From: a virus | Length of the DNA: 39,528 nt | Strand: one strand, 5' to 3' | IMG/VR virus record: IMGVR_UViG_3300046010_013081 | Span: 1 to 39,528 of that record | Part shown: piece after piece, positions 1 through 39,528 of the stretch | How positions within the stretch are numbered: the stretch's first letter is position 1 | Layout: the number at the start of each line of letters is the position of its first letter | Notes under the pieces: model-generated | Told to the model about the DNA's origin: nothing | Database searches by the model: none | The model's input: the letters and a program-made list of their open reading frames with translations, nothing else | Translations under genes and position numbers: made by a program

Positions 1-1588
1 TAGTTTGCTCATTCGATTGATAAAACGCATATCTGTTATCTATATAAAGAATGTCCCCACTAAATATATCAACATTAGGCGTAACTAATGCATCAATTCT
101 AAAAGTTATACTTGGATTTGATGTAACAGCCAAAAAATTTGCGATCGATAATGGCACATTATCTTTAGGTTGTAATAGTAAAGAGCCGCCCGTTGTATTA
201 GCTTTAGCTGAAACAACCACAAATTCTTTTCCTACATAAGTCCCAGACGTCAAATTAACGATTGTGTCATTAGGGTAATCTGTTAAATTGAATGCACCAA
301 AAGTCGTTGCTGTATAACAGTTTGACCCTAGAATTCCTGTATAGGGTAATAAATCAGAACCAACTGGATTTTTAATTAAACCAAATTGTCTGTAATCATT
401 ATCAATATTAAAGCCGTTAATGTTATCATTATGTACAGATGTGGCAAACATAATACGATTTCCGAATAACTCTTTTATCGCATTTCTACCGTGTCCGCCA
501 TATGGAGAAATAATTGCACGAGCAGTAGCTTCATGTCCAATTGTATCTATAATTGTAATGGTTGCGTAGGTATAATCGTATCCAGGATTTGTTATGGTCA
601 TTGCCTCAATTTGATTTGACGCATTGATTACAGGTACGGCAATGCATCCCTGCCCATCTCCCTCAATTACAATTTGCGTTGTTGGTGAATAATCATATCC
701 ACCAAATGTAACTTTAATTCTTTCTATGGTACCATTAATCGCGGCTAATTCAACATTTGATTGTTGTGTTGTAACAGAACCATAATCTGTTGAAGACGTT
801 ATAACCGCGCCCGTTCCAGGATTCAAATTGCTATCTGTAATCTGGTATTCGATATCAAGATATCCCTCGCCATGATCGTTAATAATAGCGCCGGTAATTT
901 CTCCGGTCACATTATCAATATCAAGAGATATGTCTGCATCAGTTCCTGTTTGGGAAACAATAGTGACTTCTGTCGTTGATGGGTGATAACCAGAACCACC
1001 ATTTACTATCACAACATTATCTATACCACCATTGTTATAATACCGCGTTGACATAGATGTATCAACTGGTAAAAATAATGGAGTCATAAATTTACGTTGG
1101 AAAATGATAGGTATGGCGTACATAAATTTCCAAATGTACCCATCAACTTCTTTAAACGGTAGCGTATCCGTATTAGATGGTTGAACAGTTGATGGTCTAC
1201 CGTTATTATTATTCAAACATTTGTAAACATTATTTGATGAATTTACGATATAAAACTTGGCAGATTCTAGTGAAGTTGCCCCAGAACTAGCCAAGTTTGT
1301 AGTCGAATAAGAATCATCATAATCATCATAAACTGTACCGCTGACCCAGTTTATTCTAGGGATAACGTAAGAAATATCGTTTACAGAAACACGTTTTATG
1401 AAGACAACATCTCTTTTTGTTTGTTGTTCATATGTAAACGTTTTTGATGGATTTTCTGGTTGGTCTAACGTATTATACGGTAAACTTTTCCCCAAATAAT
1501 AATAAAATTTTACAGTGTTGCTTTTAATATCACGAAAAGTTGATTCAGCTAACGCTATGTGAAACCCTTGGCTAAGTATGGAGCTCAT
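1..1588 (-). CDS. gp8: Baseplate wedge protein, gp8-like (3' end outside window)
   Basis: The reading frame starts at ATG 1588 (protein begins MSSILSQGFHIALAEST) and stays open to base 1, so the C-terminus is missing; at least 529 residues are present against 334 in T4 gp8. The N-terminal third shows the gp8 pattern as I recall it: VIPRINW, then FYIVNSSNNVYKCLNN, then DGYIWKFMYAIP, matching T4 IPRRDW, a short Y(R)CLD segment and DGYVWEYLFEIP. After this come several GxGY-type beta repeats (GGSGYHPSTTEV, HGEGYLDIEY, FGGYDYSPTT, NPGYDYTYAT) that enlarge the protein. In T4, gp8 is a wedge subunit joining gp7 and gp10. It follows gp25, gp6 and a gp7-like gene in the T4 order. Family call good; the enlargement is direct observation. 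Confidence 0.75.
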   Translation of the reverse strand, partial: MSSILSQGFHIALAESTFRDIKSNTVKFYYYLGKSLPYNTLDQPENPSKTFTYEQQTKRDVVFIKRVSVNDISYVIPRINWVSGTVYDDYDDSYSTTNLASSGATSLESAKFYIVNSSNNVYKCLNNNNGRPSTVQPSNTDTLPFKEVDGYIWKFMYAIPIIFQRKFMTPLFLPVDTSMSTRYYNNGGIDNVVIVNGGSGYHPSTTEVTIVSQTGTDADISLDIDNVTGEITGAIINDHGEGYLDIEYQITDSNLNPGTGAVITSSTDYGSVTTQQSNVELAAINGTIERIKVTFGGYDYSPTTQIVIEGDGQGCIAVPVINASNQIEAMTITNPGYDYTYATITIIDTIGHEATARAIISPYGGHGRNAIKELFGNRIMFATSVHNDNINGFNIDNDYRQFGLIKNPVGSDLLPYTGILGSNCYTATTFGAFNLTDYPNDTIVNLTSGTYVGKEFVVVSAKANTTGGSLLLQPKDNVPLSIANFLAVTSNPSITFRIDALVTPNVDIFSGDILYIDNRYAFYQSNEQT

Positions 1589-1595
1589 AATAATC

Positions 1596-2042
1596 CTAAG
1601 AAATTGTGATTACCCATGTGATTGTAATTGTGTCACTTGCTTCTTTTGTGATGACAGGAAATACTGTTCTAGCCAACATATTAGTAGTAACGCCGGTTGC
1701 GTGGTTAAATAGACCGGCTTCAGTAATTGCGCCCGTATTTTCTCCAGCACCAAACGTAGCAACATAAGTTACCGTGTTCAAATATGCTGTAGTTGATGTC
1801 AAAGCTTTACGAGTAGAAATTTGAGTCCCTAACGCAATATCGCTAACAGCTGCAGCTGTTGTACCTGAACCAACAGCCATATATGACATAGCGCCTGTGC
1901 CGCCAGATAATAATGTGGCAATAATAGTTTTACCAGTTGTTACAACTAGGTTAGATACCACTTTGTCTGTTACTTCGTTTTTGCTATTAGTTTTAACAAT
2001 AGAAACAACACCGGTAACTGCTGATTGTGAATTTAAAATCAT
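1596..2042 (-). CDS. Small tail/baseplate-associated protein, unknown role
   Basis: 148 residues with a good ribosome site (AAGGAATAAAA before ATG 2042). The protein is rich in Thr, Ala, Val and Gly and contains YMAVGSGTTAA, ALGTQI, YVATFGAGE, ITEAGLFN and LARTVFPVITK, a pattern I know from small phage structural proteins near tail-fibre and baseplate genes. It appears all-beta with no charged core, no signal peptide and no membrane segment. It lies between the gp7-like and gp8-like genes with only 7-9 bases on either side, so it is probably co-transcribed late with the wedge genes and may be a minor virion or fibre-attachment protein. T4 has nothing comparable at this position. Function is inferred from position and composition only. 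Confidence 0.6.
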   Translation of the reverse strand: MILNSQSAVTGVVSIVKTNSKNEVTDKVVSNLVVTTGKTIIATLLSGGTGAMSYMAVGSGTTAAAVSDIALGTQISTRKALTSTTAYLNTVTYVATFGAGENTGAITEAGLFNHATGVTTNMLARTVFPVITKEASDTITITWVITIS

Positions 2043-2051
2043 TTTTATTCC

Positions 2052-3989
2052 TTAAAAGGTTGTAGTGGTTGTGCCTTCTGCGTAATCTATCGAATACGTT
2101 TCTAAAAAGTAAGCCATTGATGGTCTGTTTAAAGATATAGACCCAATATCTGTAAACTGTATAGATTCTGATAAAGGCTTATTAAAAATTTTTGTTCTAA
2201 CATCAGATGCTGTAATAGTTTCTGTTAAATTTTTACCTAGAATTTTATAATAAAATTCAGAATATGTAATATTTTCAAAAAAGTTTTTATTTATTAATTT
2301 ATATGAATTATCTGGTATATTAACAGAATCAGTTAATAACGCCTTTCCAAACAATTTACTTCTACTATCTGTTCCAGTAATAGTATCAAAAAATGGCTTT
2401 TCAATGAGAGTAGAGTGATTATCAGTGAATAGTAAAATTTCTTTGAATAATTTTTTGAAGAAATATCCAATTTGCTCAATAGAAAGTGAAGCATCAATAG
2501 TATTATTTAATGCGTATTCACCAAACATCAAATAGCCGGCTGGGTTTACCACATTCTTAACAATATCTTTGTACAATTTAATATCTTCTGATACTTTAAT
2601 AGCATAAGAATAAATTTGATAATAATAGTTATCTTGTAACACAAATGCATCAGAAGGAAACCCATTACTGGTTGTGTATGTTCCTGGATATTTACGAATA
2701 ACACCCATCAAAACCTGAACGATAGCCGTATTTTCATCAGAAATATAATATCCTGGAGTAACCGTATAATCTGAATGGAATGTTGCTAATGTTGAACCAG
2801 CGTAATCAGGAGCAGCATAATTTATGAAATAATTTTGATATGTAATTATACCATCTTCAACAAACCCGCTTGTGTAGTCATACAAATAAGATGGATCAAA
2901 CGTTTCAGATTTATTGAATCCAGAAACCAAATTGAAATACACATCATCAACATAACCTGAACCAAAGGAAATTAATTGTAAAGATTCAATACCGCCGGCT
3001 GAATTAATTTTAACGACCTTACATTTTCCACCATTTCCATTTGCACTGTTTAAATCATATATTTGACCAAGTTTGAATTTACTGCCTTTCTTTTCAATTC
3101 TGATATTAGCAATGGTTGGTTGTATTGTACACCAAATATCTTCAAATAAAATAGAATTATAAACTTCTAAATCTTCATGGTAAAAAGAATCCATAAAGAT
3201 TTCGTATTGCCCGTTATTTACCGCCCTAACTCTGCTAACATAAACTTCAATTGTTTTATATTCTGTTTGTATGCTAACATATTTACCGGTTAACGCATAT
3301 GGGTCTACGACTGAAGTTTTAAACTGAATAGAAGAAACAGCTTCAATATAAGCTTGGTCTGCTAATGTTAATTTTGTATCAGATTGTATAGATTGTACTG
3401 TACCAATAATTACATTAGTATCTGTTTTATGTAGTATAGAACCAATTTGTATATTTGTAAACTGAGTATTATACCCCGTCACAATTCTACTGGTTTTAGA
3501 TATAGAAATCGACCCAGTTTGGTATTCATACGTTTTATCATTTAACCACGCAGTTGATATTCCTTTATCGTTAGGGTTAACTGATACAAGAACAGAGACT
3601 TCTTGTTTCCATCTTCCATCAGAAGCCTTTAAAATGAAATCTTTTGGATAAAAAATATCAATCTCTTTACCAAACAAATGTCTAAACAATATTCTTAAAG
3701 ATTCTTCTGAACCCTTAGCTGAATAAAATTCTTTAATATGTTTTAAAAGTAATTTTTCATCTGTAGTGTTTATCGTAGGTAAATCTGAAATCCCTAACTC
3801 AGATTTAATCTGTTCTACAAATATATCTAAATTATCGTCTAATGATTTTAAATTACCAAACGCCCTAAACTCTGTTTTTTCAATATACGAATAATACAGT
3901 TCTAAAAATTTTATGAAATTACTATATTTTGGTATGGTAAATTCAGGAAATTGAGACGATATTATTGAGGATAGTTTAGTTTTATCCAT
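2052..3989 (-). CDS. gp7: Baseplate wedge protein, gp7-like (C-terminal part of T4 gp7)
   Basis: 645 residues, against about 1030 in T4 gp7. The N-terminal 130 residues resemble the C-terminal part of T4 gp7: FPEFTIPKYSNFIKFLELYY, then IKEFYSAKGSEESLRILFRH and KEIDIFYPK, followed by RWKQEVSV; further on VVNPAGYLMFGEY recalls the T4 VHPVGFGF segment. Residues about 158-212 form a small beta module also present in the gp25-like protein. A GSGY repeat lies near residue 345. The last ~130 residues contain five to six imperfect 18-residue repeats (pattern LxExIxxTDxxxKxxxK). T4 gp7 bridges gp6, gp8 and gp10 in the wedge. The gene sits between gp6 and gp8, 2 bp after gp6. The gp7 call combines position with partial similarity. 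Confidence 0.65.
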   Translation of the reverse strand: MDKTKLSSIISSQFPEFTIPKYSNFIKFLELYYSYIEKTEFRAFGNLKSLDDNLDIFVEQIKSELGISDLPTINTTDEKLLLKHIKEFYSAKGSEESLRILFRHLFGKEIDIFYPKDFILKASDGRWKQEVSVLVSVNPNDKGISTAWLNDKTYEYQTGSISISKTSRIVTGYNTQFTNIQIGSILHKTDTNVIIGTVQSIQSDTKLTLADQAYIEAVSSIQFKTSVVDPYALTGKYVSIQTEYKTIEVYVSRVRAVNNGQYEIFMDSFYHEDLEVYNSILFEDIWCTIQPTIANIRIEKKGSKFKLGQIYDLNSANGNGGKCKVVKINSAGGIESLQLISFGSGYVDDVYFNLVSGFNKSETFDPSYLYDYTSGFVEDGIITYQNYFINYAAPDYAGSTLATFHSDYTVTPGYYISDENTAIVQVLMGVIRKYPGTYTTSNGFPSDAFVLQDNYYYQIYSYAIKVSEDIKLYKDIVKNVVNPAGYLMFGEYALNNTIDASLSIEQIGYFFKKLFKEILLFTDNHSTLIEKPFFDTITGTDSRSKLFGKALLTDSVNIPDNSYKLINKNFFENITYSEFYYKILGKNLTETITASDVRTKIFNKPLSESIQFTDIGSISLNRPSMAYFLETYSIDYAEGTTTTTF

Positions 3990-3991
3990 GA

Positions 3992-5806
3992 TTATCTACT
4001 CTTTGTAAATACATAACTAGAACCACCAAATGCAGTTGAATCAACAATAGCATCAATCTTTATGTTATTTGTGTCTAATTGAACAATGTTATGTTGTCTT
4101 GAAATAACATCATTAGAAGACGGCTTAATTAAAAATTCAAATTTTGTTCCGACTAACCTTGAAATTGAAACTTCAGTCAAATTAATAGTGCCACCCAAAT
4201 AATTTACAGTTCCAAATGTACCAGCAGAATAAATTTTATTGTATTCTGAATCCAACGAATATTTTTTAAGATTACCAAGACCATCATCTTCTAAATAAAA
4301 TATAGTTGATGTATCTCCCGTAATATAGAATCCAGTAGTAGTTACTGCTTCCTCAGGTACACCAGCTGAATAAATAGGGTTATGTAAATCTATTGTATAT
4401 GGCGTTTTTGTATTGAAGTAAACGTTAATTGGTCTACGAATCAAAATATTAGTTATGTTAGATAAAATAGATTTATCAACATTGTCTATCAATTTTAAGA
4501 ATTTAGAGTATCTGAAAACTGAATCAAATTTCTTAAGGTTTGTATCGTTATATTCTCTAACAACATTATCAATCGCTGTTATTAAATCATTTTTGGTTCT
4601 AGTGGTAGCCGCCTTATCATAATGCGCTACAATATCAACTTGTAAATTGATATAATTTGGATCTACAAATTCTGGTGTAACACCTATGACGTTTCTGTTT
4701 TTCAACAAATCTACTTTGATTAATTCTTTTTCAGACGTTGATAATTTGTTAGAATATTTTGGTTTAATACACATAAACACTTTACCGTAGACCGGCGGTA
4801 TATTATCTTCACCACCCCAAACGTTAATCGTATCTATATTGGTGTAGTTAGCCTTTATAACAGAAAGATAGTCATTAGCTGTTACCGCCCTATTATGTGA
4901 ATTCAATAATTTTGGAGCGTTAAATCTAATTTCAGATGCTGTTTCTGGTTCATCACCACCAGAAGATGGCATAACAGTAATAACAAAAGATGAACCACCC
5001 AGTTCAATAATGCTTCTTGTTAACGCAAATTGTCTAATATCGTTAGCATCTGCTCTATTAGTGATAAAGTATTCAATCGTTACAATATTTCCGTTTGTTA
5101 ACGCCTTACCTAATTTATCATTTCCAAATGTAACTTCAAAATTATTGTCGTAAATTTCTCTTAGGAAAAATACAGTATCTGTTGATTTTACATTAAGGAT
5201 ATCATTTGCTAATGTATATGTTGTAACATTAGTTGATGAAGAAGATTCTTTTACGAAAATTTTTACCGTATCAACGTCAACATTTTTGTTAGAAATAATA
5301 TATTTTGTTGTATCATAAACAGTATATGTTTCATAATTTGGGATGCCTTCTTTAATCTCTATAGCATTTGCTCTATAAACTCCATTTATAGGTACAATAG
5401 GAATATCTTCCGTATTATAAAAGAAATATGGGGTTCCGTTAGAGTTACAAGAAAACGCAGAATATTTTGGCAAAATAGCTGAAGCCGGCGTTAACGTAGG
5501 ATTAGAAATAATTAAATCCACTACAGCAGTTGCGCATTTAGCCGATCTAGGAGTGTAACCAAGAGTACTCGCTAAAGATACAACACTTTCCCTTTTTGAC
5601 GCGGTATCTAAAAAAGATTCATTAAGCGCCATATTTGTATACAGCGAATTGTAGTGAGTATTGTATGCAAGCAAATCAACTAAGATAGATAAACCAGAAC
5701 CCTCAAAATCATAATCAGATAAAGTTGACTGACCTTTTAGAAAGTTTTTAAGATTATTTTTTATGTTATCAAAGTCAAGTTCAGAAACATTTATTTGTTT
5801 ATTCAT
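3992..5806 (-). CDS. gp6: Baseplate wedge protein gp6
   Basis: 604 residues, close to T4 gp6 (660). The N-terminus carries the characteristic gp6 block: FDNIKNNLKNFLKGQ, DYDFEGSGLSILVDLLAYNT, YNSLYTNMALNESFLDTA, and LASTLGYTPRSA. The middle has RFNAPKLLNSHNRAVTANDY and NIDTINVWGGEDN, typical of gp6/J-family baseplate proteins. In T4, gp6 dimers form the continuous inner ring of the baseplate and bind gp25 and gp53. The ATG overlaps the stop of the gp25-like gene by one base (TAATG), indicating translational coupling. The C-terminal ~120 residues (GFYITGDTSTIFYLE onward) look like an additional beta domain. Confidence 0.92.
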   Translation of the reverse strand: MNKQINVSELDFDNIKNNLKNFLKGQSTLSDYDFEGSGLSILVDLLAYNTHYNSLYTNMALNESFLDTASKRESVVSLASTLGYTPRSAKCATAVVDLIISNPTLTPASAILPKYSAFSCNSNGTPYFFYNTEDIPIVPINGVYRANAIEIKEGIPNYETYTVYDTTKYIISNKNVDVDTVKIFVKESSSSTNVTTYTLANDILNVKSTDTVFFLREIYDNNFEVTFGNDKLGKALTNGNIVTIEYFITNRADANDIRQFALTRSIIELGGSSFVITVMPSSGGDEPETASEIRFNAPKLLNSHNRAVTANDYLSVIKANYTNIDTINVWGGEDNIPPVYGKVFMCIKPKYSNKLSTSEKELIKVDLLKNRNVIGVTPEFVDPNYINLQVDIVAHYDKAATTRTKNDLITAIDNVVREYNDTNLKKFDSVFRYSKFLKLIDNVDKSILSNITNILIRRPINVYFNTKTPYTIDLHNPIYSAGVPEEAVTTTGFYITGDTSTIFYLEDDGLGNLKKYSLDSEYNKIYSAGTFGTVNYLGGTINLTEVSISRLVGTKFEFLIKPSSNDVISRQHNIVQLDTNNIKIDAIVDSTAFGGSSYVFTKSR

Positions 5807-6855
5807 TATCGTGTACGTTCCAATGTTAAGTTAAGCGTGTACGGCAAATTAGATTCTGCAATGTAAAATTCAATATTAATTTTTGCCGAATTTGTACTGT
5901 CTTCTGGACTAACAAGAACATCAACTTGCGTTACCGTTGCTCTTGGTTCATAATCGAATATCACTTCTTTGATGGTTCGTTTAATGATTTGCGCATATGC
6001 AGCAGAACCACCAGCAAATAAAAGATTTGTGATTTGTGAACCTAAATTTGAATTAAATGGTCGTTCATAATTTATTGTTCTTACAAGGTGTTCTATTGAA
6101 GTTTTTACCGCGTTAGCGTCAATCTTAAAGGTTATATCGCCTGGGTGCGAAAATGTAAAATTAGCATCTGATATTGTAATAAAATTACTAGAATCTTCAA
6201 GCTCTATTACAAATATCACATGTTCAATATTTTCAAGAACATTATCTGTTACCGTTTTTATTTGAACATAGGCGTTATACACATTTTGAGATTTCTCATC
6301 AAATGTTAATGTACCACTAAGATAGTCTGAAATATTAAAACTCAAATCTGAATTTCTAGGATATTCACCAACAACATCATAAGAATCTAATCCTAAAATT
6401 TTATATTTTATAGGGTAATTTTCTGTGTCTGAAAAGTTTGTAGTTATATCAAACCGGATGACACCAGATTCTATTTGATTATTGGATAGGTTGGAAATAT
6501 CTAAATAATATTCTAGTCCATTTCTTTTAAATTTAAAAGTTGACTGTGATATTGTAGAATAGGTTAGCTGTAAATATGTTTCGTCATACAAATCTGTCAT
6601 TATTGATAATAAAGCATTATTGTATAACGTTAATGACGCATCAGATTCTATAGATTTAACCTTACCTACGAATGAATTCGAAACATAAAGGTTGTCATCT
6701 ATAGAAAGATAACGGGTGAATTCGGTATCAAACCCAGTTACAATTGGTGAGCCTGATGTATATGTAAGATATCCTTTTCCTGAAATGCGTTCAAATGCCG
6801 ATGGGTTAGGCATAAAGTTGAGGTCAATATCTCTATAGCGTTTTAGTGTTGACAT
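5806..6855 (-). CDS. gp25: Baseplate wedge protein gp25-like, with large inserted region
   Basis: About 349 residues, whereas T4 gp25 has 132. The first residues (LKRYRDIDLNFMPN) match the gp25 N-terminus (T4 KLYSDIDPEMKM). The last ~105 residues carry the core: INYERPFNSNLGSQI, IIKRTIKEVIFDYEPRATV with the invariant EPR, then a beta hairpin. About 220 residues lie between them. Their first part (GYLTYTSGSPIVTGFDTEFT ... SIESDASLTL) is a beta module shared with the downstream gp7-like protein; the rest looks like an Ig-type beta sandwich. gp25 is the conserved sheath-initiating wedge subunit. I prefer ATG 6855 (MSTLKRY) over ATG 6864 because it fits family length; neither has a strong ribosome site. 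Presumably late, from the box at 6888-6894. Confidence 0.8.
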   Translation of the reverse strand: MSTLKRYRDIDLNFMPNPSAFERISGKGYLTYTSGSPIVTGFDTEFTRYLSIDDNLYVSNSFVGKVKSIESDASLTLYNNALLSIMTDLYDETYLQLTYSTISQSTFKFKRNGLEYYLDISNLSNNQIESGVIRFDITTNFSDTENYPIKYKILGLDSYDVVGEYPRNSDLSFNISDYLSGTLTFDEKSQNVYNAYVQIKTVTDNVLENIEHVIFVIELEDSSNFITISDANFTFSHPGDITFKIDANAVKTSIEHLVRTINYERPFNSNLGSQITNLLFAGGSAAYAQIIKRTIKEVIFDYEPRATVTQVDVLVSPEDSTNSAKINIEFYIAESNLPYTLNLTLERTR

Positions 6856-6887
6856 ATTCTGCATTAAATTTAAAGTGAAGATACTAA

Positions 6888-6894
6888 TATTTAG
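6888..6894 (-). promoter_or_regulatory. Candidate late promoter box for gp25-gp8
   Basis: On the minus strand the sequence reads GCACTAAATATTAG. CTAAATA is close to the T4 late -10 box TATAAATA. It lies 33 bases upstream of ATG 6855, has no usable -35 partner, and precedes the leftward baseplate run. It abuts the divergent early promoter at 6911-6939. A late function is inferred from T4 biology and from gp33 encoded in this window. Confidence 0.4.
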
Positions 6895-6900
6895 TGCTTA

Positions 6901-6970
6901 AAAATAAAACTTTACTTTTTACTCCTAGAAGCGTATAATAGCCTAGTCGGGCGTGAATTGAGGCTAAGCG
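6901..6970 (+). repeat. 70-bp promoter-leader repeat, copy 1
   Basis: These 70 bases match 38009-38078 on the opposite strand at about 60 of 70 positions, without gaps. Most differences fall in the promoter spacer. The part from the -10 box onward (6932-6970) differs at a single base. The leader includes an inverted repeat, TAGCCT (6940-6945) with AGGCTA (6961-6966), able to form a hairpin at the RNA 5' end. Confidence 0.85.
6911..6939 (+). promoter_or_regulatory. Early (sigma70-type) promoter, rightward
   Basis: TTTACT at 6911-6916, 17-bp spacer, TATAAT at 6934-6939. It is the only rightward member of the early promoter set seen here. It drives the single gene at 7007. Confidence 0.8.
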
Positions 6971-7006
6971 CTAAATTAATCATGATATTAACTTTATTGG
7001 GTATTT

Positions 7007-7384
7007 ATGGAAATTGAAACTATTACACTAGATGAAGAACGAATTGAACGATTCTTAAATGAATTTAAAGGTGAAGTTCAACCGTGGACAAAAGATAATC
7101 TATTAGAAAAACAAATGTTCAAAGGTTTGTTTGTGACTAGACAGGCGGCTATTGAATACCTGTATAAAATGGATGCTGATGTACTAAAGCGTGAAGAATA
7201 TAAAGATACCGGTATTATGTTACGCAGAGTCAAAGAACCTAAATCTGGAACCATTTACACAGAAAGAAGTAAAGAAGGGTTTCCTGGAATATGCTATGAT
7301 TATTTGTGTTGGTTGATATCAAGTTGGGTGCCAAAATCGGATATAAATATAACACAATTTAAAACACCCAAACCAGATAAATGA
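7007..7384 (+). CDS. Hypothetical early protein (moron-like insert)
   Basis: 125 residues, acidic N-terminus, beginning MEIETITLDEERIERFL. I do not recognise the family. It contains VTRQAAIEYLYKMDADV and a C-terminal tryptophan-rich stretch (YDYLCWLISSWVPKSD); no signal peptide or clear membrane span. It reads against the flanking baseplate genes and has its own early promoter (6911-6939), a leader with a hairpin, and a downstream hairpin at 7389-7413, so it is an autonomous transcription unit set between gp5 and gp25. That layout is typical of morons or laterally acquired genes. A role in host takeover or exclusion would be only a guess. Confidence 0.7.
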   Translation: MEIETITLDEERIERFLNEFKGEVQPWTKDNLLEKQMFKGLFVTRQAAIEYLYKMDADVLKREEYKDTGIMLRRVKEPKSGTIYTERSKEGFPGICYDYLCWLISSWVPKSDINITQFKTPKPDK

Positions 7385-7388
7385 ATTT

Positions 7389-7413
7389 ATTAGGCGGCTA
7401 AATACCGCCTAAT
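7389..7413. terminator. Hairpin between convergent genes, probable bidirectional terminator
   Basis: Perfect 9-bp stem ATTAGGCGG / CCGCCTAAT (7389-7397 with 7405-7413) around the loop CTAAATA. It sits between the end of the gene at 7007-7384 (plus) and the end of the gp5 enzyme gene (minus). T tracts on both sides are short and interrupted, so termination may be partial. Confidence 0.6.
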
Positions 7414-7415
7414 TC

Positions 7416-10226
7416 TTATTTGTATAAGATAAATGTGCCGTGTTTATATGTTCCATTTACGCCGGTCATTTTCTTAACATTTTTATCTAAACTTGTATAT
7501 TCTCTATTATATGCAATATGAATCCAGTTCCAACCTTTAGCCGTATCATACTCAAGAATCATCTGAGAATAAGCCGGTAACAATTTATCTAATGTTATTG
7601 CTAAATTATATACATCTTCATGGGATCTAGCTGGATTATACCTAATATCCATAGCCATACCTTTAAAGTGGTCAGAAGTTTTAGACCCACTTTTATTGCC
7701 TTCTGTTCTAATACCATCGTTAATAGACCATTTACCACTAGGATCTTGCGCTGAGTATTTACCGCTTGTTGGTCCAAGTAAATCATAAATTGGTTCAGCA
7801 ATATTTTCAGCAAGATAGGCTAAATTATCAACCAACTCAGAAACAGTATATTTTCTTATCGCGCTTTTAGGGTATATAGATCCAGGAGGTAACATAATAT
7901 CAGCAATATGTGTTCCTGGTTGTACAAAATTGCCAAGACAAAAATGTTTAGAAATTTTAAAGTTTAATGGGAACGATTTATTAGCCGCTATCGTGTTGTG
8001 TAAATTTGAGTCGCTTGATAAGTTCAATTTAGATCCTGGTTTCAATGCATATCCTCCAAGTGATGAATTTGTTAAAGCATCACTCCCTTCCGCGTTAGGC
8101 GTTAACTCGTCTTGTGTGTCAATTGTTTTATCTGGTTGACCCCCATCTAATACTGACCGTTCAGCATTTTGTTTATCAATAAGCGCCTTTCCAGCTGGAC
8201 TGCTATTGATTTCTTCTTCAGACTCAAACTTCATAGCAGAATCACAACGGCGTTCACCAGTTTTTAAAGGCTCTAAATTAACGCCAGAACTCGCACGTTT
8301 ATCAGGATATTTGCCTGTCAATGTACTGCGTTTAAAGTAGATAGATTCTGATGTTGTATTAGTGGTTTGGTTTTCATCACCAACAACAACAGTAGATTGT
8401 GGATTATATGAAACTGTAACAGGAGTTGCTTTTGGTGCGTCAATTGAACTATCTGTTCCTTTACCGGCTTCTTCTAATTGTGTATGCACATACTCTCCAG
8501 AATCTTTTGCTGTTAGTTTAACATATTTTTGAAGTGGTACTTTACCAGTCAAATTGATATTTCCAGCTTTAATGTATGCGTCGCTACCAAATAACGCAAC
8601 ATTTCCTTTAGCATTCAGCGTGCCAGTTCCATCTGTATACAACAACAAATTCCCTTTAGAGTTTATCGTTGTAGTTGTAGCTGACTCCATTCGAATAGCC
8701 GCACCCGCCTTAAAGGTTATATCGCTAGGAGATTCAAAGGCTAATTTACCATATGGAGTTTTAAAAGTCATACCGCCGTATGTTTTCTTTTTCTTATCCT
8801 TTTCGTCAGGCAACTCATCAATTTTACCATATTCAATGTTGAAGTTTTTGCCTACCGAAATCTCAAAGTTTTCTGCTACATTAATCGATAAGTTATTAGC
8901 AACACCAATTGTAGCATCACCGTGATATATCATTTCGGTGTTACCGTTAACCTCTACCGTTGAATCTCCTTGACATAAAAGATTCATATCACCAACGATT
9001 GTTACATTACAAGCGCCCTTAATATAAACATTACCATTTCTTTCTGTAATCCAATAACCATCACCAATGATTTGATTTACCTGTGTGCCGTTTTCATCAA
9101 CTTCGGTATAAGTACCGGCTCTATGGAATAGGTTAATCCTTTCAGCATTAGGTGAATCGTCAAACTCTAAAATGTGTCCACTTTCGGATTCCATTACTTT
9201 ATTGAATGGATACATAGTAGAGTAAGGCGCTGACGGTTGAGAAAACGATGAATCATTAACCGAAGGAATATCTGTGTTACGCATTGAATCTTTAAATTCA
9301 ACACAGGTATTTTTAATCATTCCACGAGCAAGCCGGTTTGTGTCAGCTTCGTTCATGTATTCCCGTAAAGGGTATTTCCCGAATGGGTCTGTGAATCCAT
9401 TTTTACTTAGGTTTCCGTCACGGTTATCGGTAAGCGCTTCCTGTTTATATTTTGGATGAGTTTTAATTTCTTCTAAAGAGTGTTGTGCGTCAGTTCCGCC
9501 AGCATTTTTGTTTGTTGGTTTTGGGTTAATGATAGAATCAACGATCGGAATCGTACCTTTACCGCCGCTAAGAAAAAACTCATAATATTTTCTTTTTTGC
9601 GCGATTTGCCCAGCGGGTTCTCCTGGATTAAAATACCGTTCAATAATGTTGAAAATATTAGGATCTGTTTGTCTACTTTGTAGTTTAGCTAAAGAACCAA
9701 ACTTACATACCAACAAACATATAAGCGCCCGCGTATCGTTATTATTTTCACTGCTTAATGCTATTTCAGGATTCTTAACAAAATCTAAATCATCCCACCC
9801 CATACCTTTGGCGGCTTTAGTTGCAGCTGAATAAGTAGCAAACCCCGTTAACTGTACGAACCCTCTACCAAAATACCTAGATCCTTCTTGGTAACTTCCG
9901 TGTGGATAACTTGTCCCATACAACCAACCAAAAAACTGTTCCTTTGTTTTTCTACCGGCTTTAACTGAACCACCATATTCTCGTCGAGCAGCTTCAGTTG
10001 CCCGTTTAAATTGCCCTAATGCGGCATAACTATAATATGCAGATTCTTCTGTCGCCAAAAACGTACATTCACGCATAAGAATACCGCAAATGGCGGCTTG
10101 GCAATTATCGTTTGTTATTCCTGATGCTTCAAGTTGAGCGATAATACGTTTAAAATTGTTAATTCTAAGTTCGCGTTGTGAACTCTTATTGTAATCGCCA
10201 GGAAGATTATCTGTTGCTATAGTCAT
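7416..10226 (-). CDS. gp5: Baseplate hub spike: GH19-type lysozyme + gp5 beta-helix + M15-type peptidase
   Basis: 936 residues, against 575 in T4 gp5. N-terminal domain (about 20-220): a GH19/chitinase-like muralytic fold with a candidate acid at E53 (GILMRECTF), E60/E61, and the signature FGRGFVQLTGFATYSAA (about 119-135). Middle (about 375-470): short repeats such as GNVYIKGACNVTIVG, STVEVNGNTEMIYHG and NLSINVAENFEISVG, matching the gp5 triple-stranded beta-helix needle. C-terminus (about 740-936): a second enzyme-like domain with SDHFKGMAMDI (H853, D860) and NWIHIAY (H903), the zinc-ligand pattern of M15 D-Ala-D-Ala/L-Ala-D-Glu peptidases. The OB-fold that begins T4 gp5 is missing here and is encoded by the preceding gene, which overlaps by 4 bp (ATGA). 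Role: piercing the outer membrane and cutting peptidoglycan during injection. Confidence 0.85.
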   Translation of the reverse strand: MTIATDNLPGDYNKSSQRELRINNFKRIIAQLEASGITNDNCQAAICGILMRECTFLATEESAYYSYAALGQFKRATEAARREYGGSVKAGRKTKEQFFGWLYGTSYPHGSYQEGSRYFGRGFVQLTGFATYSAATKAAKGMGWDDLDFVKNPEIALSSENNNDTRALICLLVCKFGSLAKLQSRQTDPNIFNIIERYFNPGEPAGQIAQKRKYYEFFLSGGKGTIPIVDSIINPKPTNKNAGGTDAQHSLEEIKTHPKYKQEALTDNRDGNLSKNGFTDPFGKYPLREYMNEADTNRLARGMIKNTCVEFKDSMRNTDIPSVNDSSFSQPSAPYSTMYPFNKVMESESGHILEFDDSPNAERINLFHRAGTYTEVDENGTQVNQIIGDGYWITERNGNVYIKGACNVTIVGDMNLLCQGDSTVEVNGNTEMIYHGDATIGVANNLSINVAENFEISVGKNFNIEYGKIDELPDEKDKKKKTYGGMTFKTPYGKLAFESPSDITFKAGAAIRMESATTTTINSKGNLLLYTDGTGTLNAKGNVALFGSDAYIKAGNINLTGKVPLQKYVKLTAKDSGEYVHTQLEEAGKGTDSSIDAPKATPVTVSYNPQSTVVVGDENQTTNTTSESIYFKRSTLTGKYPDKRASSGVNLEPLKTGERRCDSAMKFESEEEINSSPAGKALIDKQNAERSVLDGGQPDKTIDTQDELTPNAEGSDALTNSSLGGYALKPGSKLNLSSDSNLHNTIAANKSFPLNFKISKHFCLGNFVQPGTHIADIMLPPGSIYPKSAIRKYTVSELVDNLAYLAENIAEPIYDLLGPTSGKYSAQDPSGKWSINDGIRTEGNKSGSKTSDHFKGMAMDIRYNPARSHEDVYNLAITLDKLLPAYSQMILEYDTAKGWNWIHIAYNREYTSLDKNVKKMTGVNGTYKHGTFILYK

Positions 10227-11011
10227 TGTGTTGCCTGTTCATCTGTTGTTGGTACAATTTTATCAGCAGGATTAAAATTTTTGTTGAAGAATGTCAACAT
10301 AACATTATCACCATCTGGAGCAAAGAAATATTTTGATTTAAACCCATCCACCGGTTGGTCAAATAAAGATTGTTTATCTGCCGACCATTGAGCAGGATTT
10401 TCAAGATGTAACACATAAGAAGTTAATTCGTCATCATATGTACCTGAGGCAACAATATCACCATTGCCATCTTTTTCAACTATTCGCCATTCGTTAATAC
10501 CTAACGTTGCGTTAGTTGTATTGATTAATTGATATATGCTATCTGGCATAGTTTCATCTAAGTTAGATTCTTCTGATATAACCCCGTTAACTAAATCCAT
10601 AACTTTACCAGCCATTTTCTCGACTTCAGCCGCCGCGTTAGGATTACCAGATGTTGTACCTAAAATACCATTTTCATCAGTAAAGATAACTTCATTATGT
10701 GCTTCAGTGTATAACTGAGCAGAAAGTGTTTGAGGAATACCGCCTACGCTACCCAACATCAATGGTTGTTGTTCGTATTCATCTACAAAAACTACGACAA
10801 CCCATGTGCCTGTTACAACACCAGTTGGGCTCCATCCTATACCATTCATAGATGCGTTATTAATAGGCATTACTGGATATGCCCAAGGTAGCATATCTGT
10901 TGGAAGTTCCTCTTTATTTTCTGTATGTTTTCCAACAACCCTAACTCTACATCTACCGAGCATTAGTGGATCAAGTCTTGATTCAACCACTCCAAAGAAA
11001 AAATTACTCAT
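10223..11011 (-). CDS. gp5 N-terminal OB-fold protein (split baseplate hub subunit)
   Basis: 262 residues from ATG 11011 (a GTG at 11014 is also in frame). It begins SNFFFGVVESRLDPLMLGRC followed by RVRVVGKHT, then LPWAYPVMP, and GWSPTGVVTGTWVVVVFVDE with QQPLMLGSVGG. This is the OB-fold of T4 gp5 and VgrG-type hub spikes, which mounts the needle on the gp27 trimer. T4 has it fused to lysozyme and needle; here it ends with its own stop, and the enzyme-needle protein starts 4 bp earlier in another frame. The C-terminal half (after about residue 130) is not obviously OB-like and may dock the separate needle. It overlaps the gp27 stop (TGATG), so gp27, OB protein and spike are probably made in step. 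Confidence 0.8.
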   Translation of the reverse strand: MSNFFFGVVESRLDPLMLGRCRVRVVGKHTENKEELPTDMLPWAYPVMPINNASMNGIGWSPTGVVTGTWVVVVFVDEYEQQPLMLGSVGGIPQTLSAQLYTEAHNEVIFTDENGILGTTSGNPNAAAEVEKMAGKVMDLVNGVISEESNLDETMPDSIYQLINTTNATLGINEWRIVEKDGNGDIVASGTYDDELTSYVLHLENPAQWSADKQSLFDQPVDGFKSKYFFAPDGDNVMLTFFNKNFNPADKIVPTTDEQATQ

Positions 11012-12366
11012 CACGCCGCCCGTTCAACTTCGTTTAAATCTATTGATAAACTATCTTTCATTAATAACATCACACACTGATGATTTTGGTTTGTTATTAT
11101 GTGCCTAATTGCTGTTATAAGATAGTTACCGCTTAATAATTTATCTTCTTGTTCATCTTCTAATTCAAGATTACATACTTTATACAATACAAAGCTGACT
11201 CTTTGACCCACAGTATAATCTGTTCTTCCTAATACCGTAATTTCAATTTGCTGTGTATCCATCAGATTCATTAAAGAAAGCCGGCGCTGAACAATTTTTG
11301 AATTAGAAATATCGTGATTTCCTTCAAAAATAGCGTTTGCCTTTTCCATCATAATGTAGGCGTTTTCTTTTGTATTAATAGACTGTTTAGAAATAGGAGC
11401 AAATTCGTTTAGCCTAATTTCTTTATCATAGTTGGTCTTATAATCAAACGCAATATTCCGATAGGTTTTATTGGTTATGTTATGTACGATAAGATTAGAA
11501 GCAAAGGTTCCACTTCTGTTTCTATCGATATAACTAAAAGATTCAACCACGTTGAAGTCTAATACTCTAGAATAGGTTTTCTCAAAGTCAAACGTTGTAG
11601 TTCTGTTTTCTTTATCTGTAGGGATATCTCTGGTAAAGTTGTCTCTTCTAAATTCACGTGTTATATCATTTCTAAATAAAGCTTCTAATGAAATAAAGTT
11701 TAAGCCGTTACGATTCTCAAAAAACAAAAATGTCGGAGACCCTTCAGTTGTTTTATCTCCGTTTGACGCAGGCATACTTATTGCGTGCTCAGCCAAATAA
11801 TTAAGATTTTTAACAGGCGACCAAAAATTAGAAACGTAAGCGTGACCGTTTGATGTTTCTTCAATATTGAATCTTTCCAGCTGTTCGTCAGTTAATTCTT
11901 TAGAATCATTTTGAAAATACGAATATTGTTTAAGAATATCAGACGCGATATCAGATATTTTAGCTTCGTTATATCCCTTTGAAATTTTTATGTTCATATC
12001 TAATAAAGCTTCAATAGATACAAAATGAAGCGTATAGCTAACTAGACGATCATTTGTATATTGTCTATCTGAAATTTTATAAACATAAAATCTACCTTGT
12101 ATTGAATGATTTTTATCATCAGGAAACCCTGGAGTGATAATATCCAAGTCAAGCATTTCTTCGCCAACAATAGGCAATTTATTGATTAACGCTAACGCAT
12201 CTTGTATTACAATAGTCCCATTTATGAATGGCGAAAAAATATCTTCATAAACATTCATACCAATAAATACATTTTGAAGATCTACAACAAATGATGTGTT
12301 TATTGATACAATCTGCATTTTATTTATTGCAACTTCACCTGCAAATGTTAAATTTCTAGTAATCAT
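11011..12366 (-). CDS. gp27: Baseplate hub protein gp27-like
   Basis: 451 residues (T4 gp27 is 391). It begins MITRNLTFAGEVAINKM and contains VFIGMNVYEDIFSPFINGTI, IVGEEMLDLDIITPG, YVYKISDRQYTNDRLVSYTL, and later LNYLAEHAIS and FLFFENRNGLNFISLEAL, patterns typical of the gp27/gpD hub family. Near the C-terminus, ITVLGRTDYTVGQRVSF and SGNYLITAIRHII resemble the last tube-like domain of hub proteins. gp27 trimers link the tail tube to the gp5 spike. Position between gp53 and the gp5 OB gene, with 4-bp overlaps on both sides, supports the call; sequence similarity to T4 gp27 itself is distant. Confidence 0.8.
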   Translation of the reverse strand: MITRNLTFAGEVAINKMQIVSINTSFVVDLQNVFIGMNVYEDIFSPFINGTIVIQDALALINKLPIVGEEMLDLDIITPGFPDDKNHSIQGRFYVYKISDRQYTNDRLVSYTLHFVSIEALLDMNIKISKGYNEAKISDIASDILKQYSYFQNDSKELTDEQLERFNIEETSNGHAYVSNFWSPVKNLNYLAEHAISMPASNGDKTTEGSPTFLFFENRNGLNFISLEALFRNDITREFRRDNFTRDIPTDKENRTTTFDFEKTYSRVLDFNVVESFSYIDRNRSGTFASNLIVHNITNKTYRNIAFDYKTNYDKEIRLNEFAPISKQSINTKENAYIMMEKANAIFEGNHDISNSKIVQRRLSLMNLMDTQQIEITVLGRTDYTVGQRVSFVLYKVCNLELEDEQEDKLLSGNYLITAIRHIITNQNHQCVMLLMKDSLSIDLNEVERAA

Positions 12367-12923
12367 AAGTCAGTAATTTCTTTTATAATATAGGTTATTA
12401 TTTCCGCAGGGATATACTTTAAATTTCGTTTTTCTTCATTCAGTATTGTTTCATAATCGTAATTAGTTACGCCGTATGAACTAATGTAATTAAGATATTC
12501 TGTATATTCTGTAGTTGTGACAGAAGGATACCCCGCCGGCTGTTCTACCTTTACCGGTGTTGTTATTTTTACTATGATACCATCAACTATTTTTTGGCAG
12601 TGATGTATTCCATAAATATCATCATATTTTTCTTTGACGTATTTATCGAACACTTTAGTTGGAATAGGAAAATCTGTTAAATAGTCAAATCTATCATTTA
12701 AAAGCATAAGCGTCCAATGATAGTTTGGTGTTCCGTATATTTTTTCAGAAATTATTTCTGGAGTATCTCCATCTTGAATAACATAATATTCATATGAAGT
12801 AATTTTATCTTTTATAATTTCTTTGAATCTAATATTATGCGTGATGTCCTTCAATACAATTAATTGTTCTGCATCGTTAATATTAAAAGGGTAATAAAGC
12901 TTTGGTACATTTGTGAAATACAT
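12363..12923 (-). CDS. gp53: Baseplate wedge protein gp53
   Basis: 186 residues (T4 gp53 is 196). Family features are YYVIQDGDTPEIISEKIYGT followed by PNYHWTLMLLNDRFDYLTDF, where the DTPE..A/SEK.YG...YHW..ML.N pattern marks gp53 and related LysM-like wedge proteins. gp53 clamps neighbouring wedges together around gp6 and gp25. It lies 2 bp after gp48 and overlaps gp27 by 4 bp. Confidence 0.88.
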   Translation of the reverse strand: MYFTNVPKLYYPFNINDAEQLIVLKDITHNIRFKEIIKDKITSYEYYVIQDGDTPEIISEKIYGTPNYHWTLMLLNDRFDYLTDFPIPTKVFDKYVKEKYDDIYGIHHCQKIVDGIIVKITTPVKVEQPAGYPSVTTTEYTEYLNYISSYGVTNYDYETILNEEKRNLKYIPAEIITYIIKEITDL

Positions 12924-12925
12924 TT

Positions 12926-13912
12926 TTAGTATCCTCTATTAAGAACAGCATCTTTATCAAGCGTTGCTAATTCTTTAAACTCCAAAGTCATTGTAATATG
13001 ATTTGGTGAACCATCAGCAAATGTTGAAAATTGTCCAATAGGAGCATAGTTGATAGAAACCTTTTCTAAGACACATGTGGTATGTTGATGGACGTTATTA
13101 TTCAAATCTTGATCAAAATAGTAATAGATGTCAAATTCAGCTGGGTATTTGTACATTAATGTCCCAAGCGTCAATTCTGGCATCATATTACCTTTAAATT
13201 GACGAATAATATCTTGAACTGTATCTGATTCTTTTTTATTTTTTGGAGAAAATGTGTACGAAAAAGAAAAAGTCCTAAAATCAACCCCTTTGAATAATAA
13301 TTCCTTTTGGGGATTCATCACAGTTCTATTAGCAAGGTTTATCAAATCAGGTGTATTTTTAACCGCTGAATTTACACCCTCTTTCATCTTGTTAATCATT
13401 TCTGTTCTTTTTGCGTCTTTTGCGTTCATTCCATTTGTTGGAGTGGCAGTTAACGTTGGTAGAACAAATAATCTATCAGTTAAACTCATAGATTCATAAT
13501 TAGCACCGTATGTTGCGCTAAGAGCCGGCGGCGTATAAAGTACGATATTACAAAATCCATTTTTAAGTGGTGTCGGAATAGATGGGCTTTCTTTACCGCT
13601 AACTGCTCTAGCAGCAACAGCCGCTTGTTGAGCTGCTGATTGTGAACGTTCTCCTCCACCAGCAGACCATTCTTTAGATAATGCGTCTAAAGAAGAAAAA
13701 ACTGTACCTAAGATATTTCTTGCTGTACTATTACTTAATGTGTTTACAGCATTAGAAATAACCTTTGCTTTTTTGCTATCTAATTTTGTTAATGGGTTTC
13801 TAAAGGAAGAATCTGATAACACAAACATTACATAATTTGAGCCATACGGATTATCTTTTTCTGAACGAAGATCGTCAGGATATACCAATGTTTTAACAGT
13901 AGGCGAAGCCAT
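12926..13912 (-). CDS. gp48: Baseplate tail-tube cap gp48
   Basis: 328 residues from ATG 13912 (MASPTVKTLVYPDD). That start follows AAAAGGA by nine bases; the in-frame ATG at 13948 lacks such a site and would overlap the divergent gp4 region. T4 gp48 is 364 residues. Shared features are a Ser/Ala-rich central region (SQSAAQQAAVAARAVSG), FRTFSFSYTFSPKNKKESD (T4 VFTWDLTPRS), then YKYPAEFDIYY, and a C-terminus VSINYAPIGQFSTFADG then ITMTLEFKELATLDKDAV, close to T4 TFTLEITMREIITLNRA. gp48 sits on the hub and, with gp54, nucleates tube polymerisation. First gene of a leftward late run gp48-53-27-5. Confidence 0.82.
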   Translation of the reverse strand: MASPTVKTLVYPDDLRSEKDNPYGSNYVMFVLSDSSFRNPLTKLDSKKAKVISNAVNTLSNSTARNILGTVFSSLDALSKEWSAGGGERSQSAAQQAAVAARAVSGKESPSIPTPLKNGFCNIVLYTPPALSATYGANYESMSLTDRLFVLPTLTATPTNGMNAKDAKRTEMINKMKEGVNSAVKNTPDLINLANRTVMNPQKELLFKGVDFRTFSFSYTFSPKNKKESDTVQDIIRQFKGNMMPELTLGTLMYKYPAEFDIYYYFDQDLNNNVHQHTTCVLEKVSINYAPIGQFSTFADGSPNHITMTLEFKELATLDKDAVLNRGY

Positions 13913-13925
13913 AGAGGAAAATCCT

Positions 13926-13964
13926 TTTAAATAAGTTAAATGAACCACATTATATTATTTAAGC
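13926..13964. promoter_or_regulatory. Candidate divergent late promoter region (gp48 / gp4)
   Basis: The short gap between divergent genes holds TTTAAATA reading rightward (13926-13933) and CTTAAATA reading leftward (within 13955-13963). Each lies about 40-50 bases before its gene and resembles the T4 late box TATAAATA. No early-type promoter is present. A CTAAATA at 13967-13973 is too near the gp4 ATG to be its promoter. Weak motifs; inference from T4 late transcription. Confidence 0.3.
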
Positions 13965-13978
13965 CGCTAAATAAAATT

Positions 13979-14446
13979 ATGAGAAAAACTAGATTTCCAA
14001 AACCAAGAAAATGGTTCCCCAAAAACCCAGAAAAGTATGTTGGTGATGTAACTAATATCATATCAAGAAGCAGTTGGGAAACCAAATTTTTAAATTGGGC
14101 AGATAATAATCCTGCTATAATTTCATATTCATCTGAAGAAACGGTTATACCTTACATATCTATAACGGATATGAAACCACATAGATATTATCCTGATTTT
14201 AAAATTAAGGTAAAAGATGCACAAGGTAATATTAAAACCTATATTGTTGAAATTAAGCCTAATTCACAAAGAAATCCTCCTATATATAAAGGAAAGAAAA
14301 CCCAAAGATACATAAATGAATGTTCTACGTTTATGGTTAACCAATCAAAATGGAAAGCGGCAGAAAGTTTTTGTAAAGAACGTGGGTTAGGGTTCATTGT
14401 ATTAGATGAATATGATTTAGGTATAGCACAAAGGAAAACAAAATGA
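13979..14446 (+). CDS. gp4: Head completion protein gp4
   Basis: 155 residues from ATG 13979 (MRKTRFPKPRKW); an in-frame ATG at 13940 would add 13 residues. T4 gp4 is about 150. Family features: NPEKYVGDVTNIISRSSWET (T4 FPEKYVGD...YRSSWE), VIPYIS, HRYYPDFKIKVKD, YIVEIKPNSQ, then RYINECSTFMVNQSKWKAA and GLGFIVLDEYDLG. The D.....IEIKP layout belongs to the PD-(D/E)XK nuclease-like fold predicted for gp4. gp4 finishes filled heads before tail joining. It overlaps the next gene by 4 bp (ATGA) and begins the rightward late run. Confidence 0.88.
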   Translation: MRKTRFPKPRKWFPKNPEKYVGDVTNIISRSSWETKFLNWADNNPAIISYSSEETVIPYISITDMKPHRYYPDFKIKVKDAQGNIKTYIVEIKPNSQRNPPIYKGKKTQRYINECSTFMVNQSKWKAAESFCKERGLGFIVLDEYDLGIAQRKTK

Positions 14447-15186
14447 TACAGCAAGATGTTGAAAGTCCAAGTCCGGCTGCAATTAAAAAACTAAGAACAA
14501 AAAATGGGTTAACCTTACAAAAGGCGGCAACTTTAGCCGGCGTTGCGTCATCTACATTTGAGAAAATGGAGAATGGCGTTATTAAAATGTCAGGCGATAC
14601 TTGGGATAAACTGAATCGTAAGACAGCGGTAAAGCCTAATATAAAAGCCACCTTAGAAACATCAACTAATTATGAGTTGAAAGATTTGGTTTTAAAATCT
14701 AAAGCGTGGTTTAATTCTGAAGCAAAATCATTAGCAGCATCAACCACATTAAAGGTTAGCGGTAGAGCAACTGGTTCTCCTGTTCCTGGAGAAATGTATT
14801 CATTTTACTATGATGCTAAACACAAAGATACTTTACCTTACTGGGATAAATTTCCATTGGTATTTCCTTTCAGAATTATGCCTGATGGGTTTTACGGTAT
14901 TAATTTACATTACTTACATTACAAAGAACGGATTATATTATTAGACGCATTGGATGCGGTTGCTACATCCCCTAGAAAAGAAGTATCAAAAAGATTACAA
15001 ATTTCGTATTCAATATTACAGCAGGCGGCTAAAAATAAAAAATTCGAAAAATGTATTCATAGATATTTGTTTGCTCATTTGAAAACCCCGTTAAAAAAGA
15101 TACATTCAGATAAATGGATTTTAAGCGCGATGCTACCAAACGAAATGTTTGTTGGTGCGACGACTAAACAAATATGGAGTTTATAG
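14443..15186 (+). CDS. Conserved phage protein with N-terminal helix-turn-helix; virion-protein candidate
   Basis: 247 residues. Residues about 12-60 form a Cro/C1-type helix-turn-helix: AIKKLRTKNGLTLQKAATL, AGVASSTFEKMENG. The middle (about 110-165), MYSFYYDAKHKDTLPYWDKF then PLVFPFRIMPDGFYGINLHY, is a block I associate with a conserved T4-type structural or assembly protein encoded beside gp4 and gp53 in marine phages; it also has YKERIILLDALD. In T4 the neighbour of gene 4 is gene 2 (DNA end protector), so gp2 is possible by position, but I cannot confirm it by sequence. The attached DNA-binding domain would suit a protein handling DNA ends or, alternatively, an autoregulator. It overlaps gp4 by 4 bp and ends directly before the tube-type gene. 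Confidence 0.65.
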   Translation: MIQQDVESPSPAAIKKLRTKNGLTLQKAATLAGVASSTFEKMENGVIKMSGDTWDKLNRKTAVKPNIKATLETSTNYELKDLVLKSKAWFNSEAKSLAASTTLKVSGRATGSPVPGEMYSFYYDAKHKDTLPYWDKFPLVFPFRIMPDGFYGINLHYLHYKERIILLDALDAVATSPRKEVSKRLQISYSILQQAAKNKKFEKCIHRYLFAHLKTPLKKIHSDKWILSAMLPNEMFVGATTKQIWSL

Positions 15187-15780
15187 ATGAGTAAAGGCAA
15201 AGATTTAATTAATTTCATAGCACTGGTTAAAAATGACGGGTTAAGTAAAGCCAGTCATTTTGATGTTGATATTTTTATGCCCAAAGCTTTTGATAACGAA
15301 GCTGGTAGATCGTTATTTAATGAATTCAGTCATTTGACAATGTTATGCGAATCAACTGTTCTTCCAGGTGTTATGATAGGTCAAACTGTTTATGAAACTT
15401 TTGGTGAGCAAAGAAAAATCGTAACATCTAAACAGTTTAATGACATTTCTTTAACATTTATTTGCGATATTAATTTAGTGACGCGCCGGTTTTTTGAAGC
15501 ATGGACGGAATATGTAATTGACCCTGTTACAAGAACAATGGGATATTATGATGATTTTACAACGACTATGACTATAGGTATAAATGATGGCGCTTCGGAA
15601 GCATTTAATAACAAACAAGGCGATAAAAAAAGAGATTCTAATCGCAGACTGACGATGACATTGTATGAAGTTTACCCTAAACAAATTCAAGATATAACAT
15701 TAAGCTATGAAGAAGCTGGATTTGCTAAAGTTACCGTAGATTTGTCATATAAGTTCCATTCTATTGCAGTTGGTGCATAA
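15187..15780 (+). CDS. Tail tube-fold protein, probable baseplate-tail tube initiator (gp54-like)
   Basis: 197 residues, good ribosome site (GGAG before ATG). It contains LTMLCESTVLPGVMIGQTVY, the tube-fold pattern C..a.LPG, then FNDISLTFICDINLVTRRFF, EAWTEYVIDPVTRTMGYYDD and a C-terminal beta strand pair (LYEVYPKQIQDITLSYEEAG, VTVDLSYKFHSI). Both gp19 (main tube) and gp54 (initiator) share this fold. T4 gp54 has QDWVNSVQDPVTG, similar to EAWTEYVIDPVTR, and the gene sits with baseplate genes rather than with a sheath gene, so gp54 is favoured. Length is nearer gp19 (163) than gp54 (320). The tube-fold call is firm; the choice between the two is not. Confidence 0.78.
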   Translation: MSKGKDLINFIALVKNDGLSKASHFDVDIFMPKAFDNEAGRSLFNEFSHLTMLCESTVLPGVMIGQTVYETFGEQRKIVTSKQFNDISLTFICDINLVTRRFFEAWTEYVIDPVTRTMGYYDDFTTTMTIGINDGASEAFNNKQGDKKRDSNRRLTMTLYEVYPKQIQDITLSYEEAGFAKVTVDLSYKFHSIAVGA

Positions 15781-16203
15781 ATGAAAATTGATGATAATTT
15801 GGCTACTGTGTTCAATTTAGATACGAACATAATTGAAGGTGAGATTGTAGGTGAAGTAACGAAAGCGCCGTTAGTGAGAGCAGAACCGTTTGAAGCTGAG
15901 AATGATTTTGAATACGCAAGAGAAAATATAAAATCATTAATAGCACAAGGAGAAGACGCGCTTGAGTCTATAATTGACATAGCAAAATCTAGTGAAGCTC
16001 CTAGAGCGTTTGAAATTGTAGCCGGTTTATTGAAACAGCTTTCAGATATGAACCATCAGGTCATAGATTTACATGTTAAGAAAAAAGGCTTAAAGGGTAA
16101 AGTTGAAAGTGAATCTCCTAAAACTGTCACCAACAATAGTATATTTGTTGGTACAACTAGCGAGTTGAATAAAATGATTAATGATTTGACGAATAAGGGA
16201 TAG
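15781..16203 (+). CDS. gp16: Terminase small subunit gp16
   Basis: 140 residues (T4 gp16 is 164). The central helices match T4: NDFEYARENIKSLIAQGEDA then IIDIAKSSEAPRAFEIVAGL, LKQLSDMNHQVIDLHVKKK, and the tail NNSIFVGTTSELNKMIND corresponds to T4 NATVFMGSPTELMDEI. gp16 oligomers recognise concatemeric DNA and regulate the gp17 motor. In T4 it is directly followed by gp17; here it lies between the tube-type gene and gp26, and no large terminase is present in the window. ATG follows directly on the preceding stop. Confidence 0.85.
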   Translation: MKIDDNLATVFNLDTNIIEGEIVGEVTKAPLVRAEPFEAENDFEYARENIKSLIAQGEDALESIIDIAKSSEAPRAFEIVAGLLKQLSDMNHQVIDLHVKKKGLKGKVESESPKTVTNNSIFVGTTSELNKMINDLTNKG

Positions 16204-16204
16204 T

Positions 16205-16918
16205 ATGTTACCACAACCTAAAAAAAGCGCCCCAGTTTATACAACAAAAATTCCATCTTCTGGGGAAACAATTAAATTTCATCCATTTTTAGTACAGGAT
16301 GAAAAGGCATTATTGATTGCTCAAGAATCAGAAGATCTTGATGTAATGATTGATACAATTTTAGACGTAATAAGCCGTTGCGTTCTAAGCCCACTTGACA
16401 CTGATAAGTTAGCTATATTTGACATCGAATACATATTCCTTCAAATTAGAGCAAAATCGGTAGGTGAAACCGCAGAGTTAATATTTTCATGTGATGATTG
16501 TGTTACACCAACATCTAAGGTTAAAATCAGTTTCAATTTAGAAAACATCAACGTTGAGAAAAACCCTAAGCATACAAAACGAATTTCTTTATTTGATGAC
16601 GTAGGCGTTATGATGAAATACCCTGCGTACAAATCATTGAAGTTGCTGGATTCAAATTTGAAAGATACAGAAATGGAATTCGATTTGGTAATTGATAGCG
16701 TTGATTACATTTATGATAAAGAAGAAATACATCACATCTCAGATTACACTAAAGAAGAAGTTGTTGATTTCTTTAACGCCTTAACAAAAGAAAACTTCAA
16801 CAAGGTTTATGAATTTTTTGAAACCATGCCACAAATGGTTCAACGGGTAAAATACAAATGTCCTGATTGCGGTAAAGCGCATAATAAAATTATAGAAGGG
16901 ATCGAATATTTTTTTTAA
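16205..16918 (+). CDS. gp26: Baseplate hub assembly protein gp26-like (T4_baseplate family)
   Basis: 237 residues (T4 gp26 is 208), ribosome site AAGGGATAGT. N-terminal strands TTKIPSSGETIKFHPFLVQD then EKALLIAQES; IFDIEYIFLQIRAKSVGE is the usual core of T4_baseplate proteins. A putative zinc pair lies in FSCDDC (about residue 98) and CPDCGKAH (about 221). gp26 is needed for hub assembly and is positioned like a tail-assembly chaperone ahead of the tape measure. The gene ends GAA TAT TTT TTT TAA, a slippery run directly before its stop, with the next ORF in the -1 frame. Confidence 0.82.
   Translation: MLPQPKKSAPVYTTKIPSSGETIKFHPFLVQDEKALLIAQESEDLDVMIDTILDVISRCVLSPLDTDKLAIFDIEYIFLQIRAKSVGETAELIFSCDDCVTPTSKVKISFNLENINVEKNPKHTKRISLFDDVGVMMKYPAYKSLKLLDSNLKDTEMEFDLVIDSVDYIYDKEEIHHISDYTKEEVVDFFNALTKENFNKVYEFFETMPQMVQRVKYKCPDCGKAHNKIIEGIEYFF
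16909..16918 (+). promoter_or_regulatory. Candidate programmed -1 frameshift site (T_TTT_TTT before stop)
   Basis: Eight T residues (16909-16916) place two TTT codons right before the gp26 stop (16916-16918). The zero-frame phasing T TTT TTT TAA is an exact X XXY YYZ heptamer. After a -1 slip the next codons are TTA (16915-16917) and ATG (16918-16920), in frame with the next ORF. A weak 4-bp stem, TGGC-AATGA-GCCA, follows at 16919-16931. No experiment supports it here. Confidence 0.45.
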
Positions 16919-17103
16919 TGGCAATGAGCCACGATAATTTGCTGAATTATATGAAGACGAATTTTGCCCTTATTCAATATCATAAATACAGCATAGGCGA
17001 CATTGAAAGATTAATGCCATTTGAAAGGGAAATATACGTTTCGTTGTTAATTATGCATTTGAAAGAAGAAAAGGAACGAATAGAAAGGAATAAAAGAAAA
17101 TGA
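16918..17103 (+). CDS. Small hub-assembly protein (gp51-like)
   Basis: 61 residues: MAMSHDNLLNYMKTNFALI, QYHKYSIGDIERLMPFEREI, YVSLLIMHLKEEKERIE, ending in a basic helix. The pattern 'short helix, Y-H-K/H-Y-S-I/L, E.L..wER.iYv.LL..yl.eE' is the usual short ORF following gp26 in T4-type phages, and resembles the chaperone ORF preceding tape measures (T4 gp51 region, Mu-type downstream chaperone). The ATG overlaps the gp26 stop (TAATG), so it may be made by coupled reinitiation and also as a -1 frameshift fusion to gp26. It overlaps the next gene by 4 bp. Confidence 0.6.
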   Translation: MAMSHDNLLNYMKTNFALIQYHKYSIGDIERLMPFEREIYVSLLIMHLKEEKERIERNKRK

Positions 17104-19994
17104 GTAAACGGGATAAAAGTTTGACCGCATTACTGGATAAGCAGGCAAAACAGGTGTCTGATATCAAAGAAGATACTAATGAACTAAAAGAAAAAGCTGT
17201 AGAGTTAAAGGAAGAAATAAAAGTAGCCACCGGAACTGTCACAGGCTCACCTATTCAAACAGGAAGTAAAATTTTAAATGCCACTGCCGATTTACATTCA
17301 TTAGTTGATAATTCATTTGAGAATACAGATTTCGGTAAACTTTTATCTAACATCGATAAAGGCATCAACGATAAAAATAGTAATTTATTAAAATTGATGG
17401 AATCCTTAAAGGGCAAATTTTCTTCATCTTTTATTAATAATACAACAAATTCGAATTCAGTATCTGATAATACAACAAATTTAAACGATAAATTTACAAC
17501 AAATAATCAAAAATTTGAACCTCCGATTAGAAGAGAACCACCAAGTAGGTTCTTTTCTGGTATTGATGCGTTTCAGAAAAAGCTTGGTGTAAAAGATTAT
17601 TCTATGCTGAGTAAGCGTATAAGTAATGCCTTAGCATTTACAAAATACGATTTGAGCGAAAAACAAAAGCCTGAATTTGAACAGGTTATACCTGAAAAGA
17701 AAGCAAATAAAAGCGCAGTAAAAGCTGTAGAATCATCTGTACAGTTTTCTCCGTTAGCTAAACTTGCCGCCGATACAAAATCACATAAGGCTTATGTTGA
17801 TAAGGTATTAAAGGAAAATCCTAAGCTTTTGAAAAAGGGTAATGTTGAAGAAGTAAAAGGCAAACTGTTAGCTGAGTCAAAGGAACTGAGAAAACAGGCT
17901 AAAGAATATGTTGAGTTTGAAAAAGATTTAAAGGTATTAAAAGAAAACAACTTAACACAAGACAGTAAATTGATTAAGACCATCGAAACTAAGATGGAAA
18001 AAATCAAAAAGTATGTTGAAAAAACTAATCGATTAGAAATAAAAGAAGCGCCGGTAAAGGCTGAATCAGTAAAACCAGAATCAGTAAAACCAGAATCAGT
18101 AAAACCAGAATCAGTAAAACCAGAATCGGTAGACAAGGTTAAACCAGAATTTAAACCAGAATCAGTAAAACCAGAATCAGTAAAACCAGAATCAGTAAAA
18201 CCAGAATCGGTAGACAAGGTTAAACCAGAATTTAAACCAGAATCAGTAGACAAGGTTAAACCAGAATCAGTAAAACCAGAATACATAGACAAGGTTAAAC
18301 CAGAATCAGTAGACAAGGTTAAACCAGAATCAGTAAATTCATTTACATCTTTAACTGAAGCCGAGCATAAAGACAGCAACACTAAGTCTCAAGAAGAAAT
18401 CGACAATTCTAAATTCCAAGAAAACCTACTTAATCAAAATAAACAGCAGTTAGACCTATCGAGTAAACAATATAAAACCTCTGATGAACAATTAAAAGTT
18501 CAAAATAAGATGTATGAGATTTTACAGAGATTTGAAAGTAAAGGTTTTGGTGGAGGAAACAACAAAAATGATGATTCAGTATTTGATGATTTTTTAGGCG
18601 GTGAAAAAAGAGACCGAACCCCTAAACGAAATCCTACAAGAACTTCTAGAAGAAACCCAAAAGGAAATATATTAAAACGTGGAGCAGCTAATGTTGCGCG
18701 TGTAGTAGGAGGTATGGCGGTAGGTGCGGCAACAGCTGGTAAAGCTGTTCTAGAGTCCGGTAAAGCCGCTGTTGGTGCTATTGGGGCAGCTGCTAAAGGA
18801 ATACCAACTAAAGCCGTAGAGCTTGCCGAGACTGCTAAGGGTTCTGTGTCAAAGGTAGCAGGTGCAGCTAAAACTGGTGTTGCTAAAGTAGTAAAATCTG
18901 AAGCGTTAAAAGATACAGGTAAACTGATATCAGAATCTATAGCAAAACGCCTACCGAAAGCCGCATTGAAAGCCGCTGGAAAATCTATCCCAGGAATAGG
19001 TGCATTAATAGGATTAGGTGCTGCTGCTGTCTCATTAGCTGAAGGTGATAAGGTAGCCGCCGGATTAGAAGCTGTCAGTGGATTAGGTTCAGCGGCAACT
19101 GCTATTCCTGCTACAGCGGCATTAGTCGCTAAAGAAGTTTATGAAGATGTTTACGGAATTAAACCGGAAGAAGACCCAGAAGCTGGAACCAGATTAACTG
19201 AAGTCAAAAACCAAGTTTGGGAAGAGATGAAAAAGTTAACTGGCACTGAAGAACCAAAAGCTGAGGAAACACCTAAAGAAGACGCGGGTAAACTATTAGA
19301 AGGAATTAAACCGGAAGATAAACCAAATGAAACATCAGAAATGGTTGCTGGTGTTCCTGTTATTAAAGGTCAACCGTTAACAAAAGAACAAATTTCAGCA
19401 ACAGATATAGCAATAAAATTAGGTAATAAGCCATCAGTAGATGTTAAAGAAGCATATGATTTATCTAAAGGAAATAAAGGTGAGAATACAGCTAGTGTAA
19501 ACGGTCAACCGGTAAAGGCTGAACCTGCAACAAAAGATTACAATACTGAGTTTAAGAAGGTTGAGGAAGAACGAGTCAAAGCCGCAAAACAGTTATCTGA
19601 ATCATCAAATACTGAAGAAGATATAAAAATCTTTAAAGAACAATTAAGTAAGGTTGAAGATATGAAAGTTAACCTACTTGCTGAAAGGGATAATAAGCCT
19701 AAAGACCAAATTAGAAAAATGTTGGAAGATAATGAAGACCCAACGACTGCTAGATTTTATCAATTAAAACCTACTGCCGAAAAAGTTGATTCATCAAGGG
19801 AATTAATTAAAGCAAGTACAGAGTCTGAAGATGCTAGAATGGCGGCGGGTAATAACGGTGATTCTGGTACGACTATTATATCACCAACAACGATAACAAA
19901 CTCTAATCAAACTAATGTAGTAAGAAAGGATGTTAAAAATAATGATGGTTCGTTAAACCGGTTGTTTGATAGCCGATACAAATTTAATTCATAA
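17100..19994 (+). CDS. Large hub/tape-measure candidate (gp29-like position) with KPESV repeats
   Basis: 964 residues. N-terminus: coiled-coil (KDKSLTAL-type start, VSDIKEDTNELKEKAVELKE) followed by low-complexity Asn/Thr. About 319-412: tandem KPESV and DKVKPESV units. About 520-700: Ala/Gly-rich hydrophobic helices (KAVLESGKAAVGAIGAAAKG, IPGIGALIGLGAAAVSLAEG), typical of tape-measure proteins that touch or enter membranes. C-terminal half: Lys/Glu-rich helices, then NNGDSGTTIISPTTI and a conserved-looking end DVKNNDGSLNRLFDSRYK. Following gp26 and the gp51-like ORF, it holds the place of the tail-length determinator (T4 gp29, 590 residues). The tape-measure call rests on position, length and composition. 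Strong terminator immediately after. Confidence 0.65.
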   Translation: MSKRDKSLTALLDKQAKQVSDIKEDTNELKEKAVELKEEIKVATGTVTGSPIQTGSKILNATADLHSLVDNSFENTDFGKLLSNIDKGINDKNSNLLKLMESLKGKFSSSFINNTTNSNSVSDNTTNLNDKFTTNNQKFEPPIRREPPSRFFSGIDAFQKKLGVKDYSMLSKRISNALAFTKYDLSEKQKPEFEQVIPEKKANKSAVKAVESSVQFSPLAKLAADTKSHKAYVDKVLKENPKLLKKGNVEEVKGKLLAESKELRKQAKEYVEFEKDLKVLKENNLTQDSKLIKTIETKMEKIKKYVEKTNRLEIKEAPVKAESVKPESVKPESVKPESVKPESVDKVKPEFKPESVKPESVKPESVKPESVDKVKPEFKPESVDKVKPESVKPEYIDKVKPESVDKVKPESVNSFTSLTEAEHKDSNTKSQEEIDNSKFQENLLNQNKQQLDLSSKQYKTSDEQLKVQNKMYEILQRFESKGFGGGNNKNDDSVFDDFLGGEKRDRTPKRNPTRTSRRNPKGNILKRGAANVARVVGGMAVGAATAGKAVLESGKAAVGAIGAAAKGIPTKAVELAETAKGSVSKVAGAAKTGVAKVVKSEALKDTGKLISESIAKRLPKAALKAAGKSIPGIGALIGLGAAAVSLAEGDKVAAGLEAVSGLGSAATAIPATAALVAKEVYEDVYGIKPEEDPEAGTRLTEVKNQVWEEMKKLTGTEEPKAEETPKEDAGKLLEGIKPEDKPNETSEMVAGVPVIKGQPLTKEQISATDIAIKLGNKPSVDVKEAYDLSKGNKGENTASVNGQPVKAEPATKDYNTEFKKVEEERVKAAKQLSESSNTEEDIKIFKEQLSKVEDMKVNLLAERDNKPKDQIRKMLEDNEDPTTARFYQLKPTAEKVDSSRELIKASTESEDARMAAGNNGDSGTTIISPTTITNSNQTNVVRKDVKNNDGSLNRLFDSRYKFNS
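18054..18335 (+). repeat. In-frame 15-bp minisatellite (KPESV) with 24-bp variants
   Basis: Tandem units of CCAGAATCAGTAAAA (PESVK) alternate with a longer unit carrying GTAGACAAGGTTAAA (VDKVK) and a KPEF variant. A larger block of four KPESV units plus DKVKPEFKPES occurs twice. All units keep frame, so copy number can vary without breaking the protein. Confidence 0.92.
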
Positions 19995-19996
19995 TG

Positions 19997-20034
19997 AAAG
20001 ACCCGAAACCTTAGCCGGAATCGGGTCTTTTTTG
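19997..20034 (+). terminator. Rho-independent terminator after the tape-measure candidate
   Basis: Perfect 10-bp stem AAAGACCCGA (19997-20006) / TCGGGTCTTT (20021-20030) followed by more T residues. It begins three bases after the stop of the 964-residue gene. The converging minus-strand gene ends at 20035, so the hairpin may also work in reverse, though less well. Confidence 0.88.
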
Positions 20035-20244
20035 TTATATCTCATCACCGTAAATCCATTCATAACGATGATTCAATTTTACGATTGATAATAAATTTAT
20101 ACACTGAAGCGCTACCGTAGTGACAAACCACCAATTATAATATGAGTTTATAGACATATATACAATCACAGCATTAAGTAATACACCAACTATAACCATC
20201 AAACGAATTTTTAATTTTAATAAATTTTGTTTGTTTGAAACCAT
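20035..20244 (-). CDS. Small two-span membrane protein, unknown
   Basis: 69 residues from ATG 20244 (MVSNKQNLLKLKIRL); the frame is open further upstream, but this ATG follows a CGGAA site and lies just after the previous stop. Two hydrophobic segments, LMVIVGVLLNAVIVYMS and WWFVTTVALQCINLLSIV, predict an inner-membrane hairpin protein. Last gene of an early unit starting at the promoter 21333-21361. No family recognised; superinfection exclusion or membrane-perturbing roles are common for such early proteins but cannot be shown here. Confidence 0.6.
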   Translation of the reverse strand: MVSNKQNLLKLKIRLMVIVGVLLNAVIVYMSINSYYNWWFVTTVALQCINLLSIVKLNHRYEWIYGDEI

Positions 20245-20245
20245 A

Positions 20246-20935
20246 TTATTTCCGATGTCTAAAGCTTTGTTTAAGGTCAAACCCATGAGCAAGAATTTTG
20301 TCTTTATTTTCAATTTCTACTGGCGGTTTAATATCAGGAGATCCTCTCATAACATTACCCATAAAATATGAGATGTCCTGAAATAGTTTATCTGCTGGGT
20401 AAATAGAAGCAAATCCAAGTTCAGATAAAATTGGAGCTTTATATTTAGATTCGTAAGAGTCACCAATAAATAACAGTTCACCAAACCCTGTGTGGTCAAA
20501 CCAAAACACTGGAGTATTTAATTTGGCATGAATACCGGTCAACTCTTTAACAAAGTTTGCATTACCTACTAAGTCTTCATACGAACGTTTTTTTCTAAAA
20601 CGATGTATATCTTTAGGAAAGAAAAAGTCATATTGTTCGCGGGTAAAAACTTTATATGGAGAATTGACATACATCAACCTTTCTCTGTATATCAAATACA
20701 AAACACCATTGACTGAAAGCCATCTGTAATTTGAGCTTTTTTCGTTGCCAATACTAAAAAGTTTGTTATCTAATGCATATTTATATTCTCTGACCAATCC
20801 TAATGTTTCCTTTAGAATAGATTTAGTTTCATCATTGTTAGGAATAGGCTTTCTGTTAAAAACGATTTTCTCATCAACGCCATATTGGTGAGCAAGATAA
20901 TCATAATAATCTTTAAAGTCGCTGATAATTTTCAT
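20246..20935 (-). CDS. Conserved phage hypothetical protein
   Basis: 229 residues from ATG 20935 (MKIISDFKDYYDYLAHQYGV). The start overlaps the previous stop (TAATG); an in-frame ATG at 20950 would overlap more. Soluble and Tyr/Phe-rich, with PYKVFTREQYDFFFPKDIHR, FWFDHTGFGELLFIGDSYES and ELGFASIYPADKLFQDISYF. I recall similar MKIISDFKDYYD proteins in other T4-type phages, without known function. No catalytic motif is evident. In the middle of a four-gene early unit. Confidence 0.7.
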   Translation of the reverse strand: MKIISDFKDYYDYLAHQYGVDEKIVFNRKPIPNNDETKSILKETLGLVREYKYALDNKLFSIGNEKSSNYRWLSVNGVLYLIYRERLMYVNSPYKVFTREQYDFFFPKDIHRFRKKRSYEDLVGNANFVKELTGIHAKLNTPVFWFDHTGFGELLFIGDSYESKYKAPILSELGFASIYPADKLFQDISYFMGNVMRGSPDIKPPVEIENKDKILAHGFDLKQSFRHRK

Positions 20936-21168
20936 TAATATTTTTCCCATAATACTTTATTGTGGAAAGCCATCATATCGATAGCTAAATCTTCTGCGTT
21001 CAAATTATATAACTTGCCAAAGGCATAAGGCTTTAGCTGGTCAAATTCTGCTAACAAATCTTTAATTTTATCAAGGCGTTCTTCGCTAGAATTAATCTCG
21101 TCATCAAACTTCATCAACAACCTGCCTAATGTTGGTCCGATATGATTATAAAACATTGTATCAGACAT
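20935..21168 (-). CDS. Hypothetical early protein
   Basis: 77 residues, MSDTMFYNHIGPTLGRLLMK, with a Glu/Asp-rich helix (EINSSEERLDKIKDLLAEF). Family not recognised. The start lies within the end of the preceding small gene (8-base overlap) and the stop overlaps the following start, so translation is tightly coupled. Confidence 0.6.
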   Translation of the reverse strand: MSDTMFYNHIGPTLGRLLMKFDDEINSSEERLDKIKDLLAEFDQLKPYAFGKLYNLNAEDLAIDMMAFHNKVLWEKY

Positions 21169-21304
21169 TAGCAGTTCTCACAATTTCTTGTTGAATCACA
21201 ACCCATTCCATCAATTCTTTTTGGGTGTTGGTTTTAGCCTGCATAGGTTCAGGTTTAGCGCCGGCGGTTTGTAAAGTTTTTTCTAACACAGATTTAAAAT
21301 TCAT
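21161..21304 (-). CDS. Small hypothetical protein, 47 aa
   Basis: Reads MNFKSVLEKTLQTAGAKPEP through KELMEWVVIQQEIVRTANV. Ribosome site GAGGTGTTAA precedes the ATG, 30 bases downstream of the early promoter at 21333-21361. The stop overlaps the next start (AATGTCTGA). Position as promoter-proximal gene with a strong site makes it a credible gene despite its length. Family unknown; two amphipathic helices are likely. Confidence 0.65.
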   Translation of the reverse strand: MNFKSVLEKTLQTAGAKPEPMQAKTNTQKELMEWVVIQQEIVRTANV

Positions 21305-21332
21305 TTAACACCTCAATTTTTAAGTTCAAGGA

Positions 21333-21361
21333 ATTATACCTTAATTTTAATTTAAAGTAAA
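21333..21361 (-). promoter_or_regulatory. Early promoter
   Basis: Minus strand: TTTACT (21361-21356), 17-bp spacer, TATAAT (21338-21333), with AAAGC upstream of the -35. Drives the four-gene unit 21304 to 20035. Confidence 0.8.
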
Positions 21362-21369
21362 GCTTTATT

Positions 21370-21525
21370 TTAATTTATCTCTTCAGATTGGTAAGTTGTT
21401 CCACACCCATTACATACGTGCCACTCATAACCGGCGGGTGGATTAATATCATAATGGAACATATTTGAGCCACAATCACATATGAATGTTTCGCCGTTAA
21501 TTTTTAGGAAGTGTGTTTCGTTCAT
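21370..21525 (-). CDS. Small zinc-ribbon protein
   Basis: 51 residues from ATG 21525 (MNETHFLKINGETFICDCGS). Two cysteine pairs, CDC (about 16-18) and CNGC (about 38-41), are spaced like a zinc ribbon: ICDCGSNMFHYDINPP, WHVCNGCGTTYQSEE. The frame is open upstream, but this start lies just after the preceding stop. Probably a minor nucleic-acid or protein-binding factor; identity unknown. Last gene of the unit from the promoter at 22480-22507. Confidence 0.6.
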   Translation of the reverse strand: MNETHFLKINGETFICDCGSNMFHYDINPPAGYEWHVCNGCGTTYQSEEIN

Positions 21526-21526
21526 T

Positions 21527-21757
21527 TTACTCGACCCATCCCATAAGCACATCAAACTCTGAATATTTTTGATAAACCGGTTTAAGCGTTTCAGAAAAAT
21601 ATTGGACAGTTTTTACATAAAACTTATCAGAATCATTAATTCTTAGTTTCTCATTGAGTTCTTTAACCGTTTTAAACTCAAATGATGATTTAACTTTAAC
21701 ACCACCATTAACGGTATCTCTGTTACAAATAATATCTCTGTATCTAAATGTTGCCAT
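21527..21757 (-). CDS. Hypothetical early protein
   Basis: 76 residues from ATG 21757, MATFRYRDIICNRDTVNGGV, preceded by a very good AGGAGAATACC site. The frame extends further upstream only as a shadow of the next gene, so the longer version is rejected. Contains SFEFKTVKELNEKLRINDSD and ends EFDVLMGWVE. No family recognised. Confidence 0.65.
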   Translation of the reverse strand: MATFRYRDIICNRDTVNGGVKVKSSFEFKTVKELNEKLRINDSDKFYVKTVQYFSETLKPVYQKYSEFDVLMGWVE

Positions 21758-21770
21758 GGTATTCTCCTGA

Positions 21771-22433
21771 TTAAGCGTAAATTGTATTGTCGATGTATTC
21801 GTAGTGAACCTGTTTACCATCAAGATCCGAATAGACCTCGCGAAGTTTACCTTTAATTTTTCTGCCAGGCTCAACTTTCCATTTAACTCCAGGAGAATAA
21901 AAGAATTCTGCGGTATCAATATCCATACCAGAATTAACGATTTTATTCCACTGACGAGCATCGCTCCATTTCCATACAGAATTAGTAGGCGTTTCTCCTT
22001 CTTTAACTGCGACAACAATTTTACCGCCTTCCGGAACCAATTTTGAAATAGCGGTATTTTGAGTTCTAGACAGCATGCAGTAAAGGTAAGCAACCTCAAC
22101 GCCATTTTGAACCCAGCTTTTACCTATAGAGCAGTTGCCGCCAAAAAGTTGGTTAAACTCTTCAAACAAAGAAGTTTCGATTTTGTATTTACCTTTGATA
22201 ACAGACGAACGGTTATCGTCTTCATCATATGGTAGGTATTGACCGCCCATATAAACTTGGTCTCCCCATTGATACCCATCGCAAGGCGCATGAAAACGAC
22301 CATCTTTACCGATGGTCGGCGCAACGCCGGCGCTTTCAACAAGAGATTTAAATGCGTTCTCACGACGAGTATCGTAAGCAGAAACAGCGGTTTCAACAGC
22401 AGCTTTGATAACAGAAAAAGTTAATTTAGACAT
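21771..22433 (-). CDS. Hypothetical early protein, 220 aa
   Basis: Begins MSKLTFSVIKAAVETAVSAY (ATG 22433, GGAG site eight bases upstream; an in-frame GTG at 22442 is less likely). Contains HAPCDGYQWGDQVYMGGQYL, IETSLFEEFNQLFGGNCSIG, VVAVKEGETPTNSVWKWSDA and KVEPGRKIKGKLREVYSDLD. Mixed alpha/beta, soluble, no motif I can assign. First gene after the promoter at 22480-22507. Abundant Trp and Gly in the second half suggest a beta-rich folded domain. Confidence 0.7.
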   Translation of the reverse strand: MSKLTFSVIKAAVETAVSAYDTRRENAFKSLVESAGVAPTIGKDGRFHAPCDGYQWGDQVYMGGQYLPYDEDDNRSSVIKGKYKIETSLFEEFNQLFGGNCSIGKSWVQNGVEVAYLYCMLSRTQNTAISKLVPEGGKIVVAVKEGETPTNSVWKWSDARQWNKIVNSGMDIDTAEFFYSPGVKWKVEPGRKIKGKLREVYSDLDGKQVHYEYIDNTIYA

Positions 22434-22479
22434 AATATACACTCCGAAAATTAGGATTTAAGTTCAATTTATAGATTCT

Positions 22480-22507
22480 ATTATACTATGTTTTTTGTAA
22501 AAGTAAA
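22480..22507 (-). promoter_or_regulatory. Early promoter
   Basis: Minus strand: TTTACT (22507-22502), 16-bp spacer, TATAAT (22485-22480), preceded by a T-rich stretch and AAAGC. The leader shares TTGAACTTAAA with the promoter at 21333. Drives 22433 to 21370. Confidence 0.8.
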
Positions 22508-22536
22508 GCTTTTTTTTATCTTTTTTTAAAAATAAT

Positions 22537-22569
22537 TTACATTGCGTCAAGGTGTAAATTCATACTCAT
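22537..22569 (-). CDS. Possible 10-residue micro-ORF
   Basis: ATG 22569 to TAA encodes MSMNLHLDAM. It is preceded by TTGGAGACTTTATA, as good a ribosome site as its neighbours have, and follows the 62-residue gene by 14 bases. It may be a decayed gene start or a translated micropeptide; length alone makes it doubtful. Confidence 0.2.
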   Translation of the reverse strand: MSMNLHLDAM

Positions 22570-22583
22570 TATAAAGTCTCCAA

Positions 22584-22772
22584 TTAAATTAATTCAACAA
22601 GGTCTTCATCTGCTTCTATTGTTGCTGTAATGCTATGTCCAGATTCCAGATAGGTATCGCCTACATTATTAACATCACCAAAAATATAATTGGTTCCATT
22701 TTGAACGCGCTTAACTGTAATGATATTTTTACCATCTCTGGTTCGATATGATTTATTTGTTTGCAGTTTCAT
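22584..22772 (-). CDS. Hypothetical early protein
   Basis: 62 residues, MKLQTNKSYRTRDGKNIITV with DVNNVGDTYLESGHSITATI and an acidic end (EADEDLVELI). The KxYxTRDGxxxxV pattern suggests a small beta-barrel like other phage early proteins; no assigned function. Overlaps the preceding gene by 20 bases. Confidence 0.6.
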   Translation of the reverse strand: MKLQTNKSYRTRDGKNIITVKRVQNGTNYIFGDVNNVGDTYLESGHSITATIEADEDLVELI

Positions 22773-22983
22773 TATCTTTCAACCCGTAATGTTCTTTAAT
22801 AGCAGCATCAACATTTTTTGCCACAGTTCTACCGGCTTCATAATTGACTTCATCTTCAATATAATATAGAACATCCTCTATAACCAGTTTTACAAGTTTA
22901 GCCATTTGTTCTCCAAATTCTTCATTTTCATCAACTAAGGATTCGTCCCATCTTTTAATCAATTTTTCAATTTCAGTTTTCAT
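22753..22983 (-). CDS. Small early protein, KEHYGL-ending family
   Basis: 76 residues from the second of two tandem ATGs (22983; the first, 22986, is only 3 bases from GGAG). Acidic helix EEFGEQMAKLVKLVIEDVLY, then VDAAIKEHYGLKDNET. The C-terminal I-K-E-H-Y/F-G motif recurs in the genes at 24505-24732 (YVKEHFGVN) and 24230-24505 (IISKHFGVER), so these seem to be diverged paralogues. Function unknown. Confidence 0.6.
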   Translation of the reverse strand: MKTEIEKLIKRWDESLVDENEEFGEQMAKLVKLVIEDVLYYIEDEVNYEAGRTVAKNVDAAIKEHYGLKDNETANK

Positions 22984-22994
22984 CATTTACTCCG

Positions 22995-23267
22995 TTATAA
23001 CCCTAACAATTTTCGTTCTTCTAACGTTAATCTTGAAATTAATTCTTCTCGTTTTTGTTCTTTAAGTTTTGGGTCGTATTCATCAAATGATTCATAAACA
23101 TTCCATAATTTTGAAATTGTAACTGTCTTAACGTCTCGATAACCTTTTTGTAATGCGGCACACTTCATCGCATCCTCATAATTTACAAAATATGCTACAT
23201 GATTGTTAGTATATCCATCAGTTTCAGTTACTTCATTTGCTGTAAATTGAACATTGTAAGTTTTCAT
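22995..23267 (-). CDS. Hypothetical early protein
   Basis: 90 residues from the second of two tandem ATGs, MKTYNVQFTANEVTETDGYT, with the same TTGGAGTAAATGATG-type start region as the next gene. Contains NYEDAMKCAALQKGYRDVKT and a charged end (PKLKEQKREELISRLTLEER). No family recognised. Confidence 0.6.
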   Translation of the reverse strand: MKTYNVQFTANEVTETDGYTNNHVAYFVNYEDAMKCAALQKGYRDVKTVTISKLWNVYESFDEYDPKLKEQKREELISRLTLEERKLLGL

Positions 23268-23280
23268 CATTTACTCCAAT

Positions 23281-23607
23281 TTATAATAGTTTCTCAACGC
23301 GACTAACTTCATAAATTTCAATAGTTTCTATTGTATGGAAACCATATTCTGTTACAGGAAGAAAATCCCAAAATATATCAAGAACTTCTTCGTCTTCTTC
23401 AGCCGTTTCTTGGTTTACATATACATCATATGCATGTTCGCCATCATCGCAATTTTCGTTATAATTGAAATTATGATAGCTTGAATTAGATTTAATCTTT
23501 TGAATTAAAGGCATTATAATCGCTAATGTTTCATCGCTGATTGCAGTAAACTTACTTGCATAATCACCATCATTCATATCTACTTTTACTAAAATATAAT
23601 TTGCCAT
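23281..23607 (-). CDS. Hypothetical acidic early protein
   Basis: 108 residues from ATG 23607, MANYILVKVDMNDGDYASKF. The upstream extension of the frame overlaps the previous gene and is rejected. Very acidic centre (ETAEEDEEVLDIFWDFLP) and FNYNENCDDGEHAYDVYVNQ. Acidic early proteins are sometimes DNA mimics, but nothing specific supports that here. Confidence 0.6.
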   Translation of the reverse strand: MANYILVKVDMNDGDYASKFTAISDETLAIIMPLIQKIKSNSSYHNFNYNENCDDGEHAYDVYVNQETAEEDEEVLDIFWDFLPVTEYGFHTIETIEIYEVSRVEKLL

Positions 23608-23608
23608 T

Positions 23609-23971
23609 TTATTTCTCACATCCAGGATATTTACAAAATAGGTTATGTAATGGACAAACGCCATTTACTTTTTCAGCACACTGTTTTCGCGCATCAGGTT
23701 GTTTTCTGCGTCGCGGGTAATTAATTCCCCACGTGTTAATAAATTCTATTGCGTCTTCATCACTTTGGCAATATACATAACCCATATTGCCCCATTCTCT
23801 GGTAGCACTTTCCTCGCACCATAATTCTAATTCATCTCTTTGGTTGCCGCCATAATATGTCATTTCAAAACAATATTTGAATCTGTTTTTATCCGGATTA
23901 TATGGAAGCATACATTTGATTGTAGTTCTAGGTAATGGTTTGGCTATTTCACTATCATAATCAGTTATCAT
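23609..23971 (-). CDS. Hypothetical protein with Cys-rich C-terminus
   Basis: 120 residues, MITDYDSEIAKPLPRTTIKC. Aromatic centre (NRFKYCFEMTYYGGNQRDEL) and a cluster of cysteines at the end: ARKQCAEKVNGVCPLHNLFC then KYPGCEK, a possible metal site. Stop lies one base before the next start. Family unknown. Confidence 0.6.
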   Translation of the reverse strand: MITDYDSEIAKPLPRTTIKCMLPYNPDKNRFKYCFEMTYYGGNQRDELELWCEESATREWGNMGYVYCQSDEDAIEFINTWGINYPRRRKQPDARKQCAEKVNGVCPLHNLFCKYPGCEK

Positions 23972-23987
23972 GTTGTTTAGCTCTAAT

Positions 23988-24233
23988 TTATTTTAAATCA
24001 AACCGGTTTCTAATTCTTTTCGCGCATTCATCCACAATAAATCCATCCGCTGTACCGTAATGTTCAGTTTCTGTTGCAGACAAACATTGACTAATACATT
24101 CTTGAATAATCAACTTGGCAAACCTATCTATTATCTCTTGCGGTATACATGGTGTAGAATCTTCTGATATATCCCAGTTTTGTTTATATTCAGTAACCGA
24201 TTGCTGTAATAATTCCAATACTTTATTATTCAT
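23988..24233 (-). CDS. Small early protein, IIQEC family
   Basis: 81 residues, MNNKVLELLQQSVTEYKQNW, with IPQEIIDRFAKLIIQECISQ and VDECAKRIRNRFDLK. The IIQEC helix and basic C-terminal helix resemble the gene at 24505-24732 (YAESIIQECCTVILQN). Similar small proteins are numerous in T4-type phages; role unknown. Overlaps the upstream gene by 4 bp. Confidence 0.62.
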   Translation of the reverse strand: MNNKVLELLQQSVTEYKQNWDISEDSTPCIPQEIIDRFAKLIIQECISQCLSATETEHYGTADGFIVDECAKRIRNRFDLK

Positions 24234-24505
24234 CGTTCAACTCCAAAATGTTTAGATATAATTTCACTGCTGATTTTTAATGCTGTATCATCGAGAAAAC
24301 GATCGTAATAATCTAAGTCGTCATATGAGTCAAAGGAATCGCTTGCGCTCATTGTTTTATCGCCCTCATTACAATTTTCTTTTTTAAGTTTGTATATTTG
24401 ACATTCCAGCTGTTTAACATAAACATATATTGAATGCGGCACTTTAAAATGCTCTGATAATTTAGTTTCTATATTCGTACAACATATAAAATATGAGAAT
24501 GCCAT
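24230..24505 (-). CDS. Small early protein, KHFGVER-ending
   Basis: 91 residues from ATG 24505, MAFSYFICCTNIETKLSEHF. The last third, SFDSYDDLDYYDRFLDDTAL then KISSEIISKHFGVER, fits the KEHFGV family. An internal ATG at residue 52 (MSASDSFDSYDD) would give a 40-residue protein with only the family-like part, so the long form may join two elements. Overlaps the preceding stop by one base. Confidence 0.55.
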   Translation of the reverse strand: MAFSYFICCTNIETKLSEHFKVPHSIYVYVKQLECQIYKLKKENCNEGDKTMSASDSFDSYDDLDYYDRFLDDTALKISSEIISKHFGVER

Positions 24506-24732
24506 CAGTTTACTCCAAAGTGTTCTTTAACGTACCTAATAATCTCCGTTGGTTCTTCTGGATGAATTCTGTAGATGGGATTTTTCCATCCATTTTGTAA
24601 TATAACCGTACAGCATTCTTGGATAATCGATTCAGCATACTTTTCAACGTCCCGAGTCAAGTTAGAAGTATTCCATCCGTCATCATCAAGTAATTTAACT
24701 TGGTATGCAATTTCTTTAATTTTATCTTTCAT
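24505..24732 (-). CDS. Small early protein, IIQEC/KEHFGV family
   Basis: 75 residues, MKDKIKEIAYQVKLLDDDGW, then VEKYAESIIQECCTVILQNG and TEIIRYVKEHFGVN. This is the clearest member of the family with both the IIQEC helix and the KEHFGV end. Function unknown; probably an early accessory protein. Confidence 0.65.
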   Translation of the reverse strand: MKDKIKEIAYQVKLLDDDGWNTSNLTRDVEKYAESIIQECCTVILQNGWKNPIYRIHPEEPTEIIRYVKEHFGVN

Positions 24733-24744
24733 AATTCTTTCTCC

Positions 24745-25041
24745 CTATAGTTTAGCAAGAGCATTTAATACTCTTTTTGAACCACCAGATTTATTCATAA
24801 CAAATAAACCTTTAGACATCGCAGATACGGCACCAATACCGCCGCCGTCAGTTCCCCAAATGCTACCAGGAGAGGTTTGTGGCAATAAACCAAGAATAGA
24901 GTAGTATTCCATATCAGCGGTTACAAATTCTTCTCTGCCGCTAATAGGTTTTTTGATGGTCAAAATAGAACCGCGAACTTCAACAGTCCAGCCTAAACGA
25001 ACAGCGGTTTCTTTAATAGAAAGGGCAACTTCTTTACTCAT
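24745..25041 (-). CDS. Hypothetical early protein
   Basis: 98 residues from ATG 25041 (GGAG eight bases upstream), MSKEVALSIKETAVRLGWTV. Contains GSILTIKKPISGREEFVTAD and a Gly-rich loop SPGSIWGTDGGGIGAVSAMS, ending in basic residues (NKSGGSKRVLNALAKL). Promoter-proximal gene of the unit from 25090-25117. No known family. Confidence 0.65.
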   Translation of the reverse strand: MSKEVALSIKETAVRLGWTVEVRGSILTIKKPISGREEFVTADMEYYSILGLLPQTSPGSIWGTDGGGIGAVSAMSKGLFVMNKSGGSKRVLNALAKL

Positions 25042-25068
25042 CTTACACACTCCAAATAATTTAATTAC

Positions 25069-25099
25069 GGTTTAACTTCATTACGATCTATTATACTAT
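25069..25099 (-). repeat. 31-bp promoter-leader repeat, copy 1
   Basis: Identical over 31 bases to 25510-25540. It covers the -10 box and the start of the transcript of the two neighbouring early promoters. In both transcripts a short frame begins MKLN (here MKLNRN then stop). Confidence 0.9.
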
Positions 25100-25117
25100 G
25101 TTTTTAACAAAAGTAAA
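25090..25117 (-). promoter_or_regulatory. Early promoter
   Basis: Minus strand: TTTACT (25117-25112), 16-bp spacer, TATAAT (25095-25090), AAAGC upstream. Drives the longest run of small early genes, 25041 to about 22537. Confidence 0.8.
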
Positions 25118-25120
25118 GCT

Positions 25121-25312
25121 TTATTTTAAATTATTTTTGCTTAGACTGTTATAAACAATTGTCGCTTCTTTTTTAGATTCAGCAAAAGATTTTATTCCTC
25201 TAGTATCAGAGTAGCACCAAATTTCAAACTCTTTTTTAGACCAGCCATATTGACGCATTTTGTATTTTTCTAATGCTAGCGCCGCACGTTCAATTACATC
25301 ATCCTTTTCCAT
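25121..25312 (-). CDS. Hypothetical early protein
   Basis: 63 residues, MEKDDVIERAALALEKYKMR, then YGWSKKEFEIWCYSDTRGIK, SFAESKKEATIVYNSLSKN. Mostly helical and basic. Ends four bases before the -35 of the next promoter. No recognised family. Confidence 0.6.
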   Translation of the reverse strand: MEKDDVIERAALALEKYKMRQYGWSKKEFEIWCYSDTRGIKSFAESKKEATIVYNSLSKNNLK

Positions 25313-25317
25313 TAGGC

Positions 25318-25485
25318 TTACTCCACTTCTTTAGTAACAGCGATTACATATTCATGGTCGCGACTAGAAGAGTTAATTGCCACGCTCACGCTACCCACTA
25401 ACTTCCACCCATCGTTTAAGTGTCTGGTGACCGCGAGGTCAAACATTTCGAGATCATATTTAGTGATAGTTTTAAATTTAATCAT
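25318..25485 (-). CDS. Small DUF1737-like protein, 55 aa
   Basis: Reads MIKFKTITKYDLEMFDLAVT, RHLNDGWKLVGSVSVAINSS, then SRDHEYVIAVTKEVE. The layout 'beta strand, helix ending L-x-x-GW-x-x-x-G-x-v' fits small DUF1737-type proteins. Ribosome site GGAGATGAAAA; the stop sits two codons before the next gene's start. First gene of the unit from 25531-25558. Confidence 0.65.
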   Translation of the reverse strand: MIKFKTITKYDLEMFDLAVTRHLNDGWKLVGSVSVAINSSSRDHEYVIAVTKEVE

Positions 25486-25509
25486 TTTTCATCTCCGGTT
25501 TATCATTAA

Positions 25510-25540
25510 GGTTTAACTTCATTACGATCTATTATACTAT
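25510..25540 (-). repeat. 31-bp promoter-leader repeat, copy 2
   Basis: Identical to 25069-25099. Here the leader frame beginning MKLNLND runs into the start region of the 55-residue gene. Confidence 0.9.
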
Positions 25541-25558
25541 AATTTATAAAAAAGTAAA
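25531..25558 (-). promoter_or_regulatory. Early promoter
   Basis: Minus strand: TTTACT (25558-25553), 16-bp spacer, TATAAT (25536-25531), AAAGC upstream. Drives 25485 and 25312, with possible read-through. Confidence 0.8.
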
Positions 25559-25594
25559 GCTTTTTTTAATTATTTTTAAATTTATTTTAGGCAC

Positions 25595-25633
25595 AAAAAA
25601 GCCGCTCTACCAATTAAGATAGAGCGGCTTTTT
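25595..25633 (-). terminator. Terminator (twin copy 1)
   Basis: Stem GCCGCTCTA (25601-25609) / TAGAGCGGC (25620-25628), T runs on both strands. Ends the leftward gene 26107-25649. Identical hairpin and loop to 26137-26173. Confidence 0.88.
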
Positions 25634-25648
25634 GTTGTATGATTTGTG

Positions 25649-26107
25649 TTATTTATTATTGAATTTATCAGCTAAATTTTTCAATCTAAGTTCACCATCT
25701 TCTTTGCTGATTTTGCCTGTATTTACGGCATTTTTTATGCCCCAAGATTTAACTATAGCGCCGGTTGCTGAATTTTGAAATTCTTTATGTGCTTTTTCTT
25801 TAGCCAATGTTTCTTTTTCTTTTCTTTGTTCATCTGCAGTTTTTCCAAATTTATCACCTACAGTTTCAACTCCAAGTTGTTTAGCCAACGTTTCCGTCAT
25901 ACCTACAACCATACCATTTTTGATGGTAATTTTATTAGCATCAACTCTTGATTCCTTAGGGAATTTTGGGTGGTCAATAGAATAATCACCCCAATCTGGG
26001 TCTTTTGTTGCTTTTAACGGCGTTACTATTTGTACATTTCCCTGTTTCAATTTAACGGGTTTGACTTGTTCATTTAAATGTCCAGTGAATTCTTTATAAC
26101 TTAACAT
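25649..26107 (-). CDS. Hypothetical protein downstream of gp32
   Basis: 152 residues from ATG 26107 (MLSYKEFTGHLNEQVKPVKL), preceded by GGAGGAATAT; the in-frame ATG at 26119 lacks a site. Contains PLKATKDPDWGDYSIDHPKF, NKITIKNGMVVGMTETLAKQ, then a long charged helix (DEQRKEKETLAKEKAHKEFQ) and ISKEDGELRLKNLADKFNNK. Lys-rich N-terminal YKEF.....N resembles small virion or structural-accessory proteins, but I cannot name it. It stands alone between two identical terminators, so its expression depends on read-through or an unseen promoter. Confidence 0.65.
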   Translation of the reverse strand: MLSYKEFTGHLNEQVKPVKLKQGNVQIVTPLKATKDPDWGDYSIDHPKFPKESRVDANKITIKNGMVVGMTETLAKQLGVETVGDKFGKTADEQRKEKETLAKEKAHKEFQNSATGAIVKSWGIKNAVNTGKISKEDGELRLKNLADKFNNK

Positions 26108-26136
26108 ATATTCCTCCATAAAATATTATTTAAAAC

Positions 26137-26173
26137 AAAAAAAGCCGCTCTACCAATTAAGATAGAGCGGCTT
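26137..26173 (-). terminator. Terminator after gp32 (twin copy 2)
   Basis: Stem GCCGCTCTA (26144-26152) / TAGAGCGGC (26163-26171), then seven T on the minus strand. Lies 18 bases after the gp32 stop. Hairpin identical to 25595-25633. Confidence 0.9.
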
Positions 26174-26191
26174 AACTAATCTTTAAAAGGA

Positions 26192-27121
26192 TTATCCGGC
26201 GGCGGCAATTCTAGCAAAATATGCCATTACGTCTTCATCGTCATCGTCAGACTTTGAAGCCGCAACAGGCGCTGGAGCTGACGCAGTCATATAAGATGAA
26301 GCAGATTCAACCTTAACCGGCGCTTCAGCGTAAGAATTAGTCATAGAGTTCGCGTTAGGTACAGCTGGCGAATCAGGATTAATAACTGAATTTAATTTTC
26401 TAGATAATTCTTCATAAGTTTTAAAGTTAGAAGGCGCTAAAAAGTCATTCAGCTGATATTGTGCATTTACAGCAGCAACAAGTTTGGCTTCGTCACCACC
26501 GAATAATTCGGATGGTTCAGCAAAAACTGATTGGTCATAATTAGGATAACCTTCAACGGTACGGATACGCAATTTAAAATTAGCGCCTTCCCATAAATCA
26601 AACACATTCACTGGTTTATCATCAGCAAAGGTTGGTTTTGCTTTATCCATAATTTTGTCAAAAATCTTTTTACCAAATTTAAAGATAAACACTTTGCCGT
26701 TATTAGCAGGATTCGCTGGATCGTCAAGAACTACGATATTTGCAAAGTATTGTAGGCGGCGTTTTCTAGCACGCGCCAAATCTTTATCCTTTTCATTACC
26801 GGTATTCCATAATGCAGAATTAGCAATAGAAACGGGATCTTCCTGACCAATAGTGGTTAATGAATTTTCAATAAACCATTTACCGGTTGGTCCTTGAAAA
26901 CCATGATTATAGATTTTCACCCAAGGTAAATCATCACCCTCTTTTTTAGGTAAAAAACGAATAACAGCTGAACCGTTGCCAGCTTTATCACGAGTCAACT
27001 TCCAGTAACGTTCATCATCACTATTGTTAGTTTGTGGATTAACGATTTTTTCCATTTCAGCGGTAATAGCGCCGAAGTCAGCATTACGCATTTTTCTTAA
27101 AGATTCGATATTGATTGTCAT
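26192..27121 (-). CDS. gp32: Single-stranded DNA-binding protein gp32
   Basis: 309 residues (T4 gp32 is 301). The N-terminus MTINIESLRKMRNADFGAIT is the basic cooperativity region. The OB-fold core contains YWKLTRDKAGNGSAVIRFLP, WVKIYNHGFQGPTGKWFIEN, ARKRRLQYFANIVVLDDPAN and GKVFIFKFGKKIFDKIMD, then FDLWEGANFKLRIRTVEGYP. The C-terminus is acidic (SKSDDDDEDVMAYFARI), the segment that recruits gp59 and polymerase. The T4 zinc site is missing: the corresponding stretch reads NSLTTIGQEDPVS with no cysteines. Own promoter at 27187-27215 inside the end of gp59 and a terminator right after, so it can be made at a high level separately. Confidence 0.94.
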   Translation of the reverse strand: MTINIESLRKMRNADFGAITAEMEKIVNPQTNNSDDERYWKLTRDKAGNGSAVIRFLPKKEGDDLPWVKIYNHGFQGPTGKWFIENSLTTIGQEDPVSIANSALWNTGNEKDKDLARARKRRLQYFANIVVLDDPANPANNGKVFIFKFGKKIFDKIMDKAKPTFADDKPVNVFDLWEGANFKLRIRTVEGYPNYDQSVFAEPSELFGGDEAKLVAAVNAQYQLNDFLAPSNFKTYEELSRKLNSVINPDSPAVPNANSMTNSYAEAPVKVESASSYMTASAPAPVAASKSDDDDEDVMAYFARIAAAG

Positions 27122-27186
27122 ATTATTTCCTTTATTTACGATAGATTACGATGTATTTACGATTAGTCAACTGCCCTAACTTTCAT

Positions 27187-27215
27187 ATTATACGTTAATA
27201 CACTATGAAAGTAAA
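27187..27215 (-). promoter_or_regulatory. Early promoter for gp32
   Basis: Minus strand: TTTACT (27215-27210), 17-bp spacer, TATAAT (27192-27187). It overlaps the last codons of gp59 and lies 66 bases before the gp32 ATG. Confidence 0.78.
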
Positions 27216-27784
27216 CTTGATTGTCGATAAACATTTTTCAGTTTATCTAAATCATATTCAACGAATCCGGACAGTTTTTTGATTCGAAGAAATTCTTTTT
27301 GAAACATTGGATATTCGATATCCAAAAACCCAAACATTTTATTTAATATGTTCATGGTTTCAATAGTAATAAAGCCGCCCATAAACATTCTGAACGTTAA
27401 TGGTATTTCACCATCTTTAAATTCAAACAGGTTTGTTTCACCTTTATCTAGTTCCCATTCAATTTTAGCAAGATCGTCTTTAAAGACGTTAGTCAAGCTT
27501 TGTTTACGTTTTAGAAAAAGTAGGTAATTATCAACGCACCCATCATCAATAGCATAAATAAAATTAGGATACCCATAAGCAATATTAGCCGCCGTGAACT
27601 GGATAACTTCCATGTCAGATTTAAAGTATTTGCTAACAGCTTCAAACAATTTATAATCCTTTCTGCTCAAATATGCCGAATAGCTTGTTTTTGTTTTACC
27701 CTTATTAGCAAACACATCATAATTATTTGACGTGAAATGTAGCTTTATAGAACTGTAATATTGATAAATCTGATACCCGTTCAT
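27203..27784 (-). CDS. gp59: Helicase-loading protein gp59
   Basis: 193 residues (T4 gp59 is 217). All-helical: MNGYQIYQYYSSIKLHFTSN then YDVFANKG (T4 SVYKLYLMIKQHMNGKYDV), KTSYSAYLSRKDYKLFEAVS, EVIQFTAANIAYGYPNFIYA, and TIETMNILNKMFGFLD (T4 FETFILLDSFLNIID). gp59 loads the gp41 helicase onto gp32-coated forked DNA. It lies between gp33 and gp32 as in T4, sharing one base with the gp33 stop. Confidence 0.85.
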   Translation of the reverse strand: MNGYQIYQYYSSIKLHFTSNNYDVFANKGKTKTSYSAYLSRKDYKLFEAVSKYFKSDMEVIQFTAANIAYGYPNFIYAIDDGCVDNYLLFLKRKQSLTNVFKDDLAKIEWELDKGETNLFEFKDGEIPLTFRMFMGGFITIETMNILNKMFGFLDIEYPMFQKEFLRIKKLSGFVEYDLDKLKNVYRQSSLLS

Positions 27785-27999
27785 TATACGTCCAGAGTAG
27801 CAACTTTAGGCAACATACCGTTTGCGACAAATTCGTTTTCTAGTTTACCCCGAATAGAGCGATTAAGCATAGGCACAACATCTACTACATCAAGATAATG
27901 CTCTTCGCAATATTCGAGGATAATATCTAGCACAGGTTTTTTAGTTACAGCTGATTCAGTTTCAATAAAAATTGAGAATTCATTAGATGTTTTAAACAT
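27784..27999 (-). CDS. gp33: Late transcription co-activator gp33
   Basis: 71 residues, shorter than T4 gp33 (112). MFKTSNEFSIFIETESAVTK, then PVLDIILEYCEEHYLDVVDV and NRSIRGKLENEFVANGMLPK, aligning with T4 IIEKMVEEFGMSYLEATTAFLEE and IIEKIQSEAIDENLL. gp33 bridges the beta flap of host RNA polymerase and the sliding clamp for late transcription; the partner gp55 is not in this window. The 33-59-32 order is that of T4. Ribosome site GGAGAA; own early promoter. Confidence 0.75.
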   Translation of the reverse strand: MFKTSNEFSIFIETESAVTKKPVLDIILEYCEEHYLDVVDVVPMLNRSIRGKLENEFVANGMLPKVATLDV

Positions 28000-28023
28000 A
28001 AGTTCTCCATTACAAAAAATACA

Positions 28024-28052
28024 ATTATAACTTATTTTAGTCTAAAAGTAAA
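28024..28052 (-). promoter_or_regulatory. Early promoter for gp33-gp59
   Basis: Minus strand: TTTACT (28052-28047), 17-bp spacer, TATAAT (28029-28024). It lies immediately after the endolysin gene. Confidence 0.8.
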
Positions 28053-28055
28053 GCG

Positions 28056-28541
28056 TCACGCCCGTTCTCTATAAAACCCATGTTGCCCGACTTTAGTCAC
28101 TAAGGCAATTCTCATTTGTTTGACGTATTTAAGTTCGTTATCTTTAAAGAAAAACAACGAGCCTTTTGATACATCTCTAAGTTCATGATTATAAATCATT
28201 CTGGCTAGGTAATAACTGTCAAATCTTTCTTTTCCCGTTTTAGGGATAGGCGGTAAATTCATACATGCCCATGAGAATTGACAAATTAGCCTTCCATGTT
28301 TATGTCCCTTTTGGTGAACCACTTCACATACAGTTTTTGGAAAGGATTTATGACGTAACCGGTTCATTACCACTTGACCGACTAGGACTTTACCTACCAA
28401 TGGTTCGGAACGAGATTCTCTAAAGATCGCGTCCCCCAAGCAATTGATTTCTGATTCAAGAAATTTACTTTCTTCATGTTTAGCGTAGACTGCTGTAGTT
28501 GACGATAACACAATTGCTGCTGATAATATTAGTTTTAACAC
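28056..28541 (-). CDS. Secreted SleB-type cell wall hydrolase (endolysin)
   Basis: 161 residues with a GTG start (28541) after AGGAAAAATAATT. A signal peptide, MLKLILSAAIVLSSTTAVYA, with an AYA-type cleavage site, is followed by a Hydrolase_2/SleB domain: INCLGDAIFRESRSEPLVGK (catalytic acid probably E42), VLVGQVVMNRLRHKSFPKTV and CQFSWACMN. SleB enzymes are lytic transglycosylases of peptidoglycan. Export through Sec would make lysis less dependent on a holin's pore; no holin is visible next to it. An alternative is a role in infection or wall remodelling. It lies between an exonuclease and gp33, with a hairpin in the leader at 28563-28594. Confidence 0.85.
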   Translation of the reverse strand: MLKLILSAAIVLSSTTAVYAKHEESKFLESEINCLGDAIFRESRSEPLVGKVLVGQVVMNRLRHKSFPKTVCEVVHQKGHKHGRLICQFSWACMNLPPIPKTGKERFDSYYLARMIYNHELRDVSKGSLFFFKDNELKYVKQMRIALVTKVGQHGFYRERA

Positions 28542-28562
28542 AATTATTTTTCCTATTAGTTC

Positions 28563-28594
28563 AGAGTAAGCCGTACAACAATTAAGCTTACTCT
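28563..28594. other. Stem-loop upstream of the endolysin
   Basis: Perfect 9-bp inverted repeat AGAGTAAGC (28563-28571) / GCTTACTCT (28586-28594), loop 14. No T run follows on the minus strand. It lies 22 bases upstream of the GTG start, in the mRNA leader. It could affect translation or RNA processing; weak attenuation is also possible. Confidence 0.5.
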
Positions 28595-28648
28595 TTACCC
28601 AAATCAGTATATAATGTTCTTACTGGTAATTTGGATTTGGTTATTTTC

Positions 28649-29302
28649 TCATTGACCAGTTGCTTTCCTAAAATCATCCCGACATTGTTTAGCGGATAAC
28701 AACCAATTTTTAACAGGTTCCACGAATACTTGTGGATTCTCATCATCAACCGATATTAAAATAACAATTTGGTTTGCCGATAAGCCTGTTCTTTCTCTAA
28801 ATGCTAAACTGTAAAAAGCCGCTTGTTGAAAATAGTTTGTGATCCATTCTTTACGTTTCAATTTCCCTGACGTTTTAAAATCAATTACTGATAAGACGCC
28901 ATTATAGTCTGCTATACAATCAGCAGTACCCGCTACCTCTAACAAATCAGAATATAATCTGAGTTCATTACCGTGAATATTATCAATAGAATCTAGTAGA
29001 GGTTTCATAGATCTCCATGAATCTAAATCAAAATCTGACGGCGTTATCTCTTTATTGTTGAGATAGTCCTCACATAAAGAATGGATTCGTGTGCCCCGAT
29101 TAGAAGCACGTGCGGATATTTTATCAGCTTCAGCATGTCCTACCTTATTCCTCCATTCGTTAATAGCACCCTTGGAAGCATGAGATGTCACCGAAGTCAC
29201 TGAAGGATAACGTTTACCCTCCGGTGTTTGGTACCATCTTGAGCCGTTAACGTTAACCCGTGTCAACTGCGTTATTTCAGGATGTGCTATATGTGTTTTC
29301 AA
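28649..29302 (-). CDS. PD-(D/E)XK exonuclease (RecB/Cas4-like)
   Basis: 217 residues. Core motif: VAGTADCIADYNG (D128), VLSVIDFKTSGKLKR (D141, K143), then NYFQQAAFYSLAF (Q159/Q160), the motif II-III-QxxxY set of RecB-type nucleases. The N-terminal part has KRYPSVTSVTSHASKG and NRGTRIHSLCEDYL, also usual for this phage exonuclease family. It probably trims DNA ends during recombination-dependent replication or degrades host DNA. Overlaps the upstream gene by 4 bp. Good family call; substrate unknown. Confidence 0.85.
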   Translation of the reverse strand: MKTHIAHPEITQLTRVNVNGSRWYQTPEGKRYPSVTSVTSHASKGAINEWRNKVGHAEADKISARASNRGTRIHSLCEDYLNNKEITPSDFDLDSWRSMKPLLDSIDNIHGNELRLYSDLLEVAGTADCIADYNGVLSVIDFKTSGKLKRKEWITNYFQQAAFYSLAFRERTGLSANQIVILISVDDENPQVFVEPVKNWLLSAKQCRDDFRKATGQ

Positions 29303-29586
29303 TTTAACCTACTTTTGTCAAAAACTGCTTCAAAATTAACTGTCTTAATATCAATGACAGAATAAATAACGATTTCAGTTGCGATATCTTTAATATGAGA
29401 AAATGTCAAATAAAGTTTTCGTAAGGCGTTAATCAATGCGTCTTCATCTTCAGATAAAAACTCTTCATTGCCTTGATACGTTATCTTATCATTTTTCATA
29501 ATTTCTTGAATAACAAAATCCTTATCACAACCAGGAATATCATTATTATAATATATTGACATGACAAAGTAAAGCGGTTTTTCCAT
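29299..29586 (-). CDS. Hypothetical early protein
   Basis: 95 residues, MEKPLYFVMSIYYNNDIPGC, with FLSEDEDALINALRKLYLTF and DIATEIVIYSVIDIKTVNFE. No recognised family. A perfect early-type promoter lies within codons 5-14, so either part of the transcription starts inside this gene or the real start differs. The candidate site before ATG 29586 (AGGGATTATATATT) has long spacing. Confidence 0.55.
   Translation of the reverse strand: MEKPLYFVMSIYYNNDIPGCDKDFVIQEIMKNDKITYQGNEEFLSEDEDALINALRKLYLTFSHIKDIATEIVIYSVIDIKTVNFEAVFDKSRLN
29545..29573 (-). promoter_or_regulatory. Possible intragenic early promoter
   Basis: Minus strand: TTTACT (29573-29568), 17-bp spacer, TATAAT (29550-29545), with GC before TTTACT as in the others. 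It lies inside the 5' end of the gene 29299-29586 and would serve the exonuclease and endolysin downstream. Confidence 0.5.
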
Positions 29587-29602
29587 AATATATAATCCCT
29601 TT

Positions 29603-29848
29603 TTATAGTTTAGCTGTTCTGTCTAAACATGAACCTGCGGTTCTGGAATGAATCTTATTCAATACTTCTTTGAATCCACCATCTACCTTTCGAGTAGCAT
29701 CAAGTCGGGTTGGATCAATAACTTTTGGCGTTCCAATAACAACATCCAGTTCAGGGTGCTCAAGTTTGTATGCGTCTAATTTGCTGATAGACATAAACAC
29801 TTCAATTGTTTCAGCAGTTTCTTTGTTCTTAAAAGTATAGAACGGCAT
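29603..29848 (-). CDS. Conserved small phage protein
   Basis: 81 residues, MPFYTFKNKETAETIEVFMS, then ISKLDAYKLEHPELDVVIGT and KVDGGFKEVLNKIHSRTAGS. The MP.YtfKn.eT.e....FMS...l...hPel....g.p...D..R pattern is familiar from small T4-type proteins related to FmdB-like zinc ribbons, with the cysteines lost. GFKEVLxKIH near the end is typical of them. Role unknown. One base after the acidic repeat protein gene. Confidence 0.68.
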   Translation of the reverse strand: MPFYTFKNKETAETIEVFMSISKLDAYKLEHPELDVVIGTPKVIDPTRLDATRKVDGGFKEVLNKIHSRTAGSCLDRTAKL

Positions 29849-29849
29849 A

Positions 29850-30437
29850 TTAAATTTCAGTTAAGTAAAAAGCAAACGCGCCGTCTTTAACACGTTTTGC
29901 CGACCGATTTTTCTTCACGAAATCAATGACCCATGCTTTATCATCATCTACTCTAGAAGCAGACCACCATTCACCAATACCGAATGAATCTTTAGCCTGC
30001 ATATAAACCTTTGAAATAATATTTTTATCAGGTAACACGTTACCGGTAGAATCTGCCCAGTCATAAGCCGTTTGCCAATTTAGTAAGCCGTTAGAAACGG
30101 TCACACCAAATAGTTTATCGTCTAATCTGATTTGAAATTTATGGCTTGGAATTTCAACGACTTCAGGCGTTTCAGATACAACTGGTTCTTCAATAACAAC
30201 AACTTCTTCTACAACAATTTGTTCCGGTTCAATAGTTTCAACTTGAACCTCTTCAACAACAACTTCTTCTACAACAATTTGTTCCGGTTCAATAGTTTCA
30301 ACTTGAACCTCTTCAACAACAACTTCTTCAACCGGTGCTACCGTTTCTGTTGCTGGTGTTGTAATTTCAACTGCATCATCAACAGTAGTAATATCAACGA
30401 TTGCGTTTTGTACACTTTTTTTAGATGGTCTTTTCAT
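29850..30437 (-). CDS. Acidic repeat protein with DUF1566-like C-terminal domain
   Basis: 195 residues. After a short basic start (MKRPSKKSVQNAIVDITT), residues about 25-95 are a Val/Glu-rich low-complexity segment with an exact 20-residue duplication (units of VVVEEVQVETIEPEQI). The C-terminal ~90 residues contain LNWQTAYDWADSTGNVLPDK, then GIGEWWSASRVDDDKAWVID and RVKDGAFAFYLTEI, the WxxA..a.......LP / WWSAS..D..AW..df layout of DUF1566-type lectin-like folds. The acidic stalk plus compact domain suggests a binding or display protein. First gene after the promoter at 30477-30505. Confidence 0.65.
   Translation of the reverse strand: MKRPSKKSVQNAIVDITTVDDAVEITTPATETVAPVEEVVVEEVQVETIEPEQIVVEEVVVEEVQVETIEPEQIVVEEVVVIEEPVVSETPEVVEIPSHKFQIRLDDKLFGVTVSNGLLNWQTAYDWADSTGNVLPDKNIISKVYMQAKDSFGIGEWWSASRVDDDKAWVIDFVKKNRSAKRVKDGAFAFYLTEI
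30195..30314 (-). repeat. Exact 60-bp tandem duplication (plus partial third copy)
   Basis: Bases 30195-30254 and 30255-30314 are identical; the next ~15 bases start a third copy. The unit encodes 20 residues of the acidic stalk and keeps frame. Confidence 0.93.
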
Positions 30438-30476
30438 TTTGTTTCCTTTTTAACGTAATTCAATTTTATATAGGCA

Positions 30477-30505
30477 ATTATAAACTATAATATGTCAAAA
30501 GTAAA
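30477..30505 (-). promoter_or_regulatory. Early promoter
   Basis: Minus strand: TTTACT (30505-30500), 17-bp spacer, TATAAT (30482-30477). Drives 30437 leftward. Confidence 0.8.
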
Positions 30506-30529
30506 GTAAAAAAGCGCTGGCTTTATCAA

Positions 30530-31036
30530 TTAAATGGATTTGTACACCCTGTAATTTATTTCATTAAGACTTGCCATATGCGAGAAGTTGAGTTTTAATT
30601 TTTCAGCCACCCTAACAGATGCTATATTTTTCTCATCAACATGGTAAAATATTTTCGGATAAAGTTTAAGAAACTCTCTACAAGCTTTATAGCCTATTCC
30701 TTTATTTCGATATTCATCTAGTATAACAATAGAACCTATCTTATACCAATTATCCCCGTCTAGTTTAAAGGTTTCTTTTTCAGAATCAATAAATGATTTT
30801 TTGGGAAAACTTAACCCTACAGGAATTCCATCTTGATAAATAACCATCATTTTCATTTCATGCGAATTAATTCTTCTATTTAATAATGTAGATTGTAATT
30901 TGTATTCCAATACATTATCTGGAATATATCTTATTCTATCGAACCAATCCCTACCGGTAAACTCTGACTCAAACATACTTCTATAAATCGGTAAAAATCG
31001 TGAATCATAATCATATGTAAACTCAATTGTTACCAT
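30530..31036 (-). CDS. GNAT-family N-acetyltransferase
   Basis: 168 residues from ATG 31036 (MVTIEFTYDYDSRFLPIYRS) with a GAGGTG site; the longer frame overlaps the preceding gene and is rejected. GNAT motif A is IGSIVILDEYRNKGIGYKAC (acetyl-CoA loop R-N-K-G-I-G), followed by YHVDEKNIASVRVAEKLKLN (motif B, N...R.aEKlGf type). The N-terminal part GIPVGLSFPKKSF fits beta strands 2-4. The target is unknown. Could modify a host or phage protein, or a small molecule. Confidence 0.8.
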   Translation of the reverse strand: MVTIEFTYDYDSRFLPIYRSMFESEFTGRDWFDRIRYIPDNVLEYKLQSTLLNRRINSHEMKMMVIYQDGIPVGLSFPKKSFIDSEKETFKLDGDNWYKIGSIVILDEYRNKGIGYKACREFLKLYPKIFYHVDEKNIASVRVAEKLKLNFSHMASLNEINYRVYKSI

Positions 31037-31061
31037 ATACACCTCGTGTAGATTATGAATC

Positions 31062-31487
31062 CTACAATTTGATATGTGATTTAGATATTCGACATTGAAT
31101 TTGCCCGTTATACCATAAATCAGGATGCTCAAGTACCTCATGTTGAAATTGCAACTTTGCTTCAAGGTAACTCATCATTCCTTTTGTTTTAATCAAATGT
31201 AGGATTTCCCTTTTAAAATTATCTTTCCCTAACAGTTCAACATCATTTTTCAATTCTATAGAACTGGAATAATAATCTTTCCAATCTGATTCACTGGTTT
31301 TTTTGACTCTTTTCTTTTTCTTTTCGCCACTTTTTAGGGTGACAGTTTTCATAGATGAAGTAAAAGAGTAAAATTGTTTTTTCCCGATATAGCGCCGCCC
31401 GTTAGTCAAGTTCGTTATCAAATATACGAATCCAATTGCATCGCCGATGTTTTCAGAAATGAATTCCTTTTCATTGTAATGCCACAT
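31062..31487 (-). CDS. GIY-YIG family nuclease
   Basis: 141 residues. GIY-YIG motif: GFVYLITNLTNGRRYIGKKQ (about 19-38), with conserved Y22 and the YIG at 33-35; then SDWKDYYSSSIELKNDVELL, DNFKREILHLIKTKG (R93) and SYLEAKLQFQHEVLE (E109 the likely metal-binding Glu). A basic insertion (LKSGEKKKKRVKKT) sits between strand and helix. Such free-standing phage nucleases are related to homing enzymes, though this one lacks NUMOD repeats and may be a host-DNA or repair nuclease. Ribosome site GAGGAG; a late-type box CACTAAATA upstream. Confidence 0.8.
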   Translation of the reverse strand: MWHYNEKEFISENIGDAIGFVYLITNLTNGRRYIGKKQFYSFTSSMKTVTLKSGEKKKKRVKKTSESDWKDYYSSSIELKNDVELLGKDNFKREILHLIKTKGMMSYLEAKLQFQHEVLEHPDLWYNGQIQCRISKSHIKL

Positions 31488-31511
31488 AATATATTATCTC
31501 CTCAAATAATA

Positions 31512-31518
31512 TATTTAG
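31512..31518 (-). promoter_or_regulatory. Candidate late promoter box
   Basis: Minus strand CACTAAATATATT, 25 bases before ATG 31487, directly after the terminator at 31539-31564. Shares CACTAAATAT with the box before gp25. Confidence 0.38.
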
Positions 31519-31538
31519 TGGTGCTGAATTTTTGGTGT

Positions 31539-31564
31539 AAAAAAGCCGGCAATTACGCCGGCTT
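31539..31564 (-). terminator. Rho-independent terminator
   Basis: Minus strand stem AAGCCGGC / GCCGGCTT (31543-31550 with 31557-31564) followed by T residues. Ends the single-gene unit 31918-31577. Confidence 0.85.
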
Positions 31565-31576
31565 CAAATTAACCCT

Positions 31577-31918
31577 TTATTGCGCGAACGAATAATTTTC
31601 GTTTAAAGCTGATTCCATAACAGACATTTTAAAGTCTTCAAACCCTAATCTTTCGTAACCTTCTTCAAGAGCTTTTTTATCTTTAGCTTTCATGTCCCAA
31701 TAATAGTCAACTTGTTTAGAATTAAATTTTGCGTATATTAATCTAGTTATAATAGCTTCTTTTCCGCCGGCTTCACCCATAGTTTTTGCTGTGGCTTGTA
31801 CTCTGCTCATAGAGTTATTATTACGCAATAAAGTTTCAGTATCAGCCTTTTTCCAAGACTTATATGCTTTATGGATTTGTTTCAATTCTCTCATATCTGG
31901 TGTAAATTCTTTAGTCAT
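31577..31918 (-). CDS. Hypothetical early protein
   Basis: 113 residues, MTKEFTPDMRELKQIHKAYK, then SRVQATAKTMGEAGGKEAII and TRLIYAKFNSKQVDYYWDMK, ending MSVMESALNENYSFAQ. Helical and basic; family not recognised. It forms its own unit with an early promoter (31967-31995) and a terminator (31539-31564). Confidence 0.65.
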   Translation of the reverse strand: MTKEFTPDMRELKQIHKAYKSWKKADTETLLRNNNSMSRVQATAKTMGEAGGKEAIITRLIYAKFNSKQVDYYWDMKAKDKKALEEGYERLGFEDFKMSVMESALNENYSFAQ

Positions 31919-31966
31919 TTTGTGTTCCTTTTTTTAAAATATAGTAATAACTATTTAGTTAAAATC

Positions 31967-31995
31967 ATTATACTATAAATTGTACCAAAAGTAAA
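31967..31995 (-). promoter_or_regulatory. Early promoter (overlapping the previous terminator)
   Basis: Minus strand: TTTACT (31995-31990), 17-bp spacer, TATAAT (31972-31967). The -35 lies in the tail of the terminator 31993-32027. Downstream the sequence TAACTAAATAGTTA (a near palindrome) surrounds the expected leader. Confidence 0.8.
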
Positions 31996-32027
31996 GGGGC
32001 AAACTAATAAAAGTTCACCCCTTTTTT
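31993..32027 (-). terminator. Terminator at the end of the primase-thyX-nrd operon
   Basis: 12-bp stem (two G-T pairs) AAAGGGGCAAAC (31993-32004) / GTTCACCCCTTT (32013-32024). On the plus strand it is followed by T6; on the minus strand the tail is CCCCTTTACTTTT. It begins just after the stop at 32030, so it ends the leftward operon, though its better T run faces right. Confidence 0.65.
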
Positions 32028-32029
32028 GA

Positions 32030-32203
32030 TTATGGCTTAGTCATATGCGCAACCCTATTTCGAATTTTATTCTTATCTTTAGGTCGTTGGCTCTTATCAT
32101 ATAGAGCGGCAAGTTGTGTTAGATTTAATAACTTAAGACGAGGTTTCCCGTTTTTAGTTAATAATGGATTCGCTTTTCTGCTACCTTTGCTTACTGCTGC
32201 CAT
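32030..32203 (-). CDS. Small basic protein, 57 aa
   Basis: Reads MAAVSKGSRKANPLLTKNGK, PRLKLLNLTQLAALYDKSQR, PKDKNKIRNRVAHMTKP. Strongly basic; could bind nucleic acid. The upstream sequence (TTAGGAGTACATT before ATG) is a good ribosome site. Last gene of the operon. The basic end with KxRNRVxH resembles small phage proteins of unknown role. Confidence 0.65.
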   Translation of the reverse strand: MAAVSKGSRKANPLLTKNGKPRLKLLNLTQLAALYDKSQRPKDKNKIRNRVAHMTKP

Positions 32204-32222
32204 AATGTACTCCTAATGTTAA

Positions 32223-32375
32223 TTAATCTTCAAATTCAAAATCATCATCGTCTTGTAATAACGGTGACCCGCAAACGGGACAAATCGCTATGTCGTTTAA
32301 CGTTATTTCTTTTGTTTTAATACTTATTTTTCCGCTTGACTCGCAATGGTCACAGTCGAACTGTTTTGTTGTCAT
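32223..32375 (-). CDS. Small zinc-ribbon protein, 50 aa
   Basis: Reads MTTKQFDCDHCESSGKISIK then AICPVCGSPLLQDDDD with an acidic tail. Two CxxC-type pairs (CDHC, CPVC) form a zinc ribbon. Ribosome site AAGGAATTTAG before ATG 32375. It directly follows nrdA; redox or chaperone help to the reductase is conceivable but not shown. Confidence 0.7.
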   Translation of the reverse strand: MTTKQFDCDHCESSGKISIKTKEITLNDIAICPVCGSPLLQDDDDFEFED

Positions 32376-32401
32376 CTAAATTCCTTTTTGTTTATTTACT
32401 A

Positions 32402-34111
32402 TTAACCATGGCAAGCCAAACAAGAATCTTTACTTGCAGAATTTACGCCGGTTTCACTTCTGATATAATATAAAGATTTAATGTATGGATCTTTGAACGC
32501 TAATTTGTGGACTTCACTAATATAACGTTCGTCTTCATCAGCCGAAAAGAATAAATTGATACTTTGTGCTTGGTCAATATACCGCTGACGCGCTGATGCC
32601 AATCTAATAATTTGTGTTTGATTAATCTCAAATGCTGTTTTAAACACTTCTTTTTCTTCAGCGCTTAACCAATCAACTTGCTGAACTGAGCCGCTATGTG
32701 CGATAATATCTTTTACAGTTTCTTCAGAATACACATTGCGTTCTTTCATCACCCGTAATAATGAAGGATTAACTCTATCAATTTTACCCGCCGCCGTGTT
32801 TTGAACATAAGCGTTTTTGTATATAGGCTCGATGCCCTGAGATACAGCACCACAAATTAATGCCGAACTCAAATTAGGCGCTACCGCTAATCTATGGGTG
32901 TTTCGTACACCATACCCTACGCACCATTCTGGTTCACCAAATACTTTAGCCATCCATTGTGTTGCGGCTAAGGATTCTTCGTCAAGATGTTTAAAGATTT
33001 CTATATTTTTATAATAAGCATCCATAGATTCAAATGCAATCATATTATCTTGTAGATAAGTATGGAACCCTAATAAGCCTAAACCAAGTGCCCGACTTTT
33101 TTCAGCAAAAGCCACTACCTTTTCCATTCCCTGTATGGTTTTACCGATTCTAATTAAATCTTGGTTAACGCAGTCAAGGAAAACAGTTGCGTCAAATACA
33201 GCCGATGTGTTTTTCCACTCATCGTATTTAGCCGCATTCATCGATGATAAAACACAAGAATATGTAATATCTTTATCTGAGAATAATGTAATTTCAGTAC
33301 AAAGTTGAGATGCCTTTACGGTTAACCCCTTATCTTTATACATCTGAGGATTTTGTCTATTCGTCTTATCAACAAAAAAGAAATAACCCTTACCAGAAAT
33401 CATTTTAAGTTTAAGCGCCTTTTGATAGCGGTCAAGCGCATCTTTATCGCCAGCATCTAGTCTTTCAATAAAGGCATCAGAAACTATCCAACCAATATTT
33501 GCATCATCTGGGTTTTTGCTAATGTAGTTGACTAATTCGAAAAAATCATCATGATCAATCTCAATATATCCTGCCCACGCGCCACGGCGCTGGCTACCTT
33601 GGGATATATCTCGTGAAACTTGAACGAAATCTTTAAAAACAGGCAATACACCAGATGCGCTCCCTTTCATTCCATTAATCTTTGACCCTCTCGGGCGAAT
33701 ATCACCAAGATAACTTGATGTTCCAAATCCATTTTTGGATAATATGGCAACTTCTTTTTGTGAATTGTAAAAGTCGTAAACAGAATCTTGCACATAGTTA
33801 CCGCTACAACTCACAGGGCAACCAAAATCCATACCCATATTAGATAAAACCGGCGTTGACGCTGCTAACCAACCTTTCCAAAATAAGTTAAAGAATTTTG
33901 TTTCCCACTCATCAGGAGATGAAGTATATTTAGCCGCGTGTTTTGCTATTCTGGTATAAACACTTTGTAAATCAGGGTAATCTTTAGAAAGATAATTTTC
34001 TTTAAGCATCTGCCAAGAAGCAGTTGTTACCCAATCTGGTAATTTACCTTGTTCTTGTAACAGTTTGCGTTCTTCGCCTAATTGTTCATAAATTGAAATA
34101 TCTTTTACCAT
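32402..34111 (-). CDS. nrdA: Ribonucleotide reductase large subunit NrdA (class I)
   Basis: 569 residues, against 761 in E. coli; the N-terminal ATP-cone regulatory domain is absent. Catalytic features: C102 (CPVSCSGNYV), C271 and E273 in SQLCTEITLF, C286 in TYSCVLSSMN, radical-path tyrosines Y548-Y549 (SLYYIRSETG) and a C-terminal thiol pair C564-C567 (DSCLACHG). The position of E. coli N437 is Q269. RGSKINGMKGSASGVLPVFK and ISQGSQRRGAWAGYIEIDHD are other family blocks. Reduces ribonucleotides to supply dNTPs for phage DNA. Overlaps nrdB by 7 bp. Confidence 0.95.
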   Translation of the reverse strand: MVKDISIYEQLGEERKLLQEQGKLPDWVTTASWQMLKENYLSKDYPDLQSVYTRIAKHAAKYTSSPDEWETKFFNLFWKGWLAASTPVLSNMGMDFGCPVSCSGNYVQDSVYDFYNSQKEVAILSKNGFGTSSYLGDIRPRGSKINGMKGSASGVLPVFKDFVQVSRDISQGSQRRGAWAGYIEIDHDDFFELVNYISKNPDDANIGWIVSDAFIERLDAGDKDALDRYQKALKLKMISGKGYFFFVDKTNRQNPQMYKDKGLTVKASQLCTEITLFSDKDITYSCVLSSMNAAKYDEWKNTSAVFDATVFLDCVNQDLIRIGKTIQGMEKVVAFAEKSRALGLGLLGFHTYLQDNMIAFESMDAYYKNIEIFKHLDEESLAATQWMAKVFGEPEWCVGYGVRNTHRLAVAPNLSSALICGAVSQGIEPIYKNAYVQNTAAGKIDRVNPSLLRVMKERNVYSEETVKDIIAHSGSVQQVDWLSAEEKEVFKTAFEINQTQIIRLASARQRYIDQAQSINLFFSADEDERYISEVHKLAFKDPYIKSLYYIRSETGVNSASKDSCLACHG

Positions 34112-35097
34112 TCAAATCTCCCTTCTACCCAATTTCTGTTATAGTCATTACCTTGTGACGAGAAGAAGTCATGTAACACAGATGACTTCAAATCTTTGTA
34201 AAACCATTTTTCGATTGGGTTATAACTTGGCTTGAAAATAGCCTTATACCCTAAATTCACCAAACAAATATCTAGTCTTGACTCAACAAAATGTTTTAAT
34301 TGATTATCAGTAATGCCTTTTATGTTGCCCTTTTCAAAAATCTTATCGATAATGATAGATTCATGCTCAAAAATAACTTTAGTTGTTTCTTCAAGTTCAG
34401 AATGTAAACGTTCTAATTCTGATTCAGACATTTGACCATCATCAATAGCTTCTTTTAGTAGAGTTCTAAATAACCACGCGCCGGCTTCAGAATGCATCGT
34501 TTCATCATTTACTGAAAAATTAATACCGGCGTTAACATTCACCAACTTGTTTTTTCCTACACTATTAAAATGTTTTAGAAAGGCAAATGACGAATAAAGT
34601 ATAGCGCCCTCTATCATAGAAAACACACCAATAGATTTTAGCACATTATAAACAGAATCTTTTTTCTCAGTTCTTGCCCCAATCCAAGCCATTCTACTTG
34701 CTAGTGTAGGATCTTCTTTATATGAAGAATAAAATTCATCAGTATCTAACCCTAATACGTCATTCAATTTTGAATAAAAGGGAGCATGTACGCCTATCTC
34801 AAAAAAGCTGAATGTTGTTGCCATTCTTTGAATATCTGGTCTAGGAAATAGCTTACACACATAATTTTGCCAATAATCATTTCCGACAGATAACTCATAA
34901 ATTGTAAACAGTTTAAGCGTAGAAATAACACCATGATATTCCGCTTCAGTAAATTCTGTTTTTAAACTGTGTAAATCTTTCTCTACTTCAACTTCGTCTG
35001 GTAACCAAAATATTTCAGCCTGTTGTTTAGCAAATTCAATCGCAGTAGGATAATCCACTGTGTATGTTGATTTTGGTGTTAATAATCTTATTGCCAT
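34105..35097 (-). CDS. nrdB: Ribonucleotide reductase small subunit NrdB
   Basis: 330 residues. Ferritin-like helices with candidate metal ligands E69 (TIYELSVGND), E100 and H104 (FSFFEIGVHAPFY), E163 (GVFSMIEGAILYSS), E199 and H202 (VNDETMHSEAGAWL); Y108 is the probable radical tyrosine. The spacing E-x-x-x-H differs from E. coli E-x-x-H. C-terminus ends GNDYNRNWVEGRFEW; such tails dock the large subunit. AGGATTGAT precedes ATG. Confidence 0.94.
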   Translation of the reverse strand: MAIRLLTPKSTYTVDYPTAIEFAKQQAEIFWLPDEVEVEKDLHSLKTEFTEAEYHGVISTLKLFTIYELSVGNDYWQNYVCKLFPRPDIQRMATTFSFFEIGVHAPFYSKLNDVLGLDTDEFYSSYKEDPTLASRMAWIGARTEKKDSVYNVLKSIGVFSMIEGAILYSSFAFLKHFNSVGKNKLVNVNAGINFSVNDETMHSEAGAWLFRTLLKEAIDDGQMSESELERLHSELEETTKVIFEHESIIIDKIFEKGNIKGITDNQLKHFVESRLDICLVNLGYKAIFKPSYNPIEKWFYKDLKSSVLHDFFSSQGNDYNRNWVEGRFEW

Positions 35098-35132
35098 ATC
35101 AATCCTATTGTGTTATAATTTCCATATTCATA

Positions 35133-35168
35133 CGGTATATTCACCGCATATGTCATTTATATATACCG
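35133..35168. other. Inverted repeat between thyX and nrdB
   Basis: CGGTATAT (35133-35140) / ATATACCG (35161-35168), 8-bp stem, 20-base loop, in the 79-base gap between thyX and nrdB. No T run. Could be an mRNA processing or stability element. Confidence 0.45.
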
Positions 35169-35176
35169 CCATAATT

Positions 35177-35887
35177 TTACCAGAATTTTAATTTTGAGTA
35201 AAAAGAACGTTTCGGTTGCTCAACCGTTAAAACATTTTTAGATAATTCACGCCATGATACTGGGAATAACTTTTCACATTCAGCGCTAATTAACTCAGCA
35301 ATTTCTTTACATTCTTGTTGAGCATGTTGGTCTACTCGGAAATACCTTACTCTATCAAAAAATAACAAACTGCCTGTCCAATAAAACTCTGTCATCATAT
35401 TTTGAGGAAGAACCATTCTAGCTAATTCAGGGGCAACTCCATCTTTTAATGCATCTTCATATGTAGACAAAGCATATGCAACTGAAGTTTTAATATGTGA
35501 GTCGTCAAAAGGTATTACGCCGCCTGAACCCTGTTTAATTGATTTTTTTGGTCTAGCACGCCATTCAGCAGGAATATAAAACTCTGGTGTTGAATCAACG
35601 TATCGGCGGCTAATTTCGTTTACAACACCGCCTACCTGATGTTTCAGAAGTTGTCTAGCAACAAAAATTGGCACTTTTAATTTAAAAGTTATGGCAGTAT
35701 GAGCGAAAGGTGTCCAATGTTTATGTGCCGCTAAGTATCTAATCAATCCTTCATCTTTAGAATCTATATTCGTTTTAAATCTATCATCTTTTGCAGTTGA
35801 TACCCTAGCAGCATTAACAACAGAAGAATCTGTTCCCATGCTAGTAATTAATTCAACCGCCATACCAACATATTTCACATCACTCAT
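35177..35887 (-). CDS. thyX: Flavin-dependent thymidylate synthase ThyX
   Basis: 236 residues, usual family length. The ThyX signature reads VARQLLKHQVGGVVNEISRR (about 76-95), a phage-type version of RHRxxSxNExSxR. HKHWTPFAHTAITFKL, STPEFYIPAEWRARPKK and ELARMVLPQNMMTEFYWTGS are also typical, ending ISAECEKLFPVSW. Makes dTMP from dUMP with methylene-tetrahydrofolate and FAD/NADPH. Ribosome site AAGGATAAGTA. Together with NrdAB it provides a thymidine route independent of the host ThyA. Confidence 0.95.
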   Translation of the reverse strand: MSDVKYVGMAVELITSMGTDSSVVNAARVSTAKDDRFKTNIDSKDEGLIRYLAAHKHWTPFAHTAITFKLKVPIFVARQLLKHQVGGVVNEISRRYVDSTPEFYIPAEWRARPKKSIKQGSGGVIPFDDSHIKTSVAYALSTYEDALKDGVAPELARMVLPQNMMTEFYWTGSLLFFDRVRYFRVDQHAQQECKEIAELISAECEKLFPVSWRELSKNVLTVEQPKRSFYSKLKFW

Positions 35888-35925
35888 TACTTATCCTTTT
35901 CAAAATTGGTTCTAATTTAATTTAG

Positions 35926-36924
35926 TTAACATTTTTTCCACGAAATAAACCGCATTAATGCTTCAGCGCCGGTAAACGTATTATCAGAAATGACTTGCTG
36001 AACATTTACTCCGTTTAACACCATCTCGTTAATATCTTTTCCAATCACCTTGTCGTCCCACAAACAAATATCAAAACCGGCTTTAATACTTTTCTCAATT
36101 AATTTAGTCATCTCAGGACTTCTAGGTTCATTATCATAAACCAACGTGATATTATCTTTATTATCACGGGTGAATTTAGTATCGAACGCAGAGCTACCCA
36201 TCGCAACACAATTATCAATAAACAACGAATCAATTTGACCTTCTACAGCAAATATACGTTTTGAAAAATCTAACCGCTCTATGCCAAAGGTTTTAGGCTC
36301 ATCAACTAACGAAATATGCGCATACCTCATCTTATTATCGTCAATCGCCCTACCGGTTAACTGGACAAGTTGTTTATCACGATTGTAACACGGTATGACT
36401 AATCTAGGAGAATCACCCTTAGACATTTTGAACTTATTAGGGATAATTGTATTTACAAACTGAAAGAATGAATCGGAATAATATAGCAAAGGTATCTTAT
36501 CATCTGGAATTTTGCGTTTCAAACAATAAGATAACGCCGCCCGTGATTCAGTTACAGGTAGCAGTTTATCCAATAGCGATACAGGTTTAGGTTCAAACTT
36601 TGGAGATTCATAAACGAACTCTGGTTTAGCATGTGCAGCAAATTTATTCGTGTTAGATTTGTATCGTTCAACAACATAATCATCATAATCTAATGGGGAA
36701 ACCTGCTTTATTAGGTTTCCCAAAGTGGTAGAATGATTACAGTTAAAACAGTTAAAAAATAGAGCATTTTCTTTTCTGTATATAAAGCCGCGCGATTTCA
36801 ATTTATTTCGTTTAGAGTCGCCACAAAAAGGACATCTGAATTGATATTTTGAATCAGCTAACTGTTTAAAATTCTCCAATCTAGATGAGATAAGATTGAT
36901 GAATTTAACATCTATATGCAACAT
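35926..36924 (-). CDS. gp61: DNA primase gp61
   Basis: 332 residues (T4 gp61 is 342). Zinc finger: FRCPFCGDSKRNKLKSRGFI (C31, C34) and FFNCFNCNHSTTLGNLI (C59, C62). TOPRIM domain: RIFAVEGQIDSLFIDN (E228, D232) and NITLVYDNEPRSPEMTKLIE (D264), then ICLWDDKVIGKDINEMVL. Makes RNA primers with the gp41 helicase on the lagging strand. Second gene of the operon after a membrane protein. Confidence 0.92.
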   Translation of the reverse strand: MLHIDVKFINLISSRLENFKQLADSKYQFRCPFCGDSKRNKLKSRGFIYRKENALFFNCFNCNHSTTLGNLIKQVSPLDYDDYVVERYKSNTNKFAAHAKPEFVYESPKFEPKPVSLLDKLLPVTESRAALSYCLKRKIPDDKIPLLYYSDSFFQFVNTIIPNKFKMSKGDSPRLVIPCYNRDKQLVQLTGRAIDDNKMRYAHISLVDEPKTFGIERLDFSKRIFAVEGQIDSLFIDNCVAMGSSAFDTKFTRDNKDNITLVYDNEPRSPEMTKLIEKSIKAGFDICLWDDKVIGKDINEMVLNGVNVQQVISDNTFTGAEALMRFISWKKC

Positions 36925-36929
36925 AGCAC

Positions 36930-37142
36930 CTACCCTTTAGATTTTGCGAATTCTCTGATTTTTGAAGCTGGTAAATCGTGAATATCATATACACACTTAG
37001 GATCTGCTTGGCAAGCTTCAAACCTTTGCATATAGTAATTTCCTGGAACATCATCGGTTAATATTACGATAGACAAAATTACGCTAAAGAATAGCAAAAT
37101 ACTTGTGAAAATAAACCATGGACTAGCAAAATAATTATACAT
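36930..37142 (-). CDS. Small membrane-anchored protein
   Basis: 70 residues, MYNYFASPWFIFTSILLFFS then VILSIVILTDDVPGNYYMQR: one N-terminal transmembrane helix (about 8-30), then a soluble tail with two cysteines (EACQADPKCVYDIHDLPASK). Family unknown; similar small early proteins are often encoded ahead of the primase in T4-type phages. First gene after the promoter at 37167-37195; stop is five bases before the primase start. Confidence 0.65.
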   Translation of the reverse strand: MYNYFASPWFIFTSILLFFSVILSIVILTDDVPGNYYMQRFEACQADPKCVYDIHDLPASKIREFAKSKG

Positions 37143-37166
37143 AATGTTTCCTTTTAAAGAGAGTTA

Positions 37167-37195
37167 ATTATACGGCGAATTGAACCTAAAGTAAA
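37167..37195 (-). promoter_or_regulatory. Early promoter of the primase-thyX-nrd operon
   Basis: Minus strand: TTTACT (37195-37190), 17-bp spacer, TATAAT (37172-37167), AAAGC upstream. Drives seven genes down to 32030. Confidence 0.82.
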
Positions 37196-37206
37196 GCTTT
37201 ATTTTT

Positions 37207-37214
37207 ACTAAATA
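37207..37214 (+). promoter_or_regulatory. Candidate late promoter box for the homing endonuclease
   Basis: Plus strand TACTAAATATTTTG, about 80 bases before ATG 37293. CTAAATA as before other late candidates. Between it and the gene lies the terminator hairpin, which in this orientation has no T run. Confidence 0.35.
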
Positions 37215-37222
37215 TTTTGTAC

Positions 37223-37259
37223 AAAAAAAGCCACTCGCGGGATTGCAGTCCCCAGTGGC
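37223..37259 (-). terminator. Leftward terminator with no leftward gene in front of it
   Basis: Minus strand: GCCACT / AGTGGC outer stem (37254-37259 with 37230-37235), inner GGGA / TCCC stem, then seven T (37223-37229). The only upstream region in this direction is the antisense strand of the endonuclease gene and the promoter at 38040-38068. Confidence 0.82.
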
Positions 37260-37292
37260 ACTAATCATTCCAACGATAAAAAGGATTCTATC

Positions 37293-38015
37293 ATGACCAG
37301 CACAAGTATTTATACTCCTATCACACCCACCTATCTCTACATCAAACAGCATTCCATAACCAAAAAGAAATATTTCGGTAAGACTTCAAATTTAGACCCA
37401 TACACATACAATGGCTCAGGTGTCTATTGGACCAATCACATTAAAGTCCACGGTATAGAACACATCGTTACTCTTTGGGTTTCAGAAGTCTACACAGACA
37501 CATCTATCGTGGAGGTTGCCTTAAAATTTTCTATAGAAAACGATATAGTCAATTCTGATGAGTGGGCAAATCTAATTCCAGAAAACGGGTTAGATGGGTG
37601 TCCTTTTGGACAGAAACATACAGAAGAATCTAAGGCTAAACAATCTGCCGCTAAAAAGGGTAAACCATGTTCAGAAGAAACTAAAGCCAAAATATCTGCC
37701 GCTAAAAAGGGTAAACCTCAATCAGAAGAAACTAAAGCCAAAATATCTGCCGCTAAAAAGGGTAAAACTCATACAGAAGAAGCTAAACCCAGAACGCGCA
37801 AACCATGTTCAGAAGAAACAAAGGCTAAAATGTCTGCTACCAACAAAGGTAAAATGCACACAGAAGAATCTAAAGTCAAAATGCGCAAACCTAAGTCAGA
37901 TGAGCATAAAGCCAAAATATCTGCCGCTAATAAGGGTAAACCTTGTTCAGAAGAAACTAAAGCAAAAAGACAAGGTAAAAAACGTGGTCCATACAAAAAA
38001 ACTTTACCCGCTTAA
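37293..38015 (+). CDS. GIY-YIG homing-type endonuclease with NUMOD3 repeats
   Basis: 240 residues. Nuclease domain (about 12-100): PTYLYIKQHSITKKKYFGKT (YLY and YFGKT are the GIY-YIG elements), YTYNGSGVYWTNHIKVHG and SIVEVALKFSIEND (E74 probable metal ligand). Then at least six NUMOD3-type units (pattern HTEESKAKxSAAKKGKP / SEETKAKIS), which bind the DNA target, and a basic end (KKRGPYKKTLPA). Ribosome site AAAAAGGATTCTATC. Free-standing homing endonucleases of this type spread between phages. It is the only plus-strand gene in 20-39 kb, and lies between an opposing promoter and terminator. Confidence 0.88.
   Translation: MTSTSIYTPITPTYLYIKQHSITKKKYFGKTSNLDPYTYNGSGVYWTNHIKVHGIEHIVTLWVSEVYTDTSIVEVALKFSIENDIVNSDEWANLIPENGLDGCPFGQKHTEESKAKQSAAKKGKPCSEETKAKISAAKKGKPQSEETKAKISAAKKGKTHTEEAKPRTRKPCSEETKAKMSATNKGKMHTEESKVKMRKPKSDEHKAKISAANKGKPCSEETKAKRQGKKRGPYKKTLPA
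37609..37970 (+). repeat. NUMOD3-coding tandem repeats
   Basis: Imperfect 48-base units encode SEETKAKISAAKKGKP; two neighbouring units (about 37670-37765) are nearly identical. Later units lose the AAKKGK part. Protein-level expansion by in-frame duplication. Confidence 0.8.
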
Positions 38016-38078
38016 CCTCAATTCACGCCCGACTAGGCTATTATACGTGTTTGAGGACATAAAGTAAAGTTTTATTTT
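38009..38078 (-). repeat. 70-bp promoter-leader repeat, copy 2
   Basis: Reverse complement matches 6901-6970 at about 60 of 70 positions, gap-free. Its inner end contains the stop codon of the endonuclease gene (38013-38015). Confidence 0.85.
38040..38068 (-). promoter_or_regulatory. Early promoter directed antisense to the endonuclease
   Basis: Minus strand: TTTACT (38068-38063), 17-bp spacer, TATAAT (38045-38040). It points into the 3' end of the plus-strand gene 37293-38015. Confidence 0.78.
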
Positions 38079-38146
38079 TACGTCAAATCGCGTTCTATAT
38101 TTTTGACCCCTTACCCTTTACCCGTTTTTCATCCCTTAATTTTGTT

Positions 38147-38228
38147 ATTTTGTAAGTCATTGATTTATAACGGGTTTATATTTTAAGCATTTTTAATAAA
38201 AGCTAATAAAATCAATAACTTACAAAAT
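38147..38228. repeat. 20-bp inverted repeat, 42-base spacer
   Basis: ATTTTGTAAGTCATTGATTT (38147-38166) pairs with AAATCAATAACTTACAAAAT (38209-38228), 19 of 20 bases. Very AT-rich, non-coding. Could be a protein-binding or replication-start structure, or a long hairpin. Confidence 0.8.
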
Positions 38229-38266
38229 TTTATGTTAAAAATTATATCTTTTATGAAGTATTAGGC

Positions 38267-38295
38267 ACAAAAAACCCAGCGGATTAGGCTGGGTT
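38267..38295 (-). terminator. Rho-independent terminator
   Basis: Minus strand stem AACCCAGC / GCTGGGTT (38288-38295 with 38273-38280), then six T. Lies 24 bases after the stop of the gene at 38319. The sequence TTAGGCACAAAAAA beside it also flanks the terminator at 25595. Confidence 0.88.
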
Positions 38296-38318
38296 GGAGT
38301 GTAAACTGCCGTAGCGGT

Positions 38319-38768
38319 TTAGATTATTTTATTTTTATTCATAAATTCTATTACAGCAAGTTCTTCAATGATTAGCTGTTCAGATTGTAAAACAGAGAAG
38401 AATTTATCTTCAAGTAAGGCTAAATCCATTTCTGGGTTATCGTAAGATTCTTTAACCAAAAATAGAGAGGTAGCAAGGTGTCGCATATACCAATCACCCA
38501 TAGGCAGTTTAGCAATTAATTTTTTAATGTTAATCACAATTCTATAGAGGTAATTAGTAGCCGCCTTTTCTTCTGCTTTGTTCAATGTATTATAATGTTT
38601 CAGGACGTTGCCTTCGCCATCAATAATACCTAATTTATATGCATCATATTCTGTAAAGGGTTGAATCAAAAGAGTCAAAACCTTTAGTGCCAGCAAGTTA
38701 TCTACCAGCGGATTAAGCGTAATATGCTTTTTATTTATATTTACATCAGAATGTGTAATCGGTGTCAT
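38319..38768 (-). CDS. Conserved T4-type phage protein, unknown
   Basis: 149 residues. Contains PFTEYDAYKLGIIDGEGNVL, a block I recall from a protein common in T4-type phages, then NKAEEKAATNYLYRIVINIK and KLIAKLPMGDWYMRHLATSL then FLVKE. Helical, soluble. Role not known to me; its neighbours are virion proteins, so assembly is possible. Overlaps the preceding stop by one base. Confidence 0.7.
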   Translation of the reverse strand: MTPITHSDVNINKKHITLNPLVDNLLALKVLTLLIQPFTEYDAYKLGIIDGEGNVLKHYNTLNKAEEKAATNYLYRIVINIKKLIAKLPMGDWYMRHLATSLFLVKESYDNPEMDLALLEDKFFSVLQSEQLIIEELAVIEFMNKNKII

Positions 38769-39115
38769 TATAATAATCCTTTAAGTTTTTCAACAGTCAG
38801 TTTATCCATATTGGATTCGTTATAATTAACTTTGCCAAGATACGCCAGAACTGTAAATACAATAGAATGATATTTTTTATCTAGTTTGAAAAGCAACAAT
38901 TCCTGTGTTGCGTCACCAAATAAATTGTATAGAGTTGTTATGTTATTAACGATTAGTCGTATACAATCATCATCTTTGTATACGAATCTGAATAACAACT
39001 TTTTCAACATAACAAATAATGCCAAATCTTTTTTAAATTCATCAAAAGAATGACACTGCACATTATCGTAATGTGTTATACAAAACAACATAAAATTGTC
39101 GTTATTCAGACCCAT
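38768..39115 (-). CDS. Conserved T4-type phage protein, unknown
   Basis: 115 residues, MGLNNDNFMLFCITHYDNVQ, CHSFDEFKKDLALFVMLKKL, LIVNNITTLYNLFGDATQEL then YHSIVFTVLAYLGKVNY. The DNFMLFC...YDNPQC..I.EF..D....K..KrL / NH...LYNlFG pattern is familiar from other T4-type genomes, always hypothetical. Helical. Co-transcribed with the next gene and following the Ig-domain structural gene. Confidence 0.7.
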   Translation of the reverse strand: MGLNNDNFMLFCITHYDNVQCHSFDEFKKDLALFVMLKKLLFRFVYKDDDCIRLIVNNITTLYNLFGDATQELLLFKLDKKYHSIVFTVLAYLGKVNYNESNMDKLTVEKLKGLL

Positions 39116-39126
39116 AAATTACCTTG

Positions 39127-39528
39127 TTATGCGACAGTTAATGTAGCAAAACTTGAAGTAACAGCTACAGCATTTGTAGCAGTAATAATAACACGATATT
39201 TTTTACCGGTTAAACCAGTTGTGTTAGAAATATTCAATGTTGCAGTTGTTGCCGTAGTATAAACTCCACCATTAGTGATTGAAGTAAACGATTTAGAACC
39301 TGCGTTAGCAACTTGCCATTGATAACTAATAGAGCCGCCGCCTGAAGAGATAGCAGCAGTGACACCAAACGTAGTAGCCGCTGGAGCTGTGACTGAACGG
39401 TTAACCGGTGCAGTTGTTACAGATAATACATAAGTATCAGCAACTTCGATATTGGTATCGCCGATACGGTCATCAACACTAACACCAGCTACAGCTCTCA
39501 TTGGGACTAATTTTTCAGCATAATGACG
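39127..39528 (-). CDS. Structural protein with C-terminal Ig-like domain (5' end outside window)
   Basis: The frame is open to the right edge, so the N-terminus is missing; the visible part is 133 residues from RHYAEKLVPMRAVAGVSVDD. Residues after VLSVTTAPVNRSVTAPAATT form an Ig-like fold: ISSGGGSISYQWQVANAGSK, GVYTTATTATLNISNTTGLT, GKKYRVIITATNAVAVTSSF. W in YQW and Y in KYR are the usual core residues. Such domains decorate phage capsid and tail proteins and bind surfaces weakly. An internal ATG at 39501 is probably not the start. Confidence 0.75.
   Translation of the reverse strand, partial: RHYAEKLVPMRAVAGVSVDDRIGDTNIEVADTYVLSVTTAPVNRSVTAPAATTFGVTAAISSGGGSISYQWQVANAGSKSFTSITNGGVYTTATTATLNISNTTGLTGKKYRVIITATNAVAVTSSFATLTVA

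Follow-up and report, generated by a model that had tools for sequence, protein, structure and literature searches.

A conserved slippery heptamer at the 3' end of gp26 probably directs -1 frameshifting into a gp51-like extension in relatives of phage T4

The gp26 homologue encoded in the stretch of viral DNA analysed here (the window, an IMG/VR virus record of 39,528 nt taken at full length) ends in a slippery heptamer, T_TTT_TTT, and -1 ribosomal frameshifting at this site very probably yields a gp26-gp51 fusion, a reading to which we assign a probability of roughly 93%. The heptamer is conserved in most of the T4 relatives examined, but not in T4 itself. On the best reading of these sequences, the gene would supply tail assembly chaperones of two lengths, in the manner of G and GT of phage lambda.

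The gp26 homologue (16205-16918, + strand; PF12322 T4_baseplate / phrog_150), which would be the 237-aa short form (TAC-N), has TAT TTT TTT as its final sense codons, followed by the stop codon TAA (16916-16918, +). Eight T's occupy positions 16909-16916 (T8), and the heptamer (16909-16915, +) lies inside this run, in the gp26 frame and directly before the stop. The arrangement that the sequence-only reading had described, of two TTT codons preceded by T and followed by TAA, is thus matched exactly. The stop shares bases with the ATG of the next ORF (TAATG), a 61-aa gp51-like frame (16918-17103, +) that is in the -1 frame relative to gp26. Re-reading of the junction bore out the earlier claim that this ORF is reached through TTA ATG: the reading after a slip would be TTT TTT TTA ATG GCA, or F-F-L-M-A. 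The -1 frame extension, the putative C-terminal part of the long form (TAC-NC), therefore spans 16915-17103 (+), with TTA at 16915-16917 as its first codon and the 61-aa ORF after it. The length computed for the predicted fusion, 237+1+61 = 299 aa, agrees with the approximately 299 residues proposed previously.

Judged from the window alone, a heptamer at one gene end could be luck. Counting both strands, the window holds 14 runs of at least seven T's, and our heptamer scan, which took 53 of its 83 ORFs, found one in-frame TTTTTTN in each of six ORFs, near the 3' end in gp26 alone. Separately, two ORFs on the - strand (23988-24233 and 25121-25312) carry an in-frame T_TTA_AAA directly before the stop, and two more T runs, of 8 and 7, lie at 22510-22527 (+), outside any listed + strand ORF.

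Both reading frames at the junction belong to recognisable families. The gp26 homologue matches PF12322 at 199.8 bits, against a gathering score of 24.5, and also matches phrog_150. The 61-aa ORF matches phrog_634 (gp51; 2e-25, positions 58-117) and, in addition, the C-terminal end of phrog_150 (1e-4, positions 236-281). No Pfam tail-chaperone family matched gp26, PF12322 being the sole family above cut-off, and a sequence search with a gp26 alignment against solved structures found nothing at E up to 1. A chaperone fold is predicted by an AlphaFold model built from 60 gp26 sequences (mean pLDDT 90.5). Residues 1-86 of the model align with the HK97 tail assembly chaperone 2OB9 (Z 7.3 over 85 residues, 4.4 Å, rank 2), and the first 86 to 96 residues align with 3FGX (Z 7.9); the row following these two scores 4.3, and both matches have Z under 8, a level that can reflect a common arrangement. 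Foldseek likewise matched the model to 2OB9, weakly (E 0.92, rank 6). The modelled fold supports membership of gp26 among the chaperones, short of proving it.

Immediately downstream of the junction lies a 964-aa ORF (17100-19994, +) that is a candidate tape-measure gene by its position. It had no Pfam or PHROG match, and its residues ~318-427 gave a weak partial match to Rheinheimera phage proteins annotated 'pentapeptide'. In HTVC008M, a tape measure is annotated in a similar position, one extra gene further on. Upstream are a gp2-like DNA end protector (14443-15186; phrog_429 over residues 66-245), whose N-terminus carries a helix-turn-helix scoring just above the Pfam cut-off (HTH_3, residues 14-64), and the terminase small subunit gene (15781-16203; phrog_445, PF11053), which sits between the tail tube gene and gp26.

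We then compared gp26 3' ends across loci gathered by IMG/VR searches and from 21 phage (isolate) records. Six loci that had no gp26 stop were dropped (L003, L036, L040, L075, L149 and L157), and 334 remained; these include near-copies, as well as isolates that are also present in IMG/VR, and we therefore also give counts by cluster. A heptamer was scored where an in-frame T_TTT_TTN stood at most three codons before the gp26 stop. By this measure 311 of the 334 ends carry it, spelled TTTTTTC in 228, TTTTTTT in 76, TTTTTTG in 4 and TTTTTTA in 3. At the level of clusters it is present in 210/218 (90% identity), 122/128 (70%), 55/59 (50%) and 32/35 (40%). Broken down by source, it was found in all 76 window-like loci, in all those from the three profile searches (78/78, 80/80 and 43/43), in 17 of 36 from the Ackermannviridae-like search and in 17 of the 21 isolates. 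The 23 ends that do not have it are those of AbTZA1, whose gp26 is T4-type, and of 22 Ackermannviridae-like sequences.

In all 320 junctions uncut by a contig end, no stop codon interrupts the -1 frame over the first 140 nt beyond the gp26 stop, and in the remaining 14 it is open up to the contig end (6-169 nt). AbTZA1 (L096) is among the 320, and its -1 ORF is gp25, not gp51. By comparison, 187 of 936 other long-ORF ends from the same loci are open from the site to +120, a control that took every stop-to-stop frame of 150 codons or more, some of which are not genes. The T run and the -1 phasing are thus conserved far beyond expectation, which is the test that the sequence-only reading had proposed, and its suggestion that gp26 and the next ORF are joined by a -1 shift gains support from both. 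Because the relatives keep the T run together with its phasing, luck is excluded as the source of the gp26 heptamer.

The T4-type phages provided a control of a different kind. This set consisted of the T4 record (L081) and L343-L360, all outside the 334, and gave 13 distinct gp26 3' ends (11 distinct among 15 complete rows, together with L359 and L360); L096 appears in both sets. T_TTT_TTN was found at none of these 13 ends. T4 gp51 (249 aa) consists of a PF12322 domain over residues 1-201 and an extension that matches phrog_634 (1.2e-23), whereas T4 gp26 has the domain but no extension; the genes for the two are divergent. When we built a profile of virtual fusions from 114 of the 122 representatives of heptamer-bearing 70% clusters, T4-type gp51 proteins aligned to it without gaps through the slip point (four alignments listed; domain E 4e-14 for T4 gp51 and 3e-19 for L354), and T4-type gp26 proteins, among the matches listed, stopped at profile position 240, just past the slip. 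Since gp51 is colinear with the fusion profile, the predicted long form exists in T4 as an ordinary gene. The window and T4 therefore share the same families (PF12322, phrog_150 and phrog_634) and the same two product architectures. T4 encodes each form in a gene of its own, the two being divergent and free of a slippery site. In the window a single gene is joined by a -1 ORF, so that the gp26-like domain and the extension, which lie in one frame in T4 gp51, lie in two; the 61-aa ORF is homologous to the C-terminal extension of T4 gp51. Both arrangements occur within the Straboviridae, with the slip site in Schizotequatrovirus and Ceceduovirus and separate genes in Tevenvirinae and Twarogvirinae records. 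As for relatives without a slippery site, which the sequence-only reading had set against frameshifting, the outcome supports a shift: the heptamer is kept in most relatives and is missing from T4-type phages, which have a separate full-length gp51, and from the Ackermannviridae-like sequences, whose -1 ORF is retained behind a weaker site and which count against the reading.

The same phages bear on whether selection acts on bases or on residues. Phe-Phe might be kept for the sake of the protein only, with the T run arising by chance from AT-rich codon use, and it is indeed kept in 8 of the 13 T4-type gp26 ends, where there is no shift. Those phages, however, code the pair as TTC TTT in six of the eight, as TTC TTC in one and as TTT TTT in one (L347), where the preceding base is G and the sequence hence not a heptamer. 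Among relatives with Phe-Phe at the gp26 end, by contrast, T_TTT_TTY was scored in 118 of 119 70% clusters, and the 119th (L276) holds it inside a T9 run, as against 59 of 467 other Phe-Phe pairs in the same loci, a background again drawn from every stop-to-stop frame of 150 codons or more, some of them not genes. Furthermore, six sites keep the heptamer with Leu as the second codon (TTA or TTG), and so have no T_TTT_TTY; because the heptamer persists there, it is the bases rather than the residues that are kept. Conservation for the protein only is largely refuted by this codon comparison, and we give it next to no chance of being correct. The comparison of Phe-Phe pairs also rules out a chance homopolymer, contradicting the caution, raised in the sequence-only reading, that the T run might be chance in an AT-rich genome.

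In the window, a Shine-Dalgarno (SD)-like AGAAGGG (16894-16900, +; anti-SD duplex -5.1 kcal/mol) is a possible frameshift stimulator. Its GG (16898-16899) precedes the slip site by 10-11 nt, counted to the first T; a spacing of ~9 nt suits an SD-type -1 stimulator, as in dnaX. Of the 122 cluster representatives of the relatives, 84 have an in-frame GA[G/A]-GG upstream of the slip site, always at the same spacing, and the Glu codon of this element is GAG in 54 of the 84, as against 772 of 2968 Glu codons across gp26 (p 2e-13, calculated as if clusters were independent, which is not the case). Across the representatives, the mean anti-SD duplex energy is -6.5 at the element and -1.8 in upstream windows. 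Sequences such as AGAGG, GAAGG or AAGGG are also seen (though uncounted) at about the same place in T4-type gp26 ends, which need no shift, and because of these similar G-rich stretches we attribute the SD-like element partly to a conserved Gly. Downstream RNA structure, assessed against shuffles in 114 of the 122 representatives, those whose sequence extended far enough, gave mean z values of -0.93 (80 nt) and -0.75 (50 nt), compared with -0.13 for the 50 nt upstream; this is a weak average signal, not a universal one, for a conserved downstream pseudoknot or hairpin.

The same fusion could arise without a ribosomal shift if RNA polymerase slipped on the T run and added a base to some of the mRNAs. 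The eight T's of the window are compatible with such slippage. In most relatives the run is shorter: 228 of the 311 heptamers are TTTTTTC and thus offer six T's, with an extra preceding T in just 1 of the 311. Six T's are short for polymerase slippage. The SD-like element at its fixed spacing likewise points to the ribosome, and we consider a transcriptional origin of the fusion extremely unlikely.

We also examined whether the -1 frame could be translated separately. Start codons were counted in 116 of the 122 slip-bearing representatives (70% clusters), namely those whose sequence continues for 80 nt or more beyond the stop; the six shorter ones were left out. In 34 of the 116, one has to read more than 45 nt beyond the stop to meet an ATG, GTG or TTG in the -1 frame. 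In these 34, the conserved -1 peptide of the family, RIxLxHxxLxNYYxTNFALMQHHKYS...MPWER, has already begun before the first start codon. Going by sequence, the extension in many relatives thus appears to be reachable only by shifting. This bears directly on the alternative that gp26 and gp51 are two separate proteins, with ribosomes terminating and then reinitiating at TAATG to make gp51, and the T run being incidental. Reinitiation is conceivable in the window itself because ATG 16918 overlaps the stop, and it finds some encouragement elsewhere: in 46 of the 116 representatives the first -1 start codon precedes the stop or is no more than 15 nt from it, and of the 20 isolate records that show the arrangement, 14 give the -1 frame a CDS of its own. 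ATG 16918, however, has no SD of its own at the proper distance (+0.1 kcal/mol). Of six neighbouring starts in the window, five score -5.3 to -5.9 kcal/mol and the sixth -1.0. Reinitiation provides no start ahead of the conserved peptide in the 34 representatives above, and it leaves unexplained both a heptamer in 311 of 334 ends and the existence of T4 gp51 as a full fusion. It is therefore disfavoured, and we regard it as very unlikely.

Turning to the annotations of the isolates, L082, L084, L086, L089, L092 and L102 have a -1 CDS that begins 23-53 nt past the stop. A further six of the 20 records (L090, L091, L093, L095, L097 and L101) have no CDS in the frame of the extension, although the extension is present. 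None of the 21 phage records annotates a joined gp26 CDS.

The 22 Ackermannviridae-like sequences (L092, L093, L097 and L306-L324) keep a -1 gp51-like ORF without the heptamer. Two of these records, Bue1 and sal1, bear the family name Ackermannviridae. The junction in the 22 sequences reads GA[AG]_ATT_TTC_AT[TC]_TAA, or has CAG_ATT_TTC or CTT_TTC, a weaker T4C run, and the first -1 residues, LIFEID, are common to L092 and L097 ahead of any start codon. In a tree of 51 rows, the T4-type gp26 and T4-type gp51 N-domains each fall on one side of a branch, in a topology where long branches meet (as the program warned) and the root is unknown. Because the tree is unrooted and has long branches, the order of events is something we infer. 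Tentatively, and at somewhat less than even odds, an SD-assisted -1 shift on T_TTT_TTY may be ancestral to the T4 supergroup; the T4 lineage would then have acquired its two genes by duplication and in-frame fusion, with decay of the site, and the Ackermannviridae would have retained the shift on a non-canonical [AC]TT_TTC site where slippage takes a different route.

Taken as a frameshift signal, the site of the window would work as follows. Most ribosomes would stop at TAA 16916, yielding the 237-aa short tail assembly chaperone. A fraction would move into the -1 frame on T_TTT_TTT, probably with the aid of the SD-like AGAAGGG ~9 nt upstream, and would read F-F-L-M-A into the 61-aa ORF, giving the 299-aa long chaperone. 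The short and long forms would together load and protect the tape-measure protein during polymerisation of the tail tube, as do lambda G and GT. The site, its phase and conservation, and the homology and colinearity with T4 gp51 are read from the sequences themselves; we infer that slippage happens and how often, that the SD-like element assists it, and that the products serve as chaperones in the window's phage.

As in lambda G/GT, the window appears to combine a short chaperone with a -1 extension at its 3' end, ahead of the tape-measure position, and the N-domain of its gp26 has a predicted HK97-like chaperone fold. Unlike lambda, whose slippery site is G_GGA_AAG, the window uses T_TTT_TTT. 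Xu, Hendrix and Duda are said to have described in 2004 a tail-chaperone frameshift conserved in tailed phages, and Vladimirov et al. reportedly identified the tail assembly chaperones of T4-like phages in 2022. The principle of tail-chaperone frameshifting is thus already known, and the site in the window is a well supported further case. According to PMC10885494, which cites Vladimirov et al. 2022, some T4-like phages have one short and one longer fusion gene instead of frameshifting. Poly-T slippery sites in the TAC-N genes of T4-like phages are called known in a 2025 paper (PMC12846349, citing Vladimirov et al. 2022). The Pakpunavirus Adele, as described there, resembles the relatives studied here in having the -1 frame open in all alleles and a poly-T at the 3' end of the short form, but differs in its motif, GTTTTT, and in the groups concerned, Vandenendeviridae and Andersonviridae (PMC12846349). 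In literature searches for a gp26/gp51 frameshift, we found no published account of a fixed SD-like element with codon bias, or of the Ackermannviridae variant, either of which Vladimirov et al. 2022 may cover.

If this reading holds, it would assign a definite role to gp26 and the small gp51, that of short and long tail assembly chaperones, in many cyanophages and pelagiphages as well as in many rhizobial, Vibrio and Aeromonas phages. The usual two-gene annotation of these loci would then probably be wrong, and in 6 of the 20 isolate records it provides no CDS for the extension in its frame. Finally, these phages would offer a natural comparison, in which the same pair of proteins is made by frameshifting in most of the lineages examined and by two genes in T4.
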